A stretch of DNA of 59,666 bases, taken from contig CACWQH010000027.1 in assembly GCA_902762955.1 (NCBI GenBank), positions 1 to 59,666 on the forward strand, in the 5' to 3' direction. The first letter of the stretch is position 1, and every line of letters begins with the position of its first letter. Source of the stretch: an uncultured Lachnospiraceae bacterium. Lineage in GTDB: Bacteria; Bacillota; Clostridia; Lachnospirales; Lachnospiraceae. The position numbers were made by a program, and so were the translations under genes. Below, one piece after another: positions 1 to 59,666 of the stretch. A model generated the notes under the pieces. The model had not been told where the DNA came from. It made no database searches and saw only the letters and a program-made list of their open reading frames with translations.

Positions 1-142
1 GCGTAAGTCAATCACAACATAAAACATCTACAATTTTCAAGGTTCAAAAGTGCCTTTTTTATTTGTCTCGTTTTTTCATACGTCACTTGACACTATCTTT
101 TTTGGTGTATTTACAAATTCTTTTCTATTTTCTTTTACATTA

Positions 143-3043
143 TTATTCGGATATCTGTGCTTCTGTTGGTGCTTCTGTCGGTGCTTCTGTCGGTGCTTCC
201 GTCGGTGCCTGAGTTGTAGGAGGCGCCTCTGTTGTTACAGGCTGTTGAGTTGTAGGCGGTGCACTTCCTCCGTTACTAATAAAGGCGGCACTTATGTTTG
301 CATCCTCCTGAACATCCTCAAAGGTGTAGCTTGAAACTTTACCAACACTCTGTCCGTTTACAGTTACATCCAAAATTGAATAACCTTCGTTTGGTGTAAT
401 ATAGAAGGTAACCGAAGAACCCCTTGCACAAGTTACAGATGCAGAAATTGTTCCACCCTCACCGGCTGCCGAATTAATTGTAACTTCCTCAGGAAGTTCA
501 GGGTGAAGAGGACATATTTCTTCTGTTATTTCATATCCATCAGCACTCTCACCACCGGTAGTACTTATAAGCTTTGTCTGACCGGTTTCCTCATCTATCT
601 CAACTGTAAATGTTACCGTATCCGGACACTGTGAAGTTGCTATACACTTTGACTCACGACAGAAGGTATAGGTCGCATGCCCCGGACATCTTTGTCCCGG
701 AACATCTGCTGCTGCATAATAATCTGTAAAGGTCGGACATCCTTCTCCCGGAAGCTTACCCGTAATCTGACATAAGGTTACGGTTGTAATTCCATCCGGT
801 CTTTCAAAATCAACTGACGGATCCTGACCTTCCATGGTCGCTATCTGATCCATTATATCTCTCCACATCCTACAGTGAAGACTTTGGTTATATCCACCCA
901 TATTGATATTTGAATCAAAGCCCATCCATATGGAAGCTGTATAGTAAGGTGTCATTCCACAGAACCAAAGGTCGTAAGTGTTAGAAGTAGTACCTGTCTT
1001 ACCTGCACACTTGATACCGGTTGTCATCCTTGCAGATCCACCTGTTCCTCCGTTTAATACTGATTTCATTGCCTCTATAAGCTGCCATGAGGTAGTTTCC
1101 TTCATAACTCTTCTGGTTGTCGGAGTAGTATTATCAATTACCACATTGCCCTCGTGGTCAATAACCTTTGAATAAACAACAGGCTTTACATACATTCCGT
1201 TGTTGGCAATAGAACCATATGCAGCTGTCATCTCATAGGTTGTAACGCCCTTAGTAAGACCTCCGAGCGCTGTTGCCTGGTTTATATCAGATATAATATT
1301 TCCATCAGCGTCAACATCATAATCAACTATTGTTGTAAGTCCGACATCACAAAGATACTGGTAGGCAAGCTCCGGAGTCGCAACCGTTATAGCTTTAACC
1401 GCTATAACGTTCATGGAATCCTGAATAGCCTTTCTGACTGTAACAGGACCTCTGTAGGAATTACCCCACCAGTTATGAACCATTACACCATTGGCATATT
1501 TGAGCGGTTCATCCGTAAACGGCATCGCAAGTCCGCCTCCACATGCATCTATCAAAGGAAGATATGCTGCAAGTATCTTAAATGTTGAACCCGGCTGTCT
1601 TGGAGAATCTGTCGCTCTATCCAGACTTCGGTTGGTTGTTTTTTCTCCTCGTCCTCCGACTATAGCCTTAACATATCCCGTATGCTGATCCATAATCGTA
1701 AATGAAAACTGAGGCTGTGGAGAAACCGTAAAACTCTCGCCACTATACGTACCTCCGGTTCGAATAAGCATAGCTTCTTTAAATTCATCTGCGGCCGCCC
1801 TTGCGGATGCTTCATCATTAAATATATTATTAAATTTTGAATCGCCCGTCTTTTCCCTGTAATACTTTAGCAGATGCCCAATTGAATAGTTATGAGCCGT
1901 CTCTCCGTCAGCATCAAGAATCGTCAGGTTATAATCAAGACCTACTCTGGTACCGTTACCATAGTAGCTTGTATCATTTATTACATTATCACATATTTCC
2001 TGAATAGCTTTATCCTGCACAGAGTAAACCGAATAACCGCCGGTAAATATAAGCTGTGAAGCCTCCTGCTCTGTACATCCGTAAAGCTCCATGAAATCAT
2101 TTTTAAGATCTACAAGTATTTTATCTGTATAATAAGAATAAACATCCCCCTCAGCCTCTTTTATCTCCTGAACCTCTGCTATTCTGCCAAATACATCGTC
2201 AGCCATAGCCTCATCGTATTGAGCCTTGGTTATATACTTAAGTTCAAGCATCTTATTGAGAACTCTTTCTCTTCTTTTTGCACTTTCCTCAGGAAATCTG
2301 GTAGGATCATACTTTGTAGGGTTCTGTGTGATACCTGCTATAGTTGCCATTTCCGAGATGGTAAGCTCATCTATATCCTTATTAAAATACTTGGTTGAAG
2401 CAGCCTGAATACCATTTACACCACGTCCAAGATAAATAGTGTTAAGATAACATTCAATAATCTGTTCCTTCGAATACTTCTTTTCAAGCTCCATAGCAAG
2501 ATACTGCTCCTGTATCTTTCTTTCAAGCTTGTCCATAAATGTAGTCTCGCCAAGACCTACATTAAATACCTCGTTTTTTATAAGCTGCTGAGTAATGGTT
2601 GATGCACCCTGGTCAAAATTACCTGACTTTGCACCCTCAACAAAAGCTCTGGCAATACCTCTCACATCAATACCGTTATGAGTCCAGTAACGTTCATCCT
2701 CAATAGCAACAAAAGCATTGATAAAGTCCTGAGGAATATCCTCATAATATACATATACACGGTCTGAACCGATAGTTGAAATCTCTGTTTCAGGATTACC
2801 GTCTGCATCATAGATAAAGGTTTTAAAGCCCTTTGGCATGATACTGATCTGATTGATATCAGGAGCATTATCCAAAATACCCTTCATCATACCAAACACC
2901 GCTCCCGCACCTGCTATAACAATTGCAAGAAACGCAAGCAATACTATTTTAAGCATATTAACCAATATCTTGCGCTTATATCTTTGTGCCTTGGAAACAA
3001 GCTTTTTTTGCTTTTTCATTGTTTCCGCTTTTGAATAACCCAT
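143..3043 (-). CDS. Class A penicillin-binding protein (PBP1A family)
   Basis: Bifunctional peptidoglycan synthase that polymerises glycan strands and cross-links stem peptides outside the membrane. Seen in the 966-residue product: a basic N-terminus, one membrane segment at about 30-52, a transglycosylase domain with the EDERYW motif near residue 115 and GASTITQQ about 30 residues later, and a transpeptidase domain with STFK (catalytic Ser about 484), an SMN motif and KTGTT near 681. After it comes a Cys-containing stretch, then a small beta domain like the divergent InlB B-repeat, then a Thr/Pro/Glu tail of tandem TEAP units encoded by a 12-bp DNA repeat. The tail probably acts as a wall-spanning spacer. 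The start has a perfect AGGAGG. It is transcribed alone, and nothing recognisable follows it in the first 142 bases. Confidence 0.95.
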   Translation of the reverse strand: MGYSKAETMKKQKKLVSKAQRYKRKILVNMLKIVLLAFLAIVIAGAGAVFGMMKGILDNAPDINQISIMPKGFKTFIYDADGNPETEISTIGSDRVYVYYEDIPQDFINAFVAIEDERYWTHNGIDVRGIARAFVEGAKSGNFDQGASTITQQLIKNEVFNVGLGETTFMDKLERKIQEQYLAMELEKKYSKEQIIECYLNTIYLGRGVNGIQAASTKYFNKDIDELTISEMATIAGITQNPTKYDPTRFPEESAKRRERVLNKMLELKYITKAQYDEAMADDVFGRIAEVQEIKEAEGDVYSYYTDKILVDLKNDFMELYGCTEQEASQLIFTGGYSVYSVQDKAIQEICDNVINDTSYYGNGTRVGLDYNLTILDADGETAHNYSIGHLLKYYREKTGDSKFNNIFNDEASARAAADEFKEAMLIRTGGTYSGESFTVSPQPQFSFTIMDQHTGYVKAIVGGRGEKTTNRSLDRATDSPRQPGSTFKILAAYLPLIDACGGGLAMPFTDEPLKYANGVMVHNWWGNSYRGPVTVRKAIQDSMNVIAVKAITVATPELAYQYLCDVGLTTIVDYDVDADGNIISDINQATALGGLTKGVTTYEMTAAYGSIANNGMYVKPVVYSKVIDHEGNVVIDNTTPTTRRVMKETTSWQLIEAMKSVLNGGTGGSARMTTGIKCAGKTGTTSNTYDLWFCGMTPYYTASIWMGFDSNINMGGYNQSLHCRMWRDIMDQIATMEGQDPSVDFERPDGITTVTLCQITGKLPGEGCPTFTDYYAAADVPGQRCPGHATYTFCRESKCIATSQCPDTVTFTVEIDEETGQTKLISTTGGESADGYEITEEICPLHPELPEEVTINSAAGEGGTISASVTCARGSSVTFYITPNEGYSILDVTVNGQSVGKVSSYTFEDVQEDANISAAFISNGGSAPPTTQQPVTTEAPPTTQAPTEAPTEAPTEAPTEAQISE
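165..212 (-). repeat. 12-bp tandem repeat encoding TEAP
   Basis: Near-identical 12-bp units (ggtgcttctgtc on the + strand) lie in tandem and code for the repeated Thr-Glu-Ala-Pro tail of the penicillin-binding protein. The unit is a multiple of three, so changes in copy number would alter tail length without shifting the frame. Confidence 0.8.
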
Positions 3044-3251
3044 TACTGCCTCCTAAATATATATAAATATAGTAATTCTTTCATGAAAACATTCGCTGTA
3101 ATATTATACCAAACATAACCTTTAAATACAAGTTTTTGTTGTTTTTTTAATAAGATTTTAAAATATTGATTTACTCACTATTTTTAACATTAATATTATC
3201 GCCTATACACTATATAAAAATGCATCTGTCATCATCTTTTTTAACACAAAA

Positions 3252-3293
3252 AGGAAAGCCACCCTGCACATAAAATATTACAGAGTGGCCCTT
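3252..3293 (-). terminator. Imperfect hairpin, likely terminator of the TetR/flavodoxin pair
   Basis: A 9-bp stem (3257-3265 with 3280-3288, one mismatch) extended by AAAGG/CCTTT lies 30 bases beyond the flavodoxin-like gene. Read on the minus strand it is followed by a T-rich stretch. Confidence 0.5.
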
Positions 3294-3323
3294 TATAGGA
3301 GGTTAACAAAAAATGTAATAGTC

Positions 3324-3992
3324 TTATATAACCTTACTGAACCTTACACCGGCAAACATCGAATCATCCAGATAGATATTATTAAGCTTCGCCCTTGTCT
3401 TTCCGGTTTTTTCAAATGAATACCCATAATTCAAACCAAATTCATTATACTGCTTTTCAATACGAGGTTTATTTTTCAGTTCATCAAAGCTGTGATATAA
3501 AAGTCCGTCCAATATATGCTCAATCTTTTCCGAAGCCAAAAGTCCGGAATCCATATCAAAGCCATCCTCATAATCCTTGGAAATCTCTCTCTTGATTCCC
3601 TTGCATCTGACAAATATATCTGATTTTTTATTTAATCCTTTTTTATCTATAATACGTCTAAACTGCTCAATAATCTTAAAGTGACTCGTAGACTCATAAT
3701 CCAGATGCTCACCTACGCAGACCGCATACAGATAGGTATCCTTACCGACCCTTATGTTCTGCATAAATGAATATATGGCAAGCGATATACCCCAGCTGTG
3801 TGCAGGGAATACAATACCTACACTTTCAGCCTCCAATCTTTCACCTGTATATTCGGTATACTTTAAAACAGTACACCGCTTCATATCGGTTCTTATATGT
3901 TCTGCTACTTCCCTTCCCGCATCCATCTTACGAAGTCGTCCGGAAAAAGGTATAGCATCCATTTCATCTGTTACGTAGAAAACGTAATTCAT
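3324..3992 (-). CDS. Flavodoxin-like protein (EFR1-type flavodoxin half)
   Basis: A 222-residue protein with the layout of the flavodoxin domain of EFR1-type flavodoxin/ferredoxin proteins. The phrase VGIVFPAHSWGIS near residue 57 corresponds to the flavin-loop region in that group. The ferredoxin half with CxxCxxC clusters is absent, so it probably carries FMN but no 4Fe-4S centres. The SD (AAGGAGG) overlaps the last codons of the TetR gene two bases upstream, so the two are co-transcribed and probably translationally coupled. The pairing suggests that the regulator controls this redox protein in response to an unknown ligand. The family call is by motif resemblance and the substrate is unknown. 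Confidence 0.6.
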   Translation of the reverse strand: MNYVFYVTDEMDAIPFSGRLRKMDAGREVAEHIRTDMKRCTVLKYTEYTGERLEAESVGIVFPAHSWGISLAIYSFMQNIRVGKDTYLYAVCVGEHLDYESTSHFKIIEQFRRIIDKKGLNKKSDIFVRCKGIKREISKDYEDGFDMDSGLLASEKIEHILDGLLYHSFDELKNKPRIEKQYNEFGLNYGYSFEKTGKTRAKLNNIYLDDSMFAGVRFSKVI

Positions 3993-3994
3993 GC

Positions 3995-4621
3995 TTACCT
4001 CCTTACCAACGATTCATAAAATGTTCTAAAAGAATATTTTAAGTATTCGTCTTTATCCATATTCACTTTATTTCTTAAAATATCTTTCTTCCTGTCAGCT
4101 ACCTGTATTATTCCGCTTATCGCCGACCATACATAAAGCACGGTTGGCTGAAGCTCGATATCCTTTCTTAAAATGTTGTGCTTAACACCCTTCTCAAGAA
4201 GACTGCTTATCAATTCTCTTAACTCACGTCCCACATCCTGATTGATAATATTAGTCTTCTTACGACTGTTGGTCATATTTTCTTCGCCCATAAGGCTTGC
4301 ATAATACTTTGGATACTTCTCCTCAAAATTAACCAGACACTGGCACAATCTGTAATAGGAATCCTCAAAACCTGTCTCCGCATTGATACATGTTTCTATC
4401 TCTCCCGTAAGAATGCTCATGTAATCTTCCACTATTGAATTGTATATGTCTTCTTTGCTCTTAAAATAGACATATATAGTTGACTTACTATAATCGGCAT
4501 GTCTGGCAATATCATCCATGGTAGTTGCCTCAACGCCCTTTTGCTCGAACAGTTCTTTAGCCGCATCCAAAATATTGTCACGGTTAAACTGCTCTAAAGC
4601 TGCCTTCTTACGTGTTCCCAT
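3995..4621 (-). CDS. TetR/AcrR-family transcriptional regulator
   Basis: DNA-binding repressor-type protein of 208 residues. The N-terminal helix-turn-helix is plain: ILDAAKELFEQKGVEATTMDDIA followed, after a short loop, by YSKSTIYVYFKSKEDIY. The C-terminal ligand/dimer domain is divergent, as usual. The ATG at 4621 is chosen because GAGGG lies five bases before it; a TTG 12 bases upstream would overlap that SD. Three direct repeats at 20-bp spacing lie just upstream and may be its operator. It forms an operon with the flavodoxin-like gene. Confidence 0.88.
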   Translation of the reverse strand: MGTRKKAALEQFNRDNILDAAKELFEQKGVEATTMDDIARHADYSKSTIYVYFKSKEDIYNSIVEDYMSILTGEIETCINAETGFEDSYYRLCQCLVNFEEKYPKYYASLMGEENMTNSRKKTNIINQDVGRELRELISSLLEKGVKHNILRKDIELQPTVLYVWSAISGIIQVADRKKDILRNKVNMDKDEYLKYSFRTFYESLVRR

Positions 4622-4650
4622 CTTAACCCTCAATCATTTTCGTACATACA

Positions 4651-4700
4651 GTTCGTTTATCATACTATTAGTTCGATTATTATATTTTAATTTCGATTAT
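4651..4700. promoter_or_regulatory. Three 10-bp direct repeats at 20-bp spacing upstream of tetR
   Basis: GTTCGTTTAT (4651), GTTCGATTAT (4671) and TTTCGATTAT (4691) recur at exactly 20-bp intervals, about two helical turns, in the AT-rich promoter region of the TetR gene. Position and phasing suggest binding sites, possibly for autoregulation. This is inference. Confidence 0.4.
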
Positions 4701-4784
4701 TGTATTTATATTTTGTTTTTCGTCTTATAAATACGTTTTTTGTAATTTTATTATAAAAAATAAACCAACTTGTCGATAATTGTA

Positions 4785-5522
4785 CTACAAGTTCGATTTG
4801 TTGTCAATACTATTGCGCATAAGAAATAAAAGTTTTTTTTCAAGCCGGCTCACCTGAACCTGACTTATACCTAATTCTTTAGCTGTTTCATTTTGGGTTT
4901 TATCCTGAAAATATCTAAGATTTATAAGAGCTTTCTCTTTATCATCGAGCCGGCTCATGGCCTGCTCTATCAGCATTTTATTGTAGAGATTATCTTCTGC
5001 TTTTTGAGACATTGTTTCATCAGTCAGCTTGTCCACCAGGCACATCTCGCTTCCATCATGCTCATATACAGGCTGATATATGGACTCTATCTCCCTGTTG
5101 GCATCTGTTGCAAGCACTATTTCTTCGTCACTTAATCCGGTAGCGGCAGAGATTTCCTCCATACTCGGATCCCGCCCGAGCTTTATGGAAAGCGACTCTC
5201 TTGCCTGACTGATTTTATAACCGTTTTGTTTTAATATACGAGACACCTTAATCATACCGTTGTCTCGTAAAAATCTTTTTATCTCCCCTGCAATAAGCGG
5301 CACTGCATAGGTCGAAAACTTAACCTCATATTCTTCACTGAATCTGTCAATGGCTTTGAGCAAGCCTATACAGCCTATCTGATATATATCCTCAAGGTCA
5401 TATCCTCGTCCGAAAAATCTTCTGGCTATACTCCATACAAGGCCTGTATTATCTGAAACTATCTTTTCCTTTGCTTCCTGATCTCCATTTTTCGCAAGTC
5501 TGAATAGCTCCAATTCATTCAT
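4785..5522 (-). CDS. sigF: RNA polymerase sporulation sigma factor SigF
   Basis: Sigma-70-family factor that directs early forespore transcription. The 245-residue product has region 2 (DNTGLVWSIARRF, then DLEDIYQIGCIGLLKAIDRF), region 3 and a C-terminal region 4 helix-turn-helix (ETAKELGISQVQVSRLEKKLL). It is the third gene of the canonical spoIIA operon, four bases after spoIIAB. No SD lies directly before its ATG (the nearest AGGAG is about 30 bases upstream inside spoIIAB), so translation is probably coupled to spoIIAB. Activity should be controlled post-translationally by SpoIIAB and SpoIIAA. Length is a little under the usual 250. Confidence 0.96.
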   Translation of the reverse strand: MNELELFRLAKNGDQEAKEKIVSDNTGLVWSIARRFFGRGYDLEDIYQIGCIGLLKAIDRFSEEYEVKFSTYAVPLIAGEIKRFLRDNGMIKVSRILKQNGYKISQARESLSIKLGRDPSMEEISAATGLSDEEIVLATDANREIESIYQPVYEHDGSEMCLVDKLTDETMSQKAEDNLYNKMLIEQAMSRLDDKEKALINLRYFQDKTQNETAKELGISQVQVSRLEKKLLFLMRNSIDNKSNL

Positions 5523-5526
5523 TTAT

Positions 5527-5970
5527 TTATTCATACTGACGGCCTGCCGTTCCTATCTCCTTCCACATTTTTACAGTGGTTCCTGCACCGGGCTTAGATG
5601 CAACCTCAATTTTATCCATAAATGCCTCCATAAATGAAAAGCCCATACCTGACCTTTCTTCGTCCGGCCTTGTTGTATACATAGGCTCCATGGCTTTTTT
5701 AATATCTTCTATTCCTTTGCCGTAATCGATTATTTCAAGATATATCTTTCTTCCTGTCACACTGGCATTGATGATAACCTTACCGTCATCATCACCATAT
5801 CCGTGAATTATTGAATTGGTTACAGCTTCGGAAACTGCAGTTTTTACATCAGAAACCTCCTCCAATGTAGGATTGGTTCCGGTAATAAATGCTGCTACAA
5901 CCATTCTGGCAAAGCCTTCATTTTGAGCATTGCTTGTAAAGCTGACTGACATTTCGTTTGTATTATTCAT
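5527..5970 (-). CDS. spoIIAB: Anti-sigma F factor SpoIIAB
   Basis: GHKL-fold serine kinase that holds SigF inactive and phosphorylates SpoIIAA. Seen in 147 residues: the N-box AVSEAVTNSIIHGY with its Glu and Asn, the DYGKGI G1 box, and RSGMGFSFMEAFMD for the G2 region. Length matches the family. Its start overlaps the end of spoIIAA by eight bases, which implies translational coupling and balanced synthesis of the partners. Confidence 0.96.
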   Translation of the reverse strand: MNNTNEMSVSFTSNAQNEGFARMVVAAFITGTNPTLEEVSDVKTAVSEAVTNSIIHGYGDDDGKVIINASVTGRKIYLEIIDYGKGIEDIKKAMEPMYTTRPDEERSGMGFSFMEAFMDKIEVASKPGAGTTVKMWKEIGTAGRQYE

Positions 5971-6316
5971 AATAACCTCCTCTTACCATCTCCTTAATAA
6001 TATCCTCCTTTGATTCCTTTTTTTCTATGATTCTGTAGATACCTGACATGTTTAAAATCTTGTCTATGGTATCCTTTACGTTTACTATATATACCTTTCC
6101 TCCCTTATCATGAACCCTTCTGTACCTGCCTGTGATAAGTCCGATACCGGAGCTGTCCATAAACAGGGTTTTATCAAAATCAAATATAAGAAACCTCACT
6201 TCATTTTCCTCAAATATTTTTTCACTGACCGACTTTATTTTTTCTGCGGCATAATGATCCAGTTCCTTTGGAAGATAGTAAATCAGTGCACCTTCCGAGT
6301 ATTCATATTTCTTCAT
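5963..6316 (-). CDS. spoIIAA: Anti-anti-sigma factor SpoIIAA
   Basis: STAS-domain protein of 117 residues that frees SigF by binding SpoIIAB when dephosphorylated. The phosphorylatable serine lies in FMDSSGIGLITGRY, which is fully conserved with the family. It is first in the spoIIA operon with SD GGAGG. Only about 35 bases separate its ATG from the terminator of the upstream operon, so its promoter (sigma-H in relatives) must overlap that hairpin or lie within it. No clear sigma-H consensus was found. Confidence 0.95.
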   Translation of the reverse strand: MKKYEYSEGALIYYLPKELDHYAAEKIKSVSEKIFEENEVRFLIFDFDKTLFMDSSGIGLITGRYRRVHDKGGKVYIVNVKDTIDKILNMSGIYRIIEKKESKEDIIKEMVRGGYYE

Positions 6317-6351
6317 AATATCCTCCTTATTTTTAAATTAAAGCAAAAAAA

Positions 6352-6390
6352 GACACAAAGGAAAGCTTATATCTTTCTTTCCTTTGTGTC
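6352..6390 (-). terminator. Strong intrinsic terminator
   Basis: A perfect 14-bp stem (GACACAAAGGAAAG with its complement) and an 11-nt loop, followed on the minus strand by seven Ts. It ends the queF-folC-TPR transcript just before spoIIAA. Confidence 0.85.
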
Positions 6391-6410
6391 TTTTAATAAA
6401 CAGCTTTATA

Positions 6411-7541
6411 CTATTCATTATTTATCAGATTTTGCAGATCCTCATCAGACATACCGTTTTGTATCTCCGAATAATCCGGTAACGGATTGTCACTTGCATT
6501 CTGTGGATTTTGTGCAGCATCAAGCGCAATGTTTAAATTGGCGATTTCATTGGTTAATGAATTAATGGTCGCATTTTTATCGGCAAGCTCTTCACTGTAG
6601 GACTTGATTAATTTATCCTTTTCATCAATTATTTTTCTTTTCTGTGCAGGTACCACAAAGAAATATAAAAGAAATATTCCAAGCACCATACCAAGTAGAA
6701 CATATATACCCGAATATTTAGCAAAGCTTATCTCACCGTACTCGCCCCTTGAAACAGCTTTTGCTTTATATCTTTCAATCAAATCATTAAAAAAGAGTTT
6801 AATCTTACTGCCGCTTTTTGCGCCGGTTGTACTTAATGTTATCGCTTCCTCATCAGCCTCAAGTAAGCCATCATTTTCAACGGACTCCTTGCTCATCTCT
6901 ATAATGTTTTCATCGGTGTCACCCATCTCATGCAGATAGTGAATTGCAAGGGTATTGGCTTTATCTATCTTAAGTACTCTTCTTAAGGTTGTTCTCGCTC
7001 TCTCATAATTATCCGAATTTATGTATAAAAGTGCGAGCAAAAGATATCCCTTAACAAAATGCGGATTAGCAGATAAAACACTTTTAAGCTGAATTATAGC
7101 CAGATCAAAATCTTCACTTTTTGCATAGGCGAGTGCCTGATTATACTTTTGGGCAATCTGGTCTACATTTGCAAGAAGCGTCGGATCCTGTCTTAATTCC
7201 TTAAGGTACTTTGATGCAAGATTACCGGATGACTGATAATTAACGCTCATAACCCACTGGCTTAAAGCATTTACGATTTCACCCATCTCGTAATAAACAA
7301 GTCCAAGCAGATTCCTTGACATAATGTTTTTCTTATTGTACCGAAGCGAGATGTTAAGCGAATCAATTGCACCGGACAAATCTCTTGCAACCGCTCTGTC
7401 ATAGCCGATGTTGTAATAATAATCCGATGTATTAAATGCCTTTTTTAATACAGGAAGCGGCATATGACACGAAGAACAATATCCATTTTTCTTTATATGT
7501 GCTCCGCAATTGGGACAGAGCACAGGTCTCTTGGTTGCCAT
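6411..7541 (-). CDS. Zinc-ribbon/TPR membrane protein
   Basis: A 376-residue protein with three parts. Residues about 9-28 form a zinc ribbon (CPNCG...CSSC). Residues about 40-215 hold tetratricopeptide-like helix pairs (for example YYNIGYDRAVARDLSGAIDS). After a linker comes one membrane helix near 285-305 (VLLGMVLGIFLLYFFV), followed by a coiled coil (ELADKNATINSLTNEIANLN) and an acidic tail. TPRs bind proteins, so this is probably an inner-membrane scaffold with the TPR side in the cytosol. It is last in the folC/queF cluster, two bases after the small gene. No specific function can be named. Confidence 0.8.
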   Translation of the reverse strand: MATKRPVLCPNCGAHIKKNGYCSSCHMPLPVLKKAFNTSDYYYNIGYDRAVARDLSGAIDSLNISLRYNKKNIMSRNLLGLVYYEMGEIVNALSQWVMSVNYQSSGNLASKYLKELRQDPTLLANVDQIAQKYNQALAYAKSEDFDLAIIQLKSVLSANPHFVKGYLLLALLYINSDNYERARTTLRRVLKIDKANTLAIHYLHEMGDTDENIIEMSKESVENDGLLEADEEAITLSTTGAKSGSKIKLFFNDLIERYKAKAVSRGEYGEISFAKYSGIYVLLGMVLGIFLLYFFVVPAQKRKIIDEKDKLIKSYSEELADKNATINSLTNEIANLNIALDAAQNPQNASDNPLPDYSEIQNGMSDEDLQNLINNE

Positions 7542-7543
7542 AG

Positions 7544-7726
7544 CTATCTCCTTACTCTGCCTGCATATCGGCCGGCTGCATTTTCATTTGCAGTTTTCAT
7601 TTCCTCAGTCACCTGAAAAACTATATCACTTATATCCTTTAAATCATTGCTGTATATAGCATCCTCTGCCTGGCTTACTTCAGGTATCGGCTGAAATCTC
7701 TTAAGTTCCTCTTCAAAATTAATCAT
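7544..7726 (-). CDS. Small acidic hypothetical protein
   Basis: A 60-residue protein beginning [13 protein letters not shown]. No family was recognised. The start is chosen at 7726 because GGAGG lies six bases upstream and because this ATG overlaps the folC stop by eight bases. It has no signal peptide or membrane segment and is mainly helical by composition. Its tight packing between folC and the TPR gene argues that it is a real co-expressed gene. Confidence 0.65.
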   Translation of the reverse strand: MINFEEELKRFQPIPEVSQAEDAIYSNDLKDISDIVFQVTEEMKTANENAAGRYAGRVRR

Positions 7727-9065
7727 CCTTTGCCTCCATAACAATCTTTTTTATGCTTCCCGCCAGATAAAGCGAGCCCACACAAAACAGTACTTTTTCT
7801 TCCTTATACAAAACCTCCGAGCAGGCGGTTTCAAATACTGTTTTCAGATTATTTCCTTCAAAAACAACACCGTCATAACTGTTTTTCTCTAATATGCTCT
7901 TAAACAAAGCGGCTATTTCCGATGCCTTTGCGGTCCTTTTTGAATCAAGTGCGGTCACATATATTTTTGCAGGATTTATCTTTTCACATATAAGCTCTAT
8001 CATCGGCTTATATTCCTTATCCTCACACACCGCAAAAAGTATTCTCACTTCTTTATCCCTGTAAACATTGTTTACTGTTTCAACAAATCGTTCTATAGCA
8101 TCCTCATTATGAGCGCCGTCAATTATAACATTTGGATAGATATATTCCATCCTGCCCGGCCAGAAAAAGTCAAGCAGTGAAGCCCTGATTATCTGCTCAT
8201 CCAATGCCTTCTCATTTCCAAAAAGCCCATTACAGGCTGCTATAGCCGTAAGCGCATTATCGATCTGATAAAGTGCTTTAGACCTTATAACAAGATTATC
8301 ATACTTATAATAACTACTATGCACTGAAAAATCAATCGTTTTATCACTTACATCATTTATAATATACTCTGTTTTTGCGACATTAATTTCTTTGGCACTT
8401 CTGCTTTTGGCAACTTTCGATATCACCATGTCAGCCACGTCACTTCCCGTGTTATAGACAACAGGTATATTATCTTTTATTATACCTGCCTTTTCTGCCG
8501 CTATAAGGGAAACAGTATCTCCGAGGTATTTCATATGATCCAGGCCTATGGAGGTTATAACCGTTATCTCGGGAGTTATAAGATTGGTAGCATCAAGTCT
8601 TCCTCCAAGTCCTGTCTCATATATAACAAAATCCGGCTTTCTTTGTTCATAATAAACCGCTGCCATAGCAAACAATAATTCAAAATATGATATAGGACTT
8701 TTTCCTTTTTTAACTATTCTTTGCTCCGCATCTTTTACAGCATTAAAAGCACTTACAAAATCATCTTTAGAAATGATATCGTTATCTACAGCAATTCTTT
8801 CTCTTATATCCGTAAGATGCGGTGAGGTAAAAACTCCCACACTGTAACCCAATTTATTTAAAATGCATTTTATAAAGGTTGCTGTTGATCCTTTTCCGTT
8901 TGTTCCTGCTATATGTATGCATTTTATTTTTTTATGAGGATCACCAAGCTCGGCCATAAGAAAGGAAAGGTTATCGTTTCCGGATTTATTTCTTTCATTT
9001 TTTTCGTGTGAAAAAAGCGGTATGTCATTTATGTATTTCTCACATGCATAAAAATCGGTTATCAT
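7719..9065 (-). CDS. folC: Folylpolyglutamate synthase / dihydrofolate synthase
   Basis: Mur-ligase-family enzyme that adds glutamates to folates and may also make dihydrofolate from dihydropteroate. Seen in 448 residues: the P-loop [16 protein letters not shown] near residue 51, the [13 protein letters not shown] motif, and the metal/substrate segment [14 protein letters not shown]. Its ATG overlaps the queF stop by four bases (ATGA), and its end overlaps the next small gene, so queF, folC, the small protein and the TPR protein are one translationally coupled operon. Length is typical. Confidence 0.95.
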
Positions 9066-9556
9066 CTGTTATCCACCTTTTCCGGATACATATCATGATG
9101 TGTCAGTCTGTCAAAAGCCACACCTTCCCATTTGGTACCCGGCTTACCGTAATTACAATATGGGTCTATGGATATGCCGCCCCTTGGAGTAAACTTGCCC
9201 CAAACCTCTATGTATTTAGGTGACATAAGCTTTATCAAATCCTTCATGATTATATTTACGCAATCCTCATGAAAATCACCATGATTTCTAAAGCTGAAAA
9301 GATAAAGCTTTAAGGATTTGCTCTCTACCATAAGCTCGTCCGGTACGTAAGAAATGTATATGGTTGCAAAATCCGGCTGACCTGTAATCGGACAAAGCGA
9401 TGTAAACTCCGGACAGTTAAATTTAACAAAATAATCATTATCCTGATGCTTATTTACAAAGGTTTCAAGAATATCTGCCGAGTAATCGGACGGATATTGC
9501 ACCTTCTGATTTCCAAGTAAGGTTATTCCTTCTTTTTCCAAATCTGTTCTTGCCAT
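9062..9556 (-). CDS. queF: NADPH-dependent 7-cyano-7-deazaguanine reductase (QueF)
   Basis: Reduces preQ0 to preQ1 in queuosine tRNA modification, in the cytosol. The 164-residue product is the short, single-domain form. It carries the catalytic cysteine in [13 protein letters not shown] and the [21 protein letters not shown] segment, split here into [13 protein letters not shown] and the NHGDFHED substrate loop. SD AGGAGG precedes the ATG. It leads the operon with folC. No preQ1 riboswitch was seen in the short upstream gap, and queCDE are not in the window. Confidence 0.95.
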
Positions 9557-9632
9557 GTTCTTCCTCCTATAAAAGCTTACTGTTATTTTTCAAGCACATT
9601 ATAAAATCAAAGTCTGTATCACTTCTTTAAAA

Positions 9633-12600
9633 CTAAACTATACATATCTCTTTTTCAAGATGAAATGAGTATATTATTTTTTCAGCTACCTTTAAACCGG
9701 TAATTCTTTCCAGTATGTATGCATAGTAATCAAGCTGCGCCTTATATCTTCCTATAAGCTTATCTTCATCTGCATAGTCTGTCTTATAATCCATAAGTAT
9801 TATTTTATCATCTTCATAAAAAAATGCATCTATTATACCCTGAACTATGATAATATCCTCTTCTTTAGCAGTCTTATCATCATCCGAGATATACACTTTG
9901 GTTTCTGTTACATCATCAGGCATTTTACTGTTGATATTTTCTATATCAAATATCATCTCTTTTGTAAGACCTGCTGAAAACTGTTTTTCTTTTTTTAGAA
10001 GTCCAAGTCTGTCTGCTCTTATCATTCTTTTTCCAAGCTCCGATAAAAGCATAGCTTTTATCTTAAACGGATTTATAACTGCTGCCTCTTTTTCATTAAA
10101 GATGCCTTTTTTCAGAAGTTCATCATTGAAGCTGTTAATCTTTGAAATTATCTCCTTTTCAGCAATTCCGTCAAAGTCTTTAAAGCAAAGAAGCTCCATA
10201 AATTTATGTACTATGGTTCCTTTTTGGGCACCGGTAAGAGCAGTTTCCTTCGCATCCCCTGATTGATTCTTCGCCGCATCTTCCGATACATCTTTTTCCG
10301 ACATCAACGTTTTTTCTGAAGCAGCATTTTCTGAAACATCATCTTCCTGTGATATTTCATCACCATCTTTATAGATATCAAGTTCATCTTTCAAGGCATC
10401 ATCCAAACCGTTATAAATATCAAGCTCCTCCTCCAGATTATCTGCTGCCTCATACTCGACACCGTCATATGCCTTCATCTTTTTGATTTCTGATATGGAC
10501 ATCTTACTCTTTATCTTGGTAGCTTCCGTGAAAGGATATCTAAATTCAAAGGAATTCTTATATTTTTCATATAAATCCTTATCATAGTTCTCTAACGCTT
10601 CTTCATAAAAATCATAAACGGACCGGGCTTTTTTTACTTCCGCATTTACCCTATAGCCGCTTATATCTTCCTCTCTTAATACCTTTAATTCGATATCGCA
10701 GCCATCTGATATTCCCTTATATCCGTTAAGGCAGGCGATAATCCATGTGAGAAACCCCGGTGCATTATACCTTATATCAAATGGTACAACATCACCGGAT
10801 GTTGCGTTGTTCATAAGCTTATCCATTGTCCTGTCAATTTCCTTATCACAACCGGTTATAATAAGCTTTTCCTTGGCACGGGTTAAGGCAACGTATAAAA
10901 CTCTCAATTCCTCCGCCATGTTTTCTTTTTTGATAAGAAGCTTAAACACATCCTTCATAAAAGTGTTTTTCTTAAACCTGCTTTTTACATCCACATAATC
11001 CGATGCGAGATAATAATCACTGTGGATTATAAGCTGTTCCTTTGAATCGGAATTGTTAAACTGCTTGCCAAGTCCGCTTACAAAAACTATAGGATATTCC
11101 AGTCCCTTACTCTTATGCATGGTGATTATTCTGACCACATCCTCGTCATCGCCAAATACCTTCGCCTCGCCAAAATCCACCTCATTAAGCTTTTGTTTTT
11201 CTATATATCTTAAGAAATTGAAGAGACCCTTATATGAACCATCCTCAAATTTTTCCGCCTTTTCAAGAAGCATATTGATATTATTTCTTCTTCTTTGGCC
11301 CATCGGCATAGCTGATATATAATTATAATACCCGGTCATATCAAGTGCCTTCCATATAAGAGCTGATATTGACATGGTTTTATTATCAAGCCTAAGTGTA
11401 TCTACTATATTAAAGATTTTTTTCAGCTTATCGGAAATGTAATCATCAGTATCCTCCATATAGCATAAACATTTATCATATAAAAGATGTTTTTTCTTAA
11501 GCTTTTTTTCCGCATAATCACATATAAAGGATAATTCATTTTCATCAAGTCCCGCCATAGGTGAAAGGAGTACTGCCGCGAGAGGTATATCCTGTTTAAT
11601 ATTATCAACTATGGATAAAAGTGACATAATAAGCCTTATCTCAACTGCCTCAAAATATCCACCCGTATCCTCGAGATATGCAGGTATACCTGCCATAGTA
11701 AGAGTATTGTAGACATCATCCCCAAAGCCTTTTAAGCTTCTTGCAAGTATAACAATATCTCTGTAAGAAGCTCTTCTGTATATATCCTTTTCCTCATCAT
11801 AGACATACTGTGGATTATCATCCCCAACCAGTTCCTTGATACGATTTGCAATTGCAACCGCTTCCAATTCAAGCTTCGAAAGTCTTTCATCCGTTTCAAA
11901 TCTATCCACCAGGATAACTTCCGTACTTCCACCGACACCGAAGCTTATTTCTTCGTTTGGCGCCGGAAATTCCTTAGTCGGAACAAGTGCAACACTGTCA
12001 TCATATTCTATTCCGCCAAGGTCTCTTCTGATAAGCTTTCTGCAAAAATAATTTATGGAATTAAGCACATTTTCTCTCGAACGGAAATTGTTTTTTAGTT
12101 CTATCTTAACCTCAGGTCCGGCATCCGAAAATGTATTATATTTTGATATGAAAAGATCCGGTCTTGCCATACGGAACTTATATATGCTCTGCTTGACATC
12201 GCCAACCATAAACATATTATTTCTTCCATGCTCTATACCCGAAACAGAATAAAGTATATCCTCCTGAAGATAGTTGCTGTCCTGGTATTCATCTATAAAA
12301 ATCTCATCATACCTGTCTGATATTCTTCTTGCAAGCTCTGTTGATACAGGCTTTCCATCCTCATCATAGCCGCCGCATACAAGCTGATATGCCATATGCT
12401 CCACATCCGAAAATTCAACCAGCTTTCTCTTTTCCTTTTCGAGCTCATATTCCTTTGAGAAATCTATAACAAGATTTATAAGAGGTATAAGATATCCGGC
12501 GGTATTATTAATCTCATTTATAAGCTCCCCACTGTCCCCTTTAAATATATTAAGCTTTGCTAATATTTTTTTATAGGTTTCTCTTACTTTTTTAAATCGT

Positions 12601-13478
12601 TCAACAAGGTCCTCATCGTATGCATCGCCCTTGCAGGTTTTTAATCTGTCCAATTTCTTTTCTACAGCTTTTTTCACTGCATCGTAGCTGTCTGCTTCTA
12701 AAATATCCGATATAGCCTCTATATCGCTTTCGGCTATTTCTATATTTTTATCAGGTCCTCCATCCGCCTCACATATATCCCTTCCGTAGTTTGCATAAAA
12801 AAGCGCACTTTTTGCATAAGCCCTTACAAGCTCAAAAAAGTCTTTTATCCAGTTAAGCTCCATAAGCCCTTTTTCATCCTTAACCGAAAGAAAAGCCTTT
12901 GCATTATCAAGCCATACATAAGGTCTCGGATAGCTTGAGGCAAGATTATATATCTTAAGAATATTATTTTTTAAATTATCATCATTTCTATCATCGCCAA
13001 ATATATCAAGCAGCATGAAAAAGTCAGAATTCTTTTCTTCATAAAGCCTGTCAAACAACGCATCCATAACATCATTTTTAATTAGCGCCATCATGCCTGT
13101 ATCACCGATATTAAAATTGGCATCTATCGAAAGAAGTCCAAAATTCTCCTTAACTATTCTAAGACAAAAGCTGTCTATTGTTGTTATATCCGCTCTGTTG
13201 ACAAGCACCGCCTGTCTCATAAGATGTTCATTGTCAGGATCCTCTGATAAAAGCTTCTCAATTCTTACGGCAATCTTTTCTCTCATCTGCGCTGCCGCAG
13301 CTTTAGTAAATGTAACGACAAGGAACTCATCTATATCCTTTGGATTATCCTTATCTGTCATCTTGTTGATTATACGCTCAACAAGAATAGCAGTCTTTCC
13401 CGAACCGGCTGCTGCTGAAACCAAAATATTCGATTTTCTGATATCTATAGCACTCTGCTGTTCTTTAGTCCAACCCAT
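9633..13478 (-). CDS. addA: ATP-dependent helicase/nuclease subunit A
   Basis: Helicase-nuclease subunit of AddAB, which resects double-strand breaks for recombination. Seen in about 1281 residues: UvrD/Rep motif I AAAGSGKTAILVERI near residue 25, a Walker B-type DEYQDSN, the GDVKQSIYKFR motif, the late helicase motif LRVLYVALTRAKEKL, and a RecB-type nuclease motif MDYKTDY near the C-terminus. A linker near 1020-1080 is unusually acidic (runs of Asp, Glu and Ser). The ATG at 13478 is chosen because AAGGA lies seven bases upstream; a TTG six bases before is less likely. It lies about 50 bases after addB in one operon. Confidence 0.96.
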   Translation of the reverse strand: MGWTKEQQSAIDIRKSNILVSAAAGSGKTAILVERIINKMTDKDNPKDIDEFLVVTFTKAAAAQMREKIAVRIEKLLSEDPDNEHLMRQAVLVNRADITTIDSFCLRIVKENFGLLSIDANFNIGDTGMMALIKNDVMDALFDRLYEEKNSDFFMLLDIFGDDRNDDNLKNNILKIYNLASSYPRPYVWLDNAKAFLSVKDEKGLMELNWIKDFFELVRAYAKSALFYANYGRDICEADGGPDKNIEIAESDIEAISDILEADSYDAVKKAVEKKLDRLKTCKGDAYDEDLVERFKKVRETYKKILAKLNIFKGDSGELINEINNTAGYLIPLINLVIDFSKEYELEKEKRKLVEFSDVEHMAYQLVCGGYDEDGKPVSTELARRISDRYDEIFIDEYQDSNYLQEDILYSVSGIEHGRNNMFMVGDVKQSIYKFRMARPDLFISKYNTFSDAGPEVKIELKNNFRSRENVLNSINYFCRKLIRRDLGGIEYDDSVALVPTKEFPAPNEEISFGVGGSTEVILVDRFETDERLSKLELEAVAIANRIKELVGDDNPQYVYDEEKDIYRRASYRDIVILARSLKGFGDDVYNTLTMAGIPAYLEDTGGYFEAVEIRLIMSLLSIVDNIKQDIPLAAVLLSPMAGLDENELSFICDYAEKKLKKKHLLYDKCLCYMEDTDDYISDKLKKIFNIVDTLRLDNKTMSISALIWKALDMTGYYNYISAMPMGQRRRNNINMLLEKAEKFEDGSYKGLFNFLRYIEKQKLNEVDFGEAKVFGDDEDVVRIITMHKSKGLEYPIVFVSGLGKQFNNSDSKEQLIIHSDYYLASDYVDVKSRFKKNTFMKDVFKLLIKKENMAEELRVLYVALTRAKEKLIITGCDKEIDRTMDKLMNNATSGDVVPFDIRYNAPGFLTWIIACLNGYKGISDGCDIELKVLREEDISGYRVNAEVKKARSVYDFYEEALENYDKDLYEKYKNSFEFRYPFTEATKIKSKMSISEIKKMKAYDGVEYEAADNLEEELDIYNGLDDALKDELDIYKDGDEISQEDDVSENAASEKTLMSEKDVSEDAAKNQSGDAKETALTGAQKGTIVHKFMELLCFKDFDGIAEKEIISKINSFNDELLKKGIFNEKEAAVINPFKIKAMLLSELGKRMIRADRLGLLKKEKQFSAGLTKEMIFDIENINSKMPDDVTETKVYISDDDKTAKEEDIIIVQGIIDAFFYEDDKIILMDYKTDYADEDKLIGRYKAQLDYYAYILERITGLKVAEKIIYSFHLEKEICIV

Positions 13479-13535
13479 AGCCAAGTCCTTTCATAATATA
13501 TTCGAGACATCAATCAGTAGCTAAAAATACTTGTT

Positions 13536-16500
13536 TCATTTTTCATCCTTTGCTTCTGAAAGAATTTCTTTAATCCTGTCGTATATAATATCCTTATCCT
13601 TGTCGGCATACTGCGGAAAACGGTCCTTATTACCACCGTATTTTTTATCAAATCTGCATATATCCTTATAAAGACAATACTCACAAGAGCTCTTATCCCC
13701 AACCTTCATAGGATTTTTATCTATTTTTCCTTTTATTATATCTCCGGCTATATCTTTAGCCTTATAAATCGCAAAATCATTTATATTATTAAACTTTTCC
13801 GCATCATCATTTAAAAGTCCGGTCAGTTTTAATTTCTTTTCTCTCTCTTTGTCTGCTGCATCCGCATCCTCTGCGCTCACATAAGGATCTGTCATTTGAT
13901 AGTAGTACATACCCTCCGGAGTTATTATCAGCTTTTCAGACTCTTCCTTATCCTTGTTATACTGTTCGTAAACAAGCTCCTGCATAACATTCATATATAC
14001 GGAAAGCTGAAGTGAAAGTCCTTCATATAGTCTGTTTATCTTAAAATCATGACTGCCTGATTTGTAGTCTATAATTCTTAATCTCAAAGTCTTTTCATCA
14101 GGTGAATAGTATACATCCCCTCTGTCAACTATACCATTAAGAGTCATGTCAAAATCATGCTCCGGCATATCCAGCTTTTTAGTAAACTTATACTCAAAAT
14201 ATTCAGGCTTAAGATAGTCCTTATCCGTTATATCAGATAAGACCTTGGCGGTTCTTTTTCCTATCCTTTTTAAAACCGTAAGCAGATAAGAAAACCGTCC
14301 TTCCTTTATAGTATAGCTGTCATATGCTTCGTTAAAGGCTTCCTCAACATATTGCTCAACCATATCATCACGAGTCTTCTCGCTTATCTTCGACCAGTCA
14401 TTATCCATATTGTCATGAACATGTCTGTACATATGCTCCATGGCTCCATGAAGTATGGTTCCTATATCTCTGTTATCAATCTGCCTGATTTTTCTTTCGG
14501 AAAGACCAAGTATATACTGCAGGAAATATGAGTACGCACATGCAGCATATTTTTCAAGTCTTGATACAGATTGTGACATAAGCTTAAGCTTTATCAGATC
14601 CGATATGTCTTCAGAGAGATTCTTTGGAATGTTATTATATAAAAATGCCTTTTCGATTAATTGCAGACCTTCTTCCTGCATATCATAATAAAGCTTATAG
14701 AGGCTCATGGTTTCGGAAAGCACGGAATTATCTCCGGATATAATACGCTGCATTCCTTCTATAAGAGAATCAAGACCTGTCTTTTTACCTGCAACCTTAT
14801 ACTCCTCATCTTTAACTACAGAAATACCGGTAAATATATTGGCAATTCTGGAAATGATATAAGACGGTCTTGCCTGTTCATTATCATCATTCATATTGGT
14901 ATAAGAAAGCACCAGCTTATCCTTTGGTTTTGTCATATTTAGATATAGATAAAACTGCTCTATATACGAATTAAACTTTTCCGTAGGTGCAAGCTCTATA
15001 CCAAGCTCCTTCAATCTTTCTTTATCACTATCACCTATAATGCCCGAATTACTTCCTTTTTTAGGGATAATACCGTCATTTATGCCGATGATAAATAAAA
15101 CCTTTATATCATCAAGTCTGGTTCTGGTTATATCTCCGACTATAGTCATATCAAGAGTCTTAGGAATAACACCAAGAGTCAGATCCTTTAATCCAAGAGC
15201 CATAAGCTCGGCAAAGTCATCTATATCCGTAGTATCATCACCCATAATCTCATCCATCTTATCCAAAACCGAGATAACCTTGGCATATAAATTCTTATAC
15301 TCTGCCATACGCTTCTCATAATTATAGGTCTCCATAAAATCACGTATAGCTTTAGTGTAGGTCCTAATACTATTTATCTTCTTATGTAAAATATCATAAA
15401 ACGGAATGAGTATTTCATCCGCAACACAGGCTCTTATCTCCTCGACCTCTTCATCCCACTCTCTGCTCCAGCCGGACTTTCCGCGTATGCCTTTTCTTAA
15501 TACATAATTTTCAACCGTCTCTACATCATCGTCATCAAGGTCACTTATTATGCCTGACTTTAAAAAGGCAAATACACTGTCATAGGAAAAATTCTCTTTA
15601 ACTATTCGAAGAAGATATTCGAGAGAATTAATATACGGATTATTTTTTACAGGTATGCTTGCATCAAGGAAATACGGTATATCATATCTTTCAAAAATCT
15701 GTTCGGTCTTCGCACTGATACCCTCAAGATTTCCGCTTATAACAGCTATATCCTTATATCTGTAGTTTTCTTCCTTTACCAGCTTATCTATCCTGTATGC
15801 GACACCCTCTATCTCCTTACGCGGAGTATCATATACGGTTATAGATATATCCTTTTGTTTTTCATCGCATTTTTCATAAGGAAATCTGAAGATATTTTTT
15901 TCAAGATGTGAAATAAACTTACTTCCGTTGCTCCATCTGTTCACATCTTCTCCGGTTAAAAATATATCCTCCAAAACCTCAACAGAATTCCTGATAGCAA
16001 TCTCCTTTAAACCGGAAACTGTATTTTTTGTAAGATAAAAAAGCTCATGTTCTTTTACATGCTTTTTTTCATAGAATTTTTTATCAATCGTAAATACACT
16101 ATACACAGCCTTTGAGTATCTTAAAAGCTTTTCTATAAGTATAAGCTGTATAGGTGTAAATCCCGTAAAGCCGTCCATAACGATTACGCTTCTTTTTATC
16201 AATTCAGACTTCTCAATATTATCCGCAAGAATCTCTGTAAGCTTTTCGGCGACTATATAATTATCCGAAAGCTTCTCATCAAAGGCATTGAAAATAGCCT
16301 TCATATCCTTGAGCTTTTTGTACAATAAAATATCCTCCGGACTATCCTTTATTTTTTCAATTACACTGTCCAGATTTTCTCTTTTGATATTGTACTGATA
16401 CATCTCAGACATGAGGGATTTAACTTCATCTATAAAACCTGATTTATCAAGGCTTCCGGAATAGACAGACATATCAGACTTTCTTTCTCCTGCTGCCTTA

Positions 16501-16787
16501 CGTATAAGCATACTCTTACCAAAATCCTCAAGTACCCTTTCAGGTTTAATATTTAACTCATCAAAGACACGAAAACAAAGACGGTTAAAGCCGATAACAT
16601 CTATATTCATGGTTCCCTTTGCAGGATGCATCATAACCAGCTTACGCTGTAATGCCATAGAGTACTGCTCAGGCACCAACAAAATATAATTGATATCAGG
16701 ATTCTTTATACCGTCCTTTATTATTTTATTATATATATAATGAGATTTACCCGAACCCGAAGGTCCGAGTATCATTTGTAAAGACAT
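13536..16787 (-). CDS. addB: ATP-dependent helicase/deoxyribonuclease subunit B
   Basis: Second subunit of AddAB, with an inactive-type helicase fold used for Chi recognition and a C-terminal nuclease. The 1083-residue product starts with the P-loop GPSGSGKSHYIY. The nuclease core has IDYKSGSHDF followed by LQLSVYM. Cysteines at CAYSYF and in CEYCLYKDIC bracket the nuclease domain as in AddB enzymes that hold a 4Fe-4S cluster. SD TGGAGA precedes the ATG. addA follows immediately. Confidence 0.95.
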   Translation of the reverse strand: MSLQMILGPSGSGKSHYIYNKIIKDGIKNPDINYILLVPEQYSMALQRKLVMMHPAKGTMNIDVIGFNRLCFRVFDELNIKPERVLEDFGKSMLIRKAAGERKSDMSVYSGSLDKSGFIDEVKSLMSEMYQYNIKRENLDSVIEKIKDSPEDILLYKKLKDMKAIFNAFDEKLSDNYIVAEKLTEILADNIEKSELIKRSVIVMDGFTGFTPIQLILIEKLLRYSKAVYSVFTIDKKFYEKKHVKEHELFYLTKNTVSGLKEIAIRNSVEVLEDIFLTGEDVNRWSNGSKFISHLEKNIFRFPYEKCDEKQKDISITVYDTPRKEIEGVAYRIDKLVKEENYRYKDIAVISGNLEGISAKTEQIFERYDIPYFLDASIPVKNNPYINSLEYLLRIVKENFSYDSVFAFLKSGIISDLDDDDVETVENYVLRKGIRGKSGWSREWDEEVEEIRACVADEILIPFYDILHKKINSIRTYTKAIRDFMETYNYEKRMAEYKNLYAKVISVLDKMDEIMGDDTTDIDDFAELMALGLKDLTLGVIPKTLDMTIVGDITRTRLDDIKVLFIIGINDGIIPKKGSNSGIIGDSDKERLKELGIELAPTEKFNSYIEQFYLYLNMTKPKDKLVLSYTNMNDDNEQARPSYIISRIANIFTGISVVKDEEYKVAGKKTGLDSLIEGMQRIISGDNSVLSETMSLYKLYYDMQEEGLQLIEKAFLYNNIPKNLSEDISDLIKLKLMSQSVSRLEKYAACAYSYFLQYILGLSERKIRQIDNRDIGTILHGAMEHMYRHVHDNMDNDWSKISEKTRDDMVEQYVEEAFNEAYDSYTIKEGRFSYLLTVLKRIGKRTAKVLSDITDKDYLKPEYFEYKFTKKLDMPEHDFDMTLNGIVDRGDVYYSPDEKTLRLRIIDYKSGSHDFKINRLYEGLSLQLSVYMNVMQELVYEQYNKDKEESEKLIITPEGMYYYQMTDPYVSAEDADAADKEREKKLKLTGLLNDDAEKFNNINDFAIYKAKDIAGDIIKGKIDKNPMKVGDKSSCEYCLYKDICRFDKKYGGNKDRFPQYADKDKDIIYDRIKEILSEAKDEK

Positions 16788-16812
16788 AAATATTCTCCAA
16801 ATATATTAAATA

Positions 16813-17952
16813 CTATGCATACGGATCCGCATATTTTCTGGATATCTCTTCAATCTTATCCTTATTCATTTTAAAGCATTGGGTGATACGAGGTGAAAAC
16901 ATACCACATTCACCGTCCATTATCATCGAATATGCCTTTTCAAATTCTATAGCTTTTCTGTAGGTTGTATTGGTCATGAGCGCATCAAATGCATCTGCTA
17001 TAGAAACAATCTGTGCCGAAAGAGGGATATTTTCACCCTGAAGCTTTTCCGGATATCCCTTTCCGTCATATCTTTCATGGTGATATCTGCATATCTCCCA
17101 GCTGTAATGAAACATTTTTTCAGACTGGAACTCCTTAAGATTATCAAGCATTTCACAGCCCTTTGTAGTATGTGACTTTATCATGTCAAATTCGGCCGGA
17201 GTAAGCTTAAGAGGCTTTAAAATGATATCATCCGGTATAAGCAGCTTGCCCACATCATGATAACAGGAAGCATCCGCAATGTACTCAATATCTTCCTTCA
17301 GAAGATTACTATCAGGGAAAAAGCTTACAAGTGTTTCACACAATGATTTAGTAATTTCTCTGACTCTCTTTATATGATTTTTACTGAAATTTCTAAATTC
17401 AGCAAGGGTTCCGAGCATATTGGCAAATTCATGTTCAAGCTCCGATATTGCCTCCTGCTTTGCTTGTTCACTGTCACCAACTGACTTACTACCCTCTGAT
17501 TCATCTCCGGACTTAGTTCCGGCTTTTTCATTTGAACTTGAAGCCTTTTCCTCAAGCTCTTTTATATACATTTTATTTTGGATACATCTGCTTACGGAAA
17601 ATCTTATCTTTGCGGCAGCTACCGGTGTCATGATTATATCTGCGGCACCATCCTCAAGACATTTTTCCGCATTTTCATCATCAAGCGTTTCAGCCATAAT
17701 AATAACCGGAATGTACTTCATAACCGAACTTTTCTTCATAAGACTGAGTATCTGAAAAACATTCATATTAGGCTGATTCAAATCTATAATCGCACATGCA
17801 AGATTGATACTTTTATCGGAAATCGCCCTGATAGTCTGTGCACCGTCTATAGCCTTTACAATCTCATATTCATCACTAAGTGCTTTTGAGACATCGCTTA
17901 AAAGCTTAAAACTGCATGTCGAAAGCAAAATAAATCTTTTTGATTCTCCCAT
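16813..17952 (-). CDS. HD-GYP domain protein with degenerate receiver
   Basis: Putative cyclic-di-GMP phosphodiesterase of 379 residues. The C-terminal HD-GYP domain is well conserved: CYHDVGKLLIPDD, HTTKGCEML, HHERYDGKGYPEKL and DAFDALM. The N-terminal domain is receiver-like: an Asp is at the phospho-acceptor position (AIIDLNQPNM), but the early acidic pair is missing and the usual Lys-Pro is Thr-Pro (IMTPVAAAK). It may therefore sense without phosphorylation. A low-complexity Ser/Glu/Gly linker joins the halves. It follows the DUF342 gene by 18 bases, so the two are co-transcribed. Confidence 0.85.
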   Translation of the reverse strand: MGESKRFILLSTCSFKLLSDVSKALSDEYEIVKAIDGAQTIRAISDKSINLACAIIDLNQPNMNVFQILSLMKKSSVMKYIPVIIMAETLDDENAEKCLEDGAADIIMTPVAAAKIRFSVSRCIQNKMYIKELEEKASSSNEKAGTKSGDESEGSKSVGDSEQAKQEAISELEHEFANMLGTLAEFRNFSKNHIKRVREITKSLCETLVSFFPDSNLLKEDIEYIADASCYHDVGKLLIPDDIILKPLKLTPAEFDMIKSHTTKGCEMLDNLKEFQSEKMFHYSWEICRYHHERYDGKGYPEKLQGENIPLSAQIVSIADAFDALMTNTTYRKAIEFEKAYSMIMDGECGMFSPRITQCFKMNKDKIEEISRKYADPYA

Positions 17953-17970
17953 TGTTCTCCTCCAAATTTA

Positions 17971-20280
17971 TTAACTTAAAAGCTGTACTATTGCCTGCTC
18001 TTTTTCTCTAAACCATACCTTATTTACATCTCTGTCAAGAAGATATTTTGCGTTATTTATATTGACGAGACATCCTGCATATGCCTTTCCCGATACTCTT
18101 ATACCTATGGATGCACTGTTTTTAGCTATCTCATTGGTAAATGCATCTCTTTCCTCTTTTATCTCGTCAATTTCATTCATAAGCTGCATCATAGCAGTCT
18201 GAACATTTTGATAAATAGGAGTATCCTTTAACACATCCAGCTTAACCTTAACCTGGAGCTTCTTCATCTCTTCCTTAAAGATTGTAACCTTAACGGAAAG
18301 CTCCTTTGTCTTTGAATCCCACTCTCTTAATTTCTTGACAAAATACTGGTTTGCTCCAACCTCGAACTCTGTTCTTACACCCATCTTATTGCCAAGCTCT
18401 GCAGCTTCAACTCCATATATGGCTGATGTGAGACCTCCTACTATGGCGCCGCGTTTTCCTGATATTATAACCTTATGCATCGCAACACAATTACAGTTAT
18501 ACAGATAATTACTCTTTACATCATTTTCCGCATAGATCTTTACATTTTCAAAGAACTTACCGTTTACATCATTTCCAGCCTCAATTATGCCAACGCCCTT
18601 TCCAAGAACCCCCTGCTTAACAAGTACATCTTTTCCGGCCTTTATAAATGCAGCCTCGACACTTCCGTTTATAATTATATTACCAGTAGCTTCGATAATA
18701 GATCTTGGACGAACATCTCCCTTAACTTCTACATCCCCGTCAAACTTTATGTTACCGGTTGAAAGTGTTACATCACCTTTTACCACATAGACAGAACTTA
18801 TGGTTATGGTTCCGTTTTTTTCTTCTATACAACCCTTAACAGTCGATACATAGGTAACCTCATCATCCAAAATTGCGATATTTTTTCCGGTAAGTCTCGG
18901 AAGATTCTGTCCGTTTTTAGGATGGATAAGCTTTCCGGTTACATCATATCCGTATATACCTCTGACAGCCGGATGATAAACTGCAAGCTTCTGTCCCTCT
19001 TCTACCTGCTCAAATAAAGTAATATTTGAATAGTTAACCGAACCGTCTTCGTTTAATTCCGGAGTACGATCGATATTTCTTTCAAAGAAATATTCAAAAT
19101 ATCCATCCTGTCCGTCAACAGGAAGCTTACCCTCAGCTATAAGAATCCTCTCATCTGAGGATTTATTGCCCTTTATAATCTCATATATAGCGCCTTTAAT
19201 TATACCCTGCCTTACTCCGTTTAGCTTAAGTGCAGAGGTTATTTCATTTTCGGTAAAGCCTGTATCTTTATCAGATAGCTTAGGAAGTATAATATATGCT
19301 GTCATAGCGTCATAGCTAACCTCTATGGTTACCCTCTGATTTTCAGCATTCCATATCACTCCGTCATCTGCCGAAGCTATGCTTTCGAATTCTTTATCAT
19401 CATAGGTCAAAACCTCCGAATCCGGATTATACAGATCCGACTCAACCTTACCAAAAGCTTTTATCTTGGCTCTGTGGTTTGCCATATCGGTTGCACTCCA
19501 CATAAGTGAAGCATAATCCGATACATCAATTCCCTCTTCAAGTCCGAGTCTTATCTCGCGCATCTGCTCCGGTGAATAAAGTGCATCCTCATACTTCGAA
19601 ACATCCACACCGGCTTTTAAACCAAGTCGTATCTCACGCATCTGCATCCAGTTATAAGTATTTTTAGAATACTTGGATATATCAAGTTTTTCTTCAAGTC
19701 CGCGCCTTATCTCATACATCTGGCTGCCGGAATAATTATGATCCAAAAAACATGTGATATCAACATTATTCTTAAGACCATGTCTTATCTCCTGAAGCTG
19801 GTCATCCTTATATCCATCCTCAACATATATATCTATATTTAATCCGTCGGAAAAGGCTTTTCTTATCTCACATAAAACCGCCTTTGGAATTCTCTTTTCA
19901 TAATACGGATAAAGATTTATTCCCGCTTCAAGTCCGAGTCTTATTTCGCGCATAACAAGATAATCCATATCCTCATCAAGATATATGGACACATCAACGC
20001 CGTCTTTTATTCCTCTTCTGATTTCTCTCATCTGAAACCAGTCATATTTTTCATTCAGGTATGGCGATATATCTATGCCCTGTTCCAATCCCTTTCTGAT
20101 TTCCGTCATCTGAAGGAACATATATTTTGTATCTGCATAGACATCCACATCTACACCGCTCCTTAGACCGTTTTCTATCTCTTCAAGCTGCATACGGTCA
20201 AAGCCCTGTAAATGATAGGCCTCCATACGTTCTGCAATTTCCGTATCTGAAATGCCAGGTTTTTTTGTCGTATTAATCAT
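17971..20280 (-). CDS. DUF342 (FapA-like) protein with nine 26-residue repeats
   Basis: A 769-residue protein. Residues about 29-262 are nine consecutive 26-residue repeats with consensus MREIRxGLExGxDVSxY. The rest matches DUF342/FapA: a central region, a right-handed beta-helix-like stretch (for example VYVVKGDVTLSTGNIKFDG, IEAGNDVNGKFFENVKI) and a C-terminal coiled coil (LKDTPIYQNVQTAMMQLMNEI). DUF342 proteins are bactofilin-like polymer or scaffold proteins linked to flagella, polarity or cell shape in some bacteria; the role here is unknown. The repeat block is an added, probably protein-binding module. The HD-GYP gene follows in the same operon. Confidence 0.8.
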   Translation of the reverse strand: MINTTKKPGISDTEIAERMEAYHLQGFDRMQLEEIENGLRSGVDVDVYADTKYMFLQMTEIRKGLEQGIDISPYLNEKYDWFQMREIRRGIKDGVDVSIYLDEDMDYLVMREIRLGLEAGINLYPYYEKRIPKAVLCEIRKAFSDGLNIDIYVEDGYKDDQLQEIRHGLKNNVDITCFLDHNYSGSQMYEIRRGLEEKLDISKYSKNTYNWMQMREIRLGLKAGVDVSKYEDALYSPEQMREIRLGLEEGIDVSDYASLMWSATDMANHRAKIKAFGKVESDLYNPDSEVLTYDDKEFESIASADDGVIWNAENQRVTIEVSYDAMTAYIILPKLSDKDTGFTENEITSALKLNGVRQGIIKGAIYEIIKGNKSSDERILIAEGKLPVDGQDGYFEYFFERNIDRTPELNEDGSVNYSNITLFEQVEEGQKLAVYHPAVRGIYGYDVTGKLIHPKNGQNLPRLTGKNIAILDDEVTYVSTVKGCIEEKNGTITISSVYVVKGDVTLSTGNIKFDGDVEVKGDVRPRSIIEATGNIIINGSVEAAFIKAGKDVLVKQGVLGKGVGIIEAGNDVNGKFFENVKIYAENDVKSNYLYNCNCVAMHKVIISGKRGAIVGGLTSAIYGVEAAELGNKMGVRTEFEVGANQYFVKKLREWDSKTKELSVKVTIFKEEMKKLQVKVKLDVLKDTPIYQNVQTAMMQLMNEIDEIKEERDAFTNEIAKNSASIGIRVSGKAYAGCLVNINNAKYLLDRDVNKVWFREKEQAIVQLLS
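19496..20196 (-). repeat. Nine tandem 78-bp coding repeats
   Basis: The DNA codes for nine 26-residue units without gaps. The most conserved core is EIRxGLxxGxDxSxY. Codon usage differs between units, so they are an old, diverged array and not a recent expansion. Confidence 0.8.
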
Positions 20281-20444
20281 CTTTAATCTCCCATTGGATT
20301 AAGCTAAAAATCATGTTTATAAAACAGCATTTCTTTATGCTAAAAAATCGCATAATTATAAGTAATTGTAACACAATTTAATGTGACAGGCAAGTGCGAA
20401 ACTCTTATTTATCAGAGCATTTTGGCTAATATTATCTTTTTTAC

Positions 20445-20473
20445 TTGTCTAATAGTAAAAATAAGGATATAAT
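20445..20473 (+). promoter_or_regulatory. Sigma-A promoter of the phosphoribosyltransferase-like gene
   Basis: A -35 TTGTCT at 20445-20450 and a -10 TATAAT at 20468-20473 with a 17-bp spacer. It rules out an in-frame start at 20445 and supports the ATG at 20517 behind AAGGAGG. Confidence 0.75.
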
Positions 20474-20516
20474 AAGATTGGTTATACATCCATATATTAT
20501 ATTAAGGAGGAATAAT

Positions 20517-21161
20517 ATGGAAAATCCAAATAAATTTAAGATATATTCACAGTTTAATAATCTTATAGCATTAAATATCACTCCGGGTCATTTTGCTACA
20601 TCTTCTTCTCATATCAATTATTACATTGATATGACTACCCTTAAAACCAGAAGGAATGAAGCAAAGGCCGCAGCAAAGGCTCTTGTACAGGAATATGTTA
20701 CCTCTACAATAATTGATGCTATAGTATGTCTTGACGGAACAGATATTATAGGTGCTTATCTCGCAGACGAGCTTACAAGTGCCGGAATTATGTCTGCGAA
20801 TTTACACAACACGGTTTATATACTTACCCCTGAACAGACCTCAAGCGGACAGCTTATGTTTAGAGAAAACTATCTTCCGTTTATAAAAGGAAAAAATATT
20901 CTCGTACTCTTAGCTACCGCAACAACCGGTAAGACCATCAACTCAGCACTTGAATGTATAGAGTATTACGGCGGTAAAATCGCCGGTGTATCAGCAATAT
21001 TCTCTGCTGCCAAAGAAATCCACGGTCAGCATATCAACACAATATTTACAACAGATGATATACCAAACTATCTTACCTATCCTGCTGTTGACTGTCCTAT
21101 GTGCAAAGGCGGACACCCTCTTACAGCAATTGTAAACAGCTTCGGTTACTCAAAGCTTTAA
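20517..21161 (+). CDS. Phosphoribosyltransferase-like protein
   Basis: A 214-residue protein with a type I phosphoribosyltransferase fold, like proteins often named orotate phosphoribosyltransferase in this family of bacteria. The PRPP-loop segment reads NILVLLATATTGKTI: TTGKT is kept, but the acidic pair that normally precedes it (as in VDDVxTTG) is replaced by LATA, so ordinary catalysis is doubtful. The C-terminus has a CPMCKGGHP motif. The start follows a perfect AAGGAGG and a promoter. It is divergent from the DUF342 gene and followed by a terminator. A regulatory or nucleotide-binding role is possible. Confidence 0.65.
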   Translation: MENPNKFKIYSQFNNLIALNITPGHFATSSSHINYYIDMTTLKTRRNEAKAAAKALVQEYVTSTIIDAIVCLDGTDIIGAYLADELTSAGIMSANLHNTVYILTPEQTSSGQLMFRENYLPFIKGKNILVLLATATTGKTINSALECIEYYGGKIAGVSAIFSAAKEIHGQHINTIFTTDDIPNYLTYPAVDCPMCKGGHPLTAIVNSFGYSKL

Positions 21162-21185
21162 AAATATTACTGATATATAAGTTAT

Positions 21186-21237
21186 AAAACTCCCTGCCTG
21201 AGAATATATTTATAATAATCTTAAGCAGGGAGTTTTT
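21186..21237 (+). terminator. Intrinsic terminator overlapping the next gene's SD
   Basis: A 12-bp stem (AAAACTCCCTGC with its complement, 21186-21197 and 21225-21236), a 27-nt AT-rich loop and a T-run. The GGGAG in the 3' arm is the only ribosome binding site for the gene at 21241, so the hairpin both ends the upstream transcript and could mask initiation. Confidence 0.75.
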
Positions 21238-21240
21238 ATT

Positions 21241-21963
21241 ATGTCAGCAAAAACAAAAATAGTTGTTCTAAAGTCAAAAGAACTCATATACACAGCGATA
21301 TTTGTTGTGCTTGGAATCCTTCTTATATCTTTACTTATCTACATGTTTTCACCGTCTAAAGATAAGAAGAAAGGGGAGAGTAACAACACAGAAAATACCA
21401 TTGAAAACTCAAGCACAGGTTCACAAACAAATGCACCTGATGCTACGATTATTCCACCGCAGGAACAGGCTGTGCCGGATTCAAACGCTAACCAGACCAA
21501 CGACCAGACTGCAGCTGAATCAACAGCCAACTTAGCTAATGATCAGACTTTACCTGATTCAACTACCAATCTAGCCAAAGAGCAAGCTTCACCGGAATCA
21601 GACTCTGATACGACACAGGTACAGCCCGCACCTGATGCTACAGTTATCCCTCCTCAGGAAACTGTAAGCACATCCGCAGGTACATACAAGTCCGGTGTAT
21701 ACTCATCCATTATGAATGTAGGCGGCCAGACCGAGCTTCAGCTTGTTGTCACAGTTGATAACGGTAGAGTATCCCACCTTGACATAACCAATTTAAATGA
21801 AACGGTAACCGCCATGTACCCGCTCATCGGTCCATCCTTAGATGAACTCAATTCACAGCTTGATGCCGGTGCATCCTTCGAAAACCTTACATACTCCAAG
21901 GATAACCAGTACACAACCATCCTCATACTTCAGGCGGCCAAGGACTCTCTGATAGCCGAATAG
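21241..21963 (+). CDS. Membrane-anchored protein with FMN-binding-like domain
   Basis: A 240-residue protein with a short basic N-terminus, one membrane helix at about 14-36, a long Asn/Gln/Thr/Pro linker (about 42-145), and a C-terminal domain (GTYKSGVYSS..., then VVTVDNGRVSHLDITNLNET) that resembles extracytoplasmic FMN-binding domains. The linker contains APDAT(I/V)IPPQE twice. It probably faces outward as a tethered redox or carrier domain, but the covalent-FMN motif is not evident. Its SD sits in the 3' arm of a terminator hairpin, which suggests low or regulated translation. Confidence 0.6.
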   Translation: MSAKTKIVVLKSKELIYTAIFVVLGILLISLLIYMFSPSKDKKKGESNNTENTIENSSTGSQTNAPDATIIPPQEQAVPDSNANQTNDQTAAESTANLANDQTLPDSTTNLAKEQASPESDSDTTQVQPAPDATVIPPQETVSTSAGTYKSGVYSSIMNVGGQTELQLVVTVDNGRVSHLDITNLNETVTAMYPLIGPSLDELNSQLDAGASFENLTYSKDNQYTTILILQAAKDSLIAE

Positions 21964-21992
21964 GATATGTGGGAATTTGGGAATTTTTTGCT

Positions 21993-22276
21993 GTACTTTT
22001 GACAGACTTTATTACATTTTCATCCCACATATGGTAGCAAGGAATATAAGACGCATCCTATTAACTCGCTAACATTTGTGAAATCAGCGCACTCATATTT
22101 TTAAAATTTGCAAAAATCGATAAACTCGCTTCGCTCAAACATATCGATTTTTTAGCAAATTATTAAAATTATTCGTTGCTGATTTTACACAAATAACGCT
22201 CACGTTAATTGGATGCGTCTTATATTCCTTGCTACCATATGTGGGAATTAAGTTTTTTGAAGCCTGTCAAAAGTAC
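21993..22276. repeat. 284-bp long imperfect palindrome
   Basis: Outer 17-bp arms (GTACTTTTGACAG, 21993-22009 and 22260-22276, one mismatch), a perfect 35-bp inverted repeat (22024-22058 and 22211-22245), and further imperfect inner arms down to an apex with CTCGCTTCGCTC. It fills nearly the whole gene-free stretch from 21964 to 22359. No coding frame was recognised. It may be a non-autonomous mobile element and may also stop transcription from both sides. Confidence 0.8.
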
Positions 22277-22359
22277 AAGTTAAAAACTGTTAAAACACCC
22301 ACTCGTTATGTTATTTTAATCAGAAAGTTCCTTGCTATTTTTTGGATAACTTATCTTTA

Positions 22360-24474
22360 TTAAGGCATCATACCTTGGCCTCCTCCGAAGCCACCCATTC
22401 CGGTGCCCTGACCGTATATGATGCCGGACATTTCTATGGTGTAGGTGTCAGAACCGACTGTGAGTGTGTATGTGCCTTCACTTTCGATATCAGGTGAGCT
22501 TATTACTATGGACTGGAAGGCTTTATCCGGTGTATAGCTTACAATTTCATTTCCATCGCTGTCTGTAAGGGTTATGGTTGTTCCGCTTGCTGCACTTCCA
22601 GAAAGTTCATAAAGAATTGAGCACTGTGTTGATTCGGAACCGAAGTTCATAGCCATTCCGCTTGCACCTGCGGATACGAAGGTTCCTCCCGTTATATAAC
22701 CGTTCATCTCATAATCTATAGATCCGTTTCCTCCGTTGTTTGGACCGCTTACATAGGTTTCTCCACCATTTACCGCAAGTGTTCCGTTTGAATCTACGCA
22801 GTCACCTGCTGCTGCTATGTTGAGTGTTCCACCATTTATCGTAAGTGAAGCGTCAGTGCTGCCTCCTGCATTCAAGCCATCATCAGATGCTATAAGATTT
22901 ATCTCACCATCATTTACCTCTATGGTATGAGCCTCCAGACCTTCATAGCTGTTTGTAATGTCAAGCTTTCCTCCATTTATGATAAGTGTTACATCTGCAT
23001 GTATTCCATCATCACCGGAAGCAAGATTAAGGTTGCCATTTTCGATATTTACCACATTATCCGAATGAATTGTATCATCTGCCGAGTCTATGTCAAAGCT
23101 TCCTCCGAATATATATATTCCACCATCAGCTTTTATACCTTTAGTAGAGTTTTCAAGATAATCGTCAGCATCATACTCGTTTTCTTCATCCGCTGAAGCC
23201 TCTTCATTTTCATCCAAGGTTGAATCACCTGTTTCGTCTGCCTGCATATCAGGTGCAGTCATATCCTCCGGAAGTTCACCGCTTTCCATATCAGGAGGTG
23301 TCATTTCAGAAGGGAATTCACCATCTGCCATATCAGGAGGTGTCATCTCACCCATGTCAGAACCATCCGGCATCTGTCCATTCTGCATCTGTCCACCCGG
23401 ACCTCCGCCGAAGCCCTGCTGTCCATCCATACCGTTTTCTCCGCGTCTTCCTCTTCCGCCACCGAAGTTTCCGTTTTCCATATCTTCCGGCATCTGACCA
23501 TCAAAGGTTCCGCCATTTTCAAAATCCTGACGTTCTCCCATGTTTTGTCCGCCGAAGCCTCCACCCATCATATCACCGGAATGAAAGGCACCATTTTCAT
23601 ATCCACCTCCGGATACGATATTGTACTCTCCGTCATATATCAGAGCTTCACCGGATGCATCTATGCCATCATAGCCTGCCTCTATATTAAATGTACCGCC
23701 GATTGCATAAAAGTATCCGAGTGTCTCGTCATCGGTATTTTCCACATGTATACCGTCAGTACCGCTTGTTATGTTGATCTCTCCGTCTGCAACCCTTACA
23801 CTGTCATTGGCATCTATACCCTTCTTTGCAGCCTCTATATTATAGGTACCGCTTGTAATCTTTACATCATCCTTACCGACTATACCATGAGAGGTCTCGC
23901 AAGTAATATTTAATGTTCCCGCACCATTTAAGGTTATATCATCCTTTGCATATATTACAGCATCCACGCCATCCTCTGTCTCTTCAAATTCACCGGTAAC
24001 GCTTAAGCTGTTGTCACTATCTGTAGTTGTAATAAAAACCTTATCCGCATTTTTTACATATATGACAGCACTGTCATCATTGGTTATATCAACTCCATCA
24101 AGTACAAGCTGAACCTTTTCATCGTCCGCAACATCTACGATAATCTGACCATCACTCAAGCTGCCTGAAAGCTTGTAGCTGCCTGCCTTGGTAATAGTGA
24201 TTGTATCCCCATCTATCTCCACACCCGAAGCATCTAAACTTGAAGCTCCGTCTGCTAAAATTATGTCTTCCGCATCATCATAGCTTATATCATAATCTCT
24301 GTCTGAAAACATGTCATCCTCGCTGACTACCTTTACATCAGCTGTTGTATCGCTTTCTGTAGCTACCTGACTGACTGTAGTACCGGCATCACCGGTTTCA
24401 CTTTTCTTGCCGCAGCCTGCCATACAAAGTATCATAATAGTTGTCATACTAATCGCTAAAAATCTCTTTCTCAT
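22360..24474 (-). CDS. Cthe_2159-like carbohydrate-binding lipoprotein
   Basis: A surface lipoprotein of about 704 residues: signal peptide with lipobox (MILCMAGC), then beta-helix-type repeats of the Cthe_2159 family (DUF4353), known in one Clostridium to bind polysaccharide. Repeats such as NGGTLNIAAAGD and DDGIHVENTDD are visible. A 170-residue insert near residues 270-440 is rich in Gly, Met, Asp and Pro, with repeated TPPDM units. The ATG at 24474 follows GAGGTG; a GTG nine bases upstream lies inside that SD. It is the third gene of the operon with the VTC and DUF4956 genes, about 90 bases after DUF4956. Confidence 0.8.
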   Translation of the reverse strand: MRKRFLAISMTTIMILCMAGCGKKSETGDAGTTVSQVATESDTTADVKVVSEDDMFSDRDYDISYDDAEDIILADGASSLDASGVEIDGDTITITKAGSYKLSGSLSDGQIIVDVADDEKVQLVLDGVDITNDDSAVIYVKNADKVFITTTDSDNSLSVTGEFEETEDGVDAVIYAKDDITLNGAGTLNITCETSHGIVGKDDVKITSGTYNIEAAKKGIDANDSVRVADGEINITSGTDGIHVENTDDETLGYFYAIGGTFNIEAGYDGIDASGEALIYDGEYNIVSGGGYENGAFHSGDMMGGGFGGQNMGERQDFENGGTFDGQMPEDMENGNFGGGRGRRGENGMDGQQGFGGGPGGQMQNGQMPDGSDMGEMTPPDMADGEFPSEMTPPDMESGELPEDMTAPDMQADETGDSTLDENEEASADEENEYDADDYLENSTKGIKADGGIYIFGGSFDIDSADDTIHSDNVVNIENGNLNLASGDDGIHADVTLIINGGKLDITNSYEGLEAHTIEVNDGEINLIASDDGLNAGGSTDASLTINGGTLNIAAAGDCVDSNGTLAVNGGETYVSGPNNGGNGSIDYEMNGYITGGTFVSAGASGMAMNFGSESTQCSILYELSGSAASGTTITLTDSDGNEIVSYTPDKAFQSIVISSPDIESEGTYTLTVGSDTYTIEMSGIIYGQGTGMGGFGGGQGMMP

Positions 24475-24566
24475 AACAATCACCTCATTTTTCTAATCAA
24501 ATATTCATCTAATCTGCTATACATTTTTCCTTTTCGATATGTTCGTATATCCGAACAGTTATATTA

Positions 24567-25256
24567 TTAAAGTTCCATCTGCTCTGTAACCTGAGCCGAC
24601 ATGCTGATCTCAAGGTTTCCGTTTCTGCATCTTATATCATCGATAAGCTGCTTTTCCGTATTCTTTTCTTTAAGAGTTATATTGTAGGTCAACTTATTTA
24701 AGCTTCCGAGATTGGTGGTTTTTATCTTTGTCATTTCAACCTTACTTACATATTTTTCCCAAACCTCATCAAATATTTCGCTGTAATCAAGATCCTCCGG
24801 AACCGTAATATTTATGGTCTTATTTAAAACTGACATATTGCTTTTTCCAAAACCTACAGTTTCATATACCAAAACTACCACACACATGATCACCGTAAAT
24901 ACAACTGCTGCTCCCATAAATCCCATTCCACAGGCAAGACCGACTGCCATCGCCATAAAGATTGCTCCGATTTCTTTGGCAGTACCGGGTGCCGAACGAA
25001 ATCTTACAAGTGAAAATGTTCCGGCTACCGCTACTCCTGCGCCCAGGCTTCCGCTTACCATAAGAATCACTACGCTTACTACCGCCGGAAGTATGGCAAG
25101 AGTTCCAACAAAGCTCTTTGTCGGGTTGGACTTATACTTATAGGTAAGAGCAAGTACCGCTCCGAGTATAAGTGCTGCGATTATCGTTATAACAAAATCT
25201 CCTAAAGTTATATCTGTCTGATTTAATGTGTTCATACTTTCAAATAAATTTTCCAT
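24567..25256 (-). CDS. DUF4956 membrane protein
   Basis: A 229-residue protein with four hydrophobic segments in its first 150 residues (FVITIIAALILGAVLALTY first) and a soluble C-terminal domain of about 80 residues. The loop GTFSLVRFRSAPGTAKEIGAIF is the conserved DUF4956 signature. The family is of unknown function but habitually neighbours VTC-type polyphosphate polymerase domains, as here. The SD lies in the last codons of the VTC gene two bases upstream, so the two are coupled. Confidence 0.88.
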   Translation of the reverse strand: MENLFESMNTLNQTDITLGDFVITIIAALILGAVLALTYKYKSNPTKSFVGTLAILPAVVSVVILMVSGSLGAGVAVAGTFSLVRFRSAPGTAKEIGAIFMAMAVGLACGMGFMGAAVVFTVIMCVVVLVYETVGFGKSNMSVLNKTINITVPEDLDYSEIFDEVWEKYVSKVEMTKIKTTNLGSLNKLTYNITLKEKNTEKQLIDDIRCRNGNLEISMSAQVTEQMEL

Positions 25257-25258
25257 AA

Positions 25259-26023
25259 TTAGCCCACCTTTCTATCTGTAAAATCATATCTGATTACATT
25301 GTTATTATTTCTATCCTCAAGCATCTGCATATACGCTCTTCCGTATTTTGAAAATGATGTCTTTCTTATCTTTTCACTGCTAAGTATATCCACCATCCAT
25401 TTAGGGATTGCATTTGCTGTCTTAATCTCCATAAGTGACATTCCGTCTTCCAATATATCTCTTCCGCCCGGCTTTGATGTAAGCTTCATATCCTCTGTTC
25501 TCCATCTTATATTTTTATCAAAGGTTACTCTGAAGCTTGCGTCTTCGTTTGAGAAATAAGCCGTTCTGTCGTAGCAAAGATAAACCGCAGGTTTTAAATT
25601 CTTGTAAAAGCTCTTGAAATAATCAAGCTCCTTTACTATCTGTCTTTCAAGGAAGCTGTCACCCTTTACCGGATTGTCTATCTTGGAATTTTTATCGAGA
25701 TAAATTCTTGCTTTGTTTTCCTGCATTGTAACTCTTCTCTTATAAACAACACCGTCATATTTTTTCTTCAGCTCTACAAATACGTCTTCGCCCGGCTTTA
25801 TCTGTCCGTAGCTTCTCACTCTTAATTTTTCCTTATATGCAGGTCCGTCCAAAGAATTTCTTATAAGTCTCATATCAGGTGTATCATAATATATATTGCA
25901 GATGGTGCTTTCACCGTAAGCATCCGGTACCATCTTTTCTCTAAATACCTTTTCGATTAACTCTCTCTGTTCCCTTGTTACCAGATATTTAATTTCATAT
26001 CTTTTGAAAATTTCATTATTCAT
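25259..26023 (-). CDS. VTC-domain polyphosphate polymerase
   Basis: A 254-residue protein with the VTC catalytic tunnel fold. Residues matching yeast Vtc4 active-site positions are visible: YEIKYLV, MRLIRNSL, EKLRVRSYG, FVELKKKYDG, YLCYDRTAYF, FRVTFDKNIRWR, LMEIKTAN and FSKYGRAYM. In yeast this domain makes polyphosphate from ATP; the bacterial product is inferred. It leads the operon with DUF4956 and the carbohydrate-binding lipoprotein. SD GGAGTG precedes the ATG. An 11-bp direct repeat like a Pho box lies about 50-70 bases upstream. Confidence 0.88.
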   Translation of the reverse strand: MNNEIFKRYEIKYLVTREQRELIEKVFREKMVPDAYGESTICNIYYDTPDMRLIRNSLDGPAYKEKLRVRSYGQIKPGEDVFVELKKKYDGVVYKRRVTMQENKARIYLDKNSKIDNPVKGDSFLERQIVKELDYFKSFYKNLKPAVYLCYDRTAYFSNEDASFRVTFDKNIRWRTEDMKLTSKPGGRDILEDGMSLMEIKTANAIPKWMVDILSSEKIRKTSFSKYGRAYMQMLEDRNNNNVIRYDFTDRKVG

Positions 26024-26072
26024 AGCTCATCACTCCTTATCCGGTTTTCCCTTAACTTGTGTTTATGATAAT

Positions 26073-26094
26073 ATGTGAACCTTATGCGAACCTT
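26073..26094 (-). promoter_or_regulatory. Pho-box-like 11-bp direct repeat
   Basis: On the minus strand AAGGTTCGCAT is followed directly by AAGGTTCACAT. The TTCGCA and TTCACA hexamers are separated by five bases, the arrangement of PhoP/PhoB-type response regulator sites in Firmicutes. It stands upstream of the VTC polymerase operon. Binding is inferred. Confidence 0.45.
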
Positions 26095-26211
26095 AAGTTT
26101 CAAAAAAAGTTTTAAAAATTTTTCTGGATATTTCTCATTGCCAATTATTTTACTTATTTTAAAAATGATAGCTTCATACAAAGTACACGCATAGCAGACT
26201 TTTATTTTTTA

Positions 26212-26240
26212 TTGACTTTTTCTATTTAAAGTGTAATAAT
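26212..26240 (+). promoter_or_regulatory. Sigma-A promoter of the mgtE leader
   Basis: A -35 TTGACT at 26212-26217 and a -10 TAATAAT at 26234-26240 with a 16-17 bp spacer. It predicts a transcript start near 26247 and a leader of about 250 nt. Confidence 0.7.
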
Positions 26241-26246
26241 AACTAT

Positions 26247-26500
26247 GGTTTAAATACATTGAAAAAGGTAGGTGGATAAAGTGGCAAACGGCGACAGTCA
26301 TGGGTCAAACGGGCGATTGTGCATATACAGTTCAATAAAGTGTAAGCCTTGTTTGGGTTCTGTCACTTTATTTACTTTGTATATGTAATTTTATCTGCCT
26401 GTGTGTGACCCGCTCATACATAGGTATTATTTTGTCCTTTTGTCCCTTACGTCAGCGTTGAATTATTAAAGCTTCAACGAATGAAACGGAGGGTAAATAA
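26247..26500 (+). ncRNA. Structured 5' leader of mgtE (candidate riboswitch)
   Basis: A leader of about 250 nt that folds by eye. GGGTCA (26302-26307) pairs with TGACCC (26406-26411), CGGGC with GCCTG just inside, CATATACA (26322-26329) with TGTATATG (26378-26385), and AATAAAGTG (26334-26342) with CACTTTATT (26364-26372). A separate 7-bp hairpin CGTTGAA/TTCAACG (26456-26479) sits just before the SD at 26489. A 5' TTGAA (26269) could compete for the same TTCAA. The context suggests Mg2+ sensing. It partly recalls the M-box (ATGGGTCAA), but the M-box helix partner is not where expected, so the class is uncertain. Confidence 0.5.
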
Positions 26501-27964
26501 ATGGAAGATGAAGTATTAAACAATGTATCTGATGATGCAGAGACTCAAAATGAGGCTGCCGAGAACGATGCTGTTCAAAAAAAGCCTGATTATGAGTCCG
26601 AAATTCTTGGCATCATACGAAGCAATAATTCCCCAAAAAACATACTTAACAAGTTAGAGGATTATCATGCAAATGATATTGCTCAGGTTATCAGTGCGCT
26701 CAATACCCAGGAAATCAAAAAGCTTTTCAGGGTTTGTAATGCCGATATGCTGGCAGAGATATTTGAGTATCTGGACGAAGAGGATGCAGGAACCTATCTG
26801 AATGAAATGGATATAAGGAAGGCTGCTGCCGTTGTATCCGAGCTTGAAACGGATACAGCAGCAAATGTTCTGCATCAGATAGAAAAGGAAAAGCGTTCAC
26901 TTATAATCGAAGCAATTAATCCGGAGGTTCAAAAGGAGATACGACTTATCGCCTCCTTTGATGATGATGAAATCGGTAGCCGTATGACTACCAACTGTAT
27001 AATTATAAGAGAAAATCTTACCGTTAAACAGGCTATGAATGAGCTGGTGAGACAGGCGGAAGAAAATGATAACATTTCTACTATTTTTGTAGTTGATGAA
27101 TACGATGAATTCTATGGTGCTATAGATTTGAAGGATTTAATTATTGCGAGAAACACTGTTCCGCTTGATGATTTGATAGTTACCTCTTTCCCATACGTAT
27201 ACGCGAGTGAGACCATAGATGATTGTATCGAAAAGCTGAAGGATTATTCCGAAAGCATTATACCTGTACTTGATAATATGAATAAGCTCCTCGGTGTTAT
27301 AACCGCACAGAGCATAATCGAGGTTGTCGATGATGAGATGGGTGAGGATTACGCACGTCTCGCAGGTCTTACCGCAGAAGAGGATTTACAGGAGCCTCTC
27401 GGTCAAAGTATGAAAAAGCGTCTGCCTTGGCTTTTGGTTCTCCTCGGACTTGGAATGATAGTTTCAAGTGTGGTCGGCATGTTTGATAAGATTGTTAGAG
27501 AGCTTACTCTAATCATGGCTTTCCAGTCACTCATACTTGATATGGCAGGTAATGTCGGTACACAGTCACTTGCGGTTACAATAAGAGTATTGATGGATGA
27601 AAATCTCACCTTTAAACAAAAAGGGCATCTCGTTATAAAGGAGATGCGTGTCGGACTATGCAACGGACTCTTGCTCGGTGCAATATCCTTTGTATTTGTC
27701 GGACTTTATATAATGCTTGCAAAACATAAAACCGCACTTTTTGCATATGCGGTTTCAGGCTGTATAGGTATATCTCTTGTTCTTGCGATGCTTATCTCCA
27801 GTGCTGTCGGAACACTTATACCTCTCTTCTTTAAAAAGATTAAAGTTGACCCGGCAGTTGCATCCGGACCTCTCATCACAACCATAAACGACCTTGTAGC
27901 GGTTGTAACATATTATGGCATGAGCTGGATATTACTGCTTAATGTATTGCATCTTAAGGGATAG
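26501..27964 (+). CDS. mgtE: Magnesium transporter MgtE
   Basis: Mg2+-gated channel of 487 residues. Domain order: an acidic N-terminal tail, MgtE N-domain (about 30-135), tandem CBS domains (about 140-285) that bind Mg2+ and gate the pore, then five membrane helices (about 305-487) with the family segment DMAGNVGTQSLAVTIR and the pore-helix acidic residue in FFKKIKVDPAVASGPLITTINDL, split here as FFKKIKVDPAV and ASGPLITTINDL. SD GGAGGG. The long folded leader suggests control by Mg2+ in addition to gating. Transcribed alone, with a hairpin at its end. Confidence 0.95.
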   Translation: MEDEVLNNVSDDAETQNEAAENDAVQKKPDYESEILGIIRSNNSPKNILNKLEDYHANDIAQVISALNTQEIKKLFRVCNADMLAEIFEYLDEEDAGTYLNEMDIRKAAAVVSELETDTAANVLHQIEKEKRSLIIEAINPEVQKEIRLIASFDDDEIGSRMTTNCIIIRENLTVKQAMNELVRQAEENDNISTIFVVDEYDEFYGAIDLKDLIIARNTVPLDDLIVTSFPYVYASETIDDCIEKLKDYSESIIPVLDNMNKLLGVITAQSIIEVVDDEMGEDYARLAGLTAEEDLQEPLGQSMKKRLPWLLVLLGLGMIVSSVVGMFDKIVRELTLIMAFQSLILDMAGNVGTQSLAVTIRVLMDENLTFKQKGHLVIKEMRVGLCNGLLLGAISFVFVGLYIMLAKHKTALFAYAVSGCIGISLVLAMLISSAVGTLIPLFFKKIKVDPAVASGPLITTINDLVAVVTYYGMSWILLLNVLHLKG

Positions 27965-27980
27965 TTTGCAGAGGGATATA

Positions 27981-28016
27981 ATGTGACAGAGGGACAGGCA
28001 AAATGCCTGTCCCTCT
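27981..28016. terminator. Hairpin between mgtE and the DUF5648 gene
   Basis: A perfect 13-bp stem (AGAGGGACAGGCA with its complement) and an AAA loop between two convergent genes. It lacks a clear T-run on either strand. The 20 bases 27981-28000 recur with two differences at 53313-53332. Confidence 0.6.
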
Positions 28017-28023
28017 TGAATCT

Positions 28024-29853
28024 CTAATATTGAAAGTAATCCAAATTTCCTGTAACATCCACTATTCTTACTGCACCACAATCTCTGCATCTTTCTATAA
28101 GATAACCTTCAGTAGGAGCTATCCTCTGATTAGGACCTTGCCATCCGACACCCATACCTGCTGTATCCTCGTCTGTACTTGTTAAATCAGTTAATCCGGT
28201 AGGGCAATGATGATATTCAAGCCATACACCATCCGGTTCCAAATCGATTCCACAATAACAGCTGCCACCATCATAATCATGAATATATCTGGCTCTTTTT
28301 ACATTGCTCATATCTGTATATACTTTTTTATGCTCACACTCTGATACGCTATATTTATAACTTCCGTTGGAAACTACGCCGTACCAGCCTATTCCTTCGC
28401 CTCGCCATCCCAGACGAACAAGATTATCATTTTCACTCTTATTTACTGTATAATTATGGCTGCCTGCCTTCGCATTAGGATTATACTGTCTGTAAAGCGG
28501 AACGGACTTTGAATCATCAGAATACCAGCCTATTCCTTCATATTTCCACCCTATGCTTACAAGATAATCTTTTTCCGAAACACTCATGGTATAGTGATGA
28601 TCTCCTGCATTTTTATTATACAGTCGATAAACCGGTGTATTTGATGTAACAGGTGCTCTCCATCCTATACCCTCATAGCGCCATCCGACATTTACCAGAT
28701 TATTTTTTTCATCAACGCTGGCCGTATAAAAATGTTCACCGCTATTTGGATTATAGAGTCGATACATATCTACAGCCGGTGTAAGACTTGAATCATGCCA
28801 CGATTCATCATATAAAGGTGTGTTATTGATACTTCCATCTGCATTATATCTAACTTTAGTTGGCACATGTCCACCATTATAATCTAAAGTTATCCATCCT
28901 CCGTCTTCAGGATAAACGTAGCGTCTTACCATACCATCAATACCGCCGGAACCATCTGTATAGGAAAGGAATAATATTTCCTCTATCCTTCCGTCATTTT
29001 TATAAAATGTCTGTGTAGTCTTAAAATCCGGCAAATTATAATCATACGTAAGATTGCAATAAATTTTGCCATTTTCATGATAATAATCAATTGATGTCTT
29101 TGTAGGTTTGCCATCATCTGTATAATCGTATTTACCTTTTGAGATTAATTTCCCGCCGGTAGATGAAGCATAAACGCAATCATCACTTGTACAAAATCCT
29201 CTTGAATCAAATAAATATGTATTGTTTCTGACTCCAAGCGACAAAGTGCCGGTGTATGAACTAAAAACGTATTCCGTATATATAAGCTTCTTCTTTTTGC
29301 CGTTTGTATTATACTCATATTCGTATAAATAATTAAGCTTTCCTTTATCATCACCGGATGTGACATAAACTCTTCTTGTCATTTTAATTTTGTTACCGTT
29401 TGAATCATATTCGTATTCTTCTATATATGAAAGCACGCCACTAATAGTATATATTTCTTTTCTGATTAATCTTCCGTCAGAATCTTTAATATACTTATCA
29501 TACCAGCTTCCATTCAAAGAATCATCATTTATTTCATCGTCCGCCATATCAGCATTTATTATTTCTTCATCCGGAAATGCAACTAATTCTTCTGTATCAG
29601 TACTTATCTCTAAAAGCTCTTCGGAAGTCGTAGACGTTTTTTCATCATTGTTTGTTTCGAAATCTGTCAAAGCCTCTTCTTCATCATTTGTATCATGAGT
29701 TGAAAGGCTGTCGTCCTCCCCCACCTCGACATTTATTTCAATTTCCGTACTATCACTGTTTTCAATAGAAGCAGCATAAACATCTGACAAATTGCTGTTA
29801 CATAACAAGGTAGCCATACATACAACTGCCGGAACAAATCTCTTTAATCTCAT
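28024..29853 (-). CDS. Secreted protein with YD-like and DUF5648 repeats
   Basis: A 609-residue exported protein. Signal peptide: FVPAVVCMATLLCNSNLSDVYA. An acidic Thr/Glu/Asp region follows (to about 130), then YD/RHS-like strands (EYDSNGNKIKMTRRVY and similar, about 145-345), then three DUF5648 repeats (RLYNPNSGEHFYTAS...GWRYEGIGW, about 375-515) and a Cys/His-rich end (CYCGIDL, YHHC, CRDCG) that may bind metal. DUF5648 repeats occur on cell-wall hydrolases and surface proteins. No enzyme domain is seen. The start at 29853 follows GAGGAGA; upstream in-frame ATGs lack an SD. Confidence 0.75.
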   Translation of the reverse strand: MRLKRFVPAVVCMATLLCNSNLSDVYAASIENSDSTEIEINVEVGEDDSLSTHDTNDEEEALTDFETNNDEKTSTTSEELLEISTDTEELVAFPDEEIINADMADDEINDDSLNGSWYDKYIKDSDGRLIRKEIYTISGVLSYIEEYEYDSNGNKIKMTRRVYVTSGDDKGKLNYLYEYEYNTNGKKKKLIYTEYVFSSYTGTLSLGVRNNTYLFDSRGFCTSDDCVYASSTGGKLISKGKYDYTDDGKPTKTSIDYYHENGKIYCNLTYDYNLPDFKTTQTFYKNDGRIEEILFLSYTDGSGGIDGMVRRYVYPEDGGWITLDYNGGHVPTKVRYNADGSINNTPLYDESWHDSSLTPAVDMYRLYNPNSGEHFYTASVDEKNNLVNVGWRYEGIGWRAPVTSNTPVYRLYNKNAGDHHYTMSVSEKDYLVSIGWKYEGIGWYSDDSKSVPLYRQYNPNAKAGSHNYTVNKSENDNLVRLGWRGEGIGWYGVVSNGSYKYSVSECEHKKVYTDMSNVKRARYIHDYDGGSCYCGIDLEPDGVWLEYHHCPTGLTDLTSTDEDTAGMGVGWQGPNQRIAPTEGYLIERCRDCGAVRIVDVTGNLDYFQY

Positions 29854-29883
29854 TTTTCTCTCCTCATCAATAGATTTACAGAT

Positions 29884-30471
29884 ATGCATCTCATAATAAT
29901 ATACTTTATCACAATCCTTACTATGTGTCACGATAATAAAACATATCCGAGAGAACTTTTTAAGAAATTAAAAAAATTATCTGCAAAAATTGAAGAAAAA
30001 GCCTTTGGAATTTATTACGTATATGGTATAATAAATATACCTTTACAGATAGTTGTAACTAATCTGCTAGAAAAAGGAAGATATGAAGCACTTCGTATAC
30101 TTGCCCCAAATGCAGAAGAGGATGAGGTACGAAGGTTTATAGAAGGAACGGATGATTTAACAGATAAGGATGATAAGATAAATGCAGATGCTATACTACA
30201 AGTAAGTGTATCTGCTAATAAGAAGTTGTATGATAAAATAACGAGGAGTGATGGTGTCATGTGTGAAGCATTAAGAGAACTTTTGAAGGATGATATTGAT
30301 AGAACTGTAAATCAAGCTGTACTTGAAACAGCTGATAAAAAAGGAAAAGAAATTGCCAAGAATATGCTGGATAGTAATGAACCGATCAGCAAGATTACAA
30401 AATATACTAAATTATCAAAAGAAGAGGTTTTGGAGCTTGCAAAGAAAAACGGAATTACGGTAGTACAATAA
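29884..30471 (+). pseudogene. Remnant of Rpn-family nuclease (PD-(D/E)XK transposase-like)
   Basis: The open frame codes for the C-terminal part typical of Rpn/COG5464 recombination-promoting nucleases: VMCEALRELLKDDIDRTVNQ, then a KEIAKNMLDSNEPISKI segment and a final helix pair (TKLSKEEVLELAKKNGI). The N-terminal PD-(D/E)XK nuclease core is missing, no SD precedes either available ATG, and the 5' end runs into the promoter of the divergent DUF5648 gene. It is most simply a 5'-truncated remnant. A terminator follows. Confidence 0.6.
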
Positions 30472-30476
30472 AAACA

Positions 30477-30512
30477 AACGAGATGTCAACCTAAATAGGT
30501 TGGCATCTCGTT
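30477..30512. terminator. Bidirectional intrinsic terminator
   Basis: A 15-bp stem with one G-T pair (AACGAGATGTCAACC with its near complement) between the Rpn-family remnant and the convergent SGNH hydrolase gene. A-rich and T-rich flanks serve both strands. Confidence 0.8.
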
Positions 30513-30526
30513 ATTTCATGATAAAC

Positions 30527-31156
30527 TTATGCAGCCTCTATCTCCTTTATCTTGGTAAGCACCGCCTGTGCGAGTGCCTTATGTCCGTTTTCATCCATAT
30601 GCTCCTGATCGGTTTCGCTCGGAGATGAATATTTTGATGCATCAAGATAGTAAATGTTTTCTTCCCTGCTTATTCTGCTATAAACATTTGCAAGTTCTTT
30701 TGAAACCTCCACCGATTTCGGTGAAAACTCAGTATCAAAATTATCCTCCCAGACTCTTTCTCCAAGATGAATCGGTGATATAAGTAAAACTTTACTTTCT
30801 TCTGATAAATTTCTTATCTGTGTGAGAAGCCTCTTTACTCCCTTTCCTATTATCTCGGGAGTCGCGCTATATACTGTCTTGCAATCATTTGTTCCAAGCA
30901 TAACAACTATTATATCCGGATTATTATGGGTTTCCAAAAGTACCGGAAGAAGCTTTGTACCACGTCTTCCTTCTCTTAAAGGATCCTCAAATATTGTAGT
31001 TCTTCCACATAAGCCTTCTTCTATAACTCTGTATTCCTCAAGGCCAAGCTTTTCATTTAATATACTTGTCCATCTTACTCCCCAAGGATATCTTTTACCG
31101 GTTTCAGGTATATATCCGTATGTATTTGAATCACCAAAGCAAAGTATCTGTTTCAT
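30527..31156 (-). CDS. SGNH/GDSL-family hydrolase
   Basis: A 209-residue esterase/lipase-type hydrolase. Blocks seen: ILCFGDSNTYG near residue 4 (catalytic Ser in GDS), EGLCGRTTI, the oxyanion-hole Asn in MLGTNDCK, and a C-terminal DxxH (HMDENGHKAL). It has no signal peptide and so is cytoplasmic. The substrate is unknown; close relatives are named arylesterases or acetylhydrolases. The ATG at 31156 is chosen because GAGGGTG precedes it; a GTG nine bases upstream is part of that SD. Confidence 0.88.
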   Translation of the reverse strand: MKQILCFGDSNTYGYIPETGKRYPWGVRWTSILNEKLGLEEYRVIEEGLCGRTTIFEDPLREGRRGTKLLPVLLETHNNPDIIVVMLGTNDCKTVYSATPEIIGKGVKRLLTQIRNLSEESKVLLISPIHLGERVWEDNFDTEFSPKSVEVSKELANVYSRISREENIYYLDASKYSSPSETDQEHMDENGHKALAQAVLTKIKEIEAA

Positions 31157-31358
31157 AATAATCACCCTCTTTTCATATATGAATTCAGTTCTCTCCTGTT
31201 GTGGTTATTATATTATAATCAACAGATTTTGCATAATTCTTAAATAATATGGCGGGTTATAGAATTAAGCTATAACCACCTTATTTTAACTTTCATTTGA
31301 CATAAACCATATAAAAAAATAAAATAAGGCTATAAAATAAACTACACAGGGTGATGAT

Positions 31359-31835
31359 ATGTTTAGGGAAATGAGACGTTTTAAACAGCAGATAACTAAA
31401 GAAGAATGTATAAGGATTCTTAAGGATGAACCAAGAGGCGTACTGTCGATGATAGGTGACGACGGCTATCCTTACGGTATTCCGATAAGCCATTATTATT
31501 CGGAAGAGGATAATAAGATTTATTTTCACGGTGCAAAGGAAGGGCACAAAATTGATGCCGTAAAAGCCTGCGATAAGGTAAGCTTTTGTGTGTATGATAA
31601 AGGCTACAGAAAAGAAGGCGAATGGGCACTTAATATAAACAGCGTTATAGTATTTGGAAGAATCAAGCTTATAAGCGATTATGACAAAGCAAGAGAAATC
31701 TGTACAAAGCTTTGCCAAAAATTTACCGATGATGAAGAATACCTTAAAAAAGAGCTTGCCAATGCACTCCCAAGGGTTCAATGCTTTGAACTGACTATAG
31801 AGCATATGACCGGCAAGCTGGTGAATGAATCCTAA
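31359..31835 (+). CDS. Pyridoxamine 5'-phosphate oxidase-like flavoprotein
   Basis: A 158-residue split-barrel protein of the PNPOx-like/NimA group, usually FMN- or F420-binding. The flavin-site segment RGVLSMIGDDGYPYGIPISHYY near residue 26 reads RGVLSMIGDDGYPYGIP and then ISHYY; the strand KIYFHGAKEGHKIDAV follows. It could reduce nitro compounds or bind flavin in detoxification; the substrate is not inferable. Its last 41 bases overlap the convergent CPBP gene. Confidence 0.8.
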   Translation: MFREMRRFKQQITKEECIRILKDEPRGVLSMIGDDGYPYGIPISHYYSEEDNKIYFHGAKEGHKIDAVKACDKVSFCVYDKGYRKEGEWALNINSVIVFGRIKLISDYDKAREICTKLCQKFTDDEEYLKKELANALPRVQCFELTIEHMTGKLVNES

Positions 31836-32511
31836 GATATAAGCAGTAGACTACGGATGTCACAATTACCACACCAATATATATCCATTCTGCCAATTCA
31901 TTGCCACGATTAAATTTTGAAAATACATCTATCAGGCTGTGAGATATGATACAAGGGATAAGACTTTTTCCTATGTAAAATACATATGTCATTATAAAAC
32001 CTATGGCTACTGCATAAAACATTTGTACAAATGTTTCAAGACCGAAATGTCCTGTAAGCAGATTCACTATATGTCCCATTCCAAAGGTTACGGATGATAC
32101 AATTATAGCAACTATAGGCTTGCCGTCCTTAAGCATTGCCTTAAATAAAAAGCCTCTGAATATAAGCTCCTCCGCAAATCCAACAAGAGCCATTGAAACA
32201 ACAGCAAAGATAAGGCCTGCACCCTCATATTCTGCCTCAATTCCTCCCCATAGATTACCGGTAGTTATAATCCAAAGAGGTATCAGATATAGCATTGCTT
32301 TGAAATTCTTTGACCAATGATTAAGTCCGTACTTTTCTTCAAGATGATTTGCTTTTACAAAAGCAAACATAAGCACCGATATCACAATCAGTCCAAGCAT
32401 CATATAAGGGCTGTCATCTCCCAGATTCCTAAGATTACCGCAAACAACCACATATATAATTATCCACATTACCGCAAACCAGATTTCACTTTTTTCATAT
32501 AACTTTTTCAT
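31795..32511 (-). CDS. CPBP-family intramembrane glutamic protease
   Basis: A polytopic membrane protein of 238 residues. The CPBP/Rce1 motifs are present: EELIFRGFLFKAM near residue 120, FGMGHIVNLL about 30 residues later, and a downstream ISHSLIDVF. Relatives process peptides, give bacteriocin self-protection or are uncharacterised. No bacteriocin gene was seen nearby. Its 3' end runs 41 bases into the opposite-strand flavoprotein gene, so the last dozen residues are antisense to that gene. The TetR gene upstream is co-oriented. Confidence 0.85.
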   Translation of the reverse strand: MKKLYEKSEIWFAVMWIIIYVVVCGNLRNLGDDSPYMMLGLIVISVLMFAFVKANHLEEKYGLNHWSKNFKAMLYLIPLWIITTGNLWGGIEAEYEGAGLIFAVVSMALVGFAEELIFRGFLFKAMLKDGKPIVAIIVSSVTFGMGHIVNLLTGHFGLETFVQMFYAVAIGFIMTYVFYIGKSLIPCIISHSLIDVFSKFNRGNELAEWIYIGVVIVTSVVYCLYLRIHSPACRSYAL

Positions 32512-32602
32512 ATTATTTTTCCTCTCTCATAGCATGTCACATACCTGTCATTTTCTATCTCTCGCTGTGTAAGATAGTACCTTTTCCCATATCACATAGC
32601 TT

Positions 32603-33169
32603 TCAATTTTTATCTCTCGCTAAAATCACTCCGTTAAATACTTTTGCCAAAAGCTTATCTGCCTTTTCCTCATCATAATTCATGGAATTATTGGCAAGCA
32701 GACTCGCAAATCCATGAACCACACAGAAAAACTCCAAAAATATATCCTTTGCCTCATCTATGCCGCATCCGACCCCCGCAGCAACCATTCCAACGAGTGG
32801 TGATGCTTCGGGATTATCAATCAACTGTCCGATATCACTTCCTGAAAACTCATTACTCTGGAATAAAAATCTGAACAGATTTTTTTCTTCATATCCAAAC
32901 CTTATGTAATTCATCCCAAGCTTGTGAAGCGGATTTTCTTTTTCAGACATATCCGGCATAATATATCCCGTATGAAAATCATCCGCTATTTTATAAACAG
33001 CAGTTCTTATCTCCTCCACAGTCTTAAAATTATACATAATCGGCTGCGTAGAGCAATGCAAGACTTCAGCGATTCTTCTTACATTAAAATGCTCGTATCC
33101 TTCCTCCCGGATAATCTTAAAACCGGCATCCAAAATCATTTCCTTACTAATCTTAACCTTTGGTGGCAT
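32603..33169 (-). CDS. TetR/AcrR-family transcriptional regulator
   Basis: A 188-residue regulator. The N-terminal helix-turn-helix is MILDAGFKIIREEGYEHFNV followed by RRIAEVLHCSTQPIMYNF; the C-terminal domain is like the WHG/TetR_C group. An 8-bp inverted repeat with a 4-bp spacer lies 17-36 bases upstream of its ATG, as expected for an autoregulatory operator. The CPBP gene about 90 bases downstream may be part of its regulon. Confidence 0.9.
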   Translation of the reverse strand: MPPKVKISKEMILDAGFKIIREEGYEHFNVRRIAEVLHCSTQPIMYNFKTVEEIRTAVYKIADDFHTGYIMPDMSEKENPLHKLGMNYIRFGYEEKNLFRFLFQSNEFSGSDIGQLIDNPEASPLVGMVAAGVGCGIDEAKDIFLEFFCVVHGFASLLANNSMNYDEEKADKLLAKVFNGVILARDKN

Positions 33170-33185
33170 AACAACCTCCTTTTAT

Positions 33186-33205
33186 TATATAACGCTTGTT
33201 ATATA
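33186..33205. promoter_or_regulatory. Probable TetR operator
   Basis: A perfect inverted repeat TATATAAC-GCTT-GTTATATA, 20 bp in all, just upstream of the TetR gene. A second TATATAACG half-site follows in direct orientation. Binding by the adjacent TetR protein is inferred from position and symmetry. Confidence 0.55.
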
Positions 33206-33357
33206 ACGTTAATTATATAATTATAATAATTATTTGTCAACAAAACAAAAGGCGTTATAAGCGTCTATACTTACAACACCTTTTAAGCCAATACTAAACA
33301 TTTATTTCAAGTAATGCATTATGATTTGTTCTATTCATAATCTACATGTTTATATCA

Positions 33358-34254
33358 TCAGACTTCTATTAATTCATATTCTTTTACGCCAATTCCCAAT
33401 TCACAGGCAGCATCTATGGTATGTTCTCCGTTTCTAGATGTGACTCTTTCAAGGAAATGCTCCCTTCCTCTGTCCTTACTTTGCATAACCAAATCTACGC
33501 AGGCTCTGTCTATAGCAACAGGGTCTGTCGCTGCAAGAATTCCGATATCCTTAAGGCAAGGATCTTCTGCAACCGCACAGCAATCGCAGTCAACAGACAT
33601 ATTGGCCATAACATTTATATATACGATATTGTCCTTAAAATGATCCACTACTGCAGATGCCGCCTCAGCCATAGACTCTAAAAAAGCGTCCTGTTCCGGC
33701 AAATCCTCCCAGACAATCCCCTGTTCCTCTGCCTTAACATATTTACCTGCAGAGTGAATGTTTACTTTACCTGCAGTCGATGCACATCCGATAGAAAGTT
33801 GCTTGAGCGCTCCACCGTAGCCTCCCATTGGATGGCCCTTAAAATGCGATAACACAAGCATAGAGTCATAATTAAGGAAGTTCTTGCCCATAATATCCGA
33901 CTTTAAGTGCTTGGCATTTCTTTTTATCGGAATCTCGATATCAGGGCCTTCTGCGTCCATCAGATCCACATCAAAATACTTATTCCAACCGTGATTATAA
34001 ATAAGTTTCTTATGCTTTTCTGTAGAATTTCTCTCACCTTCATATGCAGTGTTACATTCTACGACCGTTCCTCCTACATGTTCAACCATAGGCTTCCAAA
34101 ACTCCGGATGAAGAAAATTCTGATTGCCGGCTTCTCCGGAGTGAACCTTAACCGCTACTCTTCCCGAAAGCTTTCTTCCAAGCACATCAAATAATCGAAC
34201 TACATTTTCCGGTGTAATCTCTTTTGTGAAATAAACTTTTGAAACTGATCCCAT
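33358..34254 (-). CDS. DUF362 domain protein
   Basis: A 298-residue member of DUF362. The signature region is seen in MLVLSHFKGHPMGGYGGALKQL near residue 130, read as MLVLSHFKGHPMGGYGG then ALKQLSIGCAST, with a DPVAIDRACVDLV segment near 240. Unlike many relatives it has no CxxCxxC ferredoxin domain, though a CDCC cluster is present. The biochemical role of the family is unsettled. SD AAGGAGG-like. The small zinc-ribbon gene is 27 bases upstream. Confidence 0.8.
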   Translation of the reverse strand: MGSVSKVYFTKEITPENVVRLFDVLGRKLSGRVAVKVHSGEAGNQNFLHPEFWKPMVEHVGGTVVECNTAYEGERNSTEKHKKLIYNHGWNKYFDVDLMDAEGPDIEIPIKRNAKHLKSDIMGKNFLNYDSMLVLSHFKGHPMGGYGGALKQLSIGCASTAGKVNIHSAGKYVKAEEQGIVWEDLPEQDAFLESMAEAASAVVDHFKDNIVYINVMANMSVDCDCCAVAEDPCLKDIGILAATDPVAIDRACVDLVMQSKDRGREHFLERVTSRNGEHTIDAACELGIGVKEYELIEV

Positions 34255-34281
34255 TTTTTCCTCCTTATATTAGATTTTTAA

Positions 34282-34500
34282 TCACCTGCTGCTTCTTCCA
34301 AATAACCAACCCAACCAAAATCCTTTGGATTGATTCTTTCTATCTCTCATTTTCTGTTCATATTCTTCATAAACCATATCACGTTTTATACGTTCATGCC
34401 TCAGTTCACGTATCACTTTATCCGAAGCGCTAAAACCGCAATACGGACAAACCTGTACGGTCTCACCTAATAATTCTCCACATTTTTCGCAGTTTCTCAT
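34282..34500 (-). CDS. Small zinc-ribbon protein
   Basis: A 72-residue protein. The N-terminal 24 residues form a zinc ribbon (CEKCG...CPYCG); the rest is a basic, charged helix ending in FWLGWLFGRSSR, an amphipathic or membrane-touching tail. The SD GGGAG precedes the ATG. Function unknown. Confidence 0.65.
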   Translation of the reverse strand: MRNCEKCGELLGETVQVCPYCGFSASDKVIRELRHERIKRDMVYEEYEQKMRDRKNQSKGFWLGWLFGRSSR

Positions 34501-34569
34501 ATTATCTCCCTACACTAAAAATTCAAATCATAATTCAGGTTTTACTCTAATAATTATTTACATCTTATA

Positions 34570-35190
34570 TCAGTTAATAATTGCAATAACAAATGTATCT
34601 TTACCTGCTAAATCTATATCCTCCGGATTACCTCTGTATGCAACCCAATAAATGCTCGAATTACTTTCATATTCTGCAACGCCATCAAATTTTTCCATGA
34701 AAATCATCCTCTCATCTTCAGCAGCAAACTTATCTCTTGTAGAATCTATCACAACATCTACTCTGTCAGGATAGACTGCATCCATCCATTCCTTTGATTC
34801 AGGGATATAAAAAATATCATATATTATGGCATCACCCTCTGTAGTGCTTTGAACAACCCTGATATAGGCTTCCTCTTTGTCTTCATATTTCTTCATGAAT
34901 TCTTCATAGAGATTATCATTATAGACCTTCGCTGCTCCTATAACAAAGCAGCCATCATTTATCGCATCATCTACGCTGTAATCCTCACCTAACTCATCAA
35001 TATTGCTTATTCCTCTGTTAGCACCATAAACCTCATACCAAGATTTATATTCCTCTTCTGTATCAGCATCTGTCGTTTCTTTTGCCTCTGTTGTCCCATC
35101 TTTTTTATCCCTGTTCTTACCGCATCCCACTAAAGCAAAGATACATAAAAGAAGCAATATTAAGCTTTTATTTTTTAATATTTTTTTCAT
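34570..35190 (-). CDS. Hypothetical lipoprotein
   Basis: A 206-residue protein with a lipoprotein signal (KSLILLLLCIFALVGC) and a short charged linker. The mature part is acidic and rich in aromatic residues (EYKSWYEVYGANRG, YESNSSIYWVAYRG). No known family was recognised. It should be anchored on the outer face of the membrane. SD AGGAG, transcribed alone or at the head of the zinc-ribbon/DUF362 set. Confidence 0.65.
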   Translation of the reverse strand: MKKILKNKSLILLLLCIFALVGCGKNRDKKDGTTEAKETTDADTEEEYKSWYEVYGANRGISNIDELGEDYSVDDAINDGCFVIGAAKVYNDNLYEEFMKKYEDKEEAYIRVVQSTTEGDAIIYDIFYIPESKEWMDAVYPDRVDVVIDSTRDKFAAEDERMIFMEKFDGVAEYESNSSIYWVAYRGNPEDIDLAGKDTFVIAIIN

Positions 35191-35254
35191 CGTTTATCTC
35201 CTAAAAAAATTTACTACCTAAATTTTATCATTTTTTCGGTAGTAAAACAATAAT

Positions 35255-35749
35255 TTATATCAGTTCATCTGCCCAAGCCTCAATTAATCTGTCCAGACTC
35301 CACGCTGCATTTGCAGGGCTTGTAGACGGCATAACCACAGCTTTAATCCCTGTAATCGGTTCAATATATTTGATATATAACCTCTCGGCAGTTTTTCCGT
35401 TTACAATTATTTTTTTAATTGACGAATCCTTTAAAATTTTGCTTATGTCATTAGCCTTCGCATTTTTAATGCTTGCATCCGATGAACCCGTAATCTCACA
35501 TTCCGAAATCACATCCCAAAGTGCAAGATGATTCTTGAGTATAAGACTTTTCTTATCCTCGATTGTTTCAGGAATTTTCTCGTCAAATACATCTGCAACC
35601 ACCTTCCAGAATCTGTTCTGCGGATGTCCGTAAAAGAATTTTACCTCTCTTGACTTAACGGACGGAAAGCTTCCCAATATCAGTATTTGTGAGTTCTCAT
35701 CATAAAGCGGAGGAAACGGATGTTTAACCTTTTTTGAATCTTCTGCCAT
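35255..35749 (-). CDS. DNA-deoxyinosine glycosylase (uracil-DNA glycosylase family)
   Basis: A 164-residue base-excision repair enzyme of the family that removes hypoxanthine or uracil from DNA. Seen: the motif 1 region ILILGSFPSVKSREVKFFYGHPQNRFWK near residue 18, read as ILGSFPSVKSRE and FFYGHPQNRFWK, the ALWDVISECEITGSSD stretch, and the C-terminal MPSTSPANAAW motif. These match proteins annotated as DNA-deoxyinosine glycosylase. Short single-domain length is typical. Confidence 0.85.
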   Translation of the reverse strand: MAEDSKKVKHPFPPLYDENSQILILGSFPSVKSREVKFFYGHPQNRFWKVVADVFDEKIPETIEDKKSLILKNHLALWDVISECEITGSSDASIKNAKANDISKILKDSSIKKIIVNGKTAERLYIKYIEPITGIKAVVMPSTSPANAAWSLDRLIEAWADELI

Positions 35750-35769
35750 AATTGATTCCTTTATAAATT

Positions 35770-36201
35770 TTATCCTATAACCTTTTCAATCTGCTCTTTT
35801 GAAACTCCTGTCTTACTTGAAATCTGCTCAACAGACATTTCAGCATCATGATAAAGCACATTGATACGTACAATGGTTTCAATATCTAAATTTTTTTCAG
35901 CAGTATTGTTTGACTCAGCTTCTGTCGGTTTATCATCTTTCTCTTTCTCGGGTTGATTTTCGGTTTGCTTTTCAGGTTGCTTATCTTCTTTTTCTTCAGC
36001 TGCTTGCTCTTTCTCTGCAGCAACCTTTTTGGATGCCTCATACTGCAAAATAAAAGCATTCAATTCACCCATTTTTTCTTCACTGTTCTTTTTTGATATT
36101 TTATTTTTTTTAATTAAATTCTTTGCAGTTATAAATGCAATTACAAAAATTACAATCATGTAAATAATAAAAAGATTTGAACCGCTTATTGCTAAAAACA
36201 T
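35770..36201 (-). CDS. Membrane-anchored protein with C-terminal helix-turn-helix-like segment
   Basis: A 143-residue protein: one membrane helix at about 5-27 (LFIIYMIVIFVIAFITA), a Lys/Glu/Gln-rich low-complexity coiled region (about 55-100), and a C-terminal VEQISSKTGVSKEQIEKVIG that resembles a short helix-turn-helix. It sits between a GNAT gene and the glycosylase with the same orientation. It may tether DNA or a protein to the membrane, but that is a guess. Confidence 0.6.
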   Translation of the reverse strand: MFLAISGSNLFIIYMIVIFVIAFITAKNLIKKNKISKKNSEEKMGELNAFILQYEASKKVAAEKEQAAEEKEDKQPEKQTENQPEKEKDDKPTEAESNNTAEKNLDIETIVRINVLYHDAEMSVEQISSKTGVSKEQIEKVIG

Positions 36202-36230
36202 ATCTTACCTCCTAAAATGCTTTGTTAAAA

Positions 36231-36824
36231 CTACAATTTTTTATAACACAAACTATATCTTGTCACTCCATTATCAGCAGTCACACTATTATATAGCTCA
36301 CAGCCAAAATGCTGATACATTTCTGCATACTCTTTCATATCAGTATCAAATAAAAGTGTCAGCCCTTTCGCATCAGCCATACTTTTTGCAAATTTTATAA
36401 GCTCTGTCGCAACTCCTTTGCCCTGACACTCTTTGTCTACACAAACCATAAGTGCATCAATATGTCTTTTCTTTGCATACTGCTTATTGGAATTACCTAT
36501 CTGCTTGGCAAATTTTAAAAGACTTTTTATCCTTGAATATTCCATCTTTGTGTACATTTTTAAAATCATTTTTATCTGTGGCATAATCGGTTTTTTCACC
36601 GAGTCCTCAAGCCCGATGAAGCCTGTCATATCCTCATTTGCATATAATTCACCCGATTGATAAACGTAGTCAACATAGTACGACATATACTCCATGACAT
36701 CATCCTTACGTTCAGACACCGAACCCCAGTTATGAAACAACTCATTTGTAACAAATGCTTCGCCTATAATCCTTTTTATGCCATCTAATTTTTCCTGTGA
36801 AATGTTTTCCACTTTAGAAACCAA
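36231..36824 (-). CDS. GNAT-family N-acetyltransferase
   Basis: A 197-residue acetyltransferase. The acetyl-CoA loop is CVDKECQGKGVATELIKFA near residue 127 (QxxGxG/A), followed by the FDTDMKEYAEMYQHFGCEL end of the fold. The acceptor substrate is unknown. The start is a TTG at 36824, chosen because GGGAGG lies eight bases upstream and no ATG fits. Confidence 0.82.
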   Translation of the reverse strand: MVSKVENISQEKLDGIKRIIGEAFVTNELFHNWGSVSERKDDVMEYMSYYVDYVYQSGELYANEDMTGFIGLEDSVKKPIMPQIKMILKMYTKMEYSRIKSLLKFAKQIGNSNKQYAKKRHIDALMVCVDKECQGKGVATELIKFAKSMADAKGLTLLFDTDMKEYAEMYQHFGCELYNSVTADNGVTRYSLCYKKL

Positions 36825-36941
36825 ATTATCTGCCTCCCAAGATTTATAATCTGTCAGTAAAATTTATAACTACCATACCACAAAACTGCATTTTTGAAAA
36901 GAAACATTAGCTGTTTGAAAGTATAAATCAATGCATTTTTC

Positions 36942-36970
36942 TTGACAACCAAAATAATCGGCTATAATAT
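36942..36970 (+). promoter_or_regulatory. Sigma-A promoter of the AI-2E-family gene
   Basis: A perfect -35 TTGACA at 36942-36947 and a -10 that reads TAATAT at 36965-36970 with 17 bp between (a TATAAT two bases earlier gives 15 bp). Confidence 0.65.
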
Positions 36971-37007
36971 TTAATATACTGTTCAATAATATAAAAGGAG
37001 TTTAGTA

Positions 37008-38261
37008 ATGGCCGCTAATTCAAATAAAAAAAATAATAATACTCAAAATAGCAATTTAGAAAGTAATAATTCAGAAGACACTATTAATAAAAAAATCACC
37101 TCAACAGACAATAATATTGAAACTTCCTTAAAAGGTAACACCCACAAGGTAAAGCGATACATTCCTATTTGTATTTGTGTCCTTGTTATGTTTATAATCT
37201 TCAAATACTGGGATAATGCCGTTCACTTTATAGGCCTTTTCTTAAGCGCATCATCGGGACTTATTATAGGAATGATTATAGCTTTCCTGGTCAATATTAT
37301 TATGACCTCATATGAAAAGGGACTTTCCAAACTCTTTAAAGGCAAGATAAAGCATGGTGTACTAAGAGCAATAGGGCTTACTACCTCCCTGCTTACATTA
37401 ATTCTGATTTTAGTCGGTATAATCAATTTTATTATACCGGAACTCATAAACAGCATTTCTCTTATGATTAAATCATTGAGCGATAATCTTCCGAAGATGC
37501 TTAACGAATTAAAAACTAACAAATATATCGGTAAATATGCTGTGACTCTTCTTAATTCCATGCCATCCTCGGAAAACATTGAAAGCACAGTTCAGGGACT
37601 GGGAAGCTTCGTGATAAATGGTGCAAGCGGTGCCATGAGCCTTCTGGTCAGTTCAGCGGGAGCATTAATTTCAGTTATTGCCAATCTATTTATAGGAATT
37701 TTCTTTTCCATATATATTCTGGTTGATAAAGAAAAGCTTTCCAGACAATGTACCGGTCTCATTAAGACCTATGTTCCTGCCAGCGAAAAAGTCCTTTCAT
37801 TGATTAGCTTGCTTGGAACCAACTTCCGTAACTTTATAGTTGCACAGGCAACCGATGCATGTATTTTAGGCGGATTATGTATTATTGGAATGCTTATTCT
37901 ACAGCTTCCTTATGCCGTAACATCCGGTGTAATCGTTGCATTTTTTGCATTGATTCCTGTCATCGGTGCCTTTCTTGGTATGGGTATCTCTGCATTTTTC
38001 ATACTCATGGTATCACCGGTAAAAGCACTTATTTTCCTTATTTTCATCATCACTCTGCAACAGATTGACAATAACATCATCTATCCTCGTGTTGTCGGAA
38101 ACAGAGTTGATCTTCCGGGAATGTGGGTACTCGCCGCGGTCACAGTATTTGGCGGTTTATTTGGAATCGTCGGAATTATGTGCAGTGTACCTGTAACCGC
38201 AACCGTATACAAGCTAATAAAAGATGATTATAGAAAAAGAGCCAACAAAGAAGAAACATAG
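37008..38261 (+). CDS. AI-2E-family permease (first copy)
   Basis: A 417-residue integral membrane protein of the AI-2E/PerM family. A polar Asn/Lys/Ser-rich N-terminus (about 45 residues) precedes about seven membrane segments. The family signatures QQIDNNIIYPRVVG and LPGMWVLAAVTVFGGLFGIVG are clear. Members have been linked to autoinducer-2 export or Na+/H+ antiport; the substrate here is unknown. A second paralogue lies at 42446. SD AAGGAG. Confidence 0.88.
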   Translation: MAANSNKKNNNTQNSNLESNNSEDTINKKITSTDNNIETSLKGNTHKVKRYIPICICVLVMFIIFKYWDNAVHFIGLFLSASSGLIIGMIIAFLVNIIMTSYEKGLSKLFKGKIKHGVLRAIGLTTSLLTLILILVGIINFIIPELINSISLMIKSLSDNLPKMLNELKTNKYIGKYAVTLLNSMPSSENIESTVQGLGSFVINGASGAMSLLVSSAGALISVIANLFIGIFFSIYILVDKEKLSRQCTGLIKTYVPASEKVLSLISLLGTNFRNFIVAQATDACILGGLCIIGMLILQLPYAVTSGVIVAFFALIPVIGAFLGMGISAFFILMVSPVKALIFLIFIITLQQIDNNIIYPRVVGNRVDLPGMWVLAAVTVFGGLFGIVGIMCSVPVTATVYKLIKDDYRKRANKEET

Positions 38262-38351
38262 CTTCCAGCACCCTTAACTACCAAAAAACTCGGATTTACA
38301 GACTTTTTTCATAGTCTCTAATATCCAATCCACTATATACTTCTGTAACTT

Positions 38352-38618
38352 TTGTTACCAGTTTTTTCATTCTACGTTTATATTTTCTTTAGCTGGTAAC
38401 AAATCTTGCTTTTTACTATTTTTGTTACCGGTTTGACCTATTCTATTGCTTGGATTTTCCTTTATCTGGTAACAAATCTTGCTTTTTTGATGTTTTTGTT
38501 ACCGGTTTACCCTATTCTATTGCTTGGATTTTCCTTACCGGTTTACCCTATTCTATTGCTTGGATTTTCCTTTATCCGGTAACAAATCTTGCTTTTTTGA
38601 TGTTTTTATTACCGGTTT
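38352..38618. repeat. Composite 36/38-bp tandem repeat array
   Basis: Two blocks alternate. Block A (36 bp) begins ACCGGTTTACCCTATTC; block B (about 38 bp) contains GGTAACAAATCTTGC and ends TTTTTGTT. The order is B-A-B-A-A-B-A from a diverged left end; phases between ACC marks are 70, 74, 36 and 74 bp. Each B block makes a hairpin, GGTAACAAA with TTTGTTACC. It fills most of the gap from 38262 to 38717. Confidence 0.8.
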
Positions 38619-38646
38619 ACCCTCATTCGCTATTTTCATATAAAAA

Positions 38647-38686
38647 ATACGGACTAAATCAGTTCTATATCAGATTTAGTCCGTAT
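38647..38686 (-). terminator. Intrinsic terminator of leuS
   Basis: A perfect 14-bp stem (ATACGGACTAAATC with its complement) with a 12-nt loop, followed on the minus strand by six Ts. Confidence 0.88.
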
Positions 38687-38717
38687 AAGGTTTACATAAT
38701 GTTATTTCACTACAAAA

Positions 38718-41147
38718 TTATTTCGCCACTATATTAACAATCTTATTAGGTACATAGATTTCCTTGATTACATTAAGACCGGCGAGTCTGTCGCCAAGGG
38801 CAGCCTTTGCTTTTTCAATTACAACATCCTTCGCATCGTCTACGCCAATCATAACAGTAACTCTGGTCTTGCCGTTAATCTGAACAGCAATTTCCTTTTC
38901 ATCATCCTTCATGGCATCCTCGGAATAAGTTGGCCAGCTCTGGTGGAATACAGAATCGGTTCCGCCAAGTTCCTCCCAAAGCTCTTCACCGATGTGTGGT
39001 GCAAACGGTGCTATAAGAAGTGCCATTGTCTTAAGAGTTTCTTTATCAACACCTGTTGTCTTGGTAAGCTCAACGCACTTATTATTTGCTTCCATAAATG
39101 CGGAAATTACTGTATTTAAGCTGAATTGTTCAAGACGAGTTGTAACATCATATACCAGCTTGTTACGAAGCTTTACGAGCTCCTTGGTCTCTGTAGCATC
39201 CTTATCCTTGTTAGCCATAACCATGTTGTAGAATCTGTTAATGAAACGGTATATACCTTCCATACCGCTGTCATCCCAGATAGAATCAAGCTCAGGCGGG
39301 CCGATGAAAAGCTCGTATAAACGAAGTGAATCACAGCCGTAATCATTTACCATATCATCAGGTGAAACGATATTTCCGAGAGACTTACTCATCTAGGTTG
39401 CTGCGCCTGTTTCCTTATCTCTACCGCAGACCATACCCTGATTGAAGAGCTTCTTGAACGGCTCATCAAAATCAACGACTCCGATATCATTTAAGAACTT
39501 AGTGTAAAATCTTGAGTAAAGCAAGTGAAGAACCGCATGCTCTACACCACCGATATACATATCTACAGGAAGATACTTATCTGCCTTTTCTCTGTTTACA
39601 AGCTCTTTATCATTCTTATTATCTACATAACGTAAGAAATACCAGGATGATCCTGCCCATTGAGGCATTGTATTGGTCTCACGCTTTGCAGGCTTACCAC
39701 AGCAAGGGCAAGTTGTATTTACCCATGAATCAATTGCTGCAAGCGGTGACTCACCTGTACCGGTCGGCTCGTACTTTTCCACATCAGGCAAAAGTACAGG
39801 AAGCTGTTCTTCAGGCACTGCCACTGCACCGCAGTCAGGACAGTGAATAATCGGAATCGGCTCACCCCAGTATCTCTGACGTGAGAACACCCAGTCACGA
39901 AGCTTATAATTAACTGTCTTCTTGCCGTAGCCAAGCTTTTCTATCATCTCCGGTGCTTCCTTTTTAAGTACGGAGGATTCCATACCGTTCCAGTCACCTG
40001 AATTAATCATTGTTCCTGAAGCCTCTGTATAAGCCTCAGTCATATTTTCTATCTCCTTGCCGTCCTTTGCAATTACCTGGATTATAGGTAAATCAAATTT
40101 CTTGGCAAACTCAAAGTCTCTGTCATCATGTGCAGGAACACACATGATTGCTCCTGTACCGTAATCAGCAAGTACGTAATCCGATAACCATATAGGAGTC
40201 TTCTTACCGTTTAAAGGATTAATCGCATAGCTTCCGGTAAATACACCGGTCTTGTCCTTATCCTGAAGTCTGTCTACATTTGACTTCATAGATGCCTCAT
40301 AAATGTACTTGTCGACCGCTTCTTTAGTTTCAGGAGTTGAAAGTGAAGCTGCAAGCTCATGCTCAGGTGCAAGTACCATAAATGTAGCGCCCCAGAGAGT
40401 ATCCGGACGTGTAGTATAGACAGTGATTACATCATCCTTGCCGTCTACCTTAAAATCAACCTCTGCACCATAGGATTTTCCTATCCAGTCGGTCTGCATC
40501 TTCTTAACCTTCTCAGGCCAGTCAAGCTTGTCAAGGTCAGCTAATAATCTTTCAGCGTAGGCAGTTATCTTAAGCATCCACTGACGGATGTTTTTCTTGG
40601 TAACCTCAGAATGACATCTCTCACACTTACCGTTTACAACCTCTTCATTTGCAAGACCTGTCTTACAGGAAGGACACCAGTTAATCGGCATCTCCTTTTC
40701 ATAAGCAAGACCTTTTTTAAACATCTGAACAAAAATCCACTGTGTCCATTTATAGTAATCAGGATCTGTAGTGTTTACCTCTCTGCCCCAATCATATATA
40801 GCAGCGATCTGATTAATCTGTCTTTTGATATTCTTTATATTTTCAGCTGTTGATATAGATGGATGGATACCATGCTCTATCGCATAGTTCTCTGCAGGAA
40901 GACCAAATGCATCCCATCCCATTGGATGAATAAGATAATAATTGTGCATCATCTTATATCTGCTCCAGACATCAGAAATAACATAGCCTCTCCAGTGTCC
41001 TACATGAAGACCGTTTCCTGACGGATAAGGGAACATATCAAGACAGTAATATTTCTCCTTCTTGCCGTCATCCACATTTACAGGATTTTCCTCCCATTTC
41101 TTATTCCATTTTCCTTCAATCAGCTTGTGGTTGTAGCTTCCAGCCAT
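38718..41147 (-). pseudogene. leuS: Leucyl-tRNA synthetase interrupted by an in-frame TAG at KMSKS
   Basis: Class I synthetase that charges tRNA-Leu. The frame encodes a complete enzyme of about 809 codons: HVGH near residue 47 as the HIGH motif, the CP1 editing domain with its TTRPDTLWG, a zinc-like CPSC...[14 protein letters not shown], and the C-terminal anticodon-binding domain. Codon 585 is TAG (39393-39395); the sequence reads ...ETGAAT-stop-MSKSLGN, so the stop replaces the first Lys of KMSKS. A single A-to-T change from AAG explains it. The next codon is ATG, so re-initiation could give a 224-residue C-terminal piece, although no SD is visible. No frameshift or other damage is present, which points to a very recent mutation, a base error or suppression. 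Confidence 0.85.
39393..39395 (-). other. Premature TAG codon in leuS followed by ATG
   Basis: On the minus strand the codons are GCA ACC TAG ATG AGT AAG TCT. The upstream open frame (39393-41147) codes for 584 residues and the downstream one (38718-39392) for 224. TAG is used as an ordinary stop elsewhere in the window, for example at 21961 and at 27962. Confidence 0.95.
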
Positions 41148-41198
41148 AACTTCATTTCCTCCAAAACTTTTAAATATTTAGTAATTATATCAAAACAT

Positions 41199-41224
41199 GA
41201 TACAAGGCAAATATGCCTTGTATC
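41199..41224 (-). terminator. Hairpin terminator of the DUF4250 gene
   Basis: A perfect 11-bp stem (GATACAAGGCA with its complement) and a 4-nt loop between the DUF4250 gene and leuS, followed on the minus strand by ATGTTTTG. Confidence 0.65.
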
Positions 41225-41238
41225 AATAATTTTATATA

Positions 41239-41424
41239 TTATATAAACTTATTTAACTCAACATTATAAGTATAACCTACGCTGTCAAGCTTTTTAACAA
41301 TCTCATCCTTTGATACATCAAACTGACTGCATAAGCTGTCCAAATCAATCCCGTCATCCCTAAGTCTCGTATTGACGAAGCTAAGCAGCATAATCGCATC
41401 CTTCGGTAAGCTTTCAAGTGCCAT
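41239..41424 (-). CDS. DUF4250 protein
   Basis: A 61-residue protein matching the small DUF4250 family (LPKDAIMLLSFVNTRLRD, then LCSQFDVSKDEIVKKLDSVGY). It looks like a compact helix-turn-helix-type fold. It begins one base after the CbiT-like gene, with SD GAGG inside that gene's end, so the two are coupled. Function unknown. Confidence 0.8.
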   Translation of the reverse strand: MALESLPKDAIMLLSFVNTRLRDDGIDLDSLCSQFDVSKDEIVKKLDSVGYTYNVELNKFI

Positions 41425-41425
41425 A

Positions 41426-42328
41426 TTAAAGTACCTCGCCGGTTATAAGCCAAGGAGACGGCTGTGTCACCAGCATGCTCTTTCTGTCGGTTTTTGAAAC
41501 GGTAATCTGGGTAACCTCAAGATTACTTATGTTATACTTTTCAAATAAATCCTTGATACCCGAAAGCACATTAAACTCCAAGGTATATAATACAAATTTC
41601 ATCTTAGGATTCTTCTCAAGAAGTCTTACTATATCCTCCTCAAGATGCTTGTTTGCAACTATAAATGAAAGTCTCGGAACCGGTATCTTAGCCATATTTT
41701 CAGGTCCCAAATCAGAGATAATCTGAACATTGTGTACACCGAATTTCTTGACATTATCCTCCATGGTTTCCTTGGCACCCCGGTCATTTTCCACACAGAT
41801 TATCGTACCGTCACCGGCAACAAATGCAGCCTCTATAGCGATACTTTCCGCATCTACAAGGCATATGGTATCCTGTGCATCTACATCCAGCATACTCATA
41901 ATAACGGCTCTTATTTCATTTCCTACATACTTTATTGTACCCTTGGAAAACATCTCATTTTTCATACCGATACGATAGGACTCACGAGTCTTTTCATTGA
42001 GTACAAATATAACTGTCGGCTCTGTAATCTTGTGATTGATGGCTTCCTTAATCTTGCATTTTTTAACAAGCGCATTTACCTCGATACCGGTTGAATACCA
42101 CATATCAAGCTCACCAAAGCCAATCTCCCATAATTCATAAAACAAATCCTCATGGGTTTCATCTGCAAATATTAAAACTCTCTTATTGGTTTCAACTACC
42201 GGAACAACATTTTTCATCTTACCACAGATATCAAGAAGCTTTATCTTTTCCGGTCTTACCTCCATTTTCTGTGCAAAATAACCCATCCACTCTAAAATTT
42301 GATTGGTGCTGTAACATCCCTTAGCCAT
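41426..42328 (-). CDS. Degenerate CbiE/CbiT-like (precorrin methyltransferase-like) protein
   Basis: A 300-residue protein that aligns by eye with the end of CbiE plus all of CbiT, the precorrin-6 methyltransferases of cobalamin synthesis. Shared features are the CbiE-type end (YELWEIGFGELDMWYS), the KGTIKYVGNEIRAVIMS join, ENDRGAKETMEDNVKKFGVHNV, and the final SPWLITG. The SAM-binding motif I, normally DIGAGTGSVSIE, here reads LVDAESIAIEAA and has lost its glycines, so methyl transfer is doubtful. No other cobalamin gene is in the window. It probably has a new role, together with DUF4250. Confidence 0.7.
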   Translation of the reverse strand: MAKGCYSTNQILEWMGYFAQKMEVRPEKIKLLDICGKMKNVVPVVETNKRVLIFADETHEDLFYELWEIGFGELDMWYSTGIEVNALVKKCKIKEAINHKITEPTVIFVLNEKTRESYRIGMKNEMFSKGTIKYVGNEIRAVIMSMLDVDAQDTICLVDAESIAIEAAFVAGDGTIICVENDRGAKETMEDNVKKFGVHNVQIISDLGPENMAKIPVPRLSFIVANKHLEEDIVRLLEKNPKMKFVLYTLEFNVLSGIKDLFEKYNISNLEVTQITVSKTDRKSMLVTQPSPWLITGEVL

Positions 42329-42445
42329 AACTCTACCTCCCTATCTATGAGTCCTTTTCATTTTTGCTTTATATTTTTTTACAATTTCTATTATCTATTC
42401 CTATAAATTTCATTTATTGTATTATTTGTCTATGTTATCTTCTTA

Positions 42446-43924
42446 CTATTTTTCTTCTGTCTTCTTTTCTTCTTTTTCCTTTTTTTCGGCTTCTTTTTCT
42501 TCTAATTTCTTTTCTTCCTTCTCTCTTTTTTCAGCCTCTTTTTCTTCCTTCTCTTCTAACTTCTTTTCCTCTTTTTCCTTCTTTTCAGCCTCTATATCGG
42601 ATATCTTTTCTTCCTTAACAAACCATCTCTTGGTTATAGGTCCTTTATTTCTATGCTTGATGGTTCTTCTTGTATCATTTTTATCCTTATAAATTGCCTC
42701 TCCTGTTTCCAGATCAAAGCCCTTCAAAAGATGATAATCCTCTGTATCGGAAGAAAGATTCTTACTTCTTAAACCATCACGAAGAAGTACAGCAATAAGC
42801 GCATAAATACATGCAAATACAGGTACACCGAGTACCATTCCGGCTACGCCAAACAAATCGCCTCCGACAAGAATTGCAACAAGAACCCACATACCCGAAA
42901 GACCAGTTGAATCTCCGAGGATAAGCGGTCCAAGGATATTTCCGTCGAACTGCTGAAGTACCAATACAAAAATTACAAAGATTATGAAGTACATCGGATC
43001 GTCCATAAGTGCCAAAAGTGCACCCGGAATCGCTCCGATAAACGGACCGAAGAACGGTATGATATTGGTCACACCGACGATAACACTTATGAGCACTGCA
43101 TACTTCATTCCGATTGCAGCGGTAAAGATAAAGCACAAAATTCCTATAATAATTGAATCAAGAATCTTACCGTTTATAAATCCGCCAAATACAAGATTGG
43201 CATATGAAAGACCTTCAAGTATTTTATTTCCTGTCTTCTTAGAGAAGAACAAATATACAAATTTTTTAAATTGGGCAACAAGTGTTTCCTTGCTGTTAAG
43301 AAGATAAACCGCAACTATAATTCCAACTAAAAAGTTAAATATTGCCTTTACGCCTAAAACTATGCCTGATGAAATATTAACAACTATAGTGTCCATATTA
43401 GGCATAACTTTTTCCTGGAAAATAGTAAGGATATTTTTCTCCAGATAGTTTACAACATCTGTAAACTTATTCTCCAAGAACTCATTCTTGGCAAAAACCT
43501 TGTCCACCCAGTTTTGAAGACTGTCAAGATAACCCGGCATAGAATCCACCAGATCCTTAAGACTCTCATATATTCGTGGGATAACCAGCCACAGGAATAT
43601 CGTAATAAGTCCTATAAAAATCGCTATGGTAAGCGCAACTGAAAATGCCTTTACTTTTTTATAGGCCTTATCATAATCCAATTTTTTGGAAATCTTACTT
43701 ACGATGATTGCAAGTCCTTTTCTGATATAATTCATAATTGGACTTAGCAAAAATGCAATAACTATACCAATTACAAAGGGAGTAAGCGCAGAAAAAATCG
43801 CACCAAAGATACCAAATATTCCTCTCCATCCCTTGATAATCTGGCTGAACAATATAGCTATACATAATGATACGGTGAGAACCACACCAAGTCTAAGATA
43901 ATTTTTATTCCATCTGTTTCCCAT
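42446..43924 (-). CDS. AI-2E-family permease (second copy) with charged tail
   Basis: A 492-residue membrane protein of the AI-2E/PerM family, with the signatures LQQFDGNILGPLILGDSTGL and GMWVLVAILVGGDLFGVAGM. It differs from the copy at 37008 in ending with about 50 residues made almost only of Lys and Glu (EEKEAEKKEKEEKK units), a predicted long charged helix on the cytoplasmic side. The tail is encoded by repetitive purine-rich DNA. SD AGAGGT. Transcribed alone. Confidence 0.88.
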   Translation of the reverse strand: MGNRWNKNYLRLGVVLTVSLCIAILFSQIIKGWRGIFGIFGAIFSALTPFVIGIVIAFLLSPIMNYIRKGLAIIVSKISKKLDYDKAYKKVKAFSVALTIAIFIGLITIFLWLVIPRIYESLKDLVDSMPGYLDSLQNWVDKVFAKNEFLENKFTDVVNYLEKNILTIFQEKVMPNMDTIVVNISSGIVLGVKAIFNFLVGIIVAVYLLNSKETLVAQFKKFVYLFFSKKTGNKILEGLSYANLVFGGFINGKILDSIIIGILCFIFTAAIGMKYAVLISVIVGVTNIIPFFGPFIGAIPGALLALMDDPMYFIIFVIFVLVLQQFDGNILGPLILGDSTGLSGMWVLVAILVGGDLFGVAGMVLGVPVFACIYALIAVLLRDGLRSKNLSSDTEDYHLLKGFDLETGEAIYKDKNDTRRTIKHRNKGPITKRWFVKEEKISDIEAEKKEKEEKKLEEKEEKEAEKREKEEKKLEEKEAEKKEKEEKKTEEK

Positions 43925-43951
43925 TTGTTACCTCTTTGAAATTTTTAAGTT

Positions 43952-44110
43952 AATGTCAACTTCGTTGCCGCTTGGTTTTCTCTTATACTCTATATCTCGC
44001 AAGCACGCATCTTCGATGCTCGCCTATCTGCTTCGCAGATGGCTTGCTCGATAACTCGCCGCGAAAACTCAAATGCCGACTTCGTCGGCGCTTGGTTTTC
44101 GCTTATACTC
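43952..44110. repeat. 159-bp structured repeat element with 39-bp direct repeats
   Basis: Two 39-bp direct repeats (43952-43990 and 44072-44110, 34/39 identical, 120 bp apart) each hold a hairpin with a TTC loop. Between them lie two more TTC-loop hairpins (GCATC-TTC-GATGC, ATCTGC-TTC-GCAGAT) enclosed by an outer stem GCAAGC/GCTTGC (43999-44004, 44042-44047). It lies in the gap 43925-44276 and has no supported gene. Confidence 0.75.
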
Positions 44111-44180
44111 GTTATTATACCATAAATAGCAAAAATGTGAACAAGCTTTGCAAGATTTTCACAATTAATTTTCTTTATCG

Positions 44181-44209
44181 TTGACACGAGTAAAAATATT
44201 GTCTAAAAT
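44181..44209 (+). promoter_or_regulatory. Sigma-A promoter of the AAA+ ATPase gene
   Basis: A perfect -35 TTGACA at 44181-44186, a 17-bp spacer and a -10 TAAAAT at 44204-44209. Confidence 0.75.
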
Positions 44210-44276
44210 AGTAATATAGTTTTTGATTACACATTTATCAAAACAAAAATTTTACATTCTGATGAGGAGACAGTTT

Positions 44277-45596
44277 ATGTATAGAGATGTCATAGGTAAC
44301 CTTTTAGCCTGGTACGAGGAAGGGCATAACGGTATATTGTATGTAAAGGGTGCTTACGGAGTTGGCAAAACCTGGACAGTAAAGGATTTTGCAAAGGCTT
44401 ATTATAATGATTTAAAATCTGTGGATTGTTACAAAAATACAGCATTTAAAAACATTATAACGCGTAAGATTGATAAGGATAACGATGAAGATGATGTCTC
44501 TATTGAAACAAAGATTTCGGATGTTGACTTTATACTTGAGCAGCATTTCGGAACGAATGATTTTTCAGACTGTCTTTTAATATTTGATGAGATACAAAAT
44601 ATACCTGATGCTGCCGAGTTTTTCCTCGAATACTCTAAGGCTCATCCGGATTATAAGCTGTGTCTTATCTCTTCTTCCATGAATGTTACGGAATTTGAAT
44701 ATACACATATGGATATCTTTAATATAATCCGTATGCGTCCTATGACCTTCGAAGAATTTATGATTGCCAATCAGGCAAGTGACCTGCTTTCACTTATTGA
44801 AAATGACAAGAACAAAAAGCTTAAAAAGGATGATGAGGAGAAGGTTAAATCCCTTTTACGTGACTATATGCTGACAGGCGGTATGCCGGGTGTTGTAAAA
44901 GCATTTTTGAAAAATCATGATTATTCGGTTATAAAACCCGAACAGCAAAAGCTCCTTGATGAATATGAAAAACGTATAAGAAAATCCTATACATATGCTC
45001 TTTCACAAAGAGCAGTTCGTATATGGTCAAGTATTCCTACTCAACTTACACATGATAACAAAAAATTCATGTATCGTTTTGTGAATGAAAATGCGCGTGC
45101 AAGAGAATATTACAATTCAACCCAATGTCTGCTTGATCTTGGATTTGCAAGAAAGCTTCCACGTGTTAAGGAGTGCATACTTCCGCTTGAAGAACACATA
45201 GATGATAAATCCTTTGAGCTTTTTATGATAGACCACGGACTGCTTAGAACCGCTCTTAAACTCGATGTAAATGAAGAAATTACTCTTCTCGATATATTTA
45301 CCGAAGCAAACGGTGCCGTAGCCGAGCAATATCTATTCCAGGAGCTTAGCCATAAAGTTGGATTTTTATACTACTGGATATCCGGTGCCACAGCAAGAGT
45401 TCCTTTCGTATATGAAAGCGAGGACGCTCCCGTACCGGTAGATATCAGATTTACAGAAAATAAAAAAGCACAAAACATAAAATCTTTTAGAGAAAAGAAC
45501 AAAAACACCGAGTTTTCTCTCAAGGTTTCCCTTGAACAGGTAGGACTCACCGATAAAGTACTTAACGTACCTGCATACGGAATCCACTGCTTATAA
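44277..45596 (+). CDS. AAA+ ATPase of the DUF4143-type family
   Basis: A 439-residue ATP-binding protein. Walker A: GAYGVGKTWTVKDF near residue 24; Walker B: LLIFDEIQNIPDA near 100; a sensor-like LCLISSSMN; then MRPMTFEEFM and the DUF4143-like C-terminus (DIRFTENKKAQNIKSFREKN). Such proteins are common in gut anaerobes and their function is unproven. The last part resembles a nuclease-like fold in relatives. The ATG at 44277 is chosen for its GAGGAGA and promoter; the earlier TTG frame start has neither. Transcribed alone with a terminator. Confidence 0.85.
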   Translation: MYRDVIGNLLAWYEEGHNGILYVKGAYGVGKTWTVKDFAKAYYNDLKSVDCYKNTAFKNIITRKIDKDNDEDDVSIETKISDVDFILEQHFGTNDFSDCLLIFDEIQNIPDAAEFFLEYSKAHPDYKLCLISSSMNVTEFEYTHMDIFNIIRMRPMTFEEFMIANQASDLLSLIENDKNKKLKKDDEEKVKSLLRDYMLTGGMPGVVKAFLKNHDYSVIKPEQQKLLDEYEKRIRKSYTYALSQRAVRIWSSIPTQLTHDNKKFMYRFVNENARAREYYNSTQCLLDLGFARKLPRVKECILPLEEHIDDKSFELFMIDHGLLRTALKLDVNEEITLLDIFTEANGAVAEQYLFQELSHKVGFLYYWISGATARVPFVYESEDAPVPVDIRFTENKKAQNIKSFREKNKNTEFSLKVSLEQVGLTDKVLNVPAYGIHCL

Positions 45597-45620
45597 AAAA
45601 GAGGCTAAAAGCCTCTTTTT
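45595..45620. terminator. Bidirectional intrinsic terminator
   Basis: An 11-bp perfect stem (AAAAAAGAGGC with its complement), a 4-nt loop and T-runs on both strands between the ATPase gene and the convergent HD-domain gene. Confidence 0.88.
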
Positions 45621-45625
45621 TTTGT

Positions 45626-46213
45626 TTAATTAAGTTCATCCAGCGTCTTTGCAAATGACGGAATAAATTCTCTCACAAAGTCCTTTACTTCAGGGAGTTC
45701 ATTGCTTAATTTTTCAACCGCATATCCGATTGTTTCTTTAGCCTTTAAAAACTCTCTGTTGCCGGTTTTTTCTTCTTCCATACATTTTATCAATGCAGAA
45801 AGCTTATCAGCCGCCTTGACAAGCTTCCACTCATATTCCTTATCAGGTGCCTTAAAAAATAAATCTTCGTAAGCCTCCCTCATATCCTCCGGAAGCTGAC
45901 CGAGAAGCTTTCTGTTGGCTCTTTCTTCTATGGTCTTATATGCCTCCTTTATATCCTGATTATAATACTTTATAGGTGTCGGCATATCTCCGGTTATAAT
46001 CTCGGAAGCATCATGGTAAAGTGCCGTAACAGCTGCATAATCCGCATCCAGCTTTTTATCAAATCTTACATTTCCGATAACACAAAGCGCATGTGCAATC
46101 ATGCTTACATCAAGAGAATGTTCCGAAAGATTCTCCTCCCTTGTATTGCGCATAAGTGCCCAGCGGTTAATATATTTCATCCTGGCTATCGTAGCAAAAA
46201 AATTGTATTCCAT
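45626..46213 (-). CDS. HD-domain 5'-deoxynucleotidase (YfbR-like)
   Basis: A 195-residue HD hydrolase that dephosphorylates deoxynucleoside monophosphates. Metal ligands are visible: NLSEHSLDVSMIAHAL, ALYHDASEIITGDMPTPIKYY and VKAADKLSALIKC. The start at 46213 (MEYNFF) follows GGAG; the frame extends a further 16 codons upstream into the palindrome but no SD supports that. The product may join dut in control of dNTP pools. Confidence 0.88.
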   Translation of the reverse strand: MEYNFFATIARMKYINRWALMRNTREENLSEHSLDVSMIAHALCVIGNVRFDKKLDADYAAVTALYHDASEIITGDMPTPIKYYNQDIKEAYKTIEERANRKLLGQLPEDMREAYEDLFFKAPDKEYEWKLVKAADKLSALIKCMEEEKTGNREFLKAKETIGYAVEKLSNELPEVKDFVREFIPSFAKTLDELN

Positions 46214-46244
46214 ATCTTTTCTCCATAAAGTTATATATGACACA

Positions 46245-46336
46245 GGAAAGACACCCGGCATACTTTTAGGTGCAAAGCAAATCGTGAGCGACAGCGAGAT
46301 TTGCGTGTACCTAAAAGTATGCCGTGGTGTCTTTCC
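46245..46336. repeat. 92-nt long palindrome between ftsH and the HD-domain gene
   Basis: A 27-bp inverted repeat (46245-46271 with 46309-46336, one unpaired T) plus inner arms CAAATC/GATTTG and a loop GTGAGCGACAGCGA. It ends 10 bases from the ftsH stop. It can act as a terminator, but the stem is far longer than needed. Confidence 0.75.
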
Positions 46337-46346
46337 CTATGTTGCA

Positions 46347-48284
46347 TTACTCACTTACAAGTAAATCTTCACCGTCTTCATTTTTAGTCTTAAGCTTTGT
46401 TCCCTGATATTTTTCAAAAAGCTCAACAAACTCTTTACCGGAAAGGTTTTCCTTTTCCATAAGCACCTTTGCAATGGCATCAAGAGTAGTCATGTTCTTT
46501 TTAAGAAGCTTAAGTGCCTTTTCATAAGATGCCTTTATCAGGTTCTTAACCTCATTGTCTACCTTGGTCTCTGTTTCGGCAGAACAGTTAAGCACTCTTC
46601 TTCTGTCAAGATATTCACCGGTTACACCTTCGAGCTGAACCATACCGAATTTATCTGACATACCATACATGGTTATCATGGTTCTGGCAACATTTGTAGC
46701 CTTTTCTATATCATTTGAAGCACCTGTGGTTATAGAATCAAATTTAAGCTCCTCTGCTGCTCGTCCTGCAAGAGCTATAACAATCTCTTCCTCAAGCTCC
46801 TTTTTGGTCTCAAGCTGCTTTTCCTCTTCAGGGACCTGCCATACATATCCAAGTGCTCCGTTGGTTCTCGGAACTATGGTTATACGCTGAACAGGAAGGG
46901 TATTTTTTTGAAGTGCTGCTGCCAGAGCATGACCTGTCTCATGATATGCAACAATTTCCTTTTCCTTCTTGCTAAGAAGCTTTTCTTTCTTTTCCTTACC
47001 TGCAAATACTATCTCTATAGCTGCGATTAGATCCTTTTGGGATACATATTCCCTTCCGTTTCTTACAGCAAGTAATGCACCTTCATTTATAATATTGGCA
47101 AGATCTGCTCCCACCGCACCTGAAGTTGCGAGAGCAAGCTCCTTGAAATCAACAGATTCATCCAGCTTAACATTTTTGGTATGAACCTTTAAGGTGTCTA
47201 TTCTACCCTTCATATCAGGTTTGGAAACTATAATTCTTCTATCAAATCTTCCCGGACGAAGAAGTGCCTTATCCAAAACCTCCGGTCTGTTTGTAGCAGC
47301 AAGAATTATTATACCCTTTGAGGTATCAAAGCCATCCATCTCGGAAAGGAGCTGGTTAAGTGTCTGCTCTCTTTCGGAATCTCCACCCGAATATCTGGTA
47401 TCACGGCTTCGTCCTATGGCATCTATCTCATCAATAAATATTATACAAGGCGCCATGGTATTGGCCTTTTTAAATAACTCTCTTACTCTTGATGCACCAA
47501 GTCCGACATACATTTCTACAAATTCAGAACCTGAAATTGAGAAAAACGGAACCTTGGCTTCACCGGCAATTGCCTTTGCAAGTAAAGTCTTACCTGTTCC
47601 GGGAGGGCCGACTAAAAGAGCACCACGAGGAAGCTTCGCACCAATCTCGATATACTTTTCAGGTTTCTCAAGAAAATCAACAATTTCAGTAAGAGACTCC
47701 TTAGCCTCCTCCTGACCGGCAACATCCGCAAAGGTTACCCCTGTTTCCTTTTCAACATACATCTTTGCATTATTCTTATTTACACCCATAATACCGCCGT
47801 TTTTAGACGCTGTACGCATTATAAGAAGCATAAGGACATAAAATGCCGCAATCATGATGCCGTAGGAAATAATGGTTGAAACGATTGCATTTTGTCCTTC
47901 TTCAACCTCTTCAAACTCCACCTTTGCTTCTTCGAGTCTGTCGACAATCCTATAGTCGGGAGTTCTGATTACGGTATAAGTTGTTTCATGAACCGAATCT
48001 TCACTTTCCTTTGGCTTAATAACTATTTCATCATTGTAGATTTTGACACTTTTTACCTTATCGTCTTCAAGCATCTGCAGGAATTCATCATAGGTTATTT
48101 CTTCCTTGCCCATAGCCTTAAATTTGCTGTATCCCTGCCAAAATAAAAGAGCCATAAAAATAGAAGCAACCAAAAGTATAATCTGCATTGATGGTTTTTT
48201 CTTATTGTTGTTATTATTTGAATTATTGCCGTTATTTCTATTATCTTTATTATCCTGGTTATTGTTTTGATTATTGTTATCCAT
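46347..48284 (-). CDS. ftsH: ATP-dependent zinc metalloprotease FtsH
   Basis: Membrane AAA+ protease of 645 residues that degrades misfolded membrane and regulatory proteins. Seen: an Asn-rich cytosolic start, a first membrane helix (about 30-47), an extracytoplasmic domain, a second helix (YGIMIAAFYVLMLLIM), Walker A GPPGTGKT near 225, Walker B FIDEIDAIG, SRH, and the zinc site HETGH near 446. The start MDNNNQ at 48284 follows GGAG; 20 further upstream codons lack an SD. Confidence 0.97.
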   Translation of the reverse strand: MDNNNQNNNQDNKDNRNNGNNSNNNNNKKKPSMQIILLVASIFMALLFWQGYSKFKAMGKEEITYDEFLQMLEDDKVKSVKIYNDEIVIKPKESEDSVHETTYTVIRTPDYRIVDRLEEAKVEFEEVEEGQNAIVSTIISYGIMIAAFYVLMLLIMRTASKNGGIMGVNKNNAKMYVEKETGVTFADVAGQEEAKESLTEIVDFLEKPEKYIEIGAKLPRGALLVGPPGTGKTLLAKAIAGEAKVPFFSISGSEFVEMYVGLGASRVRELFKKANTMAPCIIFIDEIDAIGRSRDTRYSGGDSEREQTLNQLLSEMDGFDTSKGIIILAATNRPEVLDKALLRPGRFDRRIIVSKPDMKGRIDTLKVHTKNVKLDESVDFKELALATSGAVGADLANIINEGALLAVRNGREYVSQKDLIAAIEIVFAGKEKKEKLLSKKEKEIVAYHETGHALAAALQKNTLPVQRITIVPRTNGALGYVWQVPEEEKQLETKKELEEEIVIALAGRAAEELKFDSITTGASNDIEKATNVARTMITMYGMSDKFGMVQLEGVTGEYLDRRRVLNCSAETETKVDNEVKNLIKASYEKALKLLKKNMTTLDAIAKVLMEKENLSGKEFVELFEKYQGTKLKTKNEDGEDLLVSE

Positions 48285-48323
48285 AGTTATTCTCCATAAC
48301 TTATAGTGTATAGCCTTTAAAAC

Positions 48324-48366
48324 ATTAAGGGCTATGTACATCAAGCATAATGTACAAGCCCTTAAT
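48324..48366 (-). terminator. Terminator-like hairpin after glyA
   Basis: A 17-bp stem with one bulge (48324-48341 with 48350-48366) between glyA and ftsH, followed on the minus strand by GTTTTAAAG. It probably reduces read-through into ftsH. Confidence 0.55.
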
Positions 48367-48383
48367 ATAATAATCCTATTATC

Positions 48384-49619
48384 TTACTTATAAAGAGGAT
48401 ACTTATCAGTAATGCTCTTTACAAGACTCATGGCCTTGTCATTATCCTTGTCAATAACTGCAGCCTTAATGGCATCAGCTATTACTATCATGTCATCTTC
48501 CTTTGCGCCTCTTGTTGTAATAGCAGGTGTACCAAGTCTGATACCGCTTGTTACAAATGGTGACTTAGGATCATTTGGTACTGTGTTCTTATTTGCAGTT
48601 ATATGTACCGAATCAAGAAGCTTCTCAACCTCTTTTCCTGTCATATCAAGGTTCTGTAAATCCACCAGCATAAGGTGGTTATCCGTACCGCCTGAAACTA
48701 TATTGAAGCCTCTTTCCATAAGTGCCTTTGCAAGTACCTCGGCATTTTTCTTAACCTGTGCCATATATGCCTTATATTCATCTGATAAAGCTTCCTTAAA
48801 GCATACTGCCTTACCTGCGATAACATGCATCAAAGGTCCGCCCTGAATTCCAGGGAATACTGCCTTATTGAAGTTATACTTTTCATTTACCTCATTGCTT
48901 GAAAGAATGAGTCCTCCACGAGGTCCTCTTAAGGTCTTGTGAGTAGTGGTTGTAGTAACATGAGCATATGGGATTGGGCTCTCATGAAGTCCTGCTGCAA
49001 CAAGACCTGCTATATGTGCCATGTCCACCATAAGCACTGCTCCCACTTCATCAGCAATCTCTCTGAAACGCTTAAAATCAATTGCTCTTGCATAGGCAGA
49101 TGCACCTGCCACGATAAGCTTTGGCTTGCACTCCTTTGCTATTCTTAACACCTCATCATAATCTATAAAGCCGTCATCATTTACTCCGTAAGGTACTACA
49201 TTAAAATACTTACCTGACATATTAACAGGTGAACCGTGAGTAAGATGTCCGCCATGTGCAAGGTTCATTCCCATAAATGTATCGCCCGGCTCCATGATTG
49301 CGAAAAATACAGCCATATTTGCCTGAGCACCTGAATGAGGCTGAACATTGGCATATTCGCAGCCAAATAATTCCTTAGCTCTCTCTCTTGCAAGATCCTC
49401 AACTACATCAACATGCTCACATCCGCCATAATATCTCTTTCCCGGATATCCTTCTGCATACTTATTAGTAAGCGGACTTCCCATAGCAGCCATAACTGCC
49501 TTTGAAACAATGTTCTCTGATGCTATAAGCTCGATATTATCATTTTGTCTTTTAATCTCCGCTGTCATGGCATCAGCAACTTCGGAATCAACCTTAACAA
49601 TCTCGTCAAAATCGTACAT
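48384..49619 (-). CDS. glyA: Serine hydroxymethyltransferase
   Basis: PLP enzyme of 411 residues that interconverts serine and glycine and loads tetrahydrofolate with one-carbon units. Seen: [14 protein letters not shown] near the start, [14 protein letters not shown], and the PLP lysine in [14 protein letters not shown] near residue 227. Length is typical. SD GGAGG. It is monocistronic here and supplies the one-carbon carrier that folC polyglutamylates. Confidence 0.97.
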
Positions 49620-49764
49620 CTTTTAAAACCTCCATTTATTATTTTATGATTTTTCATTGCTTATATTTATGTAATTCTTGACAATTAAAAACATTAATCA
49701 TAAAGCAATAATTTAAAAACACTATCCTAGATTATCTCATAACTGCTTTTTAGTGTCAATAAAA

Positions 49765-50661
49765 CTATTCCTCTTTTACTGCTTCTACTTCCGGATTTTT
49801 ATTATTTCTTTTATTTTTTCGTTCCTTACTCTTTTCCTCTGACTTGTCCATCAAAATACCCATATAATAATTAATCTCCGCACCGTAAAACACAACCTGC
49901 ATACATATATAAAGCCACATCACGATAAGAATTACGGATGTAAGACTTCCATACATATAGGATGCGCTTGAAAGATGTTTTATATAAAATGAAAAGCCAT
50001 TTGTAATAAGCATCCAAAGAAGGGCCGCAGCTGCCGCACCCGGAAGTTCTCTTACAAATCTGCTTTTCCTGTTAGGAAGCTGATAATAAATCAAAATCAT
50101 AAATATAAATACCACGACAAATGTAAATACACTCTTCAAGCTTAAAATGAGCACGGTCGCATTGAAAAGCGAAGGCCATTTGCTTATTATCCTCTTAGCC
50201 AAATCCGCACCAAAGATATGTAAAAACATAAGTGCACCCATCATAAGCATAAAAACAAGCGCATATATCACACTTAAAAATCTTACGAATATAAAATTCT
50301 TTTTTTTTTCCACCACATAGATTTTATCCAGACCATTGGTAAGAGCCTGAATCCCCTTGCCTGCCGACCAAAGAGTGACAACAATGGTAATAATTGTAAA
50401 TGACCGGCTGTTTGAATAAACGATATCATCCACGATATACATTATATATTCACGGAATTCTCCCGGAGCCACATCGAGTATATAATTGATAATATCTGTA
50501 TTGATAAATGAAACCTTTGATGCAATTATAACAATTAAAAGAATAATAGGAAAAAATGATAAGATGACATAGAAAGCAGTCTGTGCCGCATAAGCAGCCA
50601 GACCATCATCACCCGCTTTTTTAAAGAAATCACCTAAAAATTTTAACAGCTTTTTTATCAT
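49765..50661 (-). CDS. YihY/BrkB-family membrane protein
   Basis: A 298-residue protein with six membrane segments, of the YihY family once called ribonuclease BN. Signatures: GDDGLAAYAAQTAFYVILSF near residue 17, TLWSAGKGIQALTNGLDKIY, and a late MWLYICMQVVFYGAEINYYM. It ends in a basic/acidic cytoplasmic tail. Transport or lipid-related functions have been proposed for relatives; none is proven. It follows the SpoIID/LytB gene by about 50 bases. Confidence 0.88.
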   Translation of the reverse strand: MIKKLLKFLGDFFKKAGDDGLAAYAAQTAFYVILSFFPIILLIVIIASKVSFINTDIINYILDVAPGEFREYIMYIVDDIVYSNSRSFTIITIVVTLWSAGKGIQALTNGLDKIYVVEKKKNFIFVRFLSVIYALVFMLMMGALMFLHIFGADLAKRIISKWPSLFNATVLILSLKSVFTFVVVFIFMILIYYQLPNRKSRFVRELPGAAAAALLWMLITNGFSFYIKHLSSASYMYGSLTSVILIVMWLYICMQVVFYGAEINYYMGILMDKSEEKSKERKNKRNNKNPEVEAVKEE

Positions 50662-50712
50662 AATCTTATACCACTTAAATATTATTTCTTAAAAACGCCT
50701 TGTAGTATCAGT

Positions 50713-53052
50713 TTAATCTTCCGGATTAATCTCTTCCTCTGTATCAGATTCCTCAATAATTACACTATTATCATATATAGATAAAAACTTTACATATGCA
50801 TAGTAGTGGTGAACGATATATTTATAATTATAACCTTCCTCTGCAAGATTTGCAGCACCGTTTTTACTGAGTCCCACTCCATAGCCAAAGCCGCCGCCAT
50901 ATACGGTAAAACCTTTGGCATTCTTCTCAATATAATAATACGGACTTGGCAGTGATGTCCAGCCTGTTATAACAGAACCATCCTGTCTGACTATCTGTTG
51001 ATTTACCGGTGTGATAAGATTTCGGATGTTGGAGGAACCCGTAACCAAAATCGCAGCATTATCACCTTCTATCAAAAGCGAGCTTACAACACCGCTTTTT
51101 GTTCTCTCAAAAACTTTGATATCAACCACATTTCCTATGTCACTGATATCACCTTCCTCATATGTATCTTCACCGGTTTTAATCTTAATATTATCCGAAG
51201 AAATACTTGCTCTTTCAAGAAGCATTGAATCTATGGCATCTGACATATCCTCATATGTATAATCTATACTCCATCTATAATAAGGCATATCCTTATCTAC
51301 AGTAACATATCCCATACCGTCGGTCAAAAACTGCTTAAAATCCTCTTCATTTGAAAGATCAATCCGGGTTCTTTCCTCGTTATCTACCCTCGAAAAGAAA
51401 TACTCATATTGATTTCCGCCCCATACCTCATCGTTTGTCGAAGTAACTCCGTAGCAGGTTGAATATGTAAGCGAAGTTATCGCATCACCCTTATAGGATG
51501 CAACTATTCCGTATGTATCCTTAACCGCCTGCACACAGTCATCCCTTAACTCATAATCATTATACAACTGACATAGACTTGAATCATCAAGATGCGCATT
51601 ATAATCTGCAAAGCTTCCGTCCTTAAGCTTCGCATAAGCATAAGACCTGTAGCATACTGCCATAGCCTTAAGTGCCTCCGGATACCCGCCTGAAGGCATC
51701 TCACTAGAAAGCACACTGTAAAGATAAGACTCAAGTGGAACAATATTTATAACATTTAACGCATCCTCTTTTATATCAATTTCTATATCACCATCATAAA
51801 CAGGATTTCCATACTCTCTGTTAAGACTTAATATTTTCAACCCATTGTTGTCCTTCGGAACAATACTTATAACCTCGCCGGGCTCATAATCGCTGTAATT
51901 AATAACAACCTCTGCCCCACTCTCATAGGTAGTTTTTGTTTCATCCGGATATGATACAATATATGAACCGTCACTTGTGATAATCACACTTTCCATATCA
52001 TAAGATGTATAATCATCATTTGAAAGAATAACCCTTATATCATCACAAATAAGTTCATCTCTTATAACGGCAACTACGGCGATACCATCCTCCCTTATTA
52101 TACCTATATTGGAATATCCGAGAAGAATAGCCTCGTCCTTTTCGCAAAATGCATCCTCTGACACATTATAGATTTTAAAATCATCGGATATCTTAACCTT
52201 GCTGTCAGTTTCGGAGTCAACAAAAAGATAACCGTCTGAAACTCTGGTCACTCTGGTATTAATAACATTTTTTGATTTATCTATACCAATCACTCCGGAA
52301 TTGTCGATGGTTAAATCCGCAATGCAGTTTTCGCATATTTCAAGATTTATATCCGAAGCATATGTTTTATCAACACTATCATATAAAAATGTACAGGTAC
52401 CCTCTTCATTTGACTTAATCCATACATTTTTCAGAACAACAGCTTTATCACTATATCCTGCAATCTTGTAAATTATACCATCTTTAGAATATATCTCAAT
52501 TATTTTATTTAAATATTCATCAGGGATTTCCACAGAAGCTTCATAATAATCATATCCGTCAAAAAGGGAAATATTTGAGGATGCACCCTCCATATCTTCA
52601 ATAATATCATATACAAAAATTTCATTTATTTCCAAACCTGCTATATCGCCATCCTTTAAAATATTGGCATAGATAATGTCAAACTGTTCTTTGGTAATCA
52701 AGTCCTCATCCTTAACGTCACCTATTATATCAGCGTAAACGCCGCTTTTAACGCCAACAGTGCTGCAGACAGATTTTATATATGCAACATTGACAGGATT
52801 ACTCTCGCTTAAGGCATCCACCAGCCTTGACAGACTTTCAGCCTCCTTGTAATCCCTTGCCAGATAAGACACATCCTTTTTAACCTCATTAAAAGAATAA
52901 TAAAGGCTCATATCAATATCACTTTGTGCCTCTGTAACGGTTTCACTATCCTGTTTTTTGCTTTTTATGTGGGATTTTATCTCTGCTGCGATTACTGAAA
53001 TAACTGCCAGTATCAGCATAACGATTATAATACTTTTAAGCTTTGACTTCAT
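50713..53052 (-). CDS. SpoIID/LytB domain protein
   Basis: A 779-residue exported protein: one N-terminal membrane helix (LKSIIIVMLILAVISVIAA), a long unrecognised acidic extracellular region (about 40-420), then a SpoIID/LytB domain (ALNVINIVPLESYLYSVLSS and then EMPSGGYPEALKAMAVCYRSYA), a catalytic-type Glu in SSEMPSG, and a C-terminal GGGFGYGVGLSKNGAANLAEEGY. SpoIID is a peptidoglycan lytic transglycosylase in spore engulfment; LytB enhances an amidase. It is about twice the size of SpoIID, so it is probably a vegetative or specialised paralogue. The probable 6S RNA lies directly upstream. Confidence 0.85.
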   Translation of the reverse strand: MKSKLKSIIIVMLILAVISVIAAEIKSHIKSKKQDSETVTEAQSDIDMSLYYSFNEVKKDVSYLARDYKEAESLSRLVDALSESNPVNVAYIKSVCSTVGVKSGVYADIIGDVKDEDLITKEQFDIIYANILKDGDIAGLEINEIFVYDIIEDMEGASSNISLFDGYDYYEASVEIPDEYLNKIIEIYSKDGIIYKIAGYSDKAVVLKNVWIKSNEEGTCTFLYDSVDKTYASDINLEICENCIADLTIDNSGVIGIDKSKNVINTRVTRVSDGYLFVDSETDSKVKISDDFKIYNVSEDAFCEKDEAILLGYSNIGIIREDGIAVVAVIRDELICDDIRVILSNDDYTSYDMESVIITSDGSYIVSYPDETKTTYESGAEVVINYSDYEPGEVISIVPKDNNGLKILSLNREYGNPVYDGDIEIDIKEDALNVINIVPLESYLYSVLSSEMPSGGYPEALKAMAVCYRSYAYAKLKDGSFADYNAHLDDSSLCQLYNDYELRDDCVQAVKDTYGIVASYKGDAITSLTYSTCYGVTSTNDEVWGGNQYEYFFSRVDNEERTRIDLSNEEDFKQFLTDGMGYVTVDKDMPYYRWSIDYTYEDMSDAIDSMLLERASISSDNIKIKTGEDTYEEGDISDIGNVVDIKVFERTKSGVVSSLLIEGDNAAILVTGSSNIRNLITPVNQQIVRQDGSVITGWTSLPSPYYYIEKNAKGFTVYGGGFGYGVGLSKNGAANLAEEGYNYKYIVHHYYAYVKFLSIYDNSVIIEESDTEEEINPED

Positions 53053-53069
53053 AAATTTATCCTATAAAT

Positions 53070-53271
53070 AATATATCCGGAGTGCCGTTTCCTGCCTTTT
53101 GACTCCTAGCAATGCTAGGTGGGCAACCGCAAATAGACTTCTGCCTTCCACCGAAACGAGGCCTGACATTCATCTACAAATATAGGTATCCCTTTAAAAG
53201 TAAATGTAGGTTCAAAATTAACAGGAGTTTTCGCACACTCCAGATATATGCAATTCGTATATTATTAATAT
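53070..53271 (-). ncRNA. Probable 6S RNA (ssrS-like)
   Basis: About 200 nt behind a strong promoter, with a long closing stem: ATATATC-T-GGAGTG (around 53248-53235) pairs with CACTCC-G-GATATAT (53084-53071). Inside are TTGAACCTACATTT, GGGATACC, a strong arm GGTGG..GGCA/TGCC..CACC and a CCTAGC/GCTAGG hairpin. Size, single long-hairpin layout with a wide middle, and the phrase GCGGTTGCCCACC fit Firmicutes 6S RNA as I recall it. 6S RNA binds housekeeping RNA polymerase. It may be processed from a transcript that continues into the SpoIID/LytB gene 18 bases further on. Confidence 0.55.
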
Positions 53272-53277
53272 GGTTTT

Positions 53278-53305
53278 ATTATACCATATTTATTCATTTT
53301 TTCAA
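53278..53305 (-). promoter_or_regulatory. Strong sigma-A promoter of the 6S-like RNA
   Basis: On the minus strand -35 TTGAAA (53300-53305), a 16-bp spacer and -10 TATAAT (53278-53283), immediately after the tRNA-Leu terminator. Confidence 0.75.
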
Positions 53306-53315
53306 GAGAAAAATG

Positions 53316-53353
53316 TGACACGGGGACAGGCAGACCTGCCTATCCCCGTGTCA
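53316..53353 (-). terminator. Terminator of tRNA-Leu
   Basis: An 18-bp stem with one mismatch (TGACACGGGGACAGGCAG with its near complement), a 2-nt loop and a T-run on the minus strand. It shares a 20-bp stretch with the hairpin after mgtE. Confidence 0.8.
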
Positions 53354-53364
53354 TGCTTTTTCAG

Positions 53365-53449
53365 TGCAACTGATGGGAGTCGAACCCACACCCACGTACG
53401 TGGACATGAACCTGAATCATGCGCGTATGCCAATTCCGCCACAGTTGCA
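53365..53449 (-). tRNA. tRNA-Leu (CAG)
   Basis: An 85-nt class II tRNA. Acceptor GCAACTG/CAGTTGC, D-arm GCGGAATTGGCATACGC, anticodon arm CATGA-TTCAGGT-TCATG with anticodon CAG for CUG codons, a long variable arm CCACGTACGTGG, T-arm GTGGG-TTCGACT-CCCAT and discriminator A. CCA is not encoded. It stands alone. Confidence 0.95.
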
Positions 53450-53501
53450 AAACACAAATGAAATAATATCATTTATGCGGATAATTGTCAATTAAAACAA
53501 A

Positions 53502-54725
53502 CTACTTTACCAGATGCGGAATAGGTACATAATCAACTATTCCATTCTTATAGTATCCATCTACCTCGCCTTCAACAAGCGGACTTACATAAGCTATAAG
53601 CTCATCTGTTACATCATTTCCAGCCTCGTTAATCCAGGAAACAGGAACTCCCTTTGCCTCATTTGCTATCTTGGACACATCCGAAAAATCAATCTCATAG
53701 ATATATGGTTCGTCGGATAAACGCTTGATAACTGTCATAAAGCCGGTTTCACCTGCCTCTGTAAATGAAACCGCCGAGCTTCCAAGACTTATGGATTCCT
53801 CTAAATCGGTTTTTGAAGCCATATGTCCTGCTGCCCTCTGAAGTACATTTATCTCAACCGAACGTACCTTTACACCGAGCTCTTCCTTGACAAGATATTC
53901 AAGAGCCTTACCTGCTCCGCTTAACTGGGCATGTCCAAATTTATCCTCCTTGGCTGTACTCGCTGCTATATAATTGCCATCCTTATCATGAATTCCCTCT
54001 GATACAGCAACTATAATATTCTTATGTTTTTCAAATTCGTGCTCCAGATCTTTGATAAACTGATCCTTGTCAAAGTTTACCTCCGGCAGATATATAAGAT
54101 GCGGTGCCTCGGAAAATTCGTTACGTGCAAGTACCGATGCTGCCGTAAGCCAACCCGCATCACGTCCCATTATTTCGACAATTGTCACACTTTTCACATC
54201 ATATATATAAGTGTCATATGCTATCTCTCTTATACTTGATGCGATATATTTGGCTGCAGATCCATATCCCGGTGTATGGTCTGTTACCAGCAAATCATTG
54301 TCTATGGTTTTAGGGATTCCGGCAATCCTGATACCGCTTCCTATCTTTTCGGCATAAGCTGAAAGCTTCGCAACCGTATCCATAGAATCGTTACCGCCTA
54401 TATAGAAAAAAGCTCCTATACTATACTCCTCAAAGACCTCAAATATCTCCTTATAAGGTCCCTCATCCTCGTTCATATCCGGCAGCTTAAATCTGCAGGA
54501 GCCAAGATACATAGCAGGTGTGACAGAAAGTCTCTCTATAAAATCTTCATCAAGCTCTGACAGATCCATAAAGTTTTTTCTCAAAACTCCCTGTATTCCA
54601 TGAATCGCACCGTAAAGCTTATCATAATTTTCACTTGCCTTGACTGCGGATATAACACCTGCAAGCGATGCATTTATCGCTGCTGTAGGTCCGCCGGATT
54701 GTGCAACAATGCAATTTCTTCCCAT
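53502..54725 (-). CDS. Phosphofructokinase, probably PPi-dependent
   Basis: Glycolytic enzyme of 407 residues that phosphorylates fructose 6-phosphate. The phosphoryl-donor loop is IGGNDSMDT and the catalytic segment is GIPKTIDNDLLVTDH. Lys before TIDND marks the PPi-using clades (ATP enzymes have Gly). The GGxDS acidic residue is offset as Asn-Asp, a clade variant. EIMGRDAGWLTAA follows. SD GGGGGAG. dut lies 21 bases upstream of its ATG, so the two may be co-transcribed. Confidence 0.9.
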   Translation of the reverse strand: MGRNCIVAQSGGPTAAINASLAGVISAVKASENYDKLYGAIHGIQGVLRKNFMDLSELDEDFIERLSVTPAMYLGSCRFKLPDMNEDEGPYKEIFEVFEEYSIGAFFYIGGNDSMDTVAKLSAYAEKIGSGIRIAGIPKTIDNDLLVTDHTPGYGSAAKYIASSIREIAYDTYIYDVKSVTIVEIMGRDAGWLTAASVLARNEFSEAPHLIYLPEVNFDKDQFIKDLEHEFEKHKNIIVAVSEGIHDKDGNYIAASTAKEDKFGHAQLSGAGKALEYLVKEELGVKVRSVEINVLQRAAGHMASKTDLEESISLGSSAVSFTEAGETGFMTVIKRLSDEPYIYEIDFSDVSKIANEAKGVPVSWINEAGNDVTDELIAYVSPLVEGEVDGYYKNGIVDYVPIPHLVK

Positions 54726-54746
54726 TATAAATTCTCCCCCGTAAAA

Positions 54747-55193
54747 TTAGTTGGTTCCTGTTGAACCAAATCCACCTCTTGCCTGACCGCCTCTTGCTTC
54801 GACTGTCTCAAATACTATCTGTGGCTGGTGCTTCTGTATCCTGAACTGACAAATTCTGTCATTTATATGAATCTCTGTATCTCTCATAGCAAGCGCAGGC
54901 ATCATAAGTACATCGTCCGATGAATTTTTTCCGTAAGACTCATCAACCACGCCTATAGAATTGGTTTGAATAATTCCAAAGTTTTTAAATGTTGAGCTTC
55001 TTGGAGCTATAATCAATTCATAACCATCCGGAAGGCACATGGAAACTCCGAGATTTATGAGTTTAAATTCTCCCTTTTTCATAATTACTTCTTCCGCACA
55101 TCTAAGATCAATCCAATCTGACTTTCCTTCTATATACTCCAGTCTGTCAATCTTATCTGATAAATATGTAATCTTTATAGTTTCTTTTTCCAT
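54747..55193 (-). CDS. dut: dUTP diphosphatase
   Basis: Trimeric dUTPase of 148 residues that makes dUMP and keeps uracil out of DNA. The five motifs are present: DWIDLRCAEE as motif 1, APRSSTFKNFGI as motif 2, NSIGVVDESYG as motif 3, an ICQFRIQKH motif 4, and RGGFGSTG as motif 5. SD AAAGG. Its downstream neighbour is PFK, and nrdG/nrdD lie upstream. Confidence 0.95.
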   Translation of the reverse strand: MEKETIKITYLSDKIDRLEYIEGKSDWIDLRCAEEVIMKKGEFKLINLGVSMCLPDGYELIIAPRSSTFKNFGIIQTNSIGVVDESYGKNSSDDVLMMPALAMRDTEIHINDRICQFRIQKHQPQIVFETVEARGGQARGGFGSTGTN

Positions 55194-55340
55194 TTTTTCT
55201 ACCTTTCTGTTTCTTTTTTCATTCTACTGTCATTCAACTGATTTTCGCAATATGTCACATTTTTTTAACCATATTAGCTTTCAATATTATTAGCTAACGT
55301 TCTATATTTTAAGGACAAAATTTCTTAATCAAACTTAAGT

Positions 55341-55877
55341 TTATTCTATCGAAAGCGGCTGATCCCAAAGCACAATCTCATTACTTTCCAGAGATTTTTT
55401 TACATCTATAATCCTCTGGTTGGAAGAGCCTCTGAAACGAAGCTTCAAGTCCTTTAAATCTTCCTTAAATTCGCCATCCACAATTATATCTATATATTTT
55501 ATAAGCTCTCTTGTTTCCGGCCATTTAACCATCATTTTTTCTTTTATATCTTTGTCAAAAAGATATCCCGTATAACACCAGATATCCTTTTCAGGCAGTT
55601 CTTCCTTTATCCTCCTTAAAAGCGGCAGAACTCCCTGCTGGTTTACATACTCAAAGGGTTCTCCTCCAAGCAATGTAAATCCCTTTATATGTGAAGGTCT
55701 CAACTCCTCTATTATCTCATCCATTTCCTTTTCGGTAAACAGCTTACCATATGCAAAATCCCAGGTTTCAGGATTGAAGCAGCCTTTGCAATGATGTGTA
55801 CAGCCTGATACAAAAAGTGACACTCTTATGCCCGGACCATTTGCAACATCAATTCTCTTTATATCTGCATAATTCAT
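55341..55877 (-). CDS. nrdG: Anaerobic ribonucleotide reductase activase
   Basis: Radical-SAM activase of 178 residues that generates the glycyl radical on NrdD. The 4Fe-4S motif is CTHHCKGC near residue 26, followed by the SAM-site GGEPF (FTLLGGEPF). SD GGGAGGG. It follows nrdD after a terminator-like hairpin, which may set a lower level for the activase than for the reductase. Confidence 0.95.
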   Translation of the reverse strand: MNYADIKRIDVANGPGIRVSLFVSGCTHHCKGCFNPETWDFAYGKLFTEKEMDEIIEELRPSHIKGFTLLGGEPFEYVNQQGVLPLLRRIKEELPEKDIWCYTGYLFDKDIKEKMMVKWPETRELIKYIDIIVDGEFKEDLKDLKLRFRGSSNQRIIDVKKSLESNEIVLWDQPLSIE

Positions 55878-55912
55878 CTATCTGTCCCTCCCAAACAGTT
55901 ACTTTAGTCTAA

Positions 55913-55949
55913 AATACCTAAGTCCTGATTTGCTCAAGACTTAGGTATT
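55913..55949 (-). terminator. Hairpin between nrdD and nrdG
   Basis: A perfect 12-bp stem (AATACCTAAGTC with its complement) and a 13-nt loop with a short T-run on the minus strand. It may attenuate expression of nrdG relative to nrdD. Confidence 0.65.
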
Positions 55950-55989
55950 AAATTATCTTATTGTAAATGAAATTTGTAAAGATCCAACC

Positions 55990-58116
55990 CTACAGATGCA
56001 GTACTCTTGACTTAATCTCTTTAGTCTTTCCAACATTCCAGAAATTCTCGCCAAGATAACCGCAGGTACGTCTTGTTACATTCATCTTGGAATGATCCTT
56101 GTTACCGCACTGTGGGCACTCCCACTCATTATCATCATTGATGATTATCTCTCCATCAAATCCGCATACATGACAGTAATCTGATTTGGTATTAAACTCT
56201 GCATACTGAATATTGTCATATATGAATCTTACTACCTCTTCAAGAGCCTCAAGATTATTTCTCATATTTGGAATCTCTACATATGAGATTGCACCACCGG
56301 AAGAAATCTTCTGGAACTGGCTCTCAAATCTGAACTTACTGAAGGCATCAATCTTCTCGCGTACATCGACATGATATGAATTAGTATAATAACCCTTATC
56401 AGTAACATCAGGTATAGTACCGAATCTCTCCTGGTCAATTCTTGCAAATCTGTAGCAAAGGCTCTCTGCAGGTGTTCCGTAAAGTCCGAACCCAAGTCCG
56501 GTCTCTGCCTTCCACTTATCACATGTGGTACGAAGCTTCTTCATAAGCTTAAGTGCAAATGCCTCGCCATCCGGTTCTGTATGGCTTACACCTGTGATAA
56601 GCTTGGTAGCCTCATACACACCTATATATCCAAGTGAAATAGTTGAGTAACCATCTAAAAGAAGCGGATCAATCTTTTCACCCTTCTTAAGTCTTGCTAT
56701 AGCACCGTACTGCCAATGAACAGGACTTACATCTGAAGTTATACCCATAAGAGCATTGTGTCTGCACATAAGCGCTTCATAACAAAGCTCAAGTCTTTCA
56801 TCAAGTATCTTCCAGAACTTCTCCTCATCACCCTTTGCAAGGATACCAATCTGTGGAAGGTTAAGACTTACAACGCCCTGGTTGAAACGTCCTTCCCACT
56901 TATAATTACCGTTTTCATCCTTCCAAGGAGAAAGGAATGAACGGCAGCCCATAGGTGAGAATACATTTCCTTCATAGTTTTCTCTCATCTTCTTAGCTGA
57001 GATATAATCAGGATAAAGTCTCTTAGCTGAACACTTAACAGCCATCTGAGTAATATAATCATACTTGCCGCCCTTTAAGCAGTTATGCTCATCAAGAACA
57101 TATACCAGCTTAGGGAATGCAGGAGTAACATATACGCCCTTTTCATTTTTGATTCCTTCAAGTCTCTGACGAAGAATCTCTTCTATTATAGTTGCATTTT
57201 CCTCAATGTACTCATCCTGCGGATCAAGATTAAGGAAAAGTGTAACAAACGGTGACTGTCCGTTAGTAGTCATCAAAGTATTAATCTGATACTGAATAGT
57301 CTGTACACCGGAACGGAGCTCATCATTTAATCTATCCTGAGCCATCTGTTCAAGAATCTCATCATCTATCTTATCGCCGTACTCTTCAACAAGCTTTCCT
57401 TTATACTTATTGTAGCTCTTACGGAGATACTTACCTAAGCACTTGATATCAACTGATTGTCCACCATACTGTGAACTTGCAACAGATGAAATAATCTGTG
57501 TCATAACAGTACATGCAACCTGAAAGCTCTTAGGACTTTCGATAAGCTTTCCATTCATGACAGTGCCGTTATCAAGCATATCACTTATATTGATAAGGCA
57601 ACAGTTAAATATCGGCTGAAGGAAATAATCCGCATCATGGAAATGAATTGCGCCTTCCTCATGTGCCTTTGAAATCTTTTCCGGAAGAAGAATTCTCTTG
57701 GTAAGATCCTTTGATACTTCACCGGCTATAAGGTCTCTTTGAGTAGAAGCAACCGTCGCATTTTTATTGGAATTTTCTTCCATTACATCCTTATTACGAT
57801 TCTGAATAAGGCTCAAAATGGAATCATCAGTAGTATTGGCCTTACGTACAAGCTCTCTTGTATATCTATATATAATGTAGGTCTTTGCAAGTACGAACTT
57901 ACGATCATCCATGAGCTTTTGCTCGATAATATCCTGGATATCCTCTACTAACATTCTTTTACGATTTTTTGCTTCGATCCCCTGAACAATTTCTTCGATT
58001 TTTTCGTCTGAGATTTTTTCACACGGTTCTACCTCAGCGTTTGCCTTCTGAATGGCGGTAACAATTTTTGAACGGTCATAGGTTACGGTATGACCATCTC
58101 TCTTAATAACCTTCAT
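55990..58116 (-). CDS. nrdD: Anaerobic ribonucleoside-triphosphate reductase
   Basis: Class III reductase of 708 residues that makes dNTPs without oxygen. Seen: an N-terminal ATP-cone (MKVIKRDGHTVTYDRSKIV), catalytic cysteines within the barrel (QVACTVMTQ, FSPMGCRSFL), the zinc site CHVCG...CPQCG and the glycyl-radical segment RTCGYLGENFWN near residue 685. The start at 58116 follows GGAG with a ten-base spacer; upstream codons to 58164 cover the promoter and lack an SD. Tandem NrdR-like boxes overlap its promoter. Confidence 0.96.
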   Translation of the reverse strand: MKVIKRDGHTVTYDRSKIVTAIQKANAEVEPCEKISDEKIEEIVQGIEAKNRKRMLVEDIQDIIEQKLMDDRKFVLAKTYIIYRYTRELVRKANTTDDSILSLIQNRNKDVMEENSNKNATVASTQRDLIAGEVSKDLTKRILLPEKISKAHEEGAIHFHDADYFLQPIFNCCLINISDMLDNGTVMNGKLIESPKSFQVACTVMTQIISSVASSQYGGQSVDIKCLGKYLRKSYNKYKGKLVEEYGDKIDDEILEQMAQDRLNDELRSGVQTIQYQINTLMTTNGQSPFVTLFLNLDPQDEYIEENATIIEEILRQRLEGIKNEKGVYVTPAFPKLVYVLDEHNCLKGGKYDYITQMAVKCSAKRLYPDYISAKKMRENYEGNVFSPMGCRSFLSPWKDENGNYKWEGRFNQGVVSLNLPQIGILAKGDEEKFWKILDERLELCYEALMCRHNALMGITSDVSPVHWQYGAIARLKKGEKIDPLLLDGYSTISLGYIGVYEATKLITGVSHTEPDGEAFALKLMKKLRTTCDKWKAETGLGFGLYGTPAESLCYRFARIDQERFGTIPDVTDKGYYTNSYHVDVREKIDAFSKFRFESQFQKISSGGAISYVEIPNMRNNLEALEEVVRFIYDNIQYAEFNTKSDYCHVCGFDGEIIINDDNEWECPQCGNKDHSKMNVTRRTCGYLGENFWNVGKTKEIKSRVLHL

Positions 58117-58170
58117 AGTACATCTGCTCCTAAATATTTTTAGGGATGTCTTATCCCCCTGCAAGAACTT

Positions 58171-58199
58171 ATTATAGCACTACGATTTTACTTTGTCTA
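58171..58199 (-). promoter_or_regulatory. Sigma-A promoter of nrdD
   Basis: On the minus strand -35 TAGACA (58194-58199), a 17-bp spacer and -10 TATAAT (58171-58176). Confidence 0.75.
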
Positions 58200-58243
58200 C
58201 TAAATATTGTGTTTTTTTCTGAATATTTCTCAATATATTGTTA
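58197..58243 (-). promoter_or_regulatory. Tandem NrdR-like boxes
   Basis: Two 16-bp AT-rich near-palindromes, 58197-58212 (core ACTAAATATTGTGT) and 58228-58243 (core CAATATATTG), have centres 31 bp apart, the spacing of NrdR box pairs. The first overlaps the -35 of nrdD. The gene for NrdR is not in the window. Confidence 0.55.
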
Positions 58244-58388
58244 TTTTTGGGCTTTTTACTTAAAAAAATGTGTAAAAGTGTGAAATTAGTATGAATTCAA
58301 ATTATTTCCCACTTTATTTTTATCTAAAAGTGTGATATAAAGTTAAAGAACAATTTATCATACTTTTATATGGAAGGAAATAGTTATT

Positions 58389-59486
58389 ATGAAAAAGATG
58401 AAAAAAATAAGTAGCATTCTCGTTGTCACAATGGGACTAGCATTGCTTAGCGGCTGCGGAAAGGCAAACAGCCAGAAAAAACTTGATGATATGATTGACA
58501 AGTATGCTTCATATTGTACTCTCGGAGATTACAAAGGAATAGAATACAATGCAATATCTACTGAGGTAACTGATGATTTGATTCAACAGCAGGTAGACAG
58601 TCTCTTATCTTCCTATGCAACTACCAATTATGTAACATCAGGTACAGCTAAATTAGGTGACACAGTCAATATCGATTTTATCGGACGTGTTGACGGAGTA
58701 GAATTTGAAGGCGGAAACTCAAACGGTGCCGGATACGATCTTACTCTTGGTTCCGGAACCTTTATCGATGACTTTGAAGACCAGATTGTTGGACATAAGG
58801 TTGGAGATGTATTTGATGTAAATGCAACATTCCCGGAGGACTATACTCCTAATCCTGATTTAGCAGGTGCAGATGCTATATTCGAAGTTACACTTAATTC
58901 TATTCAGGAAACAGTATATCCGGAATACACTGATGCATTTGTAGCATCATATACTGATGCTTCTACTATAGAGGAATATGAAAAACAAATACGCGACAAT
59001 CTTATAGAAAGCTATAAGACAAGCGATGAAAACACCAACAAGACAACTCTTATAACTGCGGTAATTGATAATGCAACCATAAACGAATATCCAACTCAGG
59101 ATATGGAAAAATTAATTGATTCAACTATTTCAGAAGTTGAAGAATATGCTAAAAATTACAATACTGATTTAGCAACATATGTATCTGTATATTATGGTTT
59201 TAGCGGAGAAGAAGAATTCAGAGAATATATCAGCAACATGGTTGAAAGCTATATGAAGGAAAAAATAGTTATCTGTGCTATAGCTAAAGCTGAGAAAATC
59301 TCTGCTACAGATGATGAAATCAAAGCAAAGAAGCAGGAGCTTATGGACAGCTACGGCATAACCGATGAAGATGATTTAAACGAAATGTATTCTGAAGAAG
59401 ATATCATCTTCTATGCCCTTGAGGAAAAGGTATCTGACTTTCTCATCGAAAATGCATCTCCTGCAACAGCAACAGACGCAGAATAA
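58389..59486 (+). CDS. Trigger-factor-like FKBP lipoprotein
   Basis: A 365-residue exported peptidyl-prolyl isomerase/chaperone: lipoprotein signal (ILVVTMGLALLSGC), an FKBP domain at about 85-180 (KLGDTVNIDFIGRVDGVEFEGG, read as LGDTVNIDFIGRVDG and VEFEGG, then FIDDFEDQIVGHKVGD) and a helical C-terminal domain like that of trigger factor. It probably folds exported proteins on the outer membrane face. It lacks the ribosome-binding domain of true trigger factor. SD GGAAGGA. Confidence 0.88.
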   Translation: MKKMKKISSILVVTMGLALLSGCGKANSQKKLDDMIDKYASYCTLGDYKGIEYNAISTEVTDDLIQQQVDSLLSSYATTNYVTSGTAKLGDTVNIDFIGRVDGVEFEGGNSNGAGYDLTLGSGTFIDDFEDQIVGHKVGDVFDVNATFPEDYTPNPDLAGADAIFEVTLNSIQETVYPEYTDAFVASYTDASTIEEYEKQIRDNLIESYKTSDENTNKTTLITAVIDNATINEYPTQDMEKLIDSTISEVEEYAKNYNTDLATYVSVYYGFSGEEEFREYISNMVESYMKEKIVICAIAKAEKISATDDEIKAKKQELMDSYGITDEDDLNEMYSEEDIIFYALEEKVSDFLIENASPATATDAE

Positions 59487-59666
59487 AATTCCGGTTTGTC
59501 GCATAGAGTGGGTATCCGAACCACTGCTTATATATGACTTCACGCTATTTTAGGTTTCCTAAAGCGGAAAGTATATGAAAAGGCTGATACACAACGTGCC
59601 ATCGATTTGTTAAATCAATAAGCTCGAATCCTTTATAGGTGCTAAAAATCGAAAACTCGCTACGCT
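59487..59666. other. Gene-free end of the window
   Basis: No gene or tRNA was recognised. The last 25 bases (CTAAAAATCGAAAACTCGCTACGCT) resemble the apex side of the 284-bp palindrome (AAAAATCGATAAACTCGCTTC), so the window may end inside another such element. Confidence 0.4.

Follow-up and report, generated by a model that had tools for sequence, protein, structure and literature searches.

A leucyl-tRNA synthetase (LeuRS) gene with a stop codon inside its catalytic motif raises the question of whether the cell makes this enzyme in an unusual way or whether the stop belongs to one assembly rather than to the organism. The window, which is the whole stretch of 59,666 nucleotides analysed here, comes from contig 27 of an 81-contig draft assembly that totals 2.65 Mb and has a completeness of 88.94%. 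Among named records, the nearest are metagenome-assembled genomes (MAGs) of Lachnospiraceae; one of them, from roe deer rumen, is 90% identical at the protein level across residues 1-584 of the gene product. The source assembly is probably a MAG as well.

The leuS gene is read on the minus strand from position 41147 to 38718 and comprises 809 codons and a final stop. Its sole internal stop is a TAG at codon 585 (39393-39395, minus strand), and the translation around it runs KETGAAT, stop, MSKSLGNIVSPDD. The TAG takes the place of the first Lys of the KMSKS motif and abuts the motif's own ATG. A profile search with TIGR00396 matches the interrupted frame end to end (query 1-843) at 1049.3 bits, above the curated cut-off of 548.4 expected of a bacterial LeuRS. 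The uninterrupted frame with KMSKS, also expected of such an enzyme, is not present, as a TAG replaces the first Lys while the rest of the frame is open. The initial annotation had described a full-length leuS frame with a TAG at this Lys followed by ATG, and both the translation and the profile match confirm that description. The open frame 5' of the TAG (39393-41147, minus strand) encodes 584 amino acids and covers the N-terminal portion, including the editing domain. Solved LeuRS chains align with its residues 4-574, and chains of the LeuRS editing domain with residues at about 227-412. The open frame 3' of the TAG (38718-39392, minus strand) encodes 224 amino acids and starts at the Met of MSKS. 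In its full-length match, gene size and conserved motifs, the protein resembles other bacterial LeuRS. It differs from them in the one in-frame TAG and in a private, radical D121G change at codon 121 (40785-40787, minus strand). Among the 89 relatives with a residue at this codon, Asp is found in 78, Glu in 6, Ser in 3, Thr in 2 and Gly in none.

The position of the stop needs no special cause, since a stop can be reached by one base change from 279 of the 808 sense codons of leuS, and among the possible single-base changes in the gene 5.0% (364/7272) create one. The ATG behind the TAG is likewise unsurprising, because its Met belongs to the KMSKS motif. Chance, together with a conserved Met, therefore largely accounts for the conspicuous arrangement of a stop at KMSKS and a start right behind it.

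Relatives were sampled at one genome per species. No stop is found in any relative's leuS listed from 60 relatives searched, 58 of which have a match over the cut-off. A family draw of 299 genomes, including the source assembly (287 over the cut-off), shows no other leuS stop among the matches listed. Thus, the TAG is private to the source assembly among the leuS matches listed. Column 585 was counted over the 90 of 100 loci that passed a filter of 50% identity and at least 600 residues; 86 of these have Lys, one has Arg and three have a gap. Lys also occupies the first KMSKS position in all 19 loci with a readable motif among 20 whole-genome loci. The three closest copies, in G023, G024 and G019, are 99.5%, 96.3% and 95.1% identical to this leuS at the DNA level, and all three have Lys at 585. 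At the protein level, identity to the G023 enzyme is 99.6%. Stop-containing TIGR00396 matches in G012, G031, G039 and G056 are weak (about 88-106 bits) and are taken for other genes and not for leuS. When open reading frames of at least 100 amino acids were compared between the window (roughly 1-20 kb and 31-59 kb) and stretches of three relatives, leuS was the only within-gene break; the other hits were judged, by position only, to be antisense frames or differences in start or end sites.

We consider the TAG to be a consensus error or a strain-mixture artefact in one assembly, with a probability of about two in three. The cause would then lie in the assembly and not in the cell. In this reading, an ordinary single-copy Lachnospiraceae leuS appears broken by a private single-base lesion, an artefact confined to one region of a draft genome that is probably a MAG. 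D121G, which is equally private, probably belongs to the same class of artefact, and the living population would make a normal full-length LeuRS. As written, leuS should be lethal, since the gene is conserved, no second copy is assembled, no tRNA with a CTA anticodon is called, the best PylS match is below its cut-off, and release factor RF1 is present. Nonsense errors and lesions are known from draft genomes, and the leuS of this assembly resembles them: the change is private and affects a single base, and the gene is otherwise intact, as are its close relatives. The stop-free leuS of the relatives listed and the Lys in the three closest copies favor an artefact, as does the observation that three of the six leuS changes private to the source assembly alter the protein, compared with none of the six on the G023 side. 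On the other hand, the consensus is good elsewhere, with only two private differences in 11.6 kb of the surrounding block and few private residues in ValRS (none in MetRS), so a random error would need to have hit or clustered in leuS by chance.

Of the five options that the initial annotation had offered, a base or consensus error and a very recent private lesion remain likely. As for the others, a second leuS and a PylS match above its cut-off were not found in the assembly, no CTA anticodon was found among the called tRNAs, and reinitiation is unsupported. Rather than a new way of making LeuRS, the stop most likely reflects either an error in one assembly or a dead-end variant confined to it. 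A TAG that was real and fixed would mean that one mutation had split an essential synthetase at its catalytic loop, or that the enzyme persisted through leaky readthrough. The case also cautions against building a mechanism on one private stop seen in a single draft genome before reads or another genome support it.

A block of about 14.5 kb (34600-49050), which holds leuS together with ftsH-like and glyA-like genes, is nearly identical to the corresponding DNA of G023, another species of the genus, with 21 differences in 14,066 aligned positions; its boundaries were set post hoc, at the points where differences become frequent. Most compared stretches outside it are about 79-90% identical to G023, and the block is apparently the product of a recent exchange between species. 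leuS, with 2,430 positions, contains twelve of the differences; the remaining 11,636 positions contain nine, of which three share a single codon next to the end of an alignment. With a density of differences from the closest copy about six times that of its flanks, leuS holds a local cluster of private changes. Polarisation of the block differences with G024 and G019 assigns six leuS changes to the source assembly (three silent, A652T, D121G and the stop) and six to G023, all silent; one of the latter, at 39291, is shared with G024 and is not cleanly polarised. Outside leuS, the block has two changes private to the source assembly, one silent and one intergenic, and seven assigned to G023, of which those at 44887, at 48819 and in codon 38244-38246 change the protein. 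The density of private changes is thus 6 in 2,430 positions in leuS versus 2 in 11,636 in the rest of the block. On the source side, leuS carries some damaging-looking changes, which the neighboring genes lack. The gene also seems to have its own history within the block. The six silent differences on the G023 side suggest a separate recombination history for leuS, which errors would not explain.

The quality of the consensus was also assessed in related enzymes. In leave-one-out comparisons, the source assembly has two private residues in ValRS (P716S and E878D; 13 genomes, with a truncated G022 ValRS stretch omitted), none in MetRS (14 genomes) and, among 16 genomes, D121G plus the stop in LeuRS. 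In these enzymes, private residues of the other genomes number 0 to 41 and increase with distance. A count of two is not unusual; it is the kind of change and the existence of a 99.5% identical copy that stand out. The consensus is not poor everywhere. A scan for nonsense changes in 458,572 sampled bases gave 67 raw candidates, and 30 of them, including leuS, were left after dropping 37 that overlap other frames. Domain checks of five of the 29 others showed separate neighboring genes in four cases and a duplication within an acetyltransferase gene in the fifth; for the remaining 24, the distance to the next ATG was the sole criterion. On these grounds, no other clear nonsense-broken gene was found in the sampled bases. 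The duplication accounts for the TAG candidate at L205:17661, which is not a simple nonsense change. In this acetyltransferase gene (L205:17269-18138), the two copies of a repeated segment (GGDSALEPEIYIF / GEDSALEPEIYIF) are separated by the TAG, apparently through partial duplication of the 3' part.

The stop and D121G could instead form a real, recent null allele carried by a sub-population of cells and tolerated for the time being thanks to an intact leuS that was left unassembled or is present in a coexisting strain. This account is clearly less probable; we give it about one chance in five, the highest among the alternatives. The assembly is only 88.94% complete, and the equal numbers of protein-changing and silent private changes in leuS look like relaxed constraint. 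The location of leuS inside a recently exchanged block is also consistent with such an allele, and its higher divergence suggests that leuS itself may have been exchanged separately. However, searches of the assembly with bacterial and archaeal LeuRS models found only this leuS and partial matches elsewhere; the latter are other intact frames, read as paralogues of the ValRS, IleRS or MetRS type. The second leuS that the initial annotation had proposed to look for was therefore not found in the assembly, and no extra intact leuS is seen among the matches listed for 60 relatives. Moreover, the block appears to have replaced the orthologous segment in place and not to have added a copy, since G023, G024 and G019 keep the same gene order around it.

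A working two-piece LeuRS is very improbable. Ribosomes would stop at the TAG and restart at the adjacent ATG, and the 584- and 224-residue chains would assemble into an enzyme. The contact between the TAG and the next in-frame ATG makes reinitiation physically possible. The LeuRS of Aquifex aeolicus also has its break shortly before KMSKS. This natural enzyme consists of two subunits and provides a precedent, showing that a two-chain LeuRS can work (PMC3436685, citing Xu 2002). The likeness lies in the building of LeuRS from two chains; by contrast, the gene analysed here consists of a single frame interrupted by a private stop, it has no visible second start signal, and its split is not conserved. 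The PDB chains matched by the N-terminal frame include some named 'subunit alpha', and passages of PMC3834818 and PMC11580382 contain nothing on a LeuRS split. The second gene of an Aquifex-type enzyme would have its own start signal, whereas the best Shine-Dalgarno match before the internal ATG, AGG, is 3 nt long and lies 13 nt upstream. Of the 20 starts of open reading frames examined in the window, including that of leuS itself, 19 have a match of 4-8 nt, although a few of these matches are poorly placed. The ATG is the motif's own Met and no new start. The 50 nt before the TAG are identical to those in G023 and G019 and differ by one base from G024, and nothing suggests that leuS has been adapted for production in two pieces. 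The split is also not conserved among related genomes, the source assembly being alone among the leuS matches listed. Furthermore, neither chain would contain the first Lys of KMSKS, a residue that 86 of 90 relatives share. The termination-reinitiation option of the initial annotation thus finds no supporting signal. The fuller version, in which the TAG is real and fixed, the cell lives on a two-chain LeuRS made by stop and restart at the KMSKS loop, and D121G accompanies the split, is the least credible of all.

Amber suppression, in which a tRNA would decode the TAG and allow synthesis of full-length LeuRS, perhaps in small amounts, is very improbable too. Because the tRNA set of the assembly is incomplete, a suppressor could be missing from it: no tRNA for Trp or Ala is called, and the sole Ile tRNA seen carries an insert in its T-loop. 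A search with RF00005 gave 54 matches. No CTA anticodon is among the ARAGORN calls from the window and 24 loci covering these matches, in an assembly that is itself incomplete; the initial annotation had advised this search for suppressors. ARAGORN left five RF00005 matches uncalled. Two of them, a 110-nt gene on C14 and C45:4721, exceed the gathering score; the others are the end of a tmRNA on C7 and two hits that score about 14 bits. PylS, also named for checking, has a best match of 18.9 bits in the assembly against a cut-off of 178.15, which argues against pyrrolysine decoding.

The two higher-scoring uncalled genes were rejected as suppressors. The 110-nt RNA at C14:58103-58212 (L168:14104-14213) has intact acceptor, D and T arms and a fold z-score of -6.0, and it lacks a normal anticodon arm. 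It is common to G024 and G019, two species whose leuS is stop-free, and was not found in the other 34 genomes of that search, including G023. It adjoins rtcB and a DUF2828/DUF7788 gene, and its match to the Rfam YrlA family is sub-threshold (18.9 bits; gathering score 69). Taken together, these features make it look like a YrlA-like Y RNA. The tRNA at C45:4721-4859 (L141:822-960) has the anticodon UAU (Ile) and a T-loop insert of about 50 nt, and no further Ile tRNA is called in the assembly. A stretch of this insert (TCGGTCCGTGCTAAACGCTTGCCACCGG) resembles sequence just downstream of the G019 copy of the 110-nt tRNA-like gene.

Reassignment of UAG is rejected, since TAG is in normal stop use and RF1 is intact (prfA, 529.2 bits). 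In the 458,572 sampled bases, TAG ends 67 of 284 non-overlapping open reading frames of at least 200 amino acids, and within the window it ends 14 of 35; the leuS TAG is counted in both. The genetic code therefore looks standard, and the earlier statement that TAG stops other genes here and is not reassigned is borne out.

Two genes of the AI-2E transporter family flank leuS on both sides (37008-38261 and 42446-43924 of the window). A direct-repeat array with units of 74 and 110 nt (38350-38628) lies between leuS and an AI-2E transporter gene. Short dispersed repeats occur at 1-106, 43990-44123, 46242-46341 and 59566-59666, the first and last at the contig ends, and copies of them are scattered over the contigs of related genomes.
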